Shown: piece by piece, positions 1 through 64,000 of the stretch | How the letters are laid out: the number at the start of each line of letters is the position of its first letter | How positions within the stretch are numbered: position 1 is the stretch's first letter | DNA from: Mya arenaria | Lineage: Eukaryota > Mollusca > Bivalvia > Myida > Myidae | Length of the DNA: 64,000 nt | Assembly: GCF_026914265.1 (NCBI RefSeq) | Contig: NC_069132.1 | Span: 33,288,932 to 33,352,931, forward strand | Direction of reading: 5' to 3' | Notes under the pieces: generated by a model | The model's database searches: none | The model's input: the letters and a program-made list of their open reading frames with translations, nothing else | What the model was told of the DNA's origin: nothing | Translations under genes and position numbers: made by a program

Positions 1-525
1 TCCTCGGACGAAATAGAGGTCAGGTTGAAATGAGTGATTGATTGCCGCCCAAACACCACCGCCACCGTAATGGTTATATTGCAATACGCAGTTACGCACG
101 TTGCGTTTGTGACGACGCCTGTATACACGCAGACTCCCGTCAGTGTTACAGAGATTAAATCGTAATTCATTATTAAATATCACGAAAGGTGCACCTTTGT
201 CTACCGCCTAGTGATGTCGAACTTGACGCTGAGGTTTATAGTCCTTTTCTATTGCCATTATAAGGTTCGACGTTGGCCGCGCTGTAACAAACCGATTGCG
301 GAGATGACGTGTACATATTATATTGTCCTGACGTGCTTACGTCATGCGAGGCGCACCTAACTTTGGCCTGTCTGTCCCACTCCCCGTTTAATTTACCCAT
401 GTAGTTAGCGTGATAGTGTCGAACAAGACACGTTAAAACGTCTATCGAAGGCTTCTAGGGTACGGCCACACTCTAGCATTTCTAACATCCTAGCATAACT
501 TTCATTGCTTAGTCCAGGCATTCCA
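1..525 (-). pseudogene. Decayed Tc1/mariner transposase fragment
   Basis: Read on the minus strand, this stretch gives pieces of a Tc1-like transposase in more than one frame. Near 520-430 is a helix-turn-helix start (NESYARMLEMLECGRTLEAF). Near 370-280 comes the linker resembling RQDxxIxxxHLRNRF. Near 170-10 is the catalytic-core stretch around the DDE fold, with DGSLRVYRRR and YGGGGVWAAINHS, the counterpart of the usual YGGGSVMVWGGI. Stops and frame changes separate the pieces, so it is not functional. The 3' end of the element lies before the window start. Family assignment rests on motif recognition only. Confidence 0.7.
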
Positions 526-1259
526 AACTATTAAAAGAAGCACAACTTGTTTCCAAAATTCGTTTTGTAAATCAATGTACGGCTATACATGTAGTATTTT
601 GGGTTAAAACATTTTATAGTTGTATGTGTCGCACGTGCAAAATGTGCGCTGACACACGTTTGACTCCATGGATGTGTACTGGAACATAAATTTCTTTGTC
701 CACGAACTAGAGACATGAAAAAAACCCCAATCTACTGAGATTATGATGACTATTTTGAGTTCGTGAAACATATATGTATATATATATACATTTTTCCTAT
801 GTAGCGTCTTTTACTTAGATCAGTTTATTACATCGGTTATTGATTCCAACTACAGTTCGTCAACCAGTTCCGGTTAATCAATTTATTCGATGCGAAAAAA
901 TCTATTAATGCATTAAACTAATTTTTGTTTATAGGTGGCTGATATGCAAAATGTCTTGCCTGAAATATGCTACAATCATTTTATTTCCCGCATGCGTTAA
1001 TTTTGACACAGTTAACTTTTGTTTCAAGACCATATTCAACCACTTCCGGTTAATTTAAGGTGTTCCGAAAACAGAATTAGGGACCATCTCAAACTGAAAG
1101 TTGACTGTCAGATTTGACAGCTGTGTATTTGTTTTGACAGAACCAATATATTTACACCTTTTTCTACTCTTGTTGTTGAAAATAATTTGTTTTAAGTATG
1201 TTTTAATAAATAAAAACTCACTATGTACAATGTTAGTTACTGATTTATTATTTCAACAA

Positions 1260-1822
1260 TCATGACATCACAAGTTCCTTTGATGATCCTTCAGGTATTG
1301 CATTTAATGCATCTGAAATAACCTTAAAGTCATCTTCACATGAGGTAGAAATGATGTAATTACATGGTAGCACAACCCCACCCCCTTCTTCATGTTGAGC
1401 TGGCCAGGGTGGGTAGCTAGGTACAGGTGCACCTGTGACCTCTGAGGACACTTTGCCACCTCTGTCTATGATATTTCTGAAGAAGGGTGCCAAAGATCTG
1501 GGAGCACGACCAATTGGCAAACCAGCCACATCCTCTAGCTTTAAATGTCTTTTTTCGTCAGTTGTCATTCCCAGTTCATCCTTTGAAAAGAAATCCAACT
1601 CAGGAATCCACACTAGACAGGCACATACATCCTTGATATTTGTGTACTCCGGTTGAACATTAAGGAGACAAGATGGTGTAGTCATTGGAGGTCTTATTTC
1701 AAAAGCATGATATCCCTTGATGACTGAGTGCTTCAAAGTCATTTGATACAAAGGAACACCATCATGTTGCTTGGAAGAAGGTTCACCACTACTATCTTGC
1801 TTCTGAATGTTTTTTAAAAGAT
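1260..1822 (-). CDS. HIRAN-like accessory ORF inside the Tigger element
   Basis: A minus-strand coding exon reads from a splice acceptor (CTCTCCAG, exon beginning at 1822) to a TGA at 1260-1262. The segment VIKGYHAFEIRPP followed by ACLVWIPEL resembles the start of a HIRAN-type fold (VKGYxxY... then an AxxVW strand). The second half (DVAGLPIGRAPRSLAPFFR, then PPWPAQHEEGGGVVLPC) is recognisable as a protein common in invertebrate genomes but of unknown function. It lies downstream of the transposase in the same orientation and inside the TIRs, so it is probably element cargo. The 5' exon or exons are not identified, and HIRAN homology is a resemblance, not a proven match. Confidence 0.55.
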
Positions 1823-2427
1823 CTGGAGAGTTAAATGTGCGTAACAGTGTTACCCAGCCACCTGATCAACATACCTTTAACATGAAAAATGCAATAAAGT
1901 TTTTAATATTTATGTAGCATTTTAGAATTGTAAGCATCTATTCTAAGATATAATGCTCACATACATTCACCAAAGCAAAAGAACTAAAGTGTTCTAAAGG
2001 TGCTTATAAAATAATGTGTATTATAAATGTTTATAACATAAGTTTCATTTTCAAAGGCAACATATCATATAATGTTATACACTCATTACTATATAGAATA
2101 TTTAAATATAAAAATGAGGTTATTGTACAATGAGTTTTGAATTTGCAATGTGACAAAATTTGTATCATCATCAAATGTCCATACTCTGTGGATAGTAAAA
2201 TGTATATCAAATACTATTGTAAAATGTCTTCTTTGTAAAAAGTAACACATTTAAAGTACAATACGTATTTTTTATATATTTTCACATTTAAAGTAGGTTT
2301 GTAAATTTGTCATGAGAAGCAGGTTTGAAACACTATTTTTCATGTATGTCTTCACATTTGAAGTAGGTTTTCTTAGAATTTAACACATTTGAAACATGAA
2401 CAACTTTCTCTGAGCTCTATTCAGTTG

Positions 2428-2501
2428 ACTTATTTGCAGTTATGGCAAACAAAATTCTCTTCTGTCTTATTTGCAGTTATGGCAAACAAAATTCTCTTCT
2501 G
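2428..2501 (+). repeat. 37-bp direct tandem duplication
   Basis: Two adjacent identical 37-bp copies (2428-2464 and 2465-2501) begin CTTATTTGCAGTTATGGC. The duplication overlaps the very end of the transposase zinc-finger ORF (stop at 2467) and so is part of the decay of the transposon. Confidence 0.9.
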
Positions 2502-5065
2502 TCTTGTCATACTCAAAACTTATTGGTATAAAACAGTCTTCATGCAGCCATGCTGTGCAATTATCACATTGAATCCATGTGTTGCCAAGCATTAGTGCCT
2601 GATCTTCAGTCCATGTCATTTCACAGACAACACAAAAAGCATCATTATTATTGTTCAAATCACATTCTATGCTCGGTTCAATTCTCTTTTGTCTGTCACC
2701 TTTTGAATATTTCACTGCTGCTTTTCCTTTAAAGGCATTTGTTGCGGACTTTCCTTTCACTGCAGCATTTACTGGGGCTTTTCCTTTCACTGCGAGGTTG
2801 CCAGATGACGTAGCTTTCAAATAAACTTGTTTTGCCTTCGTCTCTTTCTCAGCAAACTTCCGTATCTTATCTAAGTTTTTATTCTCAAGTTTTCTGATAC
2901 ACTCAGGCGAGGTCAGGTGGTCAGGTAGTTCGTCTAAAGTGCTTTTGCGTTTTACTTTCATAGATGAGACTTTGGGTAATTTCAATGCCTTTTTCATTAC
3001 ATGCGACACATGACTTTCAGATGTTTTACTATCTGACTTCTTTCTGGTTAGATTCTTTCACTGGATCTTGATTATTAGTTGAGCTATCTGACTGGATACT
3101 TTCGTCTGATATTACTTTTCTTTGCACCTTCGACTTTAAAAGTACATGAGTATCGTACCCTGGTGATATGCCTTTTATATCGAAATTCTCTTGCAGCCTG
3201 TTTTCATACGTCTGCTTAACTGGCGTTGACAATACACTTGCATACGCATTGAATACTTCTTCATTTATATCAATGAGTATTTTCTCTCTGTTCTGATTCC
3301 TTCTCGGATTCCTTTACTATGGATGCCCCATCAGATTCACTGAATGTTAGACCTGTCTTCAACTGCTCATCTGAGATGACTTCACGGTTGACAGGGTAGA
3401 TGCCTGATGAACGAAAGCTACTAACGATAGTACATGGCTTGTACAAATCGTTAAAGCAATCCTTTAACTTCTCTGCAAAATTTGTTTTGTTTTGTTTATT
3501 ACTACACCCGGGTGTTCTCGATTGTGTTTCCGGACAATCGTATACCACTGTTTCTTCATTGGTCCAAACACGCCCTTGTCAAGTGGTTGCATAAGGTGAG
3601 TTGCATTAGGCACAATTCTGTACAGTTCAATTCCCCTTGATCGTGAATATTGTACGATTGATGTGTGAACCAATTGAGTCTATCAACAATACAACCGGTT
3701 TTTCTGTCACAATATGTTTGTCAAAGTGGTCAAGGTATTTCTCAAATGTTTCAATGTTCATCCACCCCTTTTCCGTGTAGGACACAAATCCACCTGTAAG
3801 GAACAATTTAATGGATTAACACCTTTTGGTGGTGGGGCAGGGTAAACGTAGAATGGTGGCATCATTGCCCCACTAGCACTTGCTGAAAACATAACGGTCA
3901 ATCGTGCCTTCGTCGATGATCCTGACATATGTGGTACTTGTGTTGGAAATTTCTCCCTACAAGGTCCAATTATATATCCTGCTTTACTTCCCATTTGAAA
4001 ACCGGTCTCATCGGCATTCCATATCCGTTCGGGCTTGTTGAGAAGATCTTTCTCAGCTAGGAAATCTCTGAAGTTTGAATACCATTTATCAAACCGTTCA
4101 CTTGTGAGTCTGCTTCTTGAAGCTTCAAGCAAAACTTCTTTCCTTAAGCCAACAATGTATTTGTTTCTATCCATAAACTTCTTGTACCATTCATAGGAAG
4201 GTCTATCATCAGTGAATGGAGTTTTCCTGTTTTCTTTCCGTATAATACCCTGGATATGATCCAGAAACTCACAGGGCCGTAGCCCCATCCCTCTTTTCGC
4301 TATATCACTAAGATACTGAGCAAGTTCTGTTTCCTCTTCCCTAGAAAATACTGTTCCTGGTCCATTCCTTGAAGCTATTGCAGTCTCCCCTGAGACTCTT
4401 CTGTACAAATAACTGTAACTGAGACTGTGCTCTATCGAAGCTTTACGTCGTACAAGGCACCTCTTGTTCTCACTATCTTGTCTTTGTGTGGAGATTGCGG
4501 CTTTTTGTATTTCTTCTTCACCTTCTCTGCTGATCTGACTACTTGACTGGTCCCTGGGGTTACCTTTAATGTTTAGAAAATGCATATTACGTACATGTTT
4601 TATATAACTTTTTATTCTTTAAAAACATCACTTGTGTTAAAGGAACAATAGCTATGAGAAATAAATGGCTATATCAGAGTTTATCCCCTTAGTAAAGTTG
4701 ATACAGTCAATAAATAATAAGTAATTACTGTAGTAAGTTAAAATACGTACAGACAGACATACGCACTAACAAGTGTAATACTAAATGTTTTCCACATTTT
4801 GAGGGCATCAATACATGCAAACAAAACACAATCAATGATAATTGCTGCATCAGCTATGATAAATTGAAAATAATAATAATCTTGAGCAGACCCCTAAATA
4901 TCATGAATTCACGAATGACTGATCCGTAATTGGTTCAATAACATGCCTCACAAAAGTGGGTCACATAGACAGAATGCATTTACATTTGCATTAGATTTTT
5001 TCTGTGCTGGTACTGCAATAATAGAACAAACTTTTAAAATTTACCTTTTTCCGTTTTGGTGCCAT
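2467..5065 (-). pseudogene. Pogo/Tigger transposase with C-terminal PHD-like finger, frameshifted
   Basis: The start MAPKRKK (5065-5045) is typical of Tigger transposases and is followed by a GTAAAT donor. The main exon (4563 down) encodes the CENP-B-type DNA-binding region (RKASIEHS, YLYRRVSGE) and the DDE core. The first catalytic Asp is in IWNADETGF (about 4010). The second is in LLIDSIGSH near 3690. The third region, LMQPLDKGVFGP, is near 3580. At least two frameshifts separate these blocks (around 3770-3640 and 3560-3460), and another break follows near 3270-3030. The 3' part (3009-2467) is basic, then ends in Cys/His pairs CVVC, CDNC, WLHEDC and CHNC, which look like a PHD finger. Such a finger is a known C-terminal add-on of some invertebrate pogo-like transposases. 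The product is inactive as it stands. Confidence 0.85.
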
Positions 5066-5538
5066 TAAAATATAACTTTTGTAAAGAATTTCACACACTA
5101 CTTTCTTCCGTTGTCAATTTCTGCAAAATATCGTCTGCAGTAATCTGTGTCAGTAGGCGCTTGACCGGAAGTAAACAATATGTCAAAACCAAAAATTTGT
5201 AAATTGTGCAGGGAAAAGGCTATTTTATGGGAATCGATGGGAATTTTTTCTGATTCTATCTAATTCTTTCTAGCATGGGAAACGAAATATAAAAGTTAAC
5301 CGGAACTGCTTCATAATCGGAACTGATTGACGAACTGTACTGACAGTCAGATATAGTTCTTATCCATTACTCAGTATTTGGTATCACATAAAAATGTATT
5401 ATAGACTTCGCCATAGAGTTACTTTAAACATAATTTGTTTCATAAAAAATACATTGAAACAACACATATTATCCCCTCTCTCCTTTTCGAATATGTTGCA
5501 ATAAATTGTGTTTCCAGTTTAGATAAAATTTAATCAAA

Positions 5539-5950
5539 TTAAAGATGCACTCGTACTCCCAAATAAGATTTTTCACACTTTATATAATTGTTTAAATATA
5601 CCAATGTCGAACAAATGTTGTTTTTTTTATGAAGGATACCGATTTTAATTTGAAAGACAGGTGCAGAAAACACGGTATTTTAACCTTATGAGAAGATAGT
5701 AGATCGCTGTAAATTTTTTAGGACCCACCAATCATTTAATATTTTTGCGTTTTCAAATATTTAATCTTGTTATCAGTAATTAATATTATACATAAGTGCA
5801 TTATTAAGTCGTCCTCATTTATCAGAGATTCGATCATGATACATCTAACATGTGGTACGCATTGCATCACCACTCTGGTGGACGAGAATGTATTAAGTAA
5901 GTAGTTAAAGGTTTATCACTCTAAAATTATGTTTGTCATTCATGTGTATG
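5539..5950 (+). repeat. Local repeat family R1, copy 1
   Basis: It begins TTAAAGATGCACTC and runs through CAGAAAACACGGTATTT to GTTAAAGGTTTATCACTC. Related copies lie at 7676-7990, 9850-10210 and 10564-11660 (interrupted), and a piece starts at 29187. The copies are confined to the EGF-gene cluster flanks in this window. It has no coding potential. It may be a dispersed MITE or part of the duplicated gene unit. Confidence 0.65.
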
Positions 5951-7675
5951 CATTGATTTTGAATAAGAGTGTCAATTTAAGAAAAGGCATTGCAGAAACT
6001 CATTATAAATGTAAATATTTTAGCATATGATTATAATAGAATGCATAAGCAAGAGTAGCTTAATCGGTTTCAATGTCGAACGGTACAAAAGAAGGAAAAG
6101 AGAAGAAAGTTGAGTGTATGTTAGATATGTATACATGTTTGTATGTATGATAGAAGAAAATGATAGCGCAAGTAAGTGACTGAGAAACGGGGAGTTCGGA
6201 CACTGACGTTCAAATTAAGTTTTCGAGGGATTAATGAGTTTGAAAATAATTGTTTATTTTGTAAAAGAAGATTTACGTAGATTGTAGAAACTAACACCAT
6301 ACATTTGAGCTTGGATGAGATTTGGTACATTGAGACATAGAGTTCTTCACCTGTAAGAATAATACTGATCAAAACTTCCATCTTCTCCCAGACATTTAAT
6401 GCAGGCAATGTACGCCAAGTTATCAGATAAATGTAAGCAACAGATATGGCAAACAGTACTGGGCGATTTTAATTACATGGATAATATACACATCCTTAAG
6501 TATATACACTTAATGAACACCTGTTTAGAATACAACCTACATATTCAGCCAATAAAATTGCAGATAGGCAATTATAAAGTAGTAGAAGTTTTCAGAACAC
6601 CCCAATTCCTAAGTTTTACATTTTTGCTTTTTTTCAACTAAGCCATTTTTTCAACCTCATTTCAGTTAAAAGAACTTTCATAAAATGTTTTGAAACATTA
6701 TATGACAGATGTGTGCTGTAAACGTTTTCATTTATATAAATAACACACACTCCAATCCAATAAATAAATAAAAAATAAAATAAAATAATCCAATGAAATT
6801 TTCATGTCAATATGGTAGCAAAACTATGCATACATCACACCCGAGTGAATCATATAAAACATCAATTATATAAAAGTTTGGGGGAGGGGATCTCCTTAAC
6901 CCTCCTAAGCCGTTCTCCATCCCTGTAGAAGGGGGCACACGTTCTTATTAAATTGCGCCCAAAGTAACTTAAACTCCTGAATCAACCACTGAGCATCATG
7001 GTACGACCACAGAACGTCGTAAATAAGCCCAACAACTTAAAGATACGGAATTACAAATATATTATATTGAGTATTGTATGTGCTACCTTCTTTGGCTTTA
7101 TATATTTTCAAATATTCGCAAGCATTGATACTAGCATGCATGTGTATATATGTTTCTCTCTTTGTATATTTTCAGAACTGATGTTGTGGAGAACTAGCCG
7201 AAAACGTCGACACCCAATTCAAACTTGCCATGCAACAAGTGTTAACGAAACTGGAATTATAGTGCATAACACAGACCAAGGCAAAATAATCTTTACTTTT
7301 TTTTTGAAAAAGAAAACGATGCGAGAGAGCAGATTTTTTCAAATTTATTTCACTAATCATTCTTATTATTTTTTCGTCACAAAAAGTAAATAATTAAATA
7401 AACAAATACATTCTTTTTTAAATGGCACACAACTGCGTTCTTATTTGAAAAGCCTTCTGAAACGATATCATCAACTGCATGACATTTCAACGTTTTTTTT
7501 TGCTAAAAAAAAACAATATAAAGAAATAATTATTCCTTCCACTTGGCCCTCCAAAATAACATGCCTGTAACCAGGCATTCCAACTCAACATACTCGTTAA
7601 TCAACTGTTATTATTTATTACAGTGTTTTAGTTATTATCGAGCAGTTTTCAAACAAATTGTCCAAGAAATTACAT
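5951..7675. other. Intergenic stretch without recognised genes
   Basis: AT-rich DNA lies between R1 copies 1 and 2. It holds several short ORFs, the longest at 6998-7393 on the plus strand (131 aa), none with a recognisable domain, signal or splice context. A GGGGGAGGGG run near 6880 and homopolymer A/T runs near 7300-7520 are the only visible structure. Confidence 0.5.
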
Positions 7676-7990
7676 TAAAGATTCACTTTTACTTCCAAAT
7701 TAGATTTACCACAATTAATACATTTTTTAGTATACCCAAAAGAATGAATAAATATCGAAAACGAGTTTAATTTGAAAGAAAAGTGCAGAAAACACGGTAT
7801 TTCTATCTTAAGAGACGATATTAGATCACAGTAAATATTTTAGCACTCACCAGTCAATTAATATTTTTGCGTATTCAGCTATTAAATACTCGGTTACAAT
7901 CTTGTTATCAGTTATATATATATATATATATATTCCATAAATGCATTATTTAGTAAGTAGTTAAAGGTTTATCACTCAAAGTTTATGTTT
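7676..7990 (+). repeat. Repeat family R1, copy 2
   Basis: A diverged copy begins ATTAAAGATTCACTTTTACTTCC and continues through GTGCAGAAAACACGG and GTTAAAGGTTTATCACTC. It lies immediately downstream of the first EGF gene and contains a short (TA)n tract near 7914-7932. Confidence 0.6.
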
Positions 7991-8093
7991 GTTATACAAT
8001 CACAATCACAACGAACACAAAAACAAAATATATACATATGTTTGCCTAAAACACCTACTTTTGGAAGACAAGGCTGTATGCTAAACTTATGTT

Positions 8094-9650
8094 CTAATAA
8101 GGCATACTTCGCAAAGCATCAAAATATGTCGGCGGTTGTTGGCATACTTCTTCATAGCTTGGCGGACCTATGAAACCTACAGCAGGAATGGAATTCTGTG
8201 ATGCATTCAAGGAAAAGTGTGTATTAAACTGTTCGAAATTTTGTCTTGTATGAACATTCTGTGCTGATCCCTCTTTATGTTTTCTTCTATCGTTCATATA
8301 CCAAACAACTATGATTAGAAATGCTACAATAACGACTACAGCGAGTGTTATTCCAACTGTTTCCGAAGCACCTAAACTATATAAATCTTTACCATAGTTC
8401 GCATTTTTAACACAGGGATCTATGTAATTATCATTTGTAATGTTGTCCCTGAACTGGCAAAAATCACCATGAAATCCACATGGGCACTCACAAGTATGCC
8501 ATCCGTTTTCATTATTTACAAAACAAGAACCTCCATTTCTACACATTCGATTGTTTCTCATACTTGGACACTGGCTCCTAGATTGTTTTTGTGGTAGTAT
8601 TTCCTTTGTATTTGGGTACTGGCAAAATGTACCCGTGAAACTATTTGGACATTTACAGCCATAGCTAATCCGCCAACCGCTTATAAATCGAACACACTTA
8701 CCCCTTTTACAAAGTCGATTATCACAATTGTTCTGATAAAGAGCTCGTTCGTCCATTTTCTCGCAAAACTGTCCGACAGTACCACATTTGCAAGAGCACC
8801 CAAAGTATTGTCCTTGAATATATGCCTTTGCTTCATTTTCACATTCCCAACTTTCTGAAAGGAATTTTCTATCTATGTGTTCGCATCTTGATCCTTTGAA
8901 GCCCAAAGGACAATCACAATAATTTGTCGTATTATCCCCCGGTACGGCCTCTATGCACACACCACCATGGCAATCAAGGGTAGAAGAACATGGCGTTTCT
9001 ATTGCAGTATAATTGTTTTGACACGTGTCACCAATTCTTTTCTCAGAGCAGATGCACGTGATGTTTTTCGTGTACTGGTCAAAGAAGCATTTCCCATCTC
9101 CATTACAGTTGACATTAATGTCACACTCGGTGTCAGCTTCGATGTCACAGTTTTCATTTTGCAATAAACTCGTTTCGTCTAGGCTGCAGTGTCCAGGTGG
9201 ACATGCCGAGAATGATGTTCCTGAAAACACCCCACACATTTTAGATCTTCTTAAACGTTTGCTACCAAAATCATCTAAAGATATCTTTTATTAACCTTAA
9301 ACTGCACTCTCACAGATTAAACGTTTTGACAACTTTTTTAATTTTTGTCTTGGAACGAGCCAATTTTTGAGAAAATCCATGGAAACCAGTGATATAAGAC
9401 TGCTGACAAAAAACTTAGATCGCAGATTTTTATATTTAAGTTCAAAAACTGATGTTTGTAACGGTTTAAGCCATAAAACATTGATTTTCGAGCGAAAATA
9501 TGAAAATCTGCGATCTGATATTTTGTCAGCAATCTTTTATCATTGGTTTGCTGATATTTACTAAATAATTGGCTCGTTTCTCCTTAAACAACAAAATGTA
9601 TTACCTGCTAAACAGGTTAAGAAAAGAAACACTAACACATATCCATACAT
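8094..9650 (-). CDS. Type 1 EGF-module membrane protein with PPxY tail (gene A)
   Basis: Two exons are visible. Exon 1 (9650-9605) encodes the signal peptide MYGYVLVFLFLTCLA and ends in a GTAATA donor, phase 1. Exon 2 (9220-8094) follows a TTTTCAG acceptor and encodes the rest, giving 390 residues. The ectodomain has cysteine-rich EGF-like modules (for example CNGDGKCFF...CICSEKRIGDTC and CRNGGSCF...CECPCGFHGDFC) with N-glycosylation sequons. A membrane helix at about 304-324 (VGITLAVVVIVAFLIIVVWYM) is followed by basic RRKHK, so the protein is type I. The 66-residue tail ends with PPSYEEV and PPTY, ligand motifs for WW domains such as those of Nedd4-family ligases. Compared with the other type 1 genes it lacks the sixth EGF module and about half the tail. 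The ligand and function are unknown. The apparent ATG at 9239 is in the intron. Confidence 0.85.
9297..9582. mobile_element. Foldback MITE copy in intron 1 of gene A (one end diverged)
   Basis: It starts with CTGCACTCTCACAGATTAAACG and contains the internal inverted pair GATCGCAGATTTTTATATTT and GAAAATCTGCGATCTG, joined through a self-complementary centre. The far end stops at TTGGCTCGTTTCTCC without the full terminal repeat. It is the same family as 15460-15842. Confidence 0.75.
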
Positions 9651-9849
9651 ATTTACTTTTTCCTCCTTCTAATATTGATATTATCATTCAAAATACATTT
9701 TTTTTCAGGTGAACATTGAAATTCCAAATTCTTTATTTAGACGATGATTTGCTCCGCTTACATAAAATGTTTACCTGAAATTTAATATTTACCTTTATGT
9801 GCTCTGTTTTGCGCTAGTTAAATAACTTATTAAGTTGAATGCGCAAACC

Positions 9850-10210
9850 TTAAAGATGCACTCTTACTCCCAAATAAGATTTGCCACATTTTTTTTGATA
9901 ATCCAGAAAGGATGAATAAATGTCGAAAGCAATGGTTCTTATGAACGATACCGAGTTTAATTTGAAAGAAATGAGCATAAAACACGGTCTTTCTACCTAA
10001 TGACATTATATTAGACCACAGTAAATATTTTAGCATTCACCAATCATTTCAGCATATTTTTACGCTTTTTGCTATTAAAAACAAGGTTACAATATTGTTA
10101 TCAGTAATTAATATTTCAATAAATGCATTATTTGAAAAGGAGTTAAAGGTTTGTCAGTCAAAATTGATGTTTGTTATTCATGTGTGTAATGATTTTGAAT
10201 AAGAGTGTCG
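9850..10210 (+). repeat. Repeat family R1, copy 3
   Basis: It begins TTAAAGATGCACTCTTACTCC and continues AATAAATGTCGAAAGCAATG to GAGTTAAAGGTTTGTCAGTC. It lies upstream of gene A and is the least disrupted copy, so it is the best reference for reading the broken copy at 10564-11660. Confidence 0.65.
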
Positions 10211-10563
10211 CTTTAACTAGAGAACCTGTTAATAATGTAAAGCATGGAAAGGTAAATGGTGGCAGTTCTGTGCACTTTCAAGCCTGTTTTAAGTCTGATG
10301 TAATCTATCTTACCGAAAAGGTCTCGCAAATATTAACTAGATAGCTAGATAATTTTTTGGCGAAAACTACCTGGTTAACACGAAACTAATCGCGAACGTT
10401 ATCCGGTTATCTCACGGCAATAATATGCCACCATAAAAACGAAAACATTGTTACACAAAGATATTCATGTAAATAAGTATCATCGAGTAAAAACACATTA
10501 CTTATACACGGTACAGACAAACGTATGCATGGCATCAAGGAGAATATGATTTTTTTTAACTCC
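10211..10563. other. Intergenic stretch, nothing recognised
   Basis: AT-rich DNA without a convincing ORF, repeat or RNA feature, between R1 copies 3 and 4. Confidence 0.4.
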
Positions 10564-10622
10564 ACTAAAGATGCACTCTTACTGTCAAATATGATGTACC
10601 ACAATTAATGCTATTGTTTTGA

Positions 10623-10924
10623 TGCACCAGTCATTGGTAACCACGCCCCCGGTCAGGGGAATAGCCGGTACTTTGACTTTCGGTCCAGCAAACCCCGGTT
10701 AAAATCTCCGCCCTCCGGGGTCGGACTGATGGTCAAACCCCCGCCCAAATCCCCCGCACCCTAGGGAGCCAAGGTAAGGCAAATTCCCCGCTATATTTTG
10801 CTCAAAGTTAAAACCACCGCATTCACCCGGCACTGCGGGGCCACCTGAAAGGTAAAAATACGGCCCATTTTCCCCGATATACACCCGGACCTGGGGGAGG
10901 CCGTGGTTACAATTGACTGGTGCA
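10623..10924. mobile_element. GC-rich palindromic MITE, copy 1
   Basis: A 302-bp GC-rich block stands out sharply from the AT-rich surroundings. Its ends are inverted repeats: TGCACCAGTCATTGGTAACC at the left and the complement of TGCACCAGTCAATTGTAACC at the right. A second copy in the opposite orientation lies at 29911-30222. It has no meaningful coding capacity; the apparent 87-aa ORF on the minus strand is incidental. Confidence 0.85.
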
Positions 10925-11394
10925 TAATTTACCGACAAGAATGAACATATCTCTGTCTGCATATAGAGTTGGAATCTCTAATCATAGAAGACCTTGGGGT
11001 TTACCTATAAGTTTATTATTATTTGTTTTATTGTTAAGTTTCCTCAAGTTAATGCATACTTTGATAAGATTTACCTTTTGCGTTTTATCTTTATTTAGGA
11101 TTGTTGGGATAAGAGTGAGGTTTGTGCACTTAAAATGGTTTAAACCCCCAGTAAATTTACATTTTACTGACCGTTTAAGGCGGTACCTAACACTCCTTGA
11201 TAAACATACCTAGTTTTCTATATATAGTATGTATGCACTGTGCTTCTTGTGGAGTTTTGTGCTGTTCTTCCATGTTTCTTGTTTGTGATTTTATGTTATA
11301 TGTCTTTGGCGTTTACCCAGTGCCAATTAATCGGGTTTATGTTAAAACTTTTTGCTACTGAGCTTGTTTTTGTAGCTTTTCGCATAAATATATA
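10925..11394 (+). other. Inserted sequence of unknown type inside R1 copy 4
   Basis: About 470 bp interrupts R1 copy 4 beside the MITE. It includes short plus-strand ORFs (10920-11213, 97 aa; 11240-11476, 78 aa) without recognisable domains. The text resembles a dispersed repeat, perhaps a retrotransposon 3' region, but no terminal signatures are visible. Confidence 0.35.
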
Positions 11395-11746
11395 TATCGA
11401 AAACAATGGTTCTATAAAGGTTGCCGGGTTTAATTTGCTAGAAATGTGCAGAAAACACGGTTTTTCTACATTATGAGACGATAATTGATCACTGTAAATG
11501 AAAAATGTTTTAGGATTCACCAGTCATTTAATACCTGTGCGGTTTCAGCTATTAAATACACGGCTTCCATCTTGTTATCAGTAATTAATATTATCCATAA
11601 ATGCATAATTAAGTAAGTAGTTTTTATCACTCTAAATTTATGTTCGAGTATCACTTTAATAATTTGCGTTCAGTGTTGTGTACTACTAGAGTAGGGATTG
11701 GTGTTGCAACGACTTAAAGTGTTTTGTTCTTGAATCATAAACCTCT

Positions 11747-12088
11747 TTAAAAGCCTAGCTTAAGCCTTCTTTAAGTGAACTCCCCCCCAAAAAAAAAACA
11801 ACAACAACAAATACCCCAAACAAAAACAACAAAAAAACAACACGGGTATTTGTACACAACCTCGGTTAATTGATCTTAATTTTATTGCCTAATTGTCTTA
11901 TCAGATCTCCAATCTGAGTATCCTGCTGTGTAGTTTGGGATTTTTTATTATAAAAATGGACCCTAAATGGCCCTGAGCTAATAAAGGAATACTCAGTAAA
12001 CTGGCCCCTACTGTGACACCAGTGCAATAAGCAGGAGATGCACAGCAGGGGATTATCATGCCAAACATTCCTTAAACTAGGCCTTTGA
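11747..12088. mobile_element. MITE with TTAAARGCCTAG-type TIRs, copy 1
   Basis: The left end TTAAAAGCCTAGCTTAAG and the right end CTTAAACTAGGCCTTTGA are inverted repeats. A copy in reverse orientation lies at 25995-26301. The paralogous block at 29380-29440 lacks it: flanking GTGTTTTGTT...AAACC...TTT joins directly to CACATCATGTTACAAAC. This gives an empty site that defines the insertion. The left part holds an A/C-rich stretch (11786-11842) corresponding to the G run of copy 2. Confidence 0.85.
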
Positions 12089-13755
12089 CACATCATGTTA
12101 CAAACTTGCACATATTATAAGATTTAACAGAAAATATGTTGCGGTGCTCATGATGGTTTACCATAAATTCAGTGCACATGTACAGTGGTAAATAGTGTTT
12201 AAACGAAATTTGGAGCGGGTTTGAAAAAGGGGTTTGGAGCGAAAAGAAATCATCTACATTTACATGATGAAAAGATTTTGTAGAAGGCCTTTGAGATACA
12301 TTGAATATTAGGTGAAAAAAGCTGCAGCTTGACATGCAACGAATTAAACCTTTGTCTAAAATCAATATATGGAATGTTATAGATTGTTGTTCCATGCACT
12401 ACTCAACAAACTATAACTTAAACGATTAAAACATAATCAGACATATTTATTTTCATAAAACATGTGCATGCTTGTATATGGACATATGCAATAAGTTGAA
12501 TGCTTGTTATCAGAATAAAAAAAATGTTGAATTAGCTTTGGTAAACACAATTTGATATTCAGAAAATGTAGAAAGAAATTTAAAAAATGTCATGTTGCCT
12601 CCAGCAAGAGTCAACATTGAATGTTGAGCTGGCTGAGAGCAACAATGACATAGAAAGAAATAAAGAAAGTTTATTCAAAAGCAATATACAACACACTACA
12701 TATTTGAAATAGGCCAATATGACCCTTGATCAATTTAACATAATACAATAGCTTATAAATGCATGTATGGTGGAGCATATTTATTAATAGGTGTATATCA
12801 CAATGTCAACTGTATCTGTGTGATTCAATATACTTTTTTAAGTACATAAACTTTGAAATTTATCTCTGTTGTATACCTATTATAGGGATTACTTCCACTT
12901 GTAAATACATATTTTATTAAGAGCAAATGGCCCATGATCGAAGTTAAGAAAGAACTGTTCGTAAATAAAATCAATTAAAATATTAAACAAATGGACAAAT
13001 CATAAGACAACAACTGTATCTTAATTCAGTATACCAATCTGATAACAATATAATGTTTATGACCTTATAACATACTACGTTTAGCATAAGATCATATCTT
13101 ATTTCTGTGTTCACGAGATTAAGTATAATCGATCTATCAATGAAACATATTGTAAAAAATTGTATGGTAAAGGCTTTTATTTAAATTGGCATACAATAGT
13201 ATTTAGTATCTTAGAAGCTCGCAAGACACATTGCCTAAGTTAAATGTGCGCTGACGTTTGATTTGAACAGCAAAAATGTAACACATTTCAGAACATTGAA
13301 TAATATCAAAATTAAATTATTATATTTTTTATACAGTTTCAAAATATAGATCACCAAATTTACACATGGACCTGATGATGTCACTTTAACAAGGTGACAA
13401 AGGTGTTAGTTTAAATTGTACACTTTCAATAATTCAATTGATATGATTATTTCATAGTACTTGTTACCGTTATTGATGACTAACTAACATCTACTTACTT
13501 TTCTGAAACTATAGCAAAAATAATGCAAAGCAATTTCCTATACGTGTTTAATTGCTTTGGGCTATTTTAAAGTGTAATCTAGTGAAATCTAAAAAATATT
13601 AGAATGAATATAAGAAGACGTGGCAATAATAATGTCACCAGATATATTAAAGTGGGGTTGGTGGTTCCTTTCTCTAAGCAAACTTTAAATTAAAGGGACC
13701 AAGAACATGGCGGGGAAGGCACGAGTAAAGCTAAAAAAGCATCATTTATAAGCCT
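12089..13755. other. Intergenic, start of the duplicated block
   Basis: No gene is seen. Parts match 29410-30400: CACATCATGTTACAAAC at 12089, TGTGCGCTGACGTTTGAT at 13245, and CAATTCAATTGATATGATTAT at 13430. A segment near 12660-12740 (GAAAGTTTATTCAAAAG...AGGCCAATATGACCC) recurs near 36620-36690. Position 13414/13415 is the empty site for the MITE at 29911-30222. Confidence 0.55.
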
Positions 13756-13970
13756 TTTAGTGTGAGGAAACAAATAACGTGGTACGCTTTTAATACTTTT
13801 AGTGTGAGGAATCAAATAACGTGGTACGCTTTTAATGCTTTTAGTGTGAGGAATCAAATAACGTGGTATGCTTTTAATGCTTTTAGTGTGAGGAATCAAA
13901 TAACGTGGTATGCTTTTAATACTTTTAGTGTGAGGAATCAAATAACGTGGTACGCTTTTAATAATGATAA
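13756..13970 (+). repeat. 42-bp minisatellite, five copies
   Basis: The unit TTTTAGTGTGAGGAATCAAA plus TAACGTGGTACGCTTTTAAT and two more bases is repeated about five times with few changes (CGC/TGC, AATAC/AATGC). Because 42 is a multiple of three, the array is open on both strands and gives spurious repeat-protein ORFs. The paralogous block near 30370 lacks it. Confidence 0.9.
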
Positions 13971-15459
13971 TGCTTTTGCAGAAAATAAGTCCGATATGAG
14001 AGCGTACCACGTTAAACTTAAATGGAACATTAATGATACAGGAACAATATGAACATACAATCAAATCAAATCAAGTTTATTAAAGTAATTCACGGCCAAC
14101 CACCCATTATACAAATCGTACATCAATGCCATTCAATATTAACAATTATCATGTTATCAAATGATATTCAATGATCACAATTAGTTCAGGGTAAAATAAA
14201 AGTTTAAATTACTTTGTAAAAACCCATGAATACATTTGCATGCTTTATCAAATCGTTAAAAAAATTACATGTCGATCTTCCAATTTTATTATTGTCATAA
14301 AAGTACTCCGTATTCTATCACATTTCTTGCATTCATAGAAAACATAATGCTCCTCCTCAATTACATTTATATAATTACTAAATCAAAATGTACAAAATGT
14401 TTTTCCCATACAACTCCTAAATGTCTCTATATCAAGTCTGTGACTAGAACATCTAAATTTCACATAACGCTTGTAAATAGTACGGAATATCGCAATAATA
14501 TACTATTCAACAACGAGGAGAGATTTATAATTTTCATAATGTTGAAAACTAGGGCTCATTTATATATCCGCTCCAACCAGATTTTACACAAATTGAAATT
14601 CAGTATTTAAAAGTTTCAATTAATATTTTGATATCAATAACTTATTTACTTCTCTAACCTCTGAAGCTCACGCTCGTACATATATCATCCATCTCTTTTA
14701 GCATTAAATAACAATTCTAAGCACAACGATTATTACGCACAATTCATAATTGTCACAAATATTTTAAACATACTCATGCATAATCAAGAAAAAGAATTAA
14801 ACGACCACATTCAAAGAGTACATTAAAATGATCGATGTATTCACCAATAGTTTTAGTTTATACTTATTTCTTTTAGTTCGATTATGACAAAAGCTGTTAG
14901 CTTATCGAATCACACTCGTGTTCGTCTCCTCGATATTTACTAGTACTGCTGTCTAAGACTTGATCGGGGATCGAACACACATTATCTTGGGTGAGAGATA
15001 CCTGTAACACTCGAATCACTTAATTGCACCCTTAAAACACTTACAGTATTGAATCTGGAATATTTCTACGGTAGAAGAATACTTATCCACCCCCTAGTTC
15101 GGACCCATATAACAACACTGGTTTCATCATGTAGTTTAACCGTAATGCTTTTATGATATTTAATATATACATGTTTTGTAGCTTGCATAGCTACACATAG
15201 CTATACCTATTTAAAGCGTTGGCCAAAGACAAGTAGTACGTATACAGCAAGCCCAAACACTTATTAAAAAGTCATCTTTAATTGGCGTGTCACGGTATGT
15301 CCAGTTTTCAGACTTTAGTCATGGAGAACAACACCATACGAACTACTACTATTTAGCCTTTAGGTCTCATTTTTTATAAATCTTCATCACTGCCTCATCA
15401 AATTATTTGTACTACAGTTTCGGCTGGACTCACATAGTCATCAGCAAGCAAATGTCTAT
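13971..15459. other. Intergenic; SINE-related remnant near 14920-15045
   Basis: No gene is seen. At 14960-15045, on the minus strand, the sequence resembles the tRNA-derived head at 22620-22760, with the B-box-like TGTTCGATCCCCGATC, but the rest of that SINE is deleted here. The segment 14070-14160 (CAAGTTTATTAAAGTAATTC) recurs at 20665-20760, and 14350-14600 recurs at 30400-30660. Confidence 0.5.
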
Positions 15460-15842
15460 TTAAAGCTGCACTCTCACATATTGAACGTTTTGACAACTTT
15501 TTTTACATTTTGTCTTGAAACGAGCCATTTTATTGCAAAAATCCATGGAAACCATTTATACAAGAATGCTGACAAAACATTAGATCGCAGATTTTAATAT
15601 TTAAGTTCACAAATTGATGTTTTATGCATTATTTTTTTCTTAAACCGTTAGTAACAGACATTTGCTTGCTGATGACCGTTAATAACGGTTTAAGCCATAA
15701 AACATTATTTTTCGAACGGAAATATGAAAATCCGGGATCTAATATTCTGTCAGCAATCTTTTATCATTGGTTTGCAGATGTGCTCTTTCTAAGACAAAAA
15801 AAATGTAAAAAAAAAGGTAAATCTGTGAGAGTGCAGCTTTCA
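15460..15842. mobile_element. Foldback MITE, complete copy
   Basis: A 383-bp element has inverted ends: TTAAAGCTGCACTCTCACA at the left and the complement TGTGAGAGTGCAGCTTTCAA at the right. An internal inverted pair surrounds GATCGCAGATTTTAATATTT. The paralogous position 31611-31617 (GTCTAATTAAAGTCAGTAGGG) lacks it. Partial relatives occur at 9297-9582, 47745-47875 and 59742-59800. Confidence 0.9.
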
Positions 15843-17334
15843 AGCCAGTAGGGTATACAACTCAGGTTAAACCAAAAAATATTTCGTTTAAAACGTAACC
15901 CCAAATAAGCATAATTTTATATTTTAAACATTAAACAGGTACTTTAACCGAAAGCGGCGGTGATTGGGACACTAAATGTACTTTTTATTTTGTCGTTTTT
16001 ATCTGTTGATTCTTGGTGAGGCAATACAAGATAATATCTTTTGAAAAGTACTTGCTCCCTCATTACTAATAAGTAAAATCAATGACCAAAAGAACACCAT
16101 ACGTTCAGGTTTTACAGTATTTATTTCGACAGAAAACGTAATTCTAAACATCTATTTCAAAATGTATAAACTTATTTTCGGATAATTGCACACAGTTTAT
16201 ATTCATGATGTAAAAGTATACACAGATAAACACACGTACTGTTTACCCAAATACAGCTGGGTGTAAGAACATAAACACTATTTATGGAGCAGAAAGGTCA
16301 CTTAGTGTTATTTATTCAGATACAATGAGGTAATAACTCTATTTTTATAAATAGAACTGAGTTTAACGAAGTTGCAACTATTTTCAAGACAGTTAAGACA
16401 TCAACAAATGAAATGAAATGAATTAACCATTACAACCACTTTAAATTGAACATCATTAACATGACTCCTGGGGTGCTCGAATGCTTTACACTATATGCTC
16501 GGAATCATTAATGTATTTACAATTTACATGCACATGGGCATATTTAAAATGACCTTAAGTGCTTAAGTCAGAACGTTAGACCAGTACCAGGTTATGATGT
16601 TCGTTTGATTTAATCATAAACCCAGCTCTTAAGTTTTAGATTATATACATTACATCTGAGTATAAGTATATACACAAATGTAAATCAATAATTTTCAAAC
16701 AATTTGGGAAAAAAAGATGATTGAAGTAAAATACATGAAAAGGAAAATATGACAATATTAACTCAAGAGTAAACAATGAATACATGCATATCAATATTCA
16801 ATGCACACATACATAAGTCTTTTCATCGATGCATTAACAAAAATTTTGAATGGTGACGCGTTATAATTTAGGGCAAAGGTTACTGATTACATAGATGACA
16901 AAGATATTTTCCGAAATACATAATTAATAAAGTAATGGCTGTTTGATTTTTTTATATTTATTTCAAGAGAAATCGGACGTGAAATGGACTGTTTTTAAAT
17001 CTTTACAGTCTAAAAACGCTTGTTTGTAATATTTTGGTGAGCATACCCTTTACATAAGCCCTTTCCATTCATATCACCCTTTGAAATGATACCAAAATAA
17101 TAGGAGTACAAATAGGCATCTCAAATCCACATTAGTGTACATCAAATAATAGAGTAGAGGTCTGGCTTCGTTATTCATAATCTGTTTTATTACAGTGTTT
17201 AATTAGACTCGTACAAACCGTTTTAAAACAATTTTCCCTCAACAAAATCTCAATATCACAGACACGCCATGAACAACGAACATATGGATACTATAACTTT
17301 TGAAAGACAAGTCTTTGCTAAATTAATGCTCTGA
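15843..17334. other. 3' flank of gene B, conserved with gene C flank
   Basis: No separate gene is seen. The sequence is nearly identical, with only small indels, to 31619-33114 downstream of gene C. A minus-strand AATAAA (17191-17186) lies about 145 nt downstream of the gene B stop, and the equivalent in gene C is at 32971-32966. These are candidate polyadenylation signals. Confidence 0.6.
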
Positions 17335-19327
17335 TTAAGGCATACTTCGCAAAACATCAGAATATGTCGGCGGTGGTTGGCATACTTCTTCATAACTTGG
17401 CGGATCATTATTACTTTCAGTATGAGTGGAATTCTGTGATGTATTCATGTTATTGTTTGCATTTAACTGCTCTATGCTTTGTCTGGTCTGAGCATCAGAA
17501 GTGTGTGTTGGTGTTGACCTAGTCTCAGGTTGATAACCGTTGTGTGCGCCATTGATTCGTATAGCGTTTCCTCCTCCTGTAACAGTATAGATTGCGTTAT
17601 CTGATGTTTGGACGTAATTGTTATTGATATGTTGATTCATTCGTTGCATAGTCAAATGTGAAACCCTCTGCTGTTCTGTACATATATTCTGTGCTATTCT
17701 CTCTCGATGTTTTCTTCTTCTTTTATTGTTTATATAACACACAAATACAGTTAATAATGATGCAATAACGATCACAGCAAATGCTATTCCAAGTGCTTCG
17801 GCAGTATTTAAACGTTTATCTAAGTCTTTACCATAGTTCTCATTTTTAACACACTTAGGATTCCCACATTCGTCCTCCACACAATCAAACAAACGTCCAC
17901 AGTTTTTATTAGCACAGCCCCTATAGGGACCACAGTTTCTCTGACAACGATCACCGATGAACCTCCCCCAGCATTTACACATGGCTCTACATGCAGTGGC
18001 ATTGATATAACACTCGCCTCCATTTTGGCAAACTTGGGCAGTTGTTTTGCAAGGGTCTTTGTATGTATCACTTGTAATATAGACACTAAATTAGCAAAAA
18101 TCACCATGAAATCCACATGGACACTCACAAGCATATTTTCCATCTTTATTATTTACATAACAAGAACCTCCATTTTTACAAACTGGATGCTTTCCCATAC
18201 TCGGACACTGACTCCTAGATGGTTTTCGTGGTGGCATTTCCGTTGTATTTGGATACTGGCAAAATGTACCCACGAAACCATTTGGACATTTACAGCCATA
18301 GCTAATATAGTTAGGCCAACCGCCAATGAATTGTACGCACTCACCCCTTTTACAAAGTCGACTATCACAGCTGAAGTAATAAGGAGCGCGTTTGTCCATT
18401 TCCTCGCAGAACTGGCCAATAGTACCACATTTGCATGAGCACCCAAGGTATTGTCCTTGAATATATGCCCTGGCTTCATTTTCGCATTCCCAACTTTCTG
18501 AAAGGTATTTTCTATCTATTATTTCGCATCTTGCTCCTTTAGAACCGAAATGACAATCACAATCATTTGTCCTATTATCCACAGGTCCGGCAACTATGCA
18601 AACACCACTATGGCAATCAAGGTTAGAAGAACAAGGCATCCCTAATGTAATATAATTGTACTGACACATGTCCCCAATTCTTTTCTCAGAGCAGATGCAC
18701 GTGATGTTTTTCGTGTACTGGTCAAAGAAGCATTTCCCATCTCCATTACAGTTGACATTTATGTCACACTCTGTGTCAGCCTTGATATCACAGTTTTCAT
18801 TTAGAAAGAAACTCATTTCGTCTAGGCTGCAGAGTCCAGGTGGACATGCCGAAAAAACTGATCCTGAAAAAAATCCCACGTAAAATGTAATGTTTAATCA
18901 TTTAAACGTTTATTTTGAATTCACCATTTATGACTTTTTGTTATTTATCACTTTCAATGGTAAATATCAATGTATGACTATCTACTTGAAAAGATATTTG
19001 TTAAACAAAAATAAATTCAACTGAATTTTGAATTCACTATTTATGACTTTTTTTTGTCATATATCATTTTCAATGGTAAATATCAATGTATGACTATCTA
19101 GTAGAACAGATATTTGTTAAACAAAATAAATTCAACTAATAACGCAGGTACAGAGTTATTACCCTTGAAAAGGGATCGAGAGTGATTCATATCCGCTTCG
19201 ATCTCACCCGTATTTACAGTCGAGGTAAAATAAATGAATATAAATGTAAAACTTTCTATTATTTCCCTTAAATATGACAAATTGTCTTACCTGCTAAACA
19301 GGTTAAGAAAAGTAACACAAACTCCAT
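17335..19327 (-). pseudogene. Type 1 EGF/PPxY membrane protein with premature stop (gene B)
   Basis: Exon 1 (19327-19291) encodes MEFVLLFLTCLA with a phase 1 GTAAGA donor, and exon 2 (18863-17335) follows TTTTTTTCAG. Without the lesion it would be 521 residues, exactly the length of gene C with no indels. Codon 270 is TAA (18093-18091) where gene C has CAA, within HGDFC-Q-FSV at the end of the fifth EGF module. Translation would stop at 269 residues, removing the sixth module, the membrane helix and the PPSY/PPTY tail. Everything after the stop is still open and closely conserved. It may be a young pseudogene, a gene for a secreted short form, a null allele, or a base-call error. I favour a recent nonsense mutation. 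Confidence 0.8.
18913..19137 (-). repeat. Two-copy tandem repeat in intron 1 of gene B
   Basis: The segment starting TTTTGAATTCACCATTTATG repeats after about 113 bp (18913 and 19026). The same pair occurs in gene C intron 1 (34693 and 34801), so the duplication is older than the split of B and C. Confidence 0.8.
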
Positions 19328-22300
19328 TCCATAAAAATCGACCTTTTCCTCCTTCTAGTAATTAATGTAAACATTCAACATATTTCTTTTTTTAGTAAAT
19401 GTTGAAATTCTCGTTTCTTCTTTAGCGCTGGGTTTTGTATCGATAATTCGCTCCACTTACCTGACATGTTTACAAGTGATATAAAAAAGCTACACGTACT
19501 CTGTCACGAACTTTTCCACTGCCGTTTAAACAACACAATCTAAAAAGACAAACGTATATTGGAATGTTATATATTCCAAGTTCTAGCTTTACTAGGTTTC
19601 ACCCACCAGCAGTTATTTGCATGCATTTTTAAGCGTTTTTAGTAATTTTTTGCTACTGACTTAAATGAGAACATTCCTACAGAAGGTTATAAATGTAATT
19701 ATGTATCATAAAGAACACTCCTAACCTAACACTCCTATGTCACAAGTAAAAATGTTGATATATGGCACCAAAGACGCTCTGTGTGGGTGTTTTAGCTGTA
19801 AACTGCATTAAGATGTTGTTGTTCTTGTACCAGTAGAGTACGGAACGGTGTTGCAACGACTTTGCACTGTTATATGTCTTAATGATAAATGCCTTTATAC
19901 ATCGTGTTTCATGAATAGCAATCGCACAACAAGGATGTTTGAGGTCATTAAATAGTGTTCTTTAGTGTTATTTTTAATTATCGACGAAGGTCTCGGAAAC
20001 GCCCTAGAGAGTGGCAAGTATTTAAGTATTAAGGTTTAAAATCCTCGACCATTTTTTTTGTTTTGTATTGTTTATAATTAATTAGGTATAAATGGGGAAA
20101 CTACAGAGTTATGCGAAGCAGCAAAATTTTACACCATGGTCTTGTTATATGCACATTTTGGATCAAATCTAACTGTCTCAACAAAAACAGGTAGCATAAA
20201 TAGTGAAATCTCGTCATGAAACAAATTGTTATATTAAGACGGTCAGTGACAATGGTATGTGGTATGAATTTTTCGATTTCAATAATTCAGTTGCTATGAT
20301 TATCTTATACTGCGTGCTGACGTTATTGATGAAAAACAGTTTACTTACTATTCTGAAACTATAGCAACACGTATTCAAAGCATGCTCTTATATATGATAA
20401 ATTGCTTTGGGCTAAATGGTACAGACTGCGAACATAAATTATCGGGGTTGGGGGTTCCTTTCGTATAAGTTAACATGATGAGACACGAAAAAAAAAAAGA
20501 TTTATCTAAAAACAAAGCATAATTTATATACATTTTAGGGTGAGGGTACGCTCTCACCTCTGTAGAACGTTGTTAAAACTGCCATATCTATACGTACTGG
20601 TAAAAGTAATGAACCTCATTTTGAATTAATACTTAACAATGTACGACATATAAATCGAAACATATAATCAAATCAAGTTTATTCAAGTAATTCACGGCCA
20701 CCGGTCCATTATACAAAACATATATATATATATCAATGTCATACAATATTAACAATTATCATTGCCTTAAGATTTATTGATAGTAAAAAGTAAAGAGACC
20801 TTTCAACGTTTCAATTACTTTGCATAATACCATGAATAGATTGGCATGTTTGTTAAAAAAGTTGTAAGTCAATTTGCTAAAATACATTAAAAGACGAGTT
20901 TGCAATTTAAATATTATATCTGGAACTACTTCGTATTCAATCATATTTCTTGCATTCACAGTAATTATGATATTCATCCTCAGTTACATTTATATAATAA
21001 TACATGCACATTCTTTCCTTTGCGTTAATTGTACGGAATATCGCAGTAAGTTAGTATTCAACATTGAGGAGAGAGTCATGATGACACCTTGATGGCTCAT
21101 TAATATATGTGTGCCAATATGGTTTAAGACAATCTGAAATGCGGTATTTAATCATTTCAATGAATATTTTGCTTTCACTAACTTACTGGCTTACCCCACA
21201 TCAACCAATATCAAAATTGAAACAAGGTTTCCCTAGCCATTGAAAACCATGTTCATCCATATATCATCTAGACAAGCCCTTTTAGCATTAAATTACAATT
21301 TTACGCATAGCGATGATTAACCACTATATATAGTTTTTAACAATTTAAAAACGCATGTAAAATGAAGCAAAAGGGGAAACAACTAAATTCCCCAAGAGCA
21401 ACATCATGATGATGTATTTATTCACACATAGTTTTAGTTTAGAATAGTTTCTTAAGTGAGTATGACAAAAGCTGTAAGCCAATAGAATCAAAGCACTGAT
21501 AATGCTGAACGGCTTGGGCGATGATTCCTTCTCTGTGATATTCAAAAAAAGACCAAATGAATGGTAGCATGGCACTTGCTCACTCGCTCTTACGCCTGTC
21601 CGTCTACACACCCAGCTTGCCGACACTCCCTCCAGCTTACTCACTCATTCATCACACTTAACAAACTCACAACCAAACCCACCCATCATATTGATTCGGT
21701 GTATTCCACGAGCAGCGGAATAAAAAGTACATCATAGCAAAAGGTGGTATTCATATTCAACTTAACTTGTATACTTGTATGTTATTATATTATGTCTAAA
21801 AACTTTAATTTTTAAAGAATATGAGCAAAATTGTAGTACATAAAATTTCCTTCAATGCCGATCATAGCTTAAACAAAGATAGCAAAACAAATTATTTAAA
21901 AATCTACATATTTAGACCAGTTATCCGTAACAGTACTACATGAATATGGAAATAAGAATCATTAGAATGTTCATAAGCATATGACTTACATACGCAGTGG
22001 TGGATATTTTTTTTATTTTTTTTTTTCACACAAATTCATAGCAATACAGAGGCAATTGACCCAGCTTACCAAGAAGTTGGAGTATGAACGTTAATACATT
22101 TTTGCAAAATCTGAGGTATATATAAATGGATAACGATAAAGGATTTATTTTCTTCCATCTAACATACAATGCTACTTCAGACCATTTAGCTAATTTCACT
22201 GCTAGAGCAGTTAAGGCAGAAGGGAGAAAACCGTACTGAATAAATCATGTATTGTATATCTGAATTCCCTCCTCTGTAGTATTTTTTATCTATATAGTTA

Positions 22301-22609
22301 TTATGCAATTTATAGTTCCAATGACGTCAAAACCAGAACTGCAAGGAGTTTTCCACTTTGAAGGAGATTTGCCTTTTCATATCCGTGTTTTATACGTGTG
22401 TTTTACTGTTATTATACGCAAAATATTACATGCTCTTACATGACCTTATTTCGTAAATCAAACATTATTCTAGGTATGTTTTACAGACAGATTTTCATTG
22501 AAATCCGGTACTTTCGAGTATGATGTTCAACTCCACATGGACTTAGTTGATTTTGTGGTCTATTTCAAAAGTATTGAGGTAAAGTTCAAGTCTTATCACA
22601 CACTTGTTC
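19328..22609. other. 5' flank of gene B and intergenic DNA
   Basis: No gene is recognised. 19400-20100 matches the 5' flank of gene C (35150-35880), and 20280-20560 matches 36010-36230. Short ORFs here lack domains. No promoter motif could be called with confidence. Confidence 0.5.
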
Positions 22610-22760
22610 GTCTCCTTTTCGGTAGAAACCAGTACTGTTGTATATTTTAAGATGCAATGGGAGAGTACCCTTGATGGGGATCGAACTCACAATCTCTTGG
22701 GTGAAAGACACCTGTACCACTCTCATCCGTTGATTGCACCCTAAAAAGCACTAACAGTAT
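22610..22760 (-). mobile_element. tRNA-derived SINE head
   Basis: On the minus strand the text GTGCAATCAACGGATGAGAG, then TGGTACAGG and GTGAGTTCGATCCCCATC, has A-box- and B-box-like spacing (B box GTTCGATCC). It continues into a shared SINE body (CAGTACTGGTTTCTACCG). Remnants of the same family lie near 14960-15045 and 31000-31230. Confidence 0.65.
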
Positions 22761-23362
22761 TAGGTTGTTTTAAAAGAAGAAGAATTATCCACCCAATAAG
22801 TCGGATCCATATAACAACTGCAACCATAATCTGAATGCGTTTAGGAAAGCAAACATTTTAGCTGTTGGTAGCTTGCATGGCTAACTTATTTAAAGCTTTG
22901 GACCAGGACAACACGCAAGACTGTATACTTATAATAAAAGAAGAACTTTAATTGGCGTGTCACTGTATGTCAACTTTTCACGGAGAGGCACACAATTACG
23001 AAATAAAATTACTTCGGTCTCATTAGTATTAACCTTCATCCCTGTGTCTTCACATTATTTCTTAATTGCATTTATTTGTCGCTGAAGATGCACGTTTTCC
23101 GAATATTATTTTACCGCATAACACTATTTCAGGAGCATCATATTGTGAATAAAAAGTTAAAAACATAAAATAGGCGAATGGAAGACGTAGTGTTTAGTAC
23201 GATCCTCAAAGTCCAGTTTTGCATGAAAAAATGGCAATTATTGAAATTGAACTTCTGACATAAATTATTTGGCTATTACTTATTGCTAAATGTTGGACGC
23301 ACCATGTCTTTTGGCATCTGAGCGTCCAGTATCGTGATTACAAAACTGACATCGTGGTATCG

Positions 23363-24707
23363 TCATGCCTGTGATGTTGAATTCGGGATATGTGTTATCT
23401 TTACACCTTTTGCAAATAAAATGCTACAGACAGTGAACAACGTCAAGGCAAGAAATCCCAAGGAATATATAACGATATTTTTTGCAGTGTCGTTTTTTGT
23501 TTGTTCGATTGAAAGTCGAATATCAGCACATTTTGTACCCATGCAAGCACCATTTTTACAAGGCAATGCATCACAACCACTGCTACTTTCACACATTGTT
23601 TTACAAGTCTTTGCACATAATCCTTTTCTGCATTTGTTATTTTGACAATATGTATCGTTATGACATTCAAGTGATATTTCTTCACAGGGATCTTTATAAT
23701 CCTGTCTCTGGGGAAGGATGCTATACTGACAAAAGGGGCCATGAAACCCACATGGACAATTGCATGAGTATTTTTGCTCTGTACTGTTAAAAATCCATTT
23801 ACCTTCGTTTAGACAAATATTGTCAGAAGTTGTTCGAGAATATTGTTCAAATGCAGTTTTATTTGTGTGTTCAATGCTATGCAAATCTGAATTAAACTGG
23901 CAAAATTTCCCAACCATATTATGTTTACAAATGCATTTTGCCGTGTAATATTCGTCAACTTGACACCTCCCGCGACCGTTACAAATCATATTACGGCAGT
24001 TCTGATGCCATGCTGCTTCTCTAGCAATATGTTGACAAAAGGTTCCCGTGAAACCACATGGACACAAACACCCACTGTTTGGCCCTTGGACGAAAGCTTT
24101 ACCTCCGTTTTCACATACCCAATTATCAATGAAAACTCTGGTTTCTATCTCACATTTATGACCTCTAAATCCAATTGGACATCTGCATTTCCATACCCCA
24201 TCCCCTCCCGACGAACCACATTCTCCTACATTGCAATCTTCGTTATCTTTGCACTGCGGAATAAATTGGCTGTATGGAAATTGACAAGCGTTGCCATGTC
24301 GACTCTCCGAGCAGTTACAAAAGACATGGTCATTCACTTTGTCTTTGAAACACTGTCCGTCGTTATTGCAATGGTGTTGCACAGAGCAGGACGTGTCCGC
24401 TGGTATGTTGCAATTTTCTTTGTAAATAGCATCGTCATCATCATCTAAACTGCAAAATCCCGGCTTACACTCGGATTGAACATTCTCTGAAAGATAAACA
24501 ACAAAAACTGAATATTATATATCATATTGAACTAGAAAAAGTATCGGAACAAGAAAAGATTGCATTTACTACTTCGCGTAATACTTGCATTGATAAAATA
24601 TATAAATGCACAACTATTATAAGTATTATAGTCCAATATGGACGTTTAATAAAAGTAAACTTCATACTTGTTAATGCCAACCCACAAACAACAATCATCA
24701 AGCGCAT
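23363..24707 (-). CDS. Type 2 EGF-module membrane protein, tail frameshift (gene D)
   Basis: Exon 1 (24707-24668) encodes the signal peptide MRLMIVVCGLALT, phase 1, with a GTATGA donor. Exon 2 (24486-23363) follows ATCTTTCAG, and the protein has 387 residues. The ectodomain starts SECKPGFCSLDDDDD, then has EGF-like modules (CNNDGQCF...CNCSESRHGNAC; CENGGKAF...CLCPCGFTGTFC; CNGRGRCQ...CICKHNMVGKFC). One membrane helix is near the C-terminus (NIVIYSLGFLALTLFTVCSILF). Relative to gene E it lacks a short cysteine-rich piece. It also has a one-base deletion in the tail (GATAACAC against GACAAACAC), so it ends STSQA instead of the -MSVL of gene E, whose codons still follow out of frame. The ligand is unknown. 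It could be functional with an altered tail. Confidence 0.78.
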
Positions 24708-25479
24708 CTTACTAGTTAAAAGGCAATCATCGTAATAGTTCGAGGTCAATATGTTTTCTCTTTTCAGATAAATGTTGGAGTAATAAGGCGTGACCAAAAA
24801 AATTGTTTCCTGTTTCTCGACCTTTCATTTTTTTTTTCTCACACAAACTCCATTTTTTAATTGCTATCTGACCATTACTTTCTTCTTTTGTGTATATAAT
24901 TCCGGTGGTTTCTTGATTCGGAAAGACGCCTAAATGCATTGTTTTATACTGGGCTTTTGTTAACGTTAATCCAGACCAAATGGCGCGTTTTTGAAGTGTG
25001 ACAATGATATTTAACTCACAATTACCAACAAAAATGCAGATTACTTACCCTTAATTTTGACAGAAAAAAAACCCACAAAAAGACAATTATATTTTTTTGG
25101 CCATATCATGTTTAACCTTGGCTTTTGTATTGATGATTCGCTCTACTTACATTACTTGTTTACATGCCATTCAAACAGGCATGTGCACAAGGTCACGAAT
25201 CAGTGTTTAAAGCCTTAAGCAATCGATGTAATATGATATATCCTATAACTAGTGCATACCCCGCAAGCGGTCATATAGTTCAAATGCATCATTCAGAATA
25301 GTTAGCCTAAATATTGTTCTACAACTGTGTTATTCAAGTATTACGATTAAGAAACGAACACACAAACACTTAAGTTAAAGATAAAACCCTGGAAGCGACA
25401 GTTGATACTTCAGACAAAACAAATATTACTTATATTGCATCAATTGAGTTATTAAATTGTAATACAAAAATACAATGGA
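24708..25479. other. 5' flank of gene D, nothing recognised
   Basis: AT-rich DNA upstream of the signal-peptide exon. Short ORFs only. No TATA or initiator motif stands out clearly. Confidence 0.4.
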
Positions 25480-25612
25480 AGTACAGACAGATAGATAGAC
25501 AGATAGATAGACAGATGGATGAATGGAAGAACAGACAAAGATAGACAGATAGATGGATGGACGGGCGGGCGGACGCGGGCGGACGGACGGACGGACAGCC
25601 AGACAAGACAGA
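25480..25612 (+). repeat. GACA/GATA-type microsatellite
   Basis: An interrupted tetranucleotide tract of GACAGATAGATA units passes into GGACGGACGGAC. It produces a spurious serine/leucine-rich ORF on the other strand. Confidence 0.9.
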
Positions 25613-25994
25613 CATACATAACTTCAATAGAACATTATAATACTACATAGATGGATAATTCGAATATTAATCATTTCGAGAAATCATTAATATAAACAAT
25701 TATATCATGCATCATGCACACATAAATATAAAAAGTCTAAATAAATAAGAATTCTCAATTGACAAAATATATAAACAATAATTATTCAGATAATCAATGC
25801 ATGATGTATCACAGACTAGTGATAATTAGTATATTACACTTTATTCAAGAAATACGGCACAGCGCATAATGTGAAATAATACCCGTGAAACACAATTGTC
25901 CAAAGACTAACATATGTTATAAAGTAAACACTAAGTTGCTTTAGACGAAACAAAAAGTAAGACAGTTTATAGTAAAAACCGTAATTGAAGGTAT

Positions 25995-26301
25995 TTAAAG
26001 GCCTAGTTTAAGGAATGTTTGGCATGATAATCCCCTGCTGTGCATCTCCTGCTAATCGCACTGGTGTAACAGTAGGAGCCAATTTCCTGTGTATTCGTTT
26101 ATTGGCTCAGGGCCATTTAGGGTCCATTTTTATAACAAAACTGCACAGCAGGATACTCAGATTGGAGATCTCATAAGACAATTAGGCAATAAGTTTAAGA
26201 TCAATTAACAGAGGTTGTGTACAAATACACGGTTTTGGGGAGGGGTGGGTTGGGGGGGGGGGGGGGGGTTCACTTATAGAAGGCTTAAACTAGGCCTTTA
26301 A
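25995..26301. mobile_element. MITE with TTAAAGGCCTAG TIRs, copy 2
   Basis: A 307-bp element in reverse orientation to 11747-12088. The ends TTAAAGGCCTAGTTTAAG and CTTAAACTAGGCCTTTAA are perfect inverted repeats. The interior shares CATGATAATCCCCTGCTGTG and CAGGATACTCAGATTGGAGA with copy 1. It contains a G18-type run near 26250. Confidence 0.9.
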
Positions 26302-26411
26302 TACTCTAAATGTTACATCTGCCGCAACAATCTTTACACTACTGGCAAGTGTGACAGAATAGTTGACAAAGCGTTCATCATAAATATCGGCACTGAGTGA
26401 AAATAAAAACA

Positions 26412-26866
26412 CACCGTCTCCGTGGCCTTGTGGTCAAGGAGCGGGAGGTTGTGGGTTCGATCCCGGGCCGCGTCATACCGAAAGATGTTCAAAGCTGGTA
26501 CAAGTAGCTCCCTTGCCTGGCGCTTGGCATTTAAAGGTTAGTGCGTGGAAAATGGTGTACTCAGTACTGGTTCAACCCAGGAAAGTTGTATCCCGTGTAT
26601 CGGTGCTTTACACCGAGCACGTTAAAGAACCAAGAGGTCTCTTCGCAAAGAGCTAGGGTATCGCACCCGGATCTCTTGTATCTCACTCTGTTTTCAAGTC
26701 TTCCAATGTCTGGATTTGACTGCAAATTGCTGTCACTTCTATCTCATGTCACTTATGGCATTTAAACACAATTTAAGTCGTGATGGCGTCACGGCGGGGT
26801 CAAGCCATAATGCAGCCAATGGCCGCAGGCAGACCTTGATAAACTCAAATAAACAAATAAAAACAG
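26412..26866 (+). mobile_element. tRNA-derived SINE with A/T-rich tail
   Basis: The head CCGTGGCCTTGTGGTCAAGG followed by GTGGGTTCGATCCCGGGCCG carries A- and B-box-like promoter sequences. The body contains TTTACACCGAGCACGTTAAA GAACC, a stretch shared by many mollusc SINEs. The 3' end is the simple tail CAAATAAACAAATAAA. It is internally transcribed by RNA polymerase III in principle. Assignment to a named central-domain class would need a database search. Confidence 0.8.
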
Positions 26867-27639
26867 ACATTGATTAGAACATGTCAATGTCATTATCGAC
26901 TTAAAATTGTCGAGCCGACACTGTTCGTAAATTGTATTCGGAATTGATATTCGATAAATTTCTTTTTCGTGACAATAAAGTGACAGATGAACAATACATA
27001 ATTGTCTGTCCTTAAATTACAGCATTTACGAATCTGTAAATATGAGCGTGACACAAATAGTTAAAAGTCACTTAGAATTTTCTTACAGATTGGTCGGAGT
27101 TCGGGTTAATTTCTTGCAATATCCCATAGTGGTGAACAACTATTAGAAGATGATATTATCACCATTTGCATTGCTCGATTTTTTATTCATGGTTTGTTTA
27201 AAAGTAATTCGTCTAGCAGGGGATAACACACTTTTATTAATAATTTTCTTTCACTCGTGCTTGGATAGAAATTGCCCAGTTTTGCGTTATATAATTGACT
27301 AAAGTGTATTTTTGCACAGTCGATAAACGTCTGATACAAATACTACAGTTTGTCTATCAACGTTGATAAAGCGTATACGTCTATTGTTTAAGATGTTCTT
27401 CTCCAGATACTGACACGGTAGTCTGCAGATTTGACCGAGAGTTTTTTTTAAATTCGATAACTACTTCAATAGAGGTGATATTCAAAGTAGACAACACGTA
27501 TTTCGTGGCAACACTTCTCTGAAATCCATGCATGTGTTTTACACAAAACCTATGCGCTACTTCTAATCTCTGAATTTCATTCTTTGAGATATTAGTCTAT
27601 AGTTCGCAACCGGACATTGCCCGTGGTAGGATCACTGTT
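26867..27639. other. Intergenic, nothing recognised
   Basis: AT-rich sequence between the SINE and the retrotransposon remnant. The portion near 27400-27640 may be the 3' part of the same decayed LINE, but I see no conserved motif. Confidence 0.35.
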
Positions 27640-28510
27640 TGGTAATAGGTCCTAAGGGTATATACAATTGCTAGATATGTTTAGACAAGACCCGCGTAGT
27701 CTCGTACACGCTTCTTGTACACATTCCTGCACAGAAAGTGTCTCATTGCAAATAATACCTAAATGGGTGTATTTCTTCAGTGTAGGCACGAGGTCGTGTC
27801 CTACAGTTAAATGACGGTTTGACATATTGTACTGGCACACATGATTTGTTAAACACAACAATGGGACATTTACTCGAACTATATACATGTTTATACAAAT
27901 CGCCATCGTTTGGAGTAATTAGAGTAATTTCGTAACATATTGTCCATTCCCGTCTTCGAGAAGGAAACAAGCATCATATCATCGGCAGCTGTAGGCGCAC
28001 TCATATTAATGTCATACAAACATAGTCCATTATTACTTTGTTCTAGTTCATTAATCAAGTCGTTAATATAAACTAAATATAAGATCGGGGAACTCCTGCC
28101 ACCTTGGAGGGTCCCCTGCAATACCGGAAGTTCCTCCGAGTAGAGCCCCCGATATCTCATACGGCTTCTAGGGCCCTCGTACATGTCGCGAAGGGCTAAC
28201 AGAGTATTCATGTCGGTTGTTTGGTTAAAGAATTACAGACCGAGTTCATTTCCAGAGTTTAATAGAAAAGACCATCGTGCAAGACCAGATCAAAGGCTTG
28301 TCGAGCATCCAAGAAGCAGAGATATACTGAAGATGAAAATTCCTTTGCGTAATGAAGGCACTCTCTCGGTGAAAAAAAAACCTGTCATGATGCAGTTTAA
28401 CTGATCTTGAAATCCGCCTTGTTGTCTATTCAGTGCTTCCACAATAGTTCCCTTACAGCGCCTTAGCAGCACATATTCATATATTTTGAGAGTTGTAGAT
28501 GCCATGCTGA
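27640..28510 (-). pseudogene. Decayed non-LTR retrotransposon reverse transcriptase
   Basis: Minus-strand fragments in different frames line up as a LINE reverse transcriptase. They run LKIYEYVLLRR...LNRQQGGFQ (about 28490-28390), then FLDARQAFD near 28290, then VLQGTLQGGRSSPILYLVYIN (around 28130-28070). The catalytic box is changed to AADDMM (usual FADD, near 27975). Stops and frameshifts separate the blocks. The 5' endonuclease part and 3' tail are not seen. Confidence 0.8.
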
Positions 28511-28622
28511 TTGCTCTATAATTGTTAGGTTCGTCCCTCCTTTGTTTCCACCTGTATGTAGTGTATAAGCCAGCTAACTAACATGTTAACGAATAATTAT
28601 CGTCTCATCAAGGAGCTATACG

Positions 28623-29186
28623 CATGAATTTGGATATAAGTTAGGAACACGTAGGTAGTATATTGACTATGGGTTCAGATAATCACCGGTATATATCATC
28701 CAAAAAAAATGTACATGTTTATAATATATAAACATCTAAGAATACAATACAGTCCGTATATAAATGAGCAACATTTATGAACAATATTAATCTACTGCTA
28801 GATGTCATATTTTTACATGCATGCGTTATAAAAAGTGAAATTTGTAGCGCCAATATGGTAAATAAACACATGGTAAAAACGATCAAAATGACAGTTTAGA
28901 AACAAGTTTTCACATCATCATTATGGCACATAATAAAATTAAAATTTTAAATATAAATTATTAAATAAATACAAATTGCTAAATTTCGGACGCGCATTTG
29001 CCTTTGTCATCTGAACGTTTAATATTTTTATTACAAAACTGTCATCGTGGTATCGTCATGTTTGTAGTTCTGTGATCGGGCTATGTATTTGTCTTTAAAC
29101 CGTCTGTAAAGAAACAAACTGCAGACACTGAGCAGGATTAGAGCAATGAAGCCTATGGAAAATATGACGATGTATTTAACAGTGTG
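28623..29186 (-). pseudogene. Truncated type 2 EGF gene, 3' end only
   Basis: The segment matches gene E and its 3' flank (37257-37822), including the membrane helix and tail, which on the minus strand ends in -MTVL then TAA. Homology stops abruptly at 29186, inside the membrane-helix exon. There the sequence joins R1-like DNA (TGCAGAAAACACG) that corresponds to about 11440. No ectodomain or signal exon is present, so it cannot make a protein. It marks a duplication breakpoint. Confidence 0.85.
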
Positions 29187-31040
29187 CAGAAAACACGTTT
29201 TTTTCTACATTATGAGACGATAGTTGATTACTGTATAAAATATTTTAGGATCCACCAGTCATTTAATACTTGTAGAAAGTAGTTTTTATCACTCTAAATT
29301 TATGTACGAGTCTCAATTAAATATTTTGCGTTCAGTGTTGTGTATTAATGGAGTAAGGATTGGTGTTGCAACGACTTAAAGTGTTTTGTTATTGTACCAT
29401 AAAACCCTTTATAACACATCATGTTACAAACTTTCACATATTATAAGATTTAACTGTAAATATGTTGCGATGCTCATGACGGTTTACCATAAATTCAGTG
29501 CACATGTACAGTGGTAAGTATGTGTTTAAACGAAATTTGACAATGGGGTTAGGAGTAAAGACATCATCTACATTAACATGAGTATATTCAACGTATCACT
29601 GCAACAAATTGTAATTAAATTATATGTTAAAACTCATAAACTTGCAATAAAATAATATTTAATCTCAAAAGCTAACAAAACGCTTTGACTAATAACGTCG
29701 CATGATATCGGAATGACATCATTGACTTTTTGTCCCCAGATATATGTGCGCTGACGTTTGATATGAACTGTAAAACAAAACGATATATCGAAAATATTAT
29801 GTACAGTTTTAAAATATTGATAATTTTTCGATCACCAAATTTACACAGGCACCTAATGATGTCACTTTTCCCGGTGACGCATAAACAAGGTGACAAAGGT
29901 GTTTGTTTAATGCACCAGACAATTATAACCACGTCCCCTAGGTCCGGGGGTATAGCGGGGATAGCAAGGGAAATGGGTCGTGTTTTTACCTTTTAGGTGG
30001 CCCCCAAGTGCCGGGTGGAAGCGGTGGTTTTGTCTTCGCGCCAAAAATAGCGGAGAATGTTCCTTACCTAGGGTGCCTGGGTTGCGGGGGCATTTTGCTG
30101 GGAATTTACCAGCAATTCGTCCCCGCAGGTCGGGAATTTAACCCGGGCTTGGCTGGACCGAAAGTCAAAGTCCCCGCTATTTCCCGGACCTGGGAGGGCC
30201 GAGGTTACAATTGACTGGTGCAATTGTACACTTGCAATAATTCAATTGATATGATTATTCTATACTACATGTTACCGTTATTGATGAATAACAAACATCT
30301 ACTTACTATTCTGAAACTATAGCAAAAAGAATGCAAAGCATTTTCCTACGTGCTTAATTGCTTTGGGCTAAAGTGTAATGAAAGTGAATACACATCCTCA
30401 AATTATTTTATATAATAACTAAAACTAAATGTACAAAATCATTTTCCCGTACAACTCCTAAATGTCTCTATATCAAGCCTGTGAGTAGGACTACTAGATT
30501 TTGCAAAACTAAGTAAATAGTACGGATTATCGCAGTATGATAGTATCTAACAACGAGGAGAGATTTATAATTTTCATAATGTTGATATCTGGAAGGCTAA
30601 TTTATATATCCGTGCCAACCCGGTTTTACACAATCTGAAATTCAGTATTTAAACGTTTCAATTAATATTTTGATATCAATAATTTACTGACTTACCCACA
30701 CGAACCCAAACCAAAATATAAATAAGGTTTCCCTAACCTGTGGGGCTCACGCTCATCCATATATCATCCATCTCTTTTAGCATTAAATAACAATTCTAAG
30801 CATGGCGATTAATACGCATACTCTATAATTGTTAAAAATACTTTATACATACACATGTATAATCAAGAAAAAAAATTAAACGACCACATTCCAAGAGCAC
30901 ATCAAAATGATCGATGTATTCACCCATAGTTTTAGTTTATACGAATTTCTTTTAGTTCGATTATGACAAAAGCTGTTAGCTTATCGAATCACACTCATGT
31001 TCGTCTCCTTCTCGGGATTTACTAGTACTTCTGTCTAAGA
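29187..31040. other. Second copy of the duplicated block, gene-free part
   Basis: It matches 11440-14960 with differences. The MITE of 11747-12088 and the 42-bp minisatellite are absent, and the MITE 29911-30222 is present. Position about 29410 is an empty site. No gene is recognised. Confidence 0.6.
29911..30222. mobile_element. GC-rich palindromic MITE, copy 2
   Basis: A 312-bp GC-rich block has the same TGCACCAG...CTGGTGCA ends as 10623-10924, in inverse orientation (GACCGAAAGTCAAAGTCCCC lies near the right end here). The paralogous sequence at 13414/13415 (GTTTAA|ATTGTAC) lacks it precisely, so the boundaries are certain. No obvious target duplication is left after subtracting the empty site. 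Confidence 0.88.
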
Positions 31041-31116
31041 CTTCTTCATAACTTGGCGGATCTGCGAAACCTTCAGTAGGAGTGGAACTCTGTGATGATT
31101 TCACGCTATTGTTTTA
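31041..31116 (-). pseudogene. Orphan fragment of a type 1 EGF-gene tail exon
   Basis: About 75 bp on the minus strand encode SSQSSTPTEGF followed by PPSYEE, homologous to the cytoplasmic tails of genes A, B and C. It is embedded in a SINE-like remnant. Its details are intermediate between A and B/C (GCGAAACCTTCAGTAGGAG against ATGAAACCTACAGCAGGAA in A), so it derives from another, otherwise missing, paralog. Confidence 0.75.
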
Positions 31117-33114
31117 AGCGGCCTTAAGAGAGTATCCTTGCTCGGGGATCGAACACACAACATCTTGGGTGAGAGATACCTGTAACACTCTCATCACTTA
31201 ATTGCACCCTACAAACACTTATAATATTGAATCTGGAATATTTCTACGATAGAAGAATACTTAGCTACCCCATAGTTCGGACCCATATAACAGCACTGGT
31301 TTCAACATGTAGTTTAACCGTAATGCTTTTATGATAGTTAATATATACATGTTTTGTAGCTTGCATAGCGTTGGCCCAAGTAGTGCGTTTACAGCAAGCC
31401 CATACACTTATTAAAAAGTCATCTTTAATTGGCGTGTCACGATATGTCCAATTTTCAGACGCCAGTCATGGAGAAGACCACCATAACGAAATACTATTAT
31501 TTAGGTCTCATTTTTATAACTCTTCATCCCTGTCTCATCAAATTATTTGTTGTTTAAGATTTACTACAGTTTCGGCTGGACTCCCATGGTCATCAGCACA
31601 CATATGTCTAATTAAAGTCAGTAGGGTATACAGCTAAGGTCAAACCAAAAATATTTCTTTTAAAACGTAACCCCAAATTAGCACATTTTATATTAAAAAC
31701 ATGAAACAGGCACTGTAACCGCAAGCGGCGGTGATTGGGCCACTAAATGTACTTTTTATTTTGTCTTTTTTATTTGTTGAGGCTAGGTGAGGCAATACAA
31801 GATAATATCTTTTGAAAAGTAATTGCCCCCTGTTTACTAATAAGTAGAATCAATGACCAAAAGAACACCATACGTTCAGTTTTTACAGTCTTTATTTCGA
31901 CAGAAAACGTAATTCTAAACATCTATTTCAAAATGTATAAACTTATTTTCGGATAATTGCACACAGTCTATATTCATGATGTAAAAATATACACAGATAA
32001 ACACACGTACTATTTACCCAAATACGGCTGGGTGTAAGAACATAAACACTATTAATGGAGCAGAAAGGTCACTTAGTATTATATATTCAGATACAATGAG
32101 GTAATAACCTACTTTTTTATAAATAGAACTGAGTTTAACGAAGTTGTAACTATTTTCAAGACAGTTAAGACATCAACAAATGAAATGAAATGAATTAACC
32201 ATTACAACCACTTTAAATTGAACATCATTAACAAGACTCCTGGGGTTCTCGAATGCTTAACACTATATGCTCGGAATCATTATTGTATTTACAATTTACA
32301 TGCACATGGGCATATTTAAAATGACCTTAAGTGCTTAAGTCAGAACGTTAGACCAGTACCAGGTTATGATGTTCGTTTGATTTAATCATAAACCCAGCTC
32401 TTAAGTTTTAGATTATATACATTACATCTCAGTATTAGTATATACACAAATGTAAATCAATAACTTTCAAACAATTTGGGAAAAAAAGATGATTGAAGTG
32501 AAATACATGAAAAGGAAAATATGACAGTATTAACTCAAGAGTAAACAATGAATACATGCATATCAATATTCAATGCACACATACATAAGTCTTTTCATCG
32601 ATGCATTAACAAAAGTTTTGAATGGTGACGCGTTATAATTTAGGGCAAAGGTTACTGATTACATAGATGACAAAGATATTTTCCGAAATACATAATTCAT
32701 AAAGTAATGGCTGTTTGATTTTTTTTTTTTGATTTTTTTTCAAGAGAAATCGGACGTGAAATGGACTGTTTTTAAATCTTTAAAGGCTAAAAACGCTTGT
32801 TTGTAATATTTTGGTCAGTATATATACCATTTACATAAGCCTTTTCTATTCATATCACCCTTTGAAATGATACCAAAATAATAGGAGTACAAATAGGCAT
32901 CTCAAATCCACATTAGTGTACATAAAATAATAGAGTAGAGGTCTGGCTTCGTTATTCATAATCTGTTTATTACAGTGTTTAATTAGACTCGTACAAACCG
33001 TTTTAAAACAATTTTCCCTCAACAAAATCTCAATATCACAGAAGCGCCATGAACAACGAACATATGGATACTATAACTTTTGAAAGACAAGTCTTTGCTA
33101 AATTAATGCTCTGA
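31117..33114. other. 3' flank of gene C, duplicate of gene B flank
   Basis: Near-identical to 14970-17334 except that the foldback MITE of 15460-15842 is absent (empty site 31611-31617). A candidate minus-strand AATAAA is at 32971-32966. Confidence 0.6.
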
Positions 33115-35097
33115 TTAAGGCATACTTCGCAAAACATCAGAATATGTCGGCGGTGGTTGGCATACTTCTTCATAACTTGGCGGATCATTGTTACTTTCAG
33201 TATGCGTGGAATTCTGTGATGTATTCACGTTATTGTTTGCATTTAACTGCTCTATGGTTTGTCTAGCCTGAGCATCAGAAGTGTGTGTTGGTGTTGACCT
33301 AGTCTCAGGTTGATAACCGTTGTGTGCGCCATTGATTCGTGTAGCGTTTCCTCCTCCTGTGACAGTATAGATTGCGTTATCTGATATTTGGACGTAGTTG
33401 TTATTGATATGTTGATTCATTCGTTGCATAGTCAAATGTAAAACCCTCTGCTGTTCTGAACATATATTCTGTGCTATTCTCTCTCGATGTTTTCTTCTTC
33501 TTTTATTGTTCATATAACAAACAAATACAGTTAATAATGATGCAATAACGATCACAGCAAATGCTATTCCAAGTGCTTGGAAAATATTTAAACGTTTATC
33601 TAAGTCTTTACCATAGTTCTCATTTTTAACACACTTAGGATTCCCACATTCGTCCTCCACACAATCAAACCAACGTCCACAGTTTTTATTAGCACAGCCC
33701 CTATAGGGGCCGCAGTCTCTGTTACAACGATCACCGATGAACCTCCCCCAACATTTACACATGACTCTACATTCAGTGGCATTGTAATAACACTCGCCTC
33801 CATTTTGGCAAACTTGGTCAGTTGTTTCGCAAGGGTGTTTGTATGTATCACTTGTAATATAGACACTAAATTGGCAAAAATCACCATGAAATCCACATGG
33901 ACACTCACACACATATTTTCCGTCTTTATTATTTACATAACAAGAACCTCCATTTTCACAAACTGGATACTTTCCCATACTCGGACACTGACTCCTAGAT
34001 GGTTTTCGTGGCGGCATTCCCGTTGTGTTTGGATACTGGCAAAATGTACCCACGAAACCATTTGGACATTTACAGCCATAGCTAAAAAATTTAGGCCAAC
34101 CGCCAATGAATCGTACGCACTCTCCCCTTTTACAAAGTTGGTTATCACAGCTGTAGTGATAAGGAGCGCGTTCGTCCATTTCCTCGCAAAACTGTCCGAC
34201 AGTACCACATTTGCATGAACACCCAAGGTATTGTCCTTGAATATATGCCCTGGCTTCATTTTCACATTCCCAACTTTCTGAAAGGTATTGTCTATCTATT
34301 TGTTCGCATCTTGCTCCTTTTAAGCCCAAAGGACAATCACAATGATTTGTCCTATTATCTCCAGGTCCGGCAACTATGCAAACACCACTATGGCAATCAA
34401 GGTTAGAAGAACAAGGCATCCCGAATGTAGTATAATTGTACTGACACATGTCCCCAATTCTTTTCTCGGAACAGATGCACGTGGTGTTTTTCGTGTACTG
34501 GTCAAAGTAGCATTTCCCATCTCCATTACAGTTGACATTTATGTCACACTCTGTGTCAGCTTTGATATCACAGTATTCATTTCGAAAGAAACTCGTTTCG
34601 TCTAGGCTGCAGAGTCCAGGTGGACATGCCGAAAAAACTGATCCTGAAAACAAACGCACGAAAAATGTAATGTTTATTCATTTAAACGTTTATTTTGAAT
34701 TCACCATTTATGACTTTTGTTATATATCATATTCAATGGTAGATATCAATGTATGACTATCTAGAAAATATATTTATCAAACAAAATAAATTCAACTAAA
34801 TTTTGAATTCACCATTTATGACTATTTTATTATATATTATTGTCAATGGTTAATATCAATGTATGACTATCTAGAAAAGATATTTGCTAAACAAAATAAA
34901 TTCGACTAATACCACAGTAACGGGGTTTTTACCCTTGAAAAGGGATCGAGATTGATCCATATCAGCTTCGATCTCACCTGTCTTCACAGTCGAGGTAAAA
35001 TAAATGGATATAGATGTAATACTACCTATTATTTCCCTTAAATATGACAAGTTGTCTTACCTGCTAAACAGGTTAAGAAAGGTAACACAAACTCCAT
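33115..35097 (-). CDS. Type 1 EGF-module membrane protein with tandem PPxY tail (gene C, intact)
   Basis: Exon 1 (35097-35061) encodes MEFVLPFLTCLA, phase 1, with a GTAAGA donor. Exon 2 (34643-33115) follows TTTGTTTTCAG and holds all the rest; the product is 521 residues. Order: signal peptide; SACPPGLCSLDE cap; six EGF-like, cysteine-rich modules (for example CNGDGKCYF...CICSEKRIGDMC, CENGGSCYV...CECPCGFHGDFC, CQNGGECYY...CKCWGRFIGDRC); an extra cysteine cluster (CGPYRGCANKNC); membrane helix about 370-390; basic KRRRKHRER; and a 131-residue Asn/Gln/Thr-rich tail with PPSY (500-503) and PPTY (510-513). The PPxY pair is a WW-domain ligand in known families, so recruitment of a Nedd4-like ligase is an inference. 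YEEV also resembles a Src-family SH2 ligand. Several NxT/S sequons lie in the ectodomain. It is the reference copy of the cluster. Ligand and role are unknown. Confidence 0.88.
34693..34909 (-). repeat. Two-copy tandem repeat in intron 1 of gene C
   Basis: TTTTGAATTCACCATTTATG at 34693 and 34801, period about 108 bp. Counterpart of 18913-19137 in gene B. Confidence 0.8.
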
Positions 35098-37256
35098 TCC
35101 ATACATATCGGCTTTTTCCTCCTTCTAGTAATTCATGTAAACATTCAATATATTTCTATTTCATGTAAATGTTGAAATTCCAATTTCCGTCGTAAGCCGT
35201 GGGTTTTGTATCGATGATTCGCTCCACTTACGCGACATGTTTACAGGTGATTTAAAAAAGCTACACGCACTCTGTCACGAGCCCTTCCACTGCCGTTTAA
35301 ACAAGAAATCTAAAAGACAAACGTATATTGGAATGTTATCTATAACAAGTTCTAGCTTTACTAGGTCTTCACCCACCAGCAGTTATTTGCATGCATTTTA
35401 AAGCGTTCTTATTTAGGTTTTTACAACTGACGAAAACGAGAACATCATTAAGAAAGTTATAAATGTTATTATGTACGTATCATCAAGAACACTCCTTACT
35501 GATACATGTCACAAGAAAAAAAAGGTTAATATATGGATTCAAAGACGCTCTGTGTGGGTATTTTAGCTGTAAACTGCATTAAGATGTTGTTTTTGTACCA
35601 GTTGAGTAAGGGATGGTGTTGCAACGACTTTGCACAGTTATATGTCTAAATTATAAATGCCTTAATACATCATGTTTCATGAATAGCAATCGCACAACAA
35701 GGATGTTTGAGGTCATTAAATAGTGTTCTTTAGTTTTATTTTTAAATATCGACAAAGATCTCGTGAGCGCCCAGAGGGTGACAGGTATTTAGGTATTTAG
35801 GTACTGGGCGGTCTAAGGTCCTCGAACAACTTTTTGTTATTTTTGCTATTTTTTTTTTATAATTAATAAAGTTTAAATGGGGAAACTACTAAGCTATGCG
35901 GTGCAGCCAAATTTTACATCATGGTCTTAATTGCTATATGCACATTTTGGATCGAATCTGACAGCCGTTCAACGGGACAACAAAAGCAGATAGCATAGAT
36001 AATGAAATCTCGTTATTCTGAAACTATAGCAACAAGTATTTAAAGCATGTTCTTATATATGGTTAATTGCTTTGGGCTAAAGTGTACAGAATTCGAACAG
36101 AAATTAGTGGGGTTGGAGGTTCCTTTCGTATACGTAAAAATAAAGAGACAAGAAAAAAACAGGAAATGCAAGAATTATCTAAAACAAAGGATAATTCATA
36201 TACATTTCAGGTTGAGGGTACGCTCTCACCTCAGATTGTTTTCTGAGCCACTGTATTTCGTGGCTACGACTTACTAACTCGTTCCCAAGATTTAGTTATG
36301 TCGTAAATAAAATTAAAAACACATGTCGTTCTATGCCAGCGTATTTAAGACCGATCATACACGAGACGAAGGACACATGGCGCCACTCAACAACATAGAC
36401 GGACAACACAAGCAACAACAAGTTCTTATTAATAACTGTTGTGGTTGCCGCCTCGGAACGGTCAGCGTTACAATAGCTCATTGGGGATTAAAGTAGTTAA
36501 CAAGTACACACACACTAACACTCTTCCAACAATATTTCAATAACGGCAAATAAAAATCCGAATCGGAGCCAGTATCAACTTGAAGGCAATGAAGGAAAAA
36601 ATAGAATAAATCGTAGAAAGAAGAAGAAAGTTTATTCAAGGAAGTATAACACACACTATATATATTTCAATTAGGCCAATATGACCCGTGATCAAATTCG
36701 TATCAACAAATAAACTAAACACGTTTATTGCCTCAAATTCAAGTACACCATTGAATATTAAGGTAAACCCGTACAGCAATGCAATATATATGCTCATGTC
36801 ATTTATAGCAAAACATGACGTCAATGTTTTACCATACTTCATATAAATTAAATAACGTGCTACACGTTGTGTTTTTTTTTTTACTTTCTGTAAAGCGTTT
36901 AAACAATAATATCAACCCGTAATTGTATAACTTATACATATATACAAATAAATGATGAAACAGGAAGTAGAATTATGAATTCACTATGTACAAACGTTTA
37001 TTATCAAAACACGAAGTAAAGTATATTTGTAAAACAAAAGTTATTATATAATTTAAGTGTGCATACATTACTGAACAGAATGAATGTATACAATTACTTG
37101 ATTTTAGGTTTTAGTTAAAACATATTCCATTCAACATATATATCAAACATTATATTGCAACATTGTCACGTTCTCCTATTATATACATGTTGTATTAATA
37201 TGTATTAAAACGAAAACAGAGCGTATAACTTTTCTCCCATTTTATTTACACACAAA
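35098..37256. other. 5' flank of gene C and intergenic DNA
   Basis: No gene is seen. 35150-35880 matches the gene B 5' flank, and 36010-36230 matches 20340-20560. From about 36230 the two blocks differ. GAAGAAAGTTTATTCAAGG near 36622 is related to 12665. Confidence 0.5.
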
Positions 37257-37671
37257 CATGAATTTGAATATAAGTTAGGAACACGTATGTAGTATATTGA
37301 CTATGGGTTCAGATAATCAAAAGATACAAACTCATTATCACCGGTATATATCATCCAAAAAAATGTACGTGTTTATAATATATAAACATCTAGGAATACA
37401 ATACAGTCCGTATATAAATGAGCAACTTATATCTACTGCTAGATGTCATATTTTTACATACATGCGTTATAAAAAGTGAAATTTGTAGCGCCAATATGGT
37501 AAATAAACACATGGTAAAAACGATCAAAATGACAATTTAGAATAAAGTGTTCACATCATCATTATGGCACATAATTAAATTAGAATTTTAAATATAAATT
37601 ATTAAATAAATACAATTTGCTAAATTTCGGACGCGCATTTGCCTTTGTCATCTGAACGTTTAGTATTTTGA
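37257..37671. other. 3' flank of gene E, duplicated at 28623
   Basis: No gene. The sequence is closely matched by 28623-29035, except for a 15-20 bp indel near 37320. Confidence 0.6.
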
Positions 37672-39072
37672 TTACAAAACTGACATCGTGGTATCGTCAT
37701 GTCTGTAGTTTTGCGATCGGGATATGTGTTTGTCTTTAAACCGTTTGTAAAGAAACAAACTGCAGACACCGAGCAAGATTAGAGCAAGGAAGCCTATGGA
37801 AAATATGACGATGTATTTAACAGTGTCGTTTTTTGTTTTTTCGTTATTTACTAAGCGAGATTCAACACAATTTTGCCCCACACAAACACTTTTTTTACAA
37901 GGAAATGAATCACAACCACTGTTACTTTCACACACTGAATTACAATTCTTTGCACAGATGCCTTTTCCACATTTACATTCTTTCGCACAAGAAGCTAGAT
38001 CATTTTGACAATGTATATCGTCTCGACATTCAATTGGTATTTCTTCACAGGGATTTTTATAATCCTGTCTCTGGGGAAGGATGCTATACTGACAAAAAGG
38101 GCCATGAAACCCACATTGACAAGTGCATAAGTGTGTTTGTTCTGAACTGTTATAAATCAATTTACCTTCGTTTAAACAAATATTGTCAGAAGCTGTTCGA
38201 GAATATTGTTCAAATGCATTTTTATTTGTGTGCTCATTGCTATACAAATCTGAATTAAACTGGCAAAATTTTCCAATCGCATTGTGTTTACAAATGCATT
38301 TTGCCGTGTTATATTCGTCAACTTGACACCTCCCACGACCGTTACAAATCATATTACGGCAGTTCTGATGCCATGCTGCTTCTCTAGCAATATGTTGACA
38401 ATAGGCTCCCGTGAAACCACATGGACACAAACATCCTCTGTTTGGCCCTTGGACAAAAGCTGTACCTCCGTTTTCGCATACCCAATTACCAATGAAAACT
38501 CTGATTTCTACTTCACATTTATGACCTCTAAAACCAATTGGACATCTGCATTTCCATCTTCCATCCCCTCCCGACTTCCCACATTCACCTCCGTTACAAT
38601 CCCTGCTTTCTTTGCACTGAGGGCTAAATTGGCTGTATGAAAATTGGCAAGCGTTGCCATGTCGACTCTCTGAGCAGTTACAAAAAACATGATCCTTCAC
38701 TTTGTCCTTGAAACACTGCCCGTCGTTATGGCAATGGTCCTGCACAGAGCATAATGTGTCCGCTGGTATGTTGCAGTGTTTTTTCAAGTAAAATGCCTCG
38801 TCATCATCATCTAAACTGCAAAATCCCGGCATACACTCGGATCGTACATGCTCTGAAAATTTAACAGAAACAAATGAATTTGACTTATCGTACTTAAATA
38901 GATAAAGCAGTGATGCAAGAAAAGATTGCACACGTTTAATACTTCACGTAACACTTGGAGTGATAGATGGTTTTGTTAAATGCTGCCAAAACATTACAAC
39001 TAAATACACACAAAAGAACGTTTCATACTTACTTGTTAATACCAGCCAACAAACTATAACCATCAAGAGCAT
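37672..39072 (-). CDS. Type 2 EGF-module membrane protein with PDZ-ligand-like C-terminus (gene E)
   Basis: Exon 1 (39072-39033) encodes the signal peptide MLLMVIVCWLVLT, phase 1, with a GTAAGT donor. Exon 2 (38852-37672) follows AATTTTCAG, and the product is 406 residues. The ectodomain starts SECMPGFCSLDDDDE, then has EGF-like modules (CHNDGQCF...CNCSESRHGNAC, CNGGECG...CRCPIGFRGHKC, CENGGTAF...CLCPCGFTGAYC, CNGRGRCQ...CICKHNAIGKFC). A CAKECKCGKGICAKNC-type cysteine cluster follows. The membrane helix is at about 360-382 (YIVIFSIGFLALILLGVCS), and the cytoplasmic tail of about 24 residues ends MSVL. That fits a class I PDZ ligand (S/T-x-hydrophobic). It has no PPxY. The ORF start at 38931 lies in the intron. 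The function is unknown. Confidence 0.86.
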
Positions 39073-40399
39073 CGTACTCCACAGGCAGTCGTCATGATAA
39101 TGCGAGGTCAATGGCCGCGAAAGTCATTACTATCAGTTGGCTCTTTATATCAGTCCGGGTTAATGACCTTATCTCATCGTTGAGTAATATTTATTTGTAT
39201 AACGTACGTTGACTGTAGAACCAATGTTTTTATTCTCGTTTGATTTCCAGTCAGGTGTGTACTTAGAAAAGAATGCTGATTGAATTCGAGTCTCCCAAGA
39301 CAGTGTAAAATCTATCAAGAAAGTGTAATACTATAATGCAATTTGACATTTTTGTTAGGCATTTTACATTATAATATTGACCATAGGACAGAAAATCATA
39401 CATAAATAATATAGGAAACAGGGAAAACGTTCCTAAATTTCTCAATGATATATTGTGGACTTTATAAATTAAGTATTTATATATATCTAAGGGTAATTAT
39501 AGCATTTAACTCAATTAAAAATGTAATTAACTGTTTTAAAATCATATTGATACTCCATAGTTTCCTGCCTTTTCAATTTACCCCTATCTCATGAATAATA
39601 GTTATTATCATTAGATAATATAATTGCTACGTAGTTTCCTTTCAAGTCTCTAAAAGGCTCTCTTACATCGATAAGAATTTAATACCATCTGATTATTTTT
39701 ATCTGATTATGGTGTCATCTTGATTGTACTTTGTGTGTTTACCCGCGTTGACAACCAACGCCCTGGAGATGTGTCACTGCTAGCGTTAGCGTTAACCCCT
39801 TCAATTTACTGATGTATTCCATATGCATATATTCAATGTTTGATACACATGTTAATGATTTTTTTACTGGCAGCTTATAATTTACAAGTTTCAAACAAAG
39901 TGAAGATTGATTTTTGAGTGAAACATTACTCGAATGAAAGCTTTAGGGAAATTTGCCCAGTATATCTATGACAATTTAAATAGCATGTTTGTTGATAAAT
40001 GTGGATACAATTACATTTTCTGTTAAATTTCAAACACAAAAATGTTGTACTTTGAAAGAAATGCAATTCAACAAACTTTTTATTTTTGTTATTTTCAGCA
40101 TTCAAAAATGGTGAAAAATAGCACTTTGAAACTATAATTAAGATGTGTTTTTTTTTCAAAATGTTTTCGCTTTTAAAACCTGGGTATAGAATTGGTACCA
40201 CTTGAAACGTTTTTTTCATAATCCTACAAGACATATAATTCGTATTTGAATGTGCGCAATTCCGCGCGATATTCGGAGCAGAAGCGTTAGACAAAAAATG
40301 AGCGAAAAGATACAGCATACTACATGTATAAAATTATATTATGTCAAAGTCGAGATTTTTTCCTCACCACTGGGTCACTTTCTTAAAATGGGTACAGGG
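39073..40399. other. Intergenic, nothing recognised
   Basis: AT-rich DNA between the EGF cluster and the VPS39 region. The longest ORF (39926-40318, minus, 130 aa) has no recognisable domain. Confidence 0.4.
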
Positions 40400-40409
40400 T
40401 GATACAGGA

Positions 40410-40640
40410 ATCCAGTGGATTTCACGTGAAATCCACTCAAAACGTGAAATCCACTCAGAACTCATTTATTTTAATTAATAATTATTTTTAATTGTATACA
40501 TATTGGAAAGTGCCTCATAAAGTGTTTATAAATGAAGAAGTAAGAGCAATTTTCGATTTTTTTCGAAAATAGATCGAAAATCGAGGTGAAATCCAGTTTT
40601 CGACAAGTGAAATCCACTCATAACACATTTATTTTAATTA
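40410..40640 (+). repeat. Short repeat built on GTGAAATCCACTC
   Basis: GTGAAATCCACTC occurs near 40425, 40444 and 40608, the last two followed by a shared TTATTTTAATTA context, giving a roughly 165-bp degenerate direct duplication. The first copy is preceded by its partial inverse (GTGGATTTCAC). Confidence 0.65.
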
Positions 40641-40657
40641 GTATTTTTCTTGTTTGT

Positions 40658-40759
40658 TTATATATTAAAAAGTGTCTCAGACCCAGGCTGTTTCACCATA
40701 GCAGGACAGCCACTGCCTTTCCCTCTGATGCTGCAACGCCAATCAACCGTCCCGTTTAC
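40658..40759 (-). pseudogene. FLYWCH zinc-finger fragment
   Basis: Minus-strand reading from a TTAG acceptor-like site gives VNGTVDWRCSIRGKGSGCPA, then MVKQ and a stop at 40660-40658. The W-x-C-x(n)-C-P-A pattern is the second half of a FLYWCH domain. The first half and the terminal His pair are not seen nearby. FLYWCH segments occur in chromatin proteins and in transposon-derived proteins. This looks like a last exon or relic. Confidence 0.55.
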
Positions 40760-40840
40760 TAAGGTGTTATTTATTTCACATATCCAGTCAATAATATATT
40801 TTCAATGTCCGTGATTAAGTAATAACAAATAACAACTTAC

Positions 40841-40918
40841 GTTTCATGATTTTCTTGGAGTAGTTCGCGGTCGGGCCGGGTCACATCAAAATCAGACGTA
40901 TCCATGTCGTACTCGTCT
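40841..40918 (-). other. Exon-like segment with splice signals, minus strand
   Basis: A 78-bp segment is bounded by a TTTTTCAG acceptor and a GTAAGT donor and is less AT-rich than its surroundings. In one frame it encodes an acidic peptide starting DEYDMDTSDFDVTRPDRE. Its phase does not match the FLYWCH fragment 80 bp downstream, so the two may not belong to one transcript. No other exon was found. Confidence 0.35.
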
Positions 40919-41149
40919 CTGAAAAATAATTATAAATTTTCAATGTCCGCGATTCAATTTGAATTGTAGTGTTAATAATTTATTAAAAATACATTGGTCT
41001 TTAACATCTATTGGAATTTCACATTTTTTTTTATATTAAACCATTCATCTATTCGAATTTCACGGGATTTTTCACAGTTATATGGAAGATAATTGTCATA
41101 CTGAGCACTCATATTCAAGAATTTATTAACAAATTAAAGACCAATGAGT

Positions 41150-41270
41150 GAATAAATAAAAAAATAAAAGGTAATAAGATTATAAATCATGGTCCGTAAG
41201 TTTCTTAAGATGGTCCGTAATGTCCCTAAATCTGGTCCGTAATGTCCATGGTCCGTAGTGTCCGTGACCC
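41150..41270 (+). repeat. Short GGTCCGTA(A/G)TGTCC repeats before VPS39
   Basis: ATGGTCCGTAAG, ATGGTCCGTAATGTCC, CTGGTCCGTAATGTCC and ATGGTCCGTAGTGTCC recur at short intervals within 140 bp of the VPS39 start codon. It could lie in the promoter or 5' UTR. No TATA box is evident. Confidence 0.5.
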
Positions 41271-41401
41271 AATACAAAATAGTGATGTGTAACCATAAAT
41301 AGCTCTTCAATTTCGGAGGTCGATAAGGCCTATCATGTGAAATGAAAACAATTCAGTTTGATAACTTTTTCTTGTGAAAATATCCAATTTTAGGCTTGAA
41401 A

Positions 41402-41474
41402 ATGCATGACGCTTATGAAGCAGGCACGATTTTAGAGAGGCTCCCTTTGAAGATCGAGTCAATTGCCTGTTATG
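41402..41474 (+). CDS. VPS39: VPS39 exon 1, translation start
   Basis: The ATG at 41402 opens MHDAYEAGTILERLPLKIES, matching the conserved animal VPS39 N-terminus. The donor GTGGGT follows phase 1, and joining to exon 2 restores an Asp codon (G+AT). The start is chosen because of this homology. Confidence 0.93.
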
Positions 41475-44400
41475 GTGGGTTGACAACATTGCTATTGGTT
41501 AGGAAACAGTGGGTGGGGCAATGACAGCTGCAATTTCAGAAACATTTTACTTAACTTATACTTTCCAGCTCATATTTTCTTAAACAAACACTCAGATTGA
41601 ATTTCTGTGCACTTGCTTATTGACTCTTTAAATAAACTTAATTCCTGATTGACTGTACCGTTCTTTGCAAAGGGTTGCATATCCAAAGTTAGGCGCCAAA
41701 GTTGTGTTACCTCTCATGCCATATTTTGGATGAGAACCCGGTCAATAACTCAGAACTGACCATGCTGAAAAATGATGGAGCTGTCATGCCACACAGTCAT
41801 GCCATTATTCATTCAGAATGCTTCCAAATGAGTACTGCATATTCATAATGTTCCTTCCTTGAGTAGGAATAAAATCCATTGAAAGATTCAAGGGGTTATA
41901 TTATCCATATATTTTCTTGGAATTTTCTTATGCCATTGTTTAATCATTATAATAGTTGCAGAGGAACAACAACTACACTACTTATATGGTGGAAGTAGCT
42001 ATACAAGGAGAAAAAAATAAACAGGAAGTGCACAGTGGGATGCTTACTGTATGATTTTTCGAGAAGTTGTATAAGATTCTAAATGACATATATGTATCTT
42101 CTAATGGTCATGGATCATCCTGATTGATGATAACAATGTTAGGTTTTAGCTAAAAAGTTGTGGAAAGGTGTTGCACCCTGTCCTTTTTTTTGGAAGCACC
42201 ATTCTGTCCACATGAAGACTAGCTTTGGAGACCTTCTGCATTCACACAAAATGAAATTATTGAGGCTCTCAATATTTCTCTGGTCTTGATTAAAACTTGT
42301 AACATGAATATAACTACATACTAACTTTGCATAGTTGGCAGTTGAACCTTTCTTCATTTAAACACAATTTCAAACATTTATTTTTCATATTTATAATGTT
42401 CAAATTCTTCACAGCTGGATATGATTTGTCCTTTTCTTCCTTAGCACCCTGTCCCACTTTTAAAGCACCCTGTCCTTTTAAACCTGTCCTAAATCCTAAT
42501 GTCATGCATTTTACCTGCTCATGACGATTATTTCTGTGATACACAATGGTTAAAAGAATTGCAGTGTAGACTGTCAAAAAAGTTACATATCACACTACTC
42601 AAAATTATTATAAATTAAAATATGGCAGCCAGTCAGCCATGTTGACATCTATGCAGGAGAAAAGGTGTTTCTTTTTAACAAAACATTAAGGTTTCAAGCT
42701 GCCTTATGGATCTGTTTGTCGTTCAATAAGTATATTTATGTTTTTGCAGATGAAGTTCTCCTTGTTGGGACAAAAGATGGGCCTCTTCTAAAATACACAG
42801 TGAAGAAAATTAGAATAGGAGGTAAAATTTGTTAACTAAATCAATTTTTTTTTCAGAAATTCAATTAATTAAAAAATACATTGTTTTTTTTATTGACACT
42901 GATCTCATTTTGTTTTCACTTTGCCGTATTTTGATTTGAGATATCTAATGGCAATAAAAAGATCCTTCAAATCACTTTTGTGTGCTTTACATAATCGTCA
43001 TTACATGTTAACAAATAATTGTCTCAAGACTCAAAGAGTATTTTGGTATAAGGCTAATTTCAAAAGTTTATTTAAACTCAATATATATTTCGACTCATTC
43101 CATTGTAATGAGGCTCTAAAAAATAACAAAAAAATATATATGTACGCTTAGGCATGCAGTGCCTAAATGGAGCTTTGGAGGGTTGTCCGGTTAACACAGT
43201 GGTTAGGGCACTCACTTCTCACTAAGGCGACCGGGGTTTGATTCCCGGACTGGGCTCATGTGAGTTAGGTTTGTGGTCACCAAGCCGGACAAGTGGGTTT
43301 TCTCTGGGGACCTGCCCCACAAAGCAAGACCACACTCTCGCGCAACATCATGCAAACAAGAGTGACTTAGTATTAGTTATCATAACTTATTCTTTACAAT
43401 CGTAAAATATATAACGTTTAAACTAAATGGAGCTTTGCCAGTATCATTTAAGGATATACTATACAGGTCAACAATTGATGCATGCTACTACACCTATGTA
43501 TTGTAATGTTTTTTTTCCTGTCTTAATGTTTCAGCTGATGTCAAATATGAAGTAGCTCTGGAAAAATCGTACAAATCTTTTTCAAAGAAGCCAATTCAAC
43601 AGGTATTTTAATGCCGCTTAATTGTTTGACTTGATTGTGTTTAATGGACATTTACTGAAGTGCTATGATCTAGGCTTACTGTAAACTTATTTAAATGAGA
43701 TGCATCTGATACATGGATTCATTTTCATATCTGCTTGAATCTACCCTCAGACTCGCAAGTTTCATTACCATGGTTCCCTCAGAACAAACATACACACATG
43801 TAGATTTGTTGGCTAATGAATTGATTAAGAATAATGTGTACTCAGGAAAACAATTGAATATCAGGATGCGCAGCAAAGTGAATCACTGCTGATAATATTG
43901 TGTCCTGTTGACATTTGAGATTATCTCAAATAAAAAAACAACATCAAAATAGTGTCCTCTGAATGTTTCTTTGAAGTAAAACCTTTTCCTTTTAAGTTAT
44001 TTAAATATTAAAAAACAACTTTAATTTTATGCTGTTTCAACAGAGCATGTTCTATCTAGGATATAGACTCTGATGATAACAATTACATTTTTAATATTAA
44101 TTAAATATTTTCCCTAAAAACTCTAAAGAATTTAAATATCTGAATTTAGTCGCCAAGAACCCTCTTGGCTAGATGTACAAATGTATTTATGTGTCAAAGT
44201 AGATAATCATTGATTGTTGCCATTAGTCATACAATGTTTCATCTGATTTGTCCCAAATATGTTTACCAAGTAAACACTGAAACAAGGCAGAAGGATTGTA
44301 CAAGTCTGAAGAGCAACATCAATATTGATTACATAATACCATTTGAAGGGCTTGGTGCTAGACAGTTGTAACTCAATTAAGAATGTGCTACAACAGGCTT

Positions 44401-47400
44401 GTGTTAAGCCCTCAATTTATTCATCATTGTTCCGATATTGAATTTGTGTATTGAAATTATCCTTATGCATGATTCAAGTATTGGATATTTTGTTTCAGTT
44501 GTGTGCAGTTCCAGAGTTGTTTTTGCTAATCAGTCTGTCAGGTTTGGTATTTATGATAGATTTTAATCATTTGTGAATATACAGGAGATAAAACATAATC
44601 CCCCCTCCCTCTGCATAGGTAGACAAAATCCCCAAATATGGAATTCCTCTTTTTTAGCCATTTTTAAAGGTTATATACCATATAAGTTGTGTAAGTTGTT
44701 AAATATTTAATTTTATTCAATCAAACAATTTTTAAATGAGTTTAAAAAATATGGGGATTTTGAACGCCTTTGCCAAACTTGATGGGGATTTTTTGTTTAG
44801 AAGAATTTTGTCCTTCTCTCTTTCAATATATCACTTCACCCAATTTTGCTCTAAACACACATGTAAAGTAAAACTCATCTTAATGGGGTACAATATAGAT
44901 CGATACAAACATGTTTTATTTATTTTTTCAAAGCATTATTATGTTTAACATATTTGACTTTAATAACCAAAACAAAAAAGCATATATGCTTTGTGTATAG
45001 ATAAAAAATATTAATATTATTATTATTATAAATGGGTTTTTCTATTAAAAGCTGTGTGACCAAAAAAGCAAATGCAGGGATTTTTCTGCCTTTTTTGGGA
45101 AAAGGACCCTAGACATTTTGGAAAATTTGCGTCGTGCATATGCTGAAATTGGAAAATTTTACAGTTAAAAGAACAAGCTTTTCAGTCTCCTGAGAATGAG
45201 GAAATTATTAAATATTAGTTTTTTCCCTTTCAAAAGACCCAAAACAGCTGAAATATCAATCCTTGGGGTGTAAATATCTATTGCAATAAATCATGACAGA
45301 TAATATTTCATACTGATCTCTAAATGTGATGAAAATGAATGATTTCTGAATTCAAATATCCCCAAAACTTTACATCACATATTCTATGAGGATGTTGAAT
45401 GATTGGGATTTTTTTCTTAACATCGGGAAAAATATCATATATTTTTGCGTTGGGAATGGGTCTGATAGTCGGAACCTTGGGTATAGTAGAAAAAGCCCTG
45501 ATATGATTTGTGTACGAAAATATTTTTGCTTTTTTTTAGCTGAGGAATTTGTGGCCACGTTACTATTAATTGAAAGAAACAACATTTATTAAGGCTATTT
45601 TCTTATCTGTACACAAATGATATGCTTTTTTTTGTTTTTATCAATAAATTCAAATGATAATGTATTAAAATTTAAAAAAGTTGTTATAAATCAACAACTT
45701 TTGTGCGCCTTGAATGGGAAATAATATCTTTCATATAGCTCAGCCTTATCAGTGGGAAGAGAATGAAATATTGTTAGACATGTCAATAGTGTCAAATTAA
45801 TGTCAGGCATTTCAATATTGTCCGTATTATGTTAAAAAGCTCTTCAATGACACTTAAGTTTCACGAAAAATTAGTGTTTAGTTACGTTTTGATGAATCTT
45901 AATTGTATTCAGTTGAATGGACCACAAGTTATACTCCCATTGTGAATATTAATTTATTTTATATGTTACATTTAACTGCATTACACACAGTTTTTAGCTG
46001 GTAATCATTTGGTTGGTTGTTCATTAGCATTAACAATGTTAACAACATCATTGTTGTTAACTATATAAGCTTTACTGCTCTGGAAGTTCTGTAGACACAC
46101 TTGTAATCTGTAGTAATTTTTACAAGTCGAAATACATTTGGTTCGGGTTACCTGACCCTACCTACGGAATAGGTGCCGACCCTACCTTTTTTATAGTCAG
46201 TTTGAAAAAAAAAAGAAAAAAAAAATACTTTTCAATATGTAGTTTAAAACCTTAAATGCTTACACTTAAGATAACTTTAACACCATTCCACTATGATGAA
46301 AATGACATTCTTATACAATTTACCTAATAAAAAAATATAAAAAAAAGCCTATTTTTGAAAAGGATGTAACCCTAACCAATTTTTTTTTTTTACGCCTTAT
46401 CATATCATAACTATGTAAAATATTCTTATTTATGAAAATCATAATCCTATAATCCTCACAAATCAATTACAAACTATGTACTGATTATGGACCTATCAAT
46501 AAAGATTTAAAAATGAAATTAATTTCAGTTAAATTTGACTAAGGATCTAAATTTTCAATACAAGAATGAATAAATATGATTTAAATAAGATTTCATTGTA
46601 ATTGTGTTTTTATTGTTTCAGACAGTGTCGTGAGTGTGCATGATCTGACGTCCTTTACCCCGATCACAACACTTGCAAAGACTCGCGGAGCCTCCCTGTT
46701 TGCTACTCATGTACAGGTAATATCCAATGTCTAGCCTTATTTAAAAATCTCAGAAATTTTGGTACTATTTTTGTTCAAACTAAAATTTCACTACTTTCTT
46801 AGGGCTATTCCAGTAAAACATATAACCCACGGAGGAAAGGCAATTCCCAGTATTTAAATAGTATATGGGTGGGTGTCTTTTTGGCTAATTTAGACCCTGA
46901 AAGGGTAAATTTGCTTTCTTTAGAGGGGTGGGGGGTGGAATACTTTAAAAATGCCTTCCCCTGGGTGTTATATGTTTAAATGGAATAGCCCTTAACAAAA
47001 ATGACTGGAGAAATTGCAATATTTCAGTCATATTGCGGAGATTCAGTGAGCTAAATGCATTCAAATTTCAGTATCCTTTTCAGTGAGGAATTCTGTAACT
47101 TGTTGTATCAGAAATATTAGTTGTACTTTGATAATTGCTTATTTTACGTTTTTATTTATAAAAAATGATTAGTACAAGAATCATCTGTGTTTTGTTTTGG
47201 GTACATGTATTTTTTTTTAGTAATTAATGTACATGTATTTGTCAACTGGTTTAATCAATCAGTGAACAACTGACTTAAAATCACAGAATCTTGCCCTTTT
47301 AAGATGAAGCTTAAGTCATCTTTTTACCTGTATTGCAAACCAAAAGAGATGCCCGTCTTTAAGAGTACATTCACCCCTGTGGGCTATCGAAACCATGTCA

Positions 47401-50400
47401 ATAAAATATGATACGCCTGATGTGTTTTTCAGAACCATATATCTATGAGTGGGGACAAGCAGACGACACTTAAGATGTGTGTGGCCAACAGACGGAAAAT
47501 CCACCTTATGTACTGGAAAAACAGAGATTTCACTGATATGGATGTGAGATCTGATTCTCTTGAATGTACTTTTAAACAATTCACAAATTGATGCTGTTAA
47601 CCTAGTGAAATATAAAATAATTGCTTGCAGTTTTTCAAGTAATGGAATTTTAAACCATAAGAAACACATTAAAAACAGTTTTAACTTTTATTCTAGTTTT
47701 CGTCTTAGAATCAGCTGATTTTGGCATAAATACATTGCATTCAGTCATATAAAAAAGAAAATATCAGCAATCCTATGTCACTGGTTTCCAGACATAAGCA
47801 CAAAATTTGGCCCATTCCAAGGCATAAAAATGTCAAAATGGTCAATCTGTGAGAATGCAGCTTTAAATTTTTGTATCATAGTCAGACTTGGGAATCAATG
47901 GTCAAAATAATCTCTACATCATGTTTTGTTTCTAGACACTTTTCATTTACCGGTATTCTGTATTTAGCATTATTATATCTAATTTTAATGTTTGTTTTAC
48001 AAGTTGATACAAAATTGCAGAATTTTAAACCTTTCGAACATATCATCTAGCTCAGTGTTGGCAACCCTGGAACTTAATTCCATTAACACTACATTAGTAA
48101 CAATATGAAGCAGGGCCTAAAAGTGTACTAGGGGTATCCAACAATGCATATAGCTAGAACTCTGATGAACCTAATATATATTATATATTAGGTTCATCAG
48201 AGTTCTAGCTATTCTATTATAATAAAGATTGGATAAAAAGGAAATAGTGTTTCTCAATGAAAAGGTTGTGGTTATTTTTGCAGGCAGATCTGAGTGTATA
48301 TGATATTCCAAGATCGATTGTCTGGTGTAAGGAAAAGCTGTGTGTCGGCTTCAAACGCGACTATTATATACTGAAGGTAAACTTTCAACATTCTAGGTAT
48401 GTATAACTTTTCAAGTTAGTTAAATCTTAAATGTGGATTTAGGCAAGGCGGTCTAGTAGGATGGGCATCCTCATCCTGCACAATGGATGTTAGGTTTCAG
48501 CTCCATTAGTAGTACTTTTCTTGTGACCTTATTAAACAGACATCGGTACTAGTTTGTACCCAATGAAATGAAATAAGTGAGATTCATATCAGCTAATAGC
48601 CACCTTCTCAATCATATCTGGATATTGTTTTTCATGCATTGAATTTAGTTTTGGTATCCACATAAAAAAATGGTGGCCACATGAGTGTTTGCATTTAATC
48701 TGGGGCAGACTTGTGTGTATTTATATACCTATTTATCAAACGTTCTATTTTGGGCTACACAGGTTGGAACAGGAGATCCGAAGGAGTTATTTCCCTTAGG
48801 GAGCAAACAGCCCGAGCCTGTGATATCACCATTCAAAGATGATGGTTTTATTTTGGGTCGAGATGACCAGTCTATTTTTGTTGACAATGATGGTACTCCA
48901 ACCAAAAAGCATCCTGTGAAGTGGACAGACATTCCTGTTTCCATAGGTATAAAAAACTTGTCTGTTTTTGCTTCATTTTTTTGAGGAATGGTTTTGTCAT
49001 AGCATTGGTGGCCATAACTCAATAAGTGTTAAAGTGAAGAAGTTCAATGAAACTTGGTACACATGTTGCCAAAGACAATGAGCACATGTACAGCAAGACC
49101 TCTCTTGTCGTTATTTATTGTTAATTACACCCAATTTTTGACGGAAAAAATACAGAGGAGCATTGCTGTTACCTTGGCAGAACCCACGTTGATAACTGGT
49201 ATTTGATGAGGTTGAATTTTAAATTCACACTTTTTTGTGTTTTTGGTTGATAATAAATTCCACAATCTTACACTAGGGCAGGTTAGAAATCTGCAGCCAA
49301 GTGTGTACAACTGGTTACATTTTCAGTTTGATTAAAGTTTTAATTGAATGGTCAATATTTATCAGAAAATTAATATCAAAGAATGATATCAATGAAATCT
49401 GCAAACTAGCCTAAAGATAACTTGTAGACAATTTAAATTTATACAATTAGTTGCTGTTAAATCCAGGGATAATTTATTGTTAATGCTTCGAATTGGCTTG
49501 TTTGGGTTATGACTTGCTACAGTAGTCACTTCAATGCAAATGCTCTTACATGTACTTCTTGGCCTGATGTACTTATATTGCTTACTCTTAAAAAGGAATT
49601 TGAAAAATAATTGTATGTATCTGTATTGGAAATATGACTGGTGATGCATGATGTGAACTGTTCTGTTTCTTGTTTTCAGTCCATGAAACGCCATATCTTA
49701 TAGCCTTGCTTTCAAAAGTGATAGAAGTACGGACAATAGAACCCCATCTGATGATACAAAGCATAAACCTTCAGAATGCTCGCTGCATTTGTCAGGGAAA
49801 CGGACAGTTGTATGTTGCATCCAGCAATCATGTTTGGAGATTAAGTGCCGTCCCAATTTCAACCCAAATACGTCAACTACTAGGCAATAAGGAGTTTGAA
49901 TTGGCGCTGCAACTAGCAGTAAGTGCTTTCCTTTATTCATGCATTTTGAAAAAAATATAAGTTAAATTAAGTCATATTTAAATAAGGCAAACGGAATGTC
50001 TGTTATGAGCAAGCTGAAGATATGTTTTTAAGGTACAATAATTTATAGTATAGTATGTACAATTAGTAACTGCACCCACAATCTGATTAATTCAAATTTT
50101 ACATGAGCTTTTCAGGGGTACTGTCAAATTTCTATTACGAGGGTAGCGGATGAAGTTATTGGTTTTCGATGTTTGCGTGAATGAGTACCTCAAGGGTAGA
50201 AATTTGATTGCATTTTCAGAACATGACGGATGAACCCGAGAGGGACAAGAAGGTTCGCATTGACCACATCCAGCAGTTGTATGCTGTTAACCTGTTCTGT
50301 AAGAAGGAGTTTGAGAAATCTATGAACATATTCGTCAAACTTGATACTGGTAAGATATTAGGATTCTTTTAATAAAATTATATTGTGTGCTAGTAATAAT

Positions 50401-53400
50401 TATGCTCTTGTGTATTAAATGTTACATAAGTTTATACGGATTACAATAGCTCAGAGCTGGACAAATACCTGCTAGATTGCTTGAAGAAGAACAACTTATA
50501 AACCCAATTAATATTCACCTCACCTTGAAAGTTTGGATCATTCTGGTGGTATGTAAACCAGTAAGGGGCATTGGTTAGTTGACATTATTCAAGCAAACTT
50601 GATACTAATGTTATCAGTATAAAGTGACGAGGATGTCACACAAGGAATATTATAACCATGTTTTTGCTGCAGATCCATCCCATGTGATAGGGTTGTTTCC
50701 AAACTTGTTGCCGCCAGACTTCCGCAAAAGCCTGGATTACCCAGAAAAACTGCCGGACCTGCAGGGAGGGGACCTAGAGAAGGGCCTTCTTGCACTCACT
50801 GACTACCTCAATGATGTGAGTAACACAGTACCTTAGCTCCTCTTTTTTCAGTACCTCAATGTTGTGATTACCTCAGTTGTGTGAGTATTTATTGACAAAT
50901 GACTGCTATACCTCTGGGGAGGTGACCTAGAGAAGCATTCCTGGTGCTTACTGAGTACCATAGTGATGTGAGTACCTCAATTATTTTGAGTATTTTATTG
51001 ACACTAGAAAGCTGGACCTCCAGAAGGGCCTCCTGGTACTTGCCTCAATAATGTGAGTACCTCATTTGTGTGAGTACTACAGTAATGTTGTTTCCTCAAT
51101 GGTTTTAGTACCTCAGTGATATGAGGACATGTTTAACTCTATGATGTTTTTGAAGGAAAAACAAAACAGGCAAACATTCTGCTTTCAATTTTCTAACTTT
51201 TTTACATATTTTAATTAAAAAATCAAAAGATGATTCATATAGTTGCACAACATGTTCTTAATTTTTGGCCTGATTACTATAAGCAGATAATTGCCTGATT
51301 GTTCAGAAGATTGTTGTTGTAACAACATGATTGTTAATTTTATAAGGTGAAATTATTGTTGATATGCTCATATATTTTTTAACAGTTGTCGCGAACCTTG
51401 TTTTAAATACTGCTGATGAAAAATGTGTCCATGAACGTTTCAGATAAATACAGATTCGAAACATAAAAAAGACGTTGTATTAACTAATCATAGTTCTAAA
51501 CAATTAGTCCATTCTGTTTCTGTACTTATTGCCCTGTTTTGTTGTTTGACAGAAAAAGCGTATGTTGAACAAGGAGAAGGTAATATCTACAACGGCCATC
51601 AAGGAGGGCAACAAGCTGGTCGTCTCCAAGGAGCAGCTCTCACAGATTATAGACACAACACTCATGAAGTGTTACCTGCAGGTTGTAGTTTTCATATTTG
51701 TCAAACTTAAAAAAACCTGAATTCTTTGGGTTTTGGTTTAGAGATAAGTTTCTGACACAACACCGGTCAGTCCTTAATTGTTATATTCTGTTCGTATGTG
51801 CACATTTTTCCAGATCTAGAATCTGGATGTTTTAAGTCTCGTTATTGTCCCCGAAAGAAGGTTGAGCCAATAAAGCTTACATGAACAATCAACATTGTCA
51901 AGAAACATCCTTCACAGGGTTGCACATGTACATTGTGTGGGATATGATATTTTCAGACAAACGATGCACTGGTGGCATCTCTGTTACGCTTGAAGGACAA
52001 CAAGGTTCATGTGGAGGAGGCCGAGAGGTCGCTGAAGAAAAAGGAAAAATACAGCGAACTGATCATCCTCTATGAAAAGAAAGGTCTCCATGAGAAAGGT
52101 AACTTCTGTTTTGTGTTTCATAATTGATCAGTTATTAAACTGATGAGGATTCGATCATGGTAAATAATGAATTCTCAACACAATATATGCATTCATCGAT
52201 TTCAGCCAATAGATAACGAACCACTGCTACTGTCTTCTCAGAAAATTGTCTCTATCCATCCTGTTGCTTCAAATGTAGTCTATATACATGTAAATTTCTA
52301 TATTTTTTGCAGCATTAAACACATTGATGAAGCAAGCAACCAGACCCAACTCCTTGTTACATGGCTGTGATAGAACTGTGCAATATTTACAACACCTAGG
52401 TATGTTCGTACAATCAGCTTGTATAAATTCATCTAATGTATACTTATATGTAATTTGATGGATATAAATTTAATGAAAATACTTGTTGTTTAGATTTAGA
52501 TGTACTGTACAGTACATACTTGTGTGTATTTAAGACATGTTGAGTTTCTTTTCTCCGAAGGTTCTTGTTACTTGCATGTAGGTACATCTATTTCTCACTG
52601 TTGCAGGTCCTGATCATTTGAAGTTGATATTTGAATATGCTGAGTGGGTGATCAGAGAAAATCCAGAGGAAGGAATAAAGGTAAAATACATTTTTATCCT
52701 TTTATTTTACACTGCAACATAAAAAATAGTCATATTTCTATTAAGAGAAGCAGGCCGATCAATTACTTTAGAAGCTTTAGAAGCCCTGGTCCAATTATCA
52801 CAAAGTTAGAATGTGTATAGGTATACTATCTTGGACAAGTTTGATAACCTGCCATTTAGCTTGAGTTACACACGAGTTATGAGTCTTGATTTGGCAAAAA
52901 CTATATTTACAGTGTCCACTCTTTTGGCTAATGTACAACCAGTCATCACCAAACTTGGAGTTCTAAAATATTTAGGGCATTATTTGCAACAGGTGGCACT
53001 CTTGCTTTAAGTCATTTATTTATGTAATGTGATCTTATGGCATAGAAGACATACATGTTCATGAAATATGATGAATGTTTGAAAGAAAAACTGTTTGTCA
53101 CAGATTTTCACAGAAGATCTTCCGGAGGTGGAGAATCTTCCTAGGCAGCTGGTGCTTGAGTACCTAGAAAACATTGACCGCAATAACAAGGACCTGGCCA
53201 TCAAGTATTTGGTAAAACCATCTGGCACCATTTAAACAAACTTGACCCTCAAGATATTCCTTATGAATATAAACATACTATCTTGATTACCTGGAAAACA
53301 TTGACCACAGTAACAAGGACCTGGCCATCAAGTATTTGGTAAAACCATCTGGCACCATTTAAACAAATTTGACCCTTAAGATATTCCTTATGAATATAAA

Positions 53401-55069
53401 CATACTATCTTGATTACCTGGAAAACATTGACCACAGTAACAAGGACCTCGCCATTAAATATTCGGTAAAACCATCCGGCACCATTTGATTCTCAAGATA
53501 TTCCTTTTTAATATGACAATAATATCTCAATTATGTATTTGATGCACTACAGAGCATCTATGACAGGCAATTTAACCACTAAACCTTGCTAATGCTAGCT
53601 ACATAACTTAACCTGAATAGATGCATTTGAGTTTAATCCTCTCTGTTTCATAAGAAGAACCTAGTCCATGAAAGATGATGTAATGTGTTTAAATTTTGCA
53701 AAGGTTTAAATATTTGTCTCAAAATGGTCAGGTAACAAATTGAAATGAGAGTCTTATCCATGACAGATTCTGTTATTTATCTAAATGTCACAAAAGTTTA
53801 AATATTTGTCTCAAAATGATCTGACAGGTCACAAATTGGCTAAATAACAAAGTTATCGTTGATGGTTAATAGTACATTGCAAAGTGTAACAAATTATAAG
53901 TAATCTGTAGTAGCATATGGTAAACCATTTCAGGAACACGTGATCTATATGTGGAATGATAATAGTGAAGGGATGCACAGTCGGTTTGCCCATCTGCTGC
54001 GGGAGAAGGTCCAGAGATATATGCCCGAGTACCTTGCCCAACTTCCAGAAGGTAAACGTTTTCCATTTCTTGTTTGTCTTTGGTTTTGAAAATGATTGAA
54101 ATTAAAATGACTACCACCAACATTTCAAATTACAATTTCTATCAACAGAGCAGTGAAGGATATAAGTGAATTACCACCAGATATATCTATCTGGGGGCTA
54201 TATAGGAATTGCATTCATCACATGGCATCCAATCATGTACTTTGCAAATCTCAACAATTCTTAAGTCGTATGTAGCTTTTAAAATAATGCACCAACATGA
54301 AACTTCATATGAATGTTGATCAGCATAGGCTGTTGTGCACCTGCCATTTTAGCCTCATTTCATTTGGTCTTACAAGAGTAGTGACCCTTGAATTAGTAAA
54401 AAAAGGTCTGTGTTGCATGTAGCACCAAATGTATGATGTCTACACTCATGAAACTTCATAGGAATCTTGATCAGCATGGACTGTTGTGCATCTGTTATTT
54501 ATGTCTAATTTCCTTCGGGCTTACATACGTTATGGCTCTTGGAATAGGAAAAATGGTCTGAAAAGGCATTGTTAAATGCATTGCAATACAATATGATAGT
54601 AATGCAAATTCTTACCTTGTTGATTCTAAGAAACAATATTAAACCATTTCTGTGTCTAGGCAGCTCTTCTTTTGGGTATTTATCATGGCAGTTATAGCCC
54701 TAGTTCCACTAGCAAAAATATAAAGCATTTGCATAAAAGTGTTTAATAATAGCTGCAACCTTTTGAAATATATCATTCAAATATGAATAAATATTAATTT
54801 CTACACTACAGGCCACATGCCGTGCAAGGCTGGGAAGGAGGTAGGAGAGCTTGGGGAATATCGCACCAAATTAATCAACTTCCTGCAGACGTCCACATTC
54901 TACAGACCAGAGGAACTGCTTCCAAGATTCAAAATGACTGGTATGCTTCATTGATTTGTGTCCGTTGTAGTGATACTTAATTAAGTTGAAACTGCCCTCA
55001 AACACTGCCAATAGTGCAGCTCTTAAACTAACATGCTCCTTCGCCTTTATACTATACACATTTATGTTC

Positions 55070-55103
<34 letters not shown>

Positions 55104-55646
55104 TCGAAACCCGATGGCTTACTATATCACGTGGCTCGATTTACTCATTAGCTCGAGCTGGATGTAAAGGACTGATTTGATTTTACTCATTGTAAGCATT
55201 TCTGATTGACAGGTTATTTGCGAGGCTCAAAGTATTTTGGCTGGTCCCTGGGATATCGAGCCAACCGGTTTCAACTGTATATTTAATTATGATGTATTAA
55301 AGAGGTATGTTTGGTGGTTACTACATGCAGCTCCATCTGTGGCATTTTCCTATGTTCTCTCAAGTTGGATGCCAGTTCTGAATTCCACTCAAGAAACAGA
55401 TTCGTGATTTGTATCATAATTTTTCGTATTCATAATTAAGCATGGATACACTTTTTTTTTCTCAGTGAAGTAATATATAGGAGATATTATTATGGCATGA
55501 CACTTTTCTGACAGCCTGTATAATGTCGGGTTTAAGTGTCAATGCTTGTTTTTGCACCAAACAAGTGTGATACAAATCATCAGAAAAGCGTCCTCCTTTG
55601 ATTATTATTTCCTGCTGAAAGGCAAAGGGTATACAGCAATGGTAGG

Positions 55647-55695
<49 letters not shown>

Positions 55696-58600
55696 TCCGC
55701 CAATCTTGTCAAGATCATAACTTGAAAAGAGGTATCAATAGTATCAATAGCATGATATATATTTTTCAATACAGCGTACTGCATTTTCACTGTTTAAAAT
55801 TGAAAAGAAAACTGATAGGCATATGATAAAAGTACATGTTCTCTGTACAGTTGTAATGTTGATGTATGTTTCAGAATATTTTGAGGAACGGGCCATCCTC
55901 CTCGGCAGACTTGGGAGACACGAGGTGGCTCTCGGCTTATATGTCATTGTGTTAAAAGATCCAATTCTTGCTGAAGAGTAAGTTTTGTATTTCAAGAATT
56001 ATGTACCCTCAAACAGTATTTACACATATTGCTATTGCTTTTTGGAAGTATGTTGAGCAAACTAATTAACAGTTTAGGAGGAAAATAGGATATGAGACTT
56101 TCGACATAAATTTGAAAGTTGATTATATACAAACTTCATAAATACGTACTGAAGTGTATATGTCCTGAAGCATTTTTCCAGAAAATCCTTATTTTATCAT
56201 TGTTTATTATGGCACTTAAAGATGTCATGAACTATATTTGTGATATACAAAGGTATAAAGTATGTGTTGCTATGGTTTCTTTACAGGTACTGTAGAACAT
56301 ATTACAAAAAGGGAAAACCAGGAGATAAAGATGTGAGTGAAGTATTTTCTCCGTGTTCTTTACAAAACATAAATAGATTTTCTTTGATTGAAGAAATGTA
56401 AAAAAATTAACATGTCGGTTTTTTTTCTTTTATAAAAGTTCAAGGTTTTTGCCTGATCATAGTCTATCAAATTGGCTGAGTTCATTTTGTGCTGTTTAAA
56501 AAGACTAGACACCAGATGATACAATTGCAAGAAAAAAAGAAAATGGTCAAAAACTTATATAAAATTGATATTGTTGTGTACAACACATGTATCTTTTCCG
56601 TTTTTTGTGTATTCAAATTCAATTTTATTTGGTTTGTCTACTACTTTAATCCCAGTTTCTTATGCCCCCCTTCGAAGAAGAGGGGACTTTTAGGACTCAT
56701 CAGGTCAAGGTCAAGGTCACAGTGACGTAATGGTAAAATAATTTAAAAGCTTGTCCGAGTGAGTCAACAAACTTGATATGGAATTTGGGCCTGACCAGAA
56801 GATTACCCCTATCGTTTTGTGGGGTCATCGGGCCAAAGGTCAAGGTCACAGTGACCTTGAATGAGAAAAGGGCCGAGTGATAACTCGACAATGCCTGCAC
56901 CAATGGTCCTCAAACTTGACTTGGAGGTTGGGCCTGACCAGTAAATGATCAGTGGGCCAAAGGTCAAGGTCACAGTGACCTTGAATGATAAAAGGTTGTC
57001 TGAGTGATAACTCAACAATGCCTTCACCCATGGCCCTCAAACTTGACTTGGAGGTTAGGCCTGCCCAGTAGATGACCCCTATTGATTTAAGGGGTCATTG
57101 GGCTAAAGGTCAATGTCACAGTGACCTTGAAAGCAAACTTGACAATTCCTGGACCTATGGTCATCAAACAGACATGATGGTTGGGCTTGACCAGTAGATG
57201 ACCTCTATTGACTTTGGGGTCATCAGGCCAAGGTCAAGGTCACAGTAACCTAATGCAAAAAATTTAACAAATCTTCACCCAGTGATATCTCAACAATGCC
57301 TGAATTGACATGGAAGTTGGGCCAGTAGATGACCCTTATTGATTTTACGAGTCATCGGGTCAAAGGTCACAGTGACCTTGAATGCGAAAATGTTGTTTCA
57401 GTGATAACTTGACAATGCCTGCACCCATGGCCCTCAAACTTGACTTGGGGTTGTGTCTGACCTGTAGATGACCCCTTATGATTTTAGGGGTTATCGGGTC
57501 AAAAGTCAACGTCACAGTGACCTTGAACCAAAAAAGCTTGTCTGTGTGATAACTTGACAATGCCTGCACCCATGGCTCTCAAACTTGACAGTTTGGTTTT
57601 TGGTGACCAGCTGATGACTCCTATGAATGTTGAGGTCATAGAGTCAAAGGTCATGGTCATCACACACCCTATCCTCACACTTTGACTGGTCATAATCTTT
57701 AAACTACCTCAACGGCATCCAATGTCAGTGACAAATCAGCTGTCAGTTTAGTCCATGCATATTTCATTCAATTGTCCATATACTCCTGATAACATGGCGC
57801 TCGGGGCGGGGGGGGGGGGGCATGGGGGGTGCATTATGTCTGACAAACATCTCTTGTTTAAAAATAGCCTTGGATATGTATTTGTACTTATCATGTGAAG
57901 TTCACATGCTAAATATACACACTATTAACTGGAAAACCATTATGCAGTTTTTTAAACTCCGCTAAGGCAGAGACAAATAACATTTAAATTAATAAAATGA
58001 GGTATGATTGGCCTCATACTAGCTCGTATTGACAATTCTGGGCTTGTTTTGTGGAAATAATGTATTTGCCGATATTGAGACAATATGGTATCTCATGTCA
58101 GAAATATTTTATGTCCTATTTTTTTACATTTTAAGTAGTTTTCTTCAAGCAAGCACGTTATATGAATTTGATAAGATGAAAAGATAATAACATAACCTTT
58201 TGATGCCAAAAATATGGTCTTTTTAATTTTTTTATTCAAATTTTATTAATATTTGTATTGAAATATGTACGTTGTAATTTTGAACCTTTTCATGAAATGA
58301 AATATTTTAAAAGCGAGCAACAAAGTGTACCAAAATAATTGAAATCCTGACTCTTTAATTTTCCCTTTCAGGTATACTACTACCTGTTGAAGGTGTACCT
58401 CGAACCCCCAGACCACTCGGTGCTGGGCCTGCCCGCCTTCAAGGATGGGCAGAAACCAAAACCTAACATAGAGGAGGCTTTACGAATAATGGAGGAACAT
58501 GCTGGATGTATTGATACCACAAGGGTACGCATGAAATAGAGGGTTTTATGATTATGTTGTTCAGAAACCATACTCATTAAGTATTTGGTCCATTTCCAAC

Positions 58601-60962
58601 ACTACTGTATAATGAAGAAGCTCACCTCAGTGAGTGAGGTACATCCACTGTATAGTGGCAAATGTCCTTGAAGCTGACTCCTGTGAGGAGGAAGCGGCCC
58701 TGGATGGTGACAACTTTGTACTCCCATACTTATACTTCCACCTTCATCATAATTACCAAAGATTTTTACTTTGATTGAATAACAGGCTTGAATATGGCAA
58801 AAAATAGCAGATAAAGCAATCTATATTTCTAAAGAGAAATCTCTGAGGTTGGTTTTATTGTGTCGCCTGAAAAGATGACATATAGGGGTTACTTTTGTCG
58901 GCGGCAGCGGCGTCGGTGGCGGTGACGGCGTCCACGTCCCATTTTCGCTTGTCCGGGGTATATCTCCTAAACTATTAGTGGTATCAACTTGAAACTTCAT
59001 ATGTAGATAGATTTCATGGAGGGCAAGTGCAGTGCACAATAACAGTAACTCTTGCTTTCTTAGTTTTAAAGTTATTGCCCTTTGTTAATTTTCATGCTTA
59101 AAGTTTTGTCCGGGGCATATCTTGAAGAATATAAGAGGTATCAACTTGAATCTTCATAGCTAGATAGATCTCATTGAGGGCAAGTGCAGTGCACAAGAAC
59201 CGTAACTCTTGCTGCCATATTTTTAGTTATTGCCCTTTGTTAATTTTCATGCTTAAAGTTTTGTCCGGGGCATATCTTGAAGAATATAAGAGGTATCAAC
59301 TTGAAACTTCATAGCTAGATAGATCTCATTGAGTGCAAGTGCAGTGCACAAGAACCGTTACTCTTGCTGCCATATTTTTAGAGTTATTGCCCTTTGTTAA
59401 TTTTCTTGCTTAGGTTTTGTCTGTGGCATATCTCGTAAACTATCAAATGCCACCTACACTTGAAAGTTAAATGGCAACATCATTGTCTATAAATGAATAA
59501 AATGCCAATCTAACAGCTATAATGTCGACAGTAAATAATTCGTCCGGCGACACATCCGACTCGCGGAGTTCTAGTTTGAATAAATCAACTCTCAATTCAT
59601 CAATTATTTTCATTAGTAATGGTTGAAATACAGCTAATCCTTAAGACTGTTCTCATTCCTTGTAACGATAGGGATTTTTCACTTTAAATACTTGTACTTG
59701 AAATAACACTTTCCTTTTCATTGTTGTGCATTGAAATATTAAAGCTGCACTCTCACAAATTGACCATTTTGACAGCTTTTTTATTTTTTGTTAAAGGCAT
59801 ATGGACTTGGATACAATATATTTTTCTTTAATAAAAGGTTACCGGTTATTATCAAGTAGATAATCATAATCTGATCCAAGCTTCATATCAGTTGTAACCA
59901 GCTTTCACAGATGTTGCCACGGCAGCTAACAAAGTCCTATGTTTCTGTTCTTATGTGCACAGAAGTTAGTATTATTCATAATCTGATGTGTATCTGCCAG
60001 GCCCTTGAGTTGCTGCCGGCAGACACAAGGATTGTGGACATTCTTACATTCCTGGAGAACGTACTCGAGCTAAAGGCCGCCACCAAAAACAAAAACAGGG
60101 TGCTTCGGAACATGCTCTTCTCTGAGAGTTTACATGTAAGTCAGGGCCCATTATTATCTAACATCCTGACTCGGACTGAGATAAAAACAAATTTGATAAT
60201 GTTACAAATTATCTTGAATATAATTATGTTTGGCACAATATGTATGCATGATTGCAATACATATATTATTTTGAACATGTGCAGCAATTTTTTATTTTAC
60301 CAATACTGCTCTTCAAATAGCTATGATTATAAGATTGAAAGGTGTCCAGTATTGAGTCTCAAACTGGCACTCTAGACATTAGTGCATGTAGGCACCAGAG
60401 CTCGCAAGGCAGCAAAATGTCAGTGGGTCTAGAAAAGAATTTGCCTTTATAAGCTGAAAAAATTTGTAATCTTAAGTTTTCTGTCTAATCAATTGTGAAC
60501 TTAGGTACTTAGTGCCTTATTAAATTACGATTGCTTGTGAGAGTATAAAAGAGTTATTGCTGTGATTTTTGTTGGCAATGGTATTAAACAACAGTTACAT
60601 TTTGGCATAATAGATACAGATCACCATATAAACATGTGTATATAACTTGGAAATGGTCAATTTATATGCGTTTGTAGTTTGTACACATACATGATTGGTA
60701 TTAAATGCAATAACTAACTTAAGTTTAATATTCATTGTTTTGAGTATAATTTCTTCTAGATATACTTTAGAGACTGTTTTGTAGTACAAGCAATATATTT
60801 ATGATGATAATTCAGCCATACATATTTTCAAGGCTGCATTGTTGCTTAATTTTGCCATTTTCCTTGATAGGTTCACGAGCAGCGGATGTTTTATGAGAAA
60901 GAGAAGGTTGTTATAACAGATCTCAAAAGCTGTATGGTGTGCAAGAAACGCATTGGAAACAG
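41402..60962 (+). CDS. VPS39: VPS39/Vam6, HOPS vacuolar tethering subunit (23 exons, 3' end beyond window)
   Basis: Exons: 41402-41474, 42750-42821, 43535-43602, 44499-44541, 46622-46716, 47433-47543, 48284-48376, 48763-48946, 49680-49918, 50220-50349, 50673-50815, 51553-51681, 51957-52098, 52313-52399, 52607-52680, 53104-53211, 53934-54051, 54812-54940, 55875-55977, 56287-56332, 58372-58524, 60001-60135, 60871-60962. All junctions are GT-AG and phases agree, giving 2567 coding bases (855 residues plus two bases). The protein follows animal VPS39 throughout: start MHDAYE (human MHDAFE), a CNH domain, an alpha-solenoid with both Vps39 domains, and the start of a C-terminal CxxC zinc finger. 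VPS39 is the HOPS subunit that binds Rab7/Ypt7 and tethers late endosomes, autophagosomes and lysosomes. About 20-30 residues remain to be found past the repeat array. The window contains no competing copy. Confidence 0.95.
42750..49918 (+). CDS. VPS39: VPS39 exons 2-9, citron-homology (CNH) beta-propeller
   Basis: These exons encode residues about 25-326: EVLLVGTKDGPLLKYTVKK (exon 2), VHDLTSFTPI...GASLF (exon 5), RRKIHLMYWKNRDF (exon 6), IVWCKEKLCVGFKRDYY (exon 7), KELFPLG...VKWTDIPVSI (exon 8), and VRTIEPHLMIQSI...YVASSNHVWRLSAVP then FELALQLA (exon 9). The block corresponds to the N-terminal CNH domain, with the region of contact to Rab7 inferred from the family. Exon 4 is only 43 bp. The introns hold a SINE (43181-43375), a 63-bp palindrome and MITE remnants. 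Confidence 0.94.
43181..43375 (+). mobile_element. tRNA-derived SINE in VPS39 intron 2
   Basis: GGTTGTCCGGTTAACACAGTGG, then GGTTTGATTCCCGGACTGGG, give A- and B-box-like blocks of a tRNA-related head. The following GGGTTTTCTCTGGGGACCTG CCCC resembles the conserved central domain of bivalve V-type SINEs (motif recognition only). The 3' end grades into AT-rich intron. Confidence 0.75.
47745..47875. repeat. Foldback-MITE end fragment, VPS39 intron 6
   Basis: ATCAGCAATCCTATGTCACTGG then CAATCTGTGAGAATGCAGCTTTAA resembles the right half of the element at 15460-15842, diverged and lacking its other half. Confidence 0.6.
48150..48212. repeat. 63-bp perfect palindrome in VPS39 intron 6
   Basis: Two 31-base arms are fully complementary around a single central T at 48181. 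The arm reads ATAGCTAGAACTCTGATGAA then CCTAATATATA. It would form a hairpin in DNA or in the pre-mRNA. No transposon ends are visible beyond it. Confidence 0.9.
50220..52680 (+). CDS. VPS39: VPS39 exons 10-15, solenoid start and Vps39 domain 1
   Basis: These exons encode residues about 327-561: QQLYAVNLFCKKEFEKSM (exon 10), PSHVIGLFPNLLPPDFRKSL (exon 11), LSQIIDTTLMKCYLQ (exon 12), LLRLKDNKVHVEEAERSLKK with KYSELIILYEKKGLHEK (exon 13), RTVQYLQHL (exon 14) and EYAEWVIRENPEEGIK (exon 15). The TTLMKCYL block is characteristic of Vps39 domain 1. Confidence 0.94.
50751..51128 (+). repeat. Exon 11 3' end and splice donor, degenerate tandem copies
   Basis: The exon 11 end (GACCTAGAGAAGGGCC... CTCAATGAT) plus GTGAGT donor is copied in the following intron. 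One copy ends at 50967 (GGTGACCTAGAGAAG...GTGAT|GTGAGT) and another at 51052 (CCAGAAGGGCC...AATAAT|GTGAGT). A shorter core, TACCTCAATGATGTGAGTA, recurs further, down to about 51128. One copy at 50851 directly follows a real-looking acceptor (CTCCTCTTTTTTCAG). Confidence 0.8.
53104..60135 (+). CDS. VPS39: VPS39 exons 16-22, C-terminal alpha-solenoid
   Basis: These exons encode residues about 562-825: IFTEDLPEVENLPRQLVLEY (exon 16), EHVIYMWNDNSEGMHSRFAH (exon 17), GELGEYRTKLINFLQTSTFY (exon 18), EERAILLGRLGRHEVALGLY (exon 19), YCRTYYKKGKPGDKD (exon 20, 46 bp), VYYYLLKVYLEPPDHSVLGL (exon 21) and ALELLPADTRIVDILTFLEN then KNRVLRNMLFSESLH (exon 22). This is the clathrin-heavy-chain-like repeat region leading into Vps39 domain 2, which contacts other HOPS subunits in the known complex. 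Confidence 0.94.
53158..53535 (+). repeat. 127-bp tandem triplication spanning exon 16 end and donor
   Basis: Three copies with period 127 bp start at 53158, 53285 and 53412. Each contains the last 54 bp of exon 16 (YLENI...NKDLAIKYL), the GTAAAACC donor and 73 bp of intron. Copy 2 is still readable as exon (YLENIDHSNKDLAIKYL). Copy 3 has TTCG for TTTG. The copies lack an acceptor of their own. Confidence 0.93.
54290..54570 (+). repeat. Two-copy direct repeat in VPS39 intron 17
   Basis: CATGAAACTTCATATGAATG...GATCAGCATAGGCTGTTGTG recurs about 155 bp later with changes (54297 and 54453). It resembles a dispersed bivalve intronic repeat. It has no coding value. Confidence 0.7.
55073..55100 (+). 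repeat. (TA)n microsatellite
   Basis: A run of alternating T and A in VPS39 intron 18. Confidence 0.9.
55648..55694 (+). repeat. (TG)n microsatellite
   Basis: About 23 TG units in VPS39 intron 18. Confidence 0.95.
56690..57670 (+). repeat. Tandem repeat carrying ERE-like palindromes, VPS39 intron 20
   Basis: Seven units with spacing of about 124-146 bp share AAGGTCACAGTGACCTTGAA, GTGATAACTCAACAATGCC, CTCAAACTTGACTTGG and CCAGTAGATGACCCC. The 13-bp palindrome GGTCACAGTGACC is perfect at 56844-56856, 56968-56980 and 57365-57377. It has one mismatch at 56715, 57114, 57238 and 57510. Several are preceded by TCAAGGTCA half sites. Confidence 0.88.
58861..59552. mobile_element. Element with TGTCGCC ends and internal 156-bp repeats
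   Basis: The left end TGTCGCC (58861) and right end GGCGACA (59552) are inverted. Inside, a unit with GTCCGGGGCATATCTTGAAG, AGGTATCAACTTGAA and AGTTATTGCCCTTTGTTAAT repeats four times (starts near 58951, 59108, 59263, 59419). A GC-rich GGCGGCAGCGGCGTCGGTGG block lies near the left end. A non-autonomous DNA element is likely; there is no coding region. Confidence 0.65.
59740..59800 (+). repeat. Foldback-MITE terminal fragment
   Basis: TTAAAGCTGCACTCTCACAA then TTGACCATTTTGACAGC matches the left end of the element at 15460-15842. The rest of the element is not recognisable. Confidence 0.7.
60871..60962 (+). CDS. VPS39: VPS39 exon 23, first half of the C-terminal zinc finger
   Basis: The acceptor TTGATAG precedes VHEQRMFYEKEKVVITDLKS, then CMVCKKRIGN. 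The CxxC (about residues 846 and 849) is the first metal-binding pair of the Vps39 domain 2 finger. The exon ends AAC AG|GTACAA, phase 2, so the next exon should supply the third base of the Ser seen in IGNS of other animals. The remaining Cys/His pair lies beyond the window. This exon is the founder of the array that follows. Confidence 0.93.
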
Positions 60963-63900
60963 GTACAAACAGCTTGTTTTTACTGATCTCAAAGCAGTAT
61001 GGTGGGCAAGACACATTGGAAACAGGTACAAACAGCTTGTTTTTACTGATCTCAAAAGCAGTATGGTGGGCAAGAAACACATTGGAAACAGGTACAAACA
61101 GCTTGTTATTACTGATCTCAAAAGCAATATGGTGGGCAAGAAACACACTGTAGACAGGTACAAACAGCTTGTTATTACTGATCTCAAAACCAGTATGGTG
61201 GGCAAGAAACACATTGGAAACAGGTACAAACAGCTTGTTTTTACTGATCTCAAAGCAGTATGGTGGGCAAGACACATTGGAAACAGGTACAAACAGCTTG
61301 TTATTACTGATCTCAAAAGCAGTATGGTGGGCAAGAAACACATTGGAAACAGGTACAAACAGCTTGTTATTACTGATCTCAAAACCAGTAAGGTGGGCAA
61401 GAAACCCATTGGAAACAGGTACAAACAGCTTGTTATTACTGATCTCAAAAGCAATATGGTGGGCAAGAAACGCATTGGAAACAGGTACAAACAGCTTGTT
61501 TTTACTGATCTCAAAGCAGTATGGTGGGCAAGACACATTGGAAACAGGTACAAACAGCTTGTTATTACTGATCTCAAAAGCAGTATGGTGGGCAAGAAAC
61601 CCATTGGAAACAGGTACAAACAGCTTGTTATTACTGATCTCAAAAGCAATATGGTGGGCAAGAAACACATTGGAAACAGGTACAAACAGCTTGTTATTAC
61701 TGATCTCAAAAGCAGTATGGTGGGCAAGAAACGCATTGGAAACAGGTACAAACAGCTTGTTATTACTGATCTCAAAAGCAATATGGTGGGCAAGAAACGC
61801 ATTGGAAACAGGTACAAACAGCTTGTTTTTACTGATCTCAAAGCAGTATGGTGGGCAAGAAACGCATTGGAAACAGGTACAAACAGCTTGTTATTACTGA
61901 TCTCAAAACCAGTATGGTGGGCAAGAAACACACTGTAGACAGGTACAAACAGCTGGTTATTATTGATCTCAAAAGCAGTATGGTGGGCAAGAAACCCATT
62001 GGAAACAGGTACAAACAGCTTGTTTTTACTGATCTCAAAACCAGTAAGGTGGGCAAGACACATTGGAAACAGGTACAAACAGCTTGTTATTACTGATCTC
62101 AAAACCAGTATGGTGGGCAAGACACACATTGGAAACAGGTACAAACAGCTTGTTATTACTGATCTCAAAACCAGTATGGTGGGCAAGAAACACATTGGAA
62201 ACAGGTACAAACAGCTTGTTATTACTGATCTCAAAACCAGTATGGTGGGCAAGAAACACATTGGAAACAGGTACAAACAGCTTGTTATTACTGATCTCAA
62301 AACCAGTATGGTGGGCAAGAAACACATTGGAAACAGGTACAAACAGCTTGTTATTACTGATCTCAAAGCAGTATGGTGGGCAAGAAACACATTGGAAACA
62401 GGTACAAACAGCTTGTTATTACTGATCTCAAAAGCAGTATGGTGGGCAAGAAACCCATTGGAAACAGGTACAAACAGCTTGTTATTACTGATCTCAAAGC
62501 AGTATGGTGGGCAAGAAACGCATTGGAAACAGGTACAAACAGCTTGTTATTACTGATCTCAAAGCAGTATGGTGGGCAAGAAACACATTGGAAACAGGTA
62601 CAAACAGCTTGTTATTACTGATCTCAAAGCTGTATGGTGGGCAAGACACATTGGAAACAGGTACAAACAGCTTGTTATTACTGATCTCAAAACCAGTATG
62701 GTGGGCAAGAAACACATTGGAAACAGGTACAAACAGCTTGTTATTACTGATCTCAAAGCAGTATGGTGGGCAAGAAACACATTGGAAACAGGTACAAACA
62801 GCTTGTTATTACTGATCTCAAAACCAGTAAGGTGGGCAAGAAACACATTGGAAACAGGTACAAACAGCTTGTTATTACTGATCTCAAAGCAGTATGGTGG
62901 GCAAGAAACACATTGGAAACAGGTACAAACAGCTTGTTATTACTGATCTCAAAACCAGTAAGGTGGGCAAGAAACCCATTGGAAACAGGTACAAACAGCT
63001 TGTTATTACTGATCTCAAAAGCAATATGGTGGGCAAGAAACGCATTGGAAACAGGTACAAACAGCTTGTTATTACTGATCTCAAAACCAGTATGGTGGGC
63101 AAGAAACACACTGTAGACAGGTACAAACAGCTGGTTATTATTGATCTCAAAAGCAGTATGGTGGGCAAGAAACCCATTGGAAACAGGTACAAACAGCTTG
63201 TTTTTACTGATCTCAAAGCAGTATGGTGGGCAAGACACATTGGAAACAGGTACAAACAGCTTGTTATTACTGATCTCAAAAGCAGTATGGTGGGCAAGAA
63301 ACCCATTGGAAACAGGTACAAACAGCTTGTTTTTACTGATCTCAAAGCAGTATGGTGGGCAAGACACATTGGAAACAGGTACAAACAGCTTGTTATTACT
63401 GATCTCAAAACCAGTATGGTGGGCAAGAAACACATTGGAAACAGGTACAAACAGCTTGTTATTACTGATCTCAAAGCAGTATGGTGGGCAAGAAACACAT
63501 TGGAAACAGGTACAAACAGCTTGTTATTACTGATCTCAAAACCAGTATGGTGGGCAAGAAACACATTGGAAACAGGTACAAACAGCTTGTTATTACTGAT
63601 CTCAAAGCAGTATGGTGGGCAAGAAACACATTGGAAACAGGTACAAACAGCTTGTTATTACTGATCTCAAAACCAGTATGGTGGGCAAGAAACACATTGG
63701 AAACAGGTACAAACAGCTTGTTATTACTGATCTCAAAGCAGTATGGTGGGCAAGAAACACATTGGAAACAGGTACAAACAGCTTGTTATTACTGATCTCA
63801 AAGCAGTATGGTGGGCAAAAAACACACTGTAGACAGGTACAACCAGTTTGTTATTACAAATCTCAAAGCTGTTTGGTGGGCAAGAAACACACTGTAGACA

Positions 63901-64000
63901 GGTTCAACCAGCTTGTTATTACTAATCTCAAAGCTGTTTGGTGGGAAAGAAACACACTGAAGACAGGTTCAACCAGCTTGTTATTACTAATCTCAAAGCT
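60907..64000 (+). repeat. Exon-derived tandem array, about 47 units of 62-66 bp
   Basis: Each unit copies the last 56 bp of VPS39 exon 23 plus the first 10 bp of its intron (...GGAAACAG|GTACAAACAG). The commonest length is 66 bp. A missing A (AAAGCAG) gives 65, and AAGACAC for AAGAAACAC loses two more; units with both are 63. In all copies after the first the second Cys codon of CxxC is changed (TGC to GGC), and the first almost always (AGT or AAT). Variants AAACCC, AAACGC, AAACAC and ACTGTAGAC are shuffled in short higher-order patterns. Units from about 63830 onward are diverged (CTGTTTGG, GGTTCAACCAG) and mark an older edge. The array continues past the window. The long ORFs on both strands are by-products of the 66-bp period. 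Confidence 0.95.

Follow-up and report, generated by a model that had tools for sequence, protein, structure and literature searches.

How is VPS39, a gene required for lysosome fusion, still read in the clam Mya arenaria when the edge of one of its exons, splice donor included, is repeated in tandem along the following intron? The locus lies at the end of the window, the whole stretch of 64,000 nucleotides analysed here (contig positions 33288932-33352931 of an assembly of 1.216 Gb in 18 contigs).

Gene structure and zinc finger

Seventeen VPS39 exons between 41402 and 64472 were placed from their peptides and splice sites; the model is incomplete at its 5' end, where the first donor is doubtful and one exon upstream of 46622 may have been missed. 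The zinc-finger exon occupies 60871..60962 on the forward strand, with its acceptor at 60871. It encodes the first half of the zf-Vps39_C domain (CxxC) and ends in the true donor ACAG|GTACAA, with its final ~55 bases serving as copy 1 of the array. The first-pass annotation had taken this first unit for the true exon and had considered the opposite case, a separate pseudogene with the genuine exon elsewhere. The true last exon was found 3.4 kb downstream in matching phase, at 64364-64472 on the forward strand, past the window end, which speaks against a pseudogene. Its acceptor at 64364 is preceded by TTTATCCATTTCAG, and the spliced reading is IGNS-FFARYPNG. The joined last exons match the Pfam family PF10367 (zf-Vps39_C) at 3e-18, human VPS39 (6ze9) at 6.4e-12 and yeast Vam6 (7zu0) at 0.0044, which supports the identity of unit 1. 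Of PF10367, the zinc-finger exon matches positions 2-21 (E 0.009) and the last exon positions 22-40 (E 7.2e-4), both passing the family cut-off. Predicted zinc ligands of human VPS39 are given as Cys841, Cys844, His863 and Cys866 in the part of the report available (PMC7384125). In the clam gene the array thus separates the CxxC half of the finger from the HxxC half. Since the true last exon joins the first donor in phase, VPS39 is intact despite the array.

Anatomy of the array

The tandem array extends on the forward strand from 60908 to the window end at 64000 and on to ~64031, occupying ~3.1 kb of the 3.4-kb last VPS39 intron. It consists of the exon copy and 47 units of 63-66 bp, each combining ~55 bases from the 3' end of the zinc-finger exon with ~11 bases of intron. 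TRF called it at 60908-63997 with a period of 66, 47.3 copies and 94% matches, so the earlier count of about 47 amplified copies of exon edge and splice donor holds. Forty-six further units carry a donor (27 of 66 bp, 12 of 65, 6 of 63 and 1 of 64), and the terminal unit has none, crosses the window end and stops at position 162 of the adjoining stretch L009, window position ~64031. Including the true one there are 47 GT donors, and ACAG|GT is present in every unit except the last. The array had been described as holding dozens of identical donors; this applies to the 45 donors of the form ACAGGTACAA (ACAG|GTACAA), two others reading ACAGGTTCAA, but the exact string GGAAACAGGTACAA occurs 41 times in the array, not 47. 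None of the 47 units retains the second zinc-ligand Cys codon, as had been noticed. The first Cys codon, overlooked before, is also lost in the frame of the exon (TGT to AGT or AAT); GCTGT is kept in four units (u27 and u46-u48), each with a -1 shift.

A unit query against the whole assembly gave at least 48 matches, and all 48 of those listed fall at the VPS39 locus, a single place where a dispersed satellite would have several. The term satellite was therefore too strong: the array is a single-locus minisatellite, and further exon-edge copies exist both in VPS39 and elsewhere in the genome. Long arrays are easily misassembled, and an error in unit number or order would leave the true array different from the one read here. 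The sequence contains no N, 23 unit variants occur among the 47, and both flanks belong to one gene in matching phase, all of which makes such an artefact highly improbable.

Divergence among the units

Units 2-44 have a mean identity of 95.0%. The distal units 45-48 (63782..64000, forward strand, the last without a donor) are more divergent, with 79-89% identity to units 2-44: unit 45 reaches 89%, unit 46 82%, unit 47 83% and unit 48 79%; the exon copy stands at 87%. The 47 units have differences from the exon in common, e.g., GTGGG in place of GTGTG, which points to one early copy as their source or to homogenisation. Inner units combine exon-like and distal-like states, and 20 of 300 biallelic column pairs present all four combinations, a pattern expected from exchange between units, with repeated mutation as the alternative. 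Units 16-17 and 34-35 are identical pairs, and a check for higher-order repeats revealed a two-unit alternation across units 39-44, along with a small number of recurrent pairs. Folding of units 20-22 as RNA was no better than that of shuffled sequences (z 0.48).

Strength of the splice sites

Splice sites were scored with small matrices, built from the 14 other VPS39 donors and from 15 acceptor sites. The donor CAG|GTACAA scores 7.59, higher than 10 of the 14 other VPS39 donors (-0.38 to 9.0, each left out in turn) and higher than 98.5% of 3459 GT sites. By matrix score the array donors would thus be usable.

The closest precedent, as far as the accessible part of its report goes, is a human array in ABCA7, a 25-bp VNTR of 12 to ~427 units in intron 18 that includes the donor of exon 18 (PMC5954066). 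Both arrays start at and include the donor of the exon and carry a GT in each unit (PMC5954066); the clam array holds the exon's own donor and repeats it (47 GT donors, 45 of them ACAGGTACAA). According to the same part of that report, use of the donor in the next unit, retaining a single unit, was detected and did not change with array length, skipping of exon 19 increased with array length, and longer alleles accompanied lower expression (PMC5954066). The ABCA7 unit is described there as intronic from the GT on, whereas most of each clam unit of 63-66 bp derives from the exon; variation in length and effects on splicing are shown for the human array, but the clam array is known from one assembly. 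Skipping of ABCA7 exon 19 has no direct counterpart here, because the exon downstream of the clam array is the last one.

The high donor score and the lower expression that accompanies longer ABCA7 alleles (PMC5954066, seen in part) are what one would expect if the 46 extra donors bound U1 snRNP, competed with the true donor and lowered or tuned VPS39 via frame-shifted products. This is unlikely on several counts. In the portion of the literature available, the upstream one among near-equal donors tends to be preferred under exon definition, when the flanking introns are long, though the data are apparently not molluscan (PMC9225289). The introns beside the zinc-finger exon measure 735 bp and 3.4 kb; long flanking introns tend to favour the donor nearest across the exon, and donor 1 is thus the predicted site. 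In ABCA7, as far as reported there, one-unit retention stayed constant with length and it was exon 19 skipping that changed (PMC5954066). Furthermore, decoy products would have to be frame-shifted, and the first 13 extra donors cause no shift. Splicing would run mainly from donor 1 to the acceptor at 64364, as the upstream preference suggests (PMC9225289, in the part available), with later donors probably used at a low level. The effect of the array would then be mostly splicing noise.

Acceptors in the array are weak. The first-pass annotation had pointed to an acceptor-like CAG 30 nt before each donor and to a 30-nt mini-exon in that interval. The motif CAG|TA[TA]GG does precede the donor in 38 of the 47 units, but the spacing is 30 nt in 32 only and 28 nt in six, which leaves 32 units where a mini-exon could in principle preserve the frame. 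On the 15-site matrix no CAG|TA acceptor of the array rises above -1.25, whereas 14 of the 15 VPS39 acceptors score 3.5 or more, the remaining one -2.28; the mini-exon reading was dropped for acceptors too weak.

The same weakness bears on the AG|GT at the unit boundaries, which might serve both as acceptor and as donor, units being removed singly or in steps. AG|GT occurs in 47 places, and the accessible text on UBC provides a precedent in arrays of dual-specific AG|GT splice sites that are variably spliced (PMC10809524). Both genes have AG|GT at each boundary of tandem units (PMC10809524, in part); the UBC units, as described there, are coding and spliced at their boundaries, whereas the clam units lack coding constraint and have weak acceptors. 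Between 60970 and 64100 the 51 AG|GT sites have acceptor scores of -12.66 to -0.76 (15-site matrix), the best outside the array, and dual use is very unlikely. A related precedent is the Rogers model, in which, in the part of the source available, an intron is gained by tandem duplication of a segment with AGGT (PMC4974935). Both cases involve the tandem duplication of exon-associated sequence that contains AG|GT (PMC4974935, in part). In the clam, unlike the model as presented there, an existing intron grows, no new intron is evident and the copied AG scores poorly.

Reading frame and hints of selection

Computed joins to the acceptor at 64364 gave full-length VPS39 from donors 1-14 and none from donors 15-47, which would shift the frame or hit a stop. 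Units 2-14 (60973..61821, forward strand) are all of 63 or 66 bp, and each of their donors would add 21-22 residues per unit between CxxC and HxxC; in the whole array, 13 of 46 unit lengths are not divisible by three. A run of frame-keeping donors 1-14 arose in 0.58% of 200,000 unit shuffles (P 0.006, a value too small because copied blocks make units dependent) and in one of 46 rotations. Across units 2-44 the last 14 unit columns, which hold the donor, are all invariant (P 0.023); the distal units vary there. Both patterns were noticed before testing and the units are dependent through copied blocks, and we take them as hints of selection only.

The run of donors would be explained if donors 2-14 were used and produced VPS39 whose zinc finger carries 1-13 insertions, each of 21-22 residues. 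The genome would then generally make exon-edge arrays, the one in VPS39 having become a ladder of 14 in-frame steps from which proximal frame-shifting units were cleared; were this so, donor use would have removed the frame-shifters and left VPS39 proteins that vary in what is inserted into the zinc finger. We regard it as very unlikely, for besides the dependence of the units, both Cys codons are lost in them and all nine substitution types in units 2-14 alter the residue. With nine in-frame types and no synonymous one there (12 of 13 types alter the residue in units 2-44; 38 of 198 possible unit changes are synonymous), the units give no sign of protein constraint. Constrained coding monomers of the UBC kind are likewise not seen, given these substitutions and the 13 off-frame lengths. 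The lack of any sign of constraint and the loss of the frame at unit 15 also speak against a coding repeat protein. Database matches of the read-through frame were rejected as products of the 22-residue period: the PDB match Crov588 has an E of 4.3e-07 on the whole sequence and 0.23 on its best stretch, and for eight Pfam families no stretch passes alone. A ninth, zf-Vps39_C, is the true exon.

Exon-edge repeats in the gene and the genome

Besides the reported array, two more of the 17 VPS39 exons have donor-side edge copies. At exon 53114-53211 a repeat of 127 bp x 2.6 (53155..53487, forward strand) has the GGTAAAACC donor in both extra copies. At exon 50673-50815 a degenerate repeat (50764..51074, forward strand), missed by TRF, has donor copies GATGTGAGTA and AATGTGAGTA at 50966 and 51051 and keeps GTGAGTA twice. 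A 13-bp match at VPS39 exon 50220 was left out of the count.

Elsewhere, one DEAD-box exon (L045) has its acceptor and first ~80 bases inside an upstream array of 141 bp x 3.6. This is the single edge array in 33 sampled exon matches outside VPS39 (DEAD 1 of 23, TCP1/kinesin 0 of 10), a rate that may be underestimated because flanks were ~0.3-0.7 kb and match ends are domain ends. The DEAD sample comprised 20 stretches with 23 matches without internal stop, picked by eye from 50 matches; among the stop-free ones, several that looked like near-duplicates or mobile elements were omitted, and some others were dropped without a fixed criterion. The TCP1/kinesin sample comprised eight stretches with ten matches, one clipped by the stretch end, from 61 TCP1 and 132 kinesin matches. 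Not counted were repeats beside the match but not of it (L043, L048) and a 13-bp repeat at 277-309 overlapping a match start by 9 bases (L054). Without the reported exon, VPS39 has 2 of 16, indistinguishable from 1 of 33 elsewhere (P 0.25), and its count is inflated, the gene having been reached via its reported array. Tandem repeats of period 20 or more cover 17.0% of the bases in 18 arbitrary 10-kb pieces (180 kb, 40 merged arrays), unevenly: three pieces contribute ~19.7 of the 30.6 kb, the other 15 average ~7%, and the window has 8.3%. One array in these pieces (L017) has 141.8 copies. Copies of exon edges are a recurrent feature of this genome; the longest found here is the reported VPS39 array.

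Origin and meaning of the array

The anatomy, the intact gene, the distal divergence, the mixed unit states, the frequent arrays of the genome and the other edge copies all argue for a minisatellite at the exon edge. Counting against such an array as noise are the frame run of donors 1-14 and the invariance of the last 14 columns, as donor upkeep would give. On balance, the array is probably an exon-edge minisatellite, born by tandem duplication and spliced out mainly from donor 1. A tandem duplication at the exon edge would have started it, and unequal exchange or conversion may have spread it into the intron. Selection would maintain copy 1; the other copies, removed as intron, would drift.

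A search of titles and abstract openings of open-licence papers found no exon-edge array in a mollusc. Intron 6 of TERT has in VNTR6-1 likewise an intronic minisatellite linked to splicing, but the available part of the report does not mention a splice donor as part of the array (PMC11830802). The anatomy of the clam array has a human precedent in ABCA7, and comparable repeats occur elsewhere in VPS39 and in the genome.

Because a single intron of this conserved gene offers 47 near-identical donors, the locus is a natural test of how a spliceosome picks among equal 5' splice sites and how it copes with spare ones. It looks as if this genome has made exon-edge arrays of this kind more than once. 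If they are as frequent as the small samples hint, exon-edge duplication would be a source of intron growth and spare splice sites, and changes in array length could make splicing vary between animals.

Related repeats and loci

Donor-side edges are also copied at other exons of VPS39. At the exon 53114-53211, a 127-bp repeat present in 2.6 copies (window 53155-53487) comprises the 3' edge of the exon, its donor and about 70 intron bases, and degenerate donor-side edge copies, on which TRF gave no call, lie in the intron of the exon 50673-50815 (window 50764-51074). The main VPS39 array is crossed antisense by minus-strand open frames of up to 551 amino acids (window 60891-62546), which arise incidentally from the length of the units and their open frames. 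An array of about 40-50 copies of a 44-bp unit is located 3' of VPS39 (L009:4815-7250, window-equivalent 68684-71119); an array with a 44-bp period is present too in L017, an arbitrarily placed 10-kb piece of the assembly. The 110-116 bp dimers at window 18912-19137 and 34692-34909 share a near-identical consensus (ATTTTGAATTCACCATTTATGAC...) and represent a dispersed repeat.

Elsewhere in the assembly, a 141-bp array of 3.6 copies (L045:320-845) contains the acceptor and the first ~80 bases of a DEAD-box exon, presumably DDX18-like; it mirrors the VPS39 case, being placed upstream of its exon. An intronic array of 19/38 bp (L048:933-1059) stops ~11 bases short of a minus-strand DEAD-box exon match and includes no copy of it.

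A stronger zf-Vps39_C match (6.0e-10), within a single exon, was located on a different chromosome (L031, G000:C4:59303534-59303626). We take this exon to belong perhaps to TGFBRAP1, a CORVET subunit related to VPS39.
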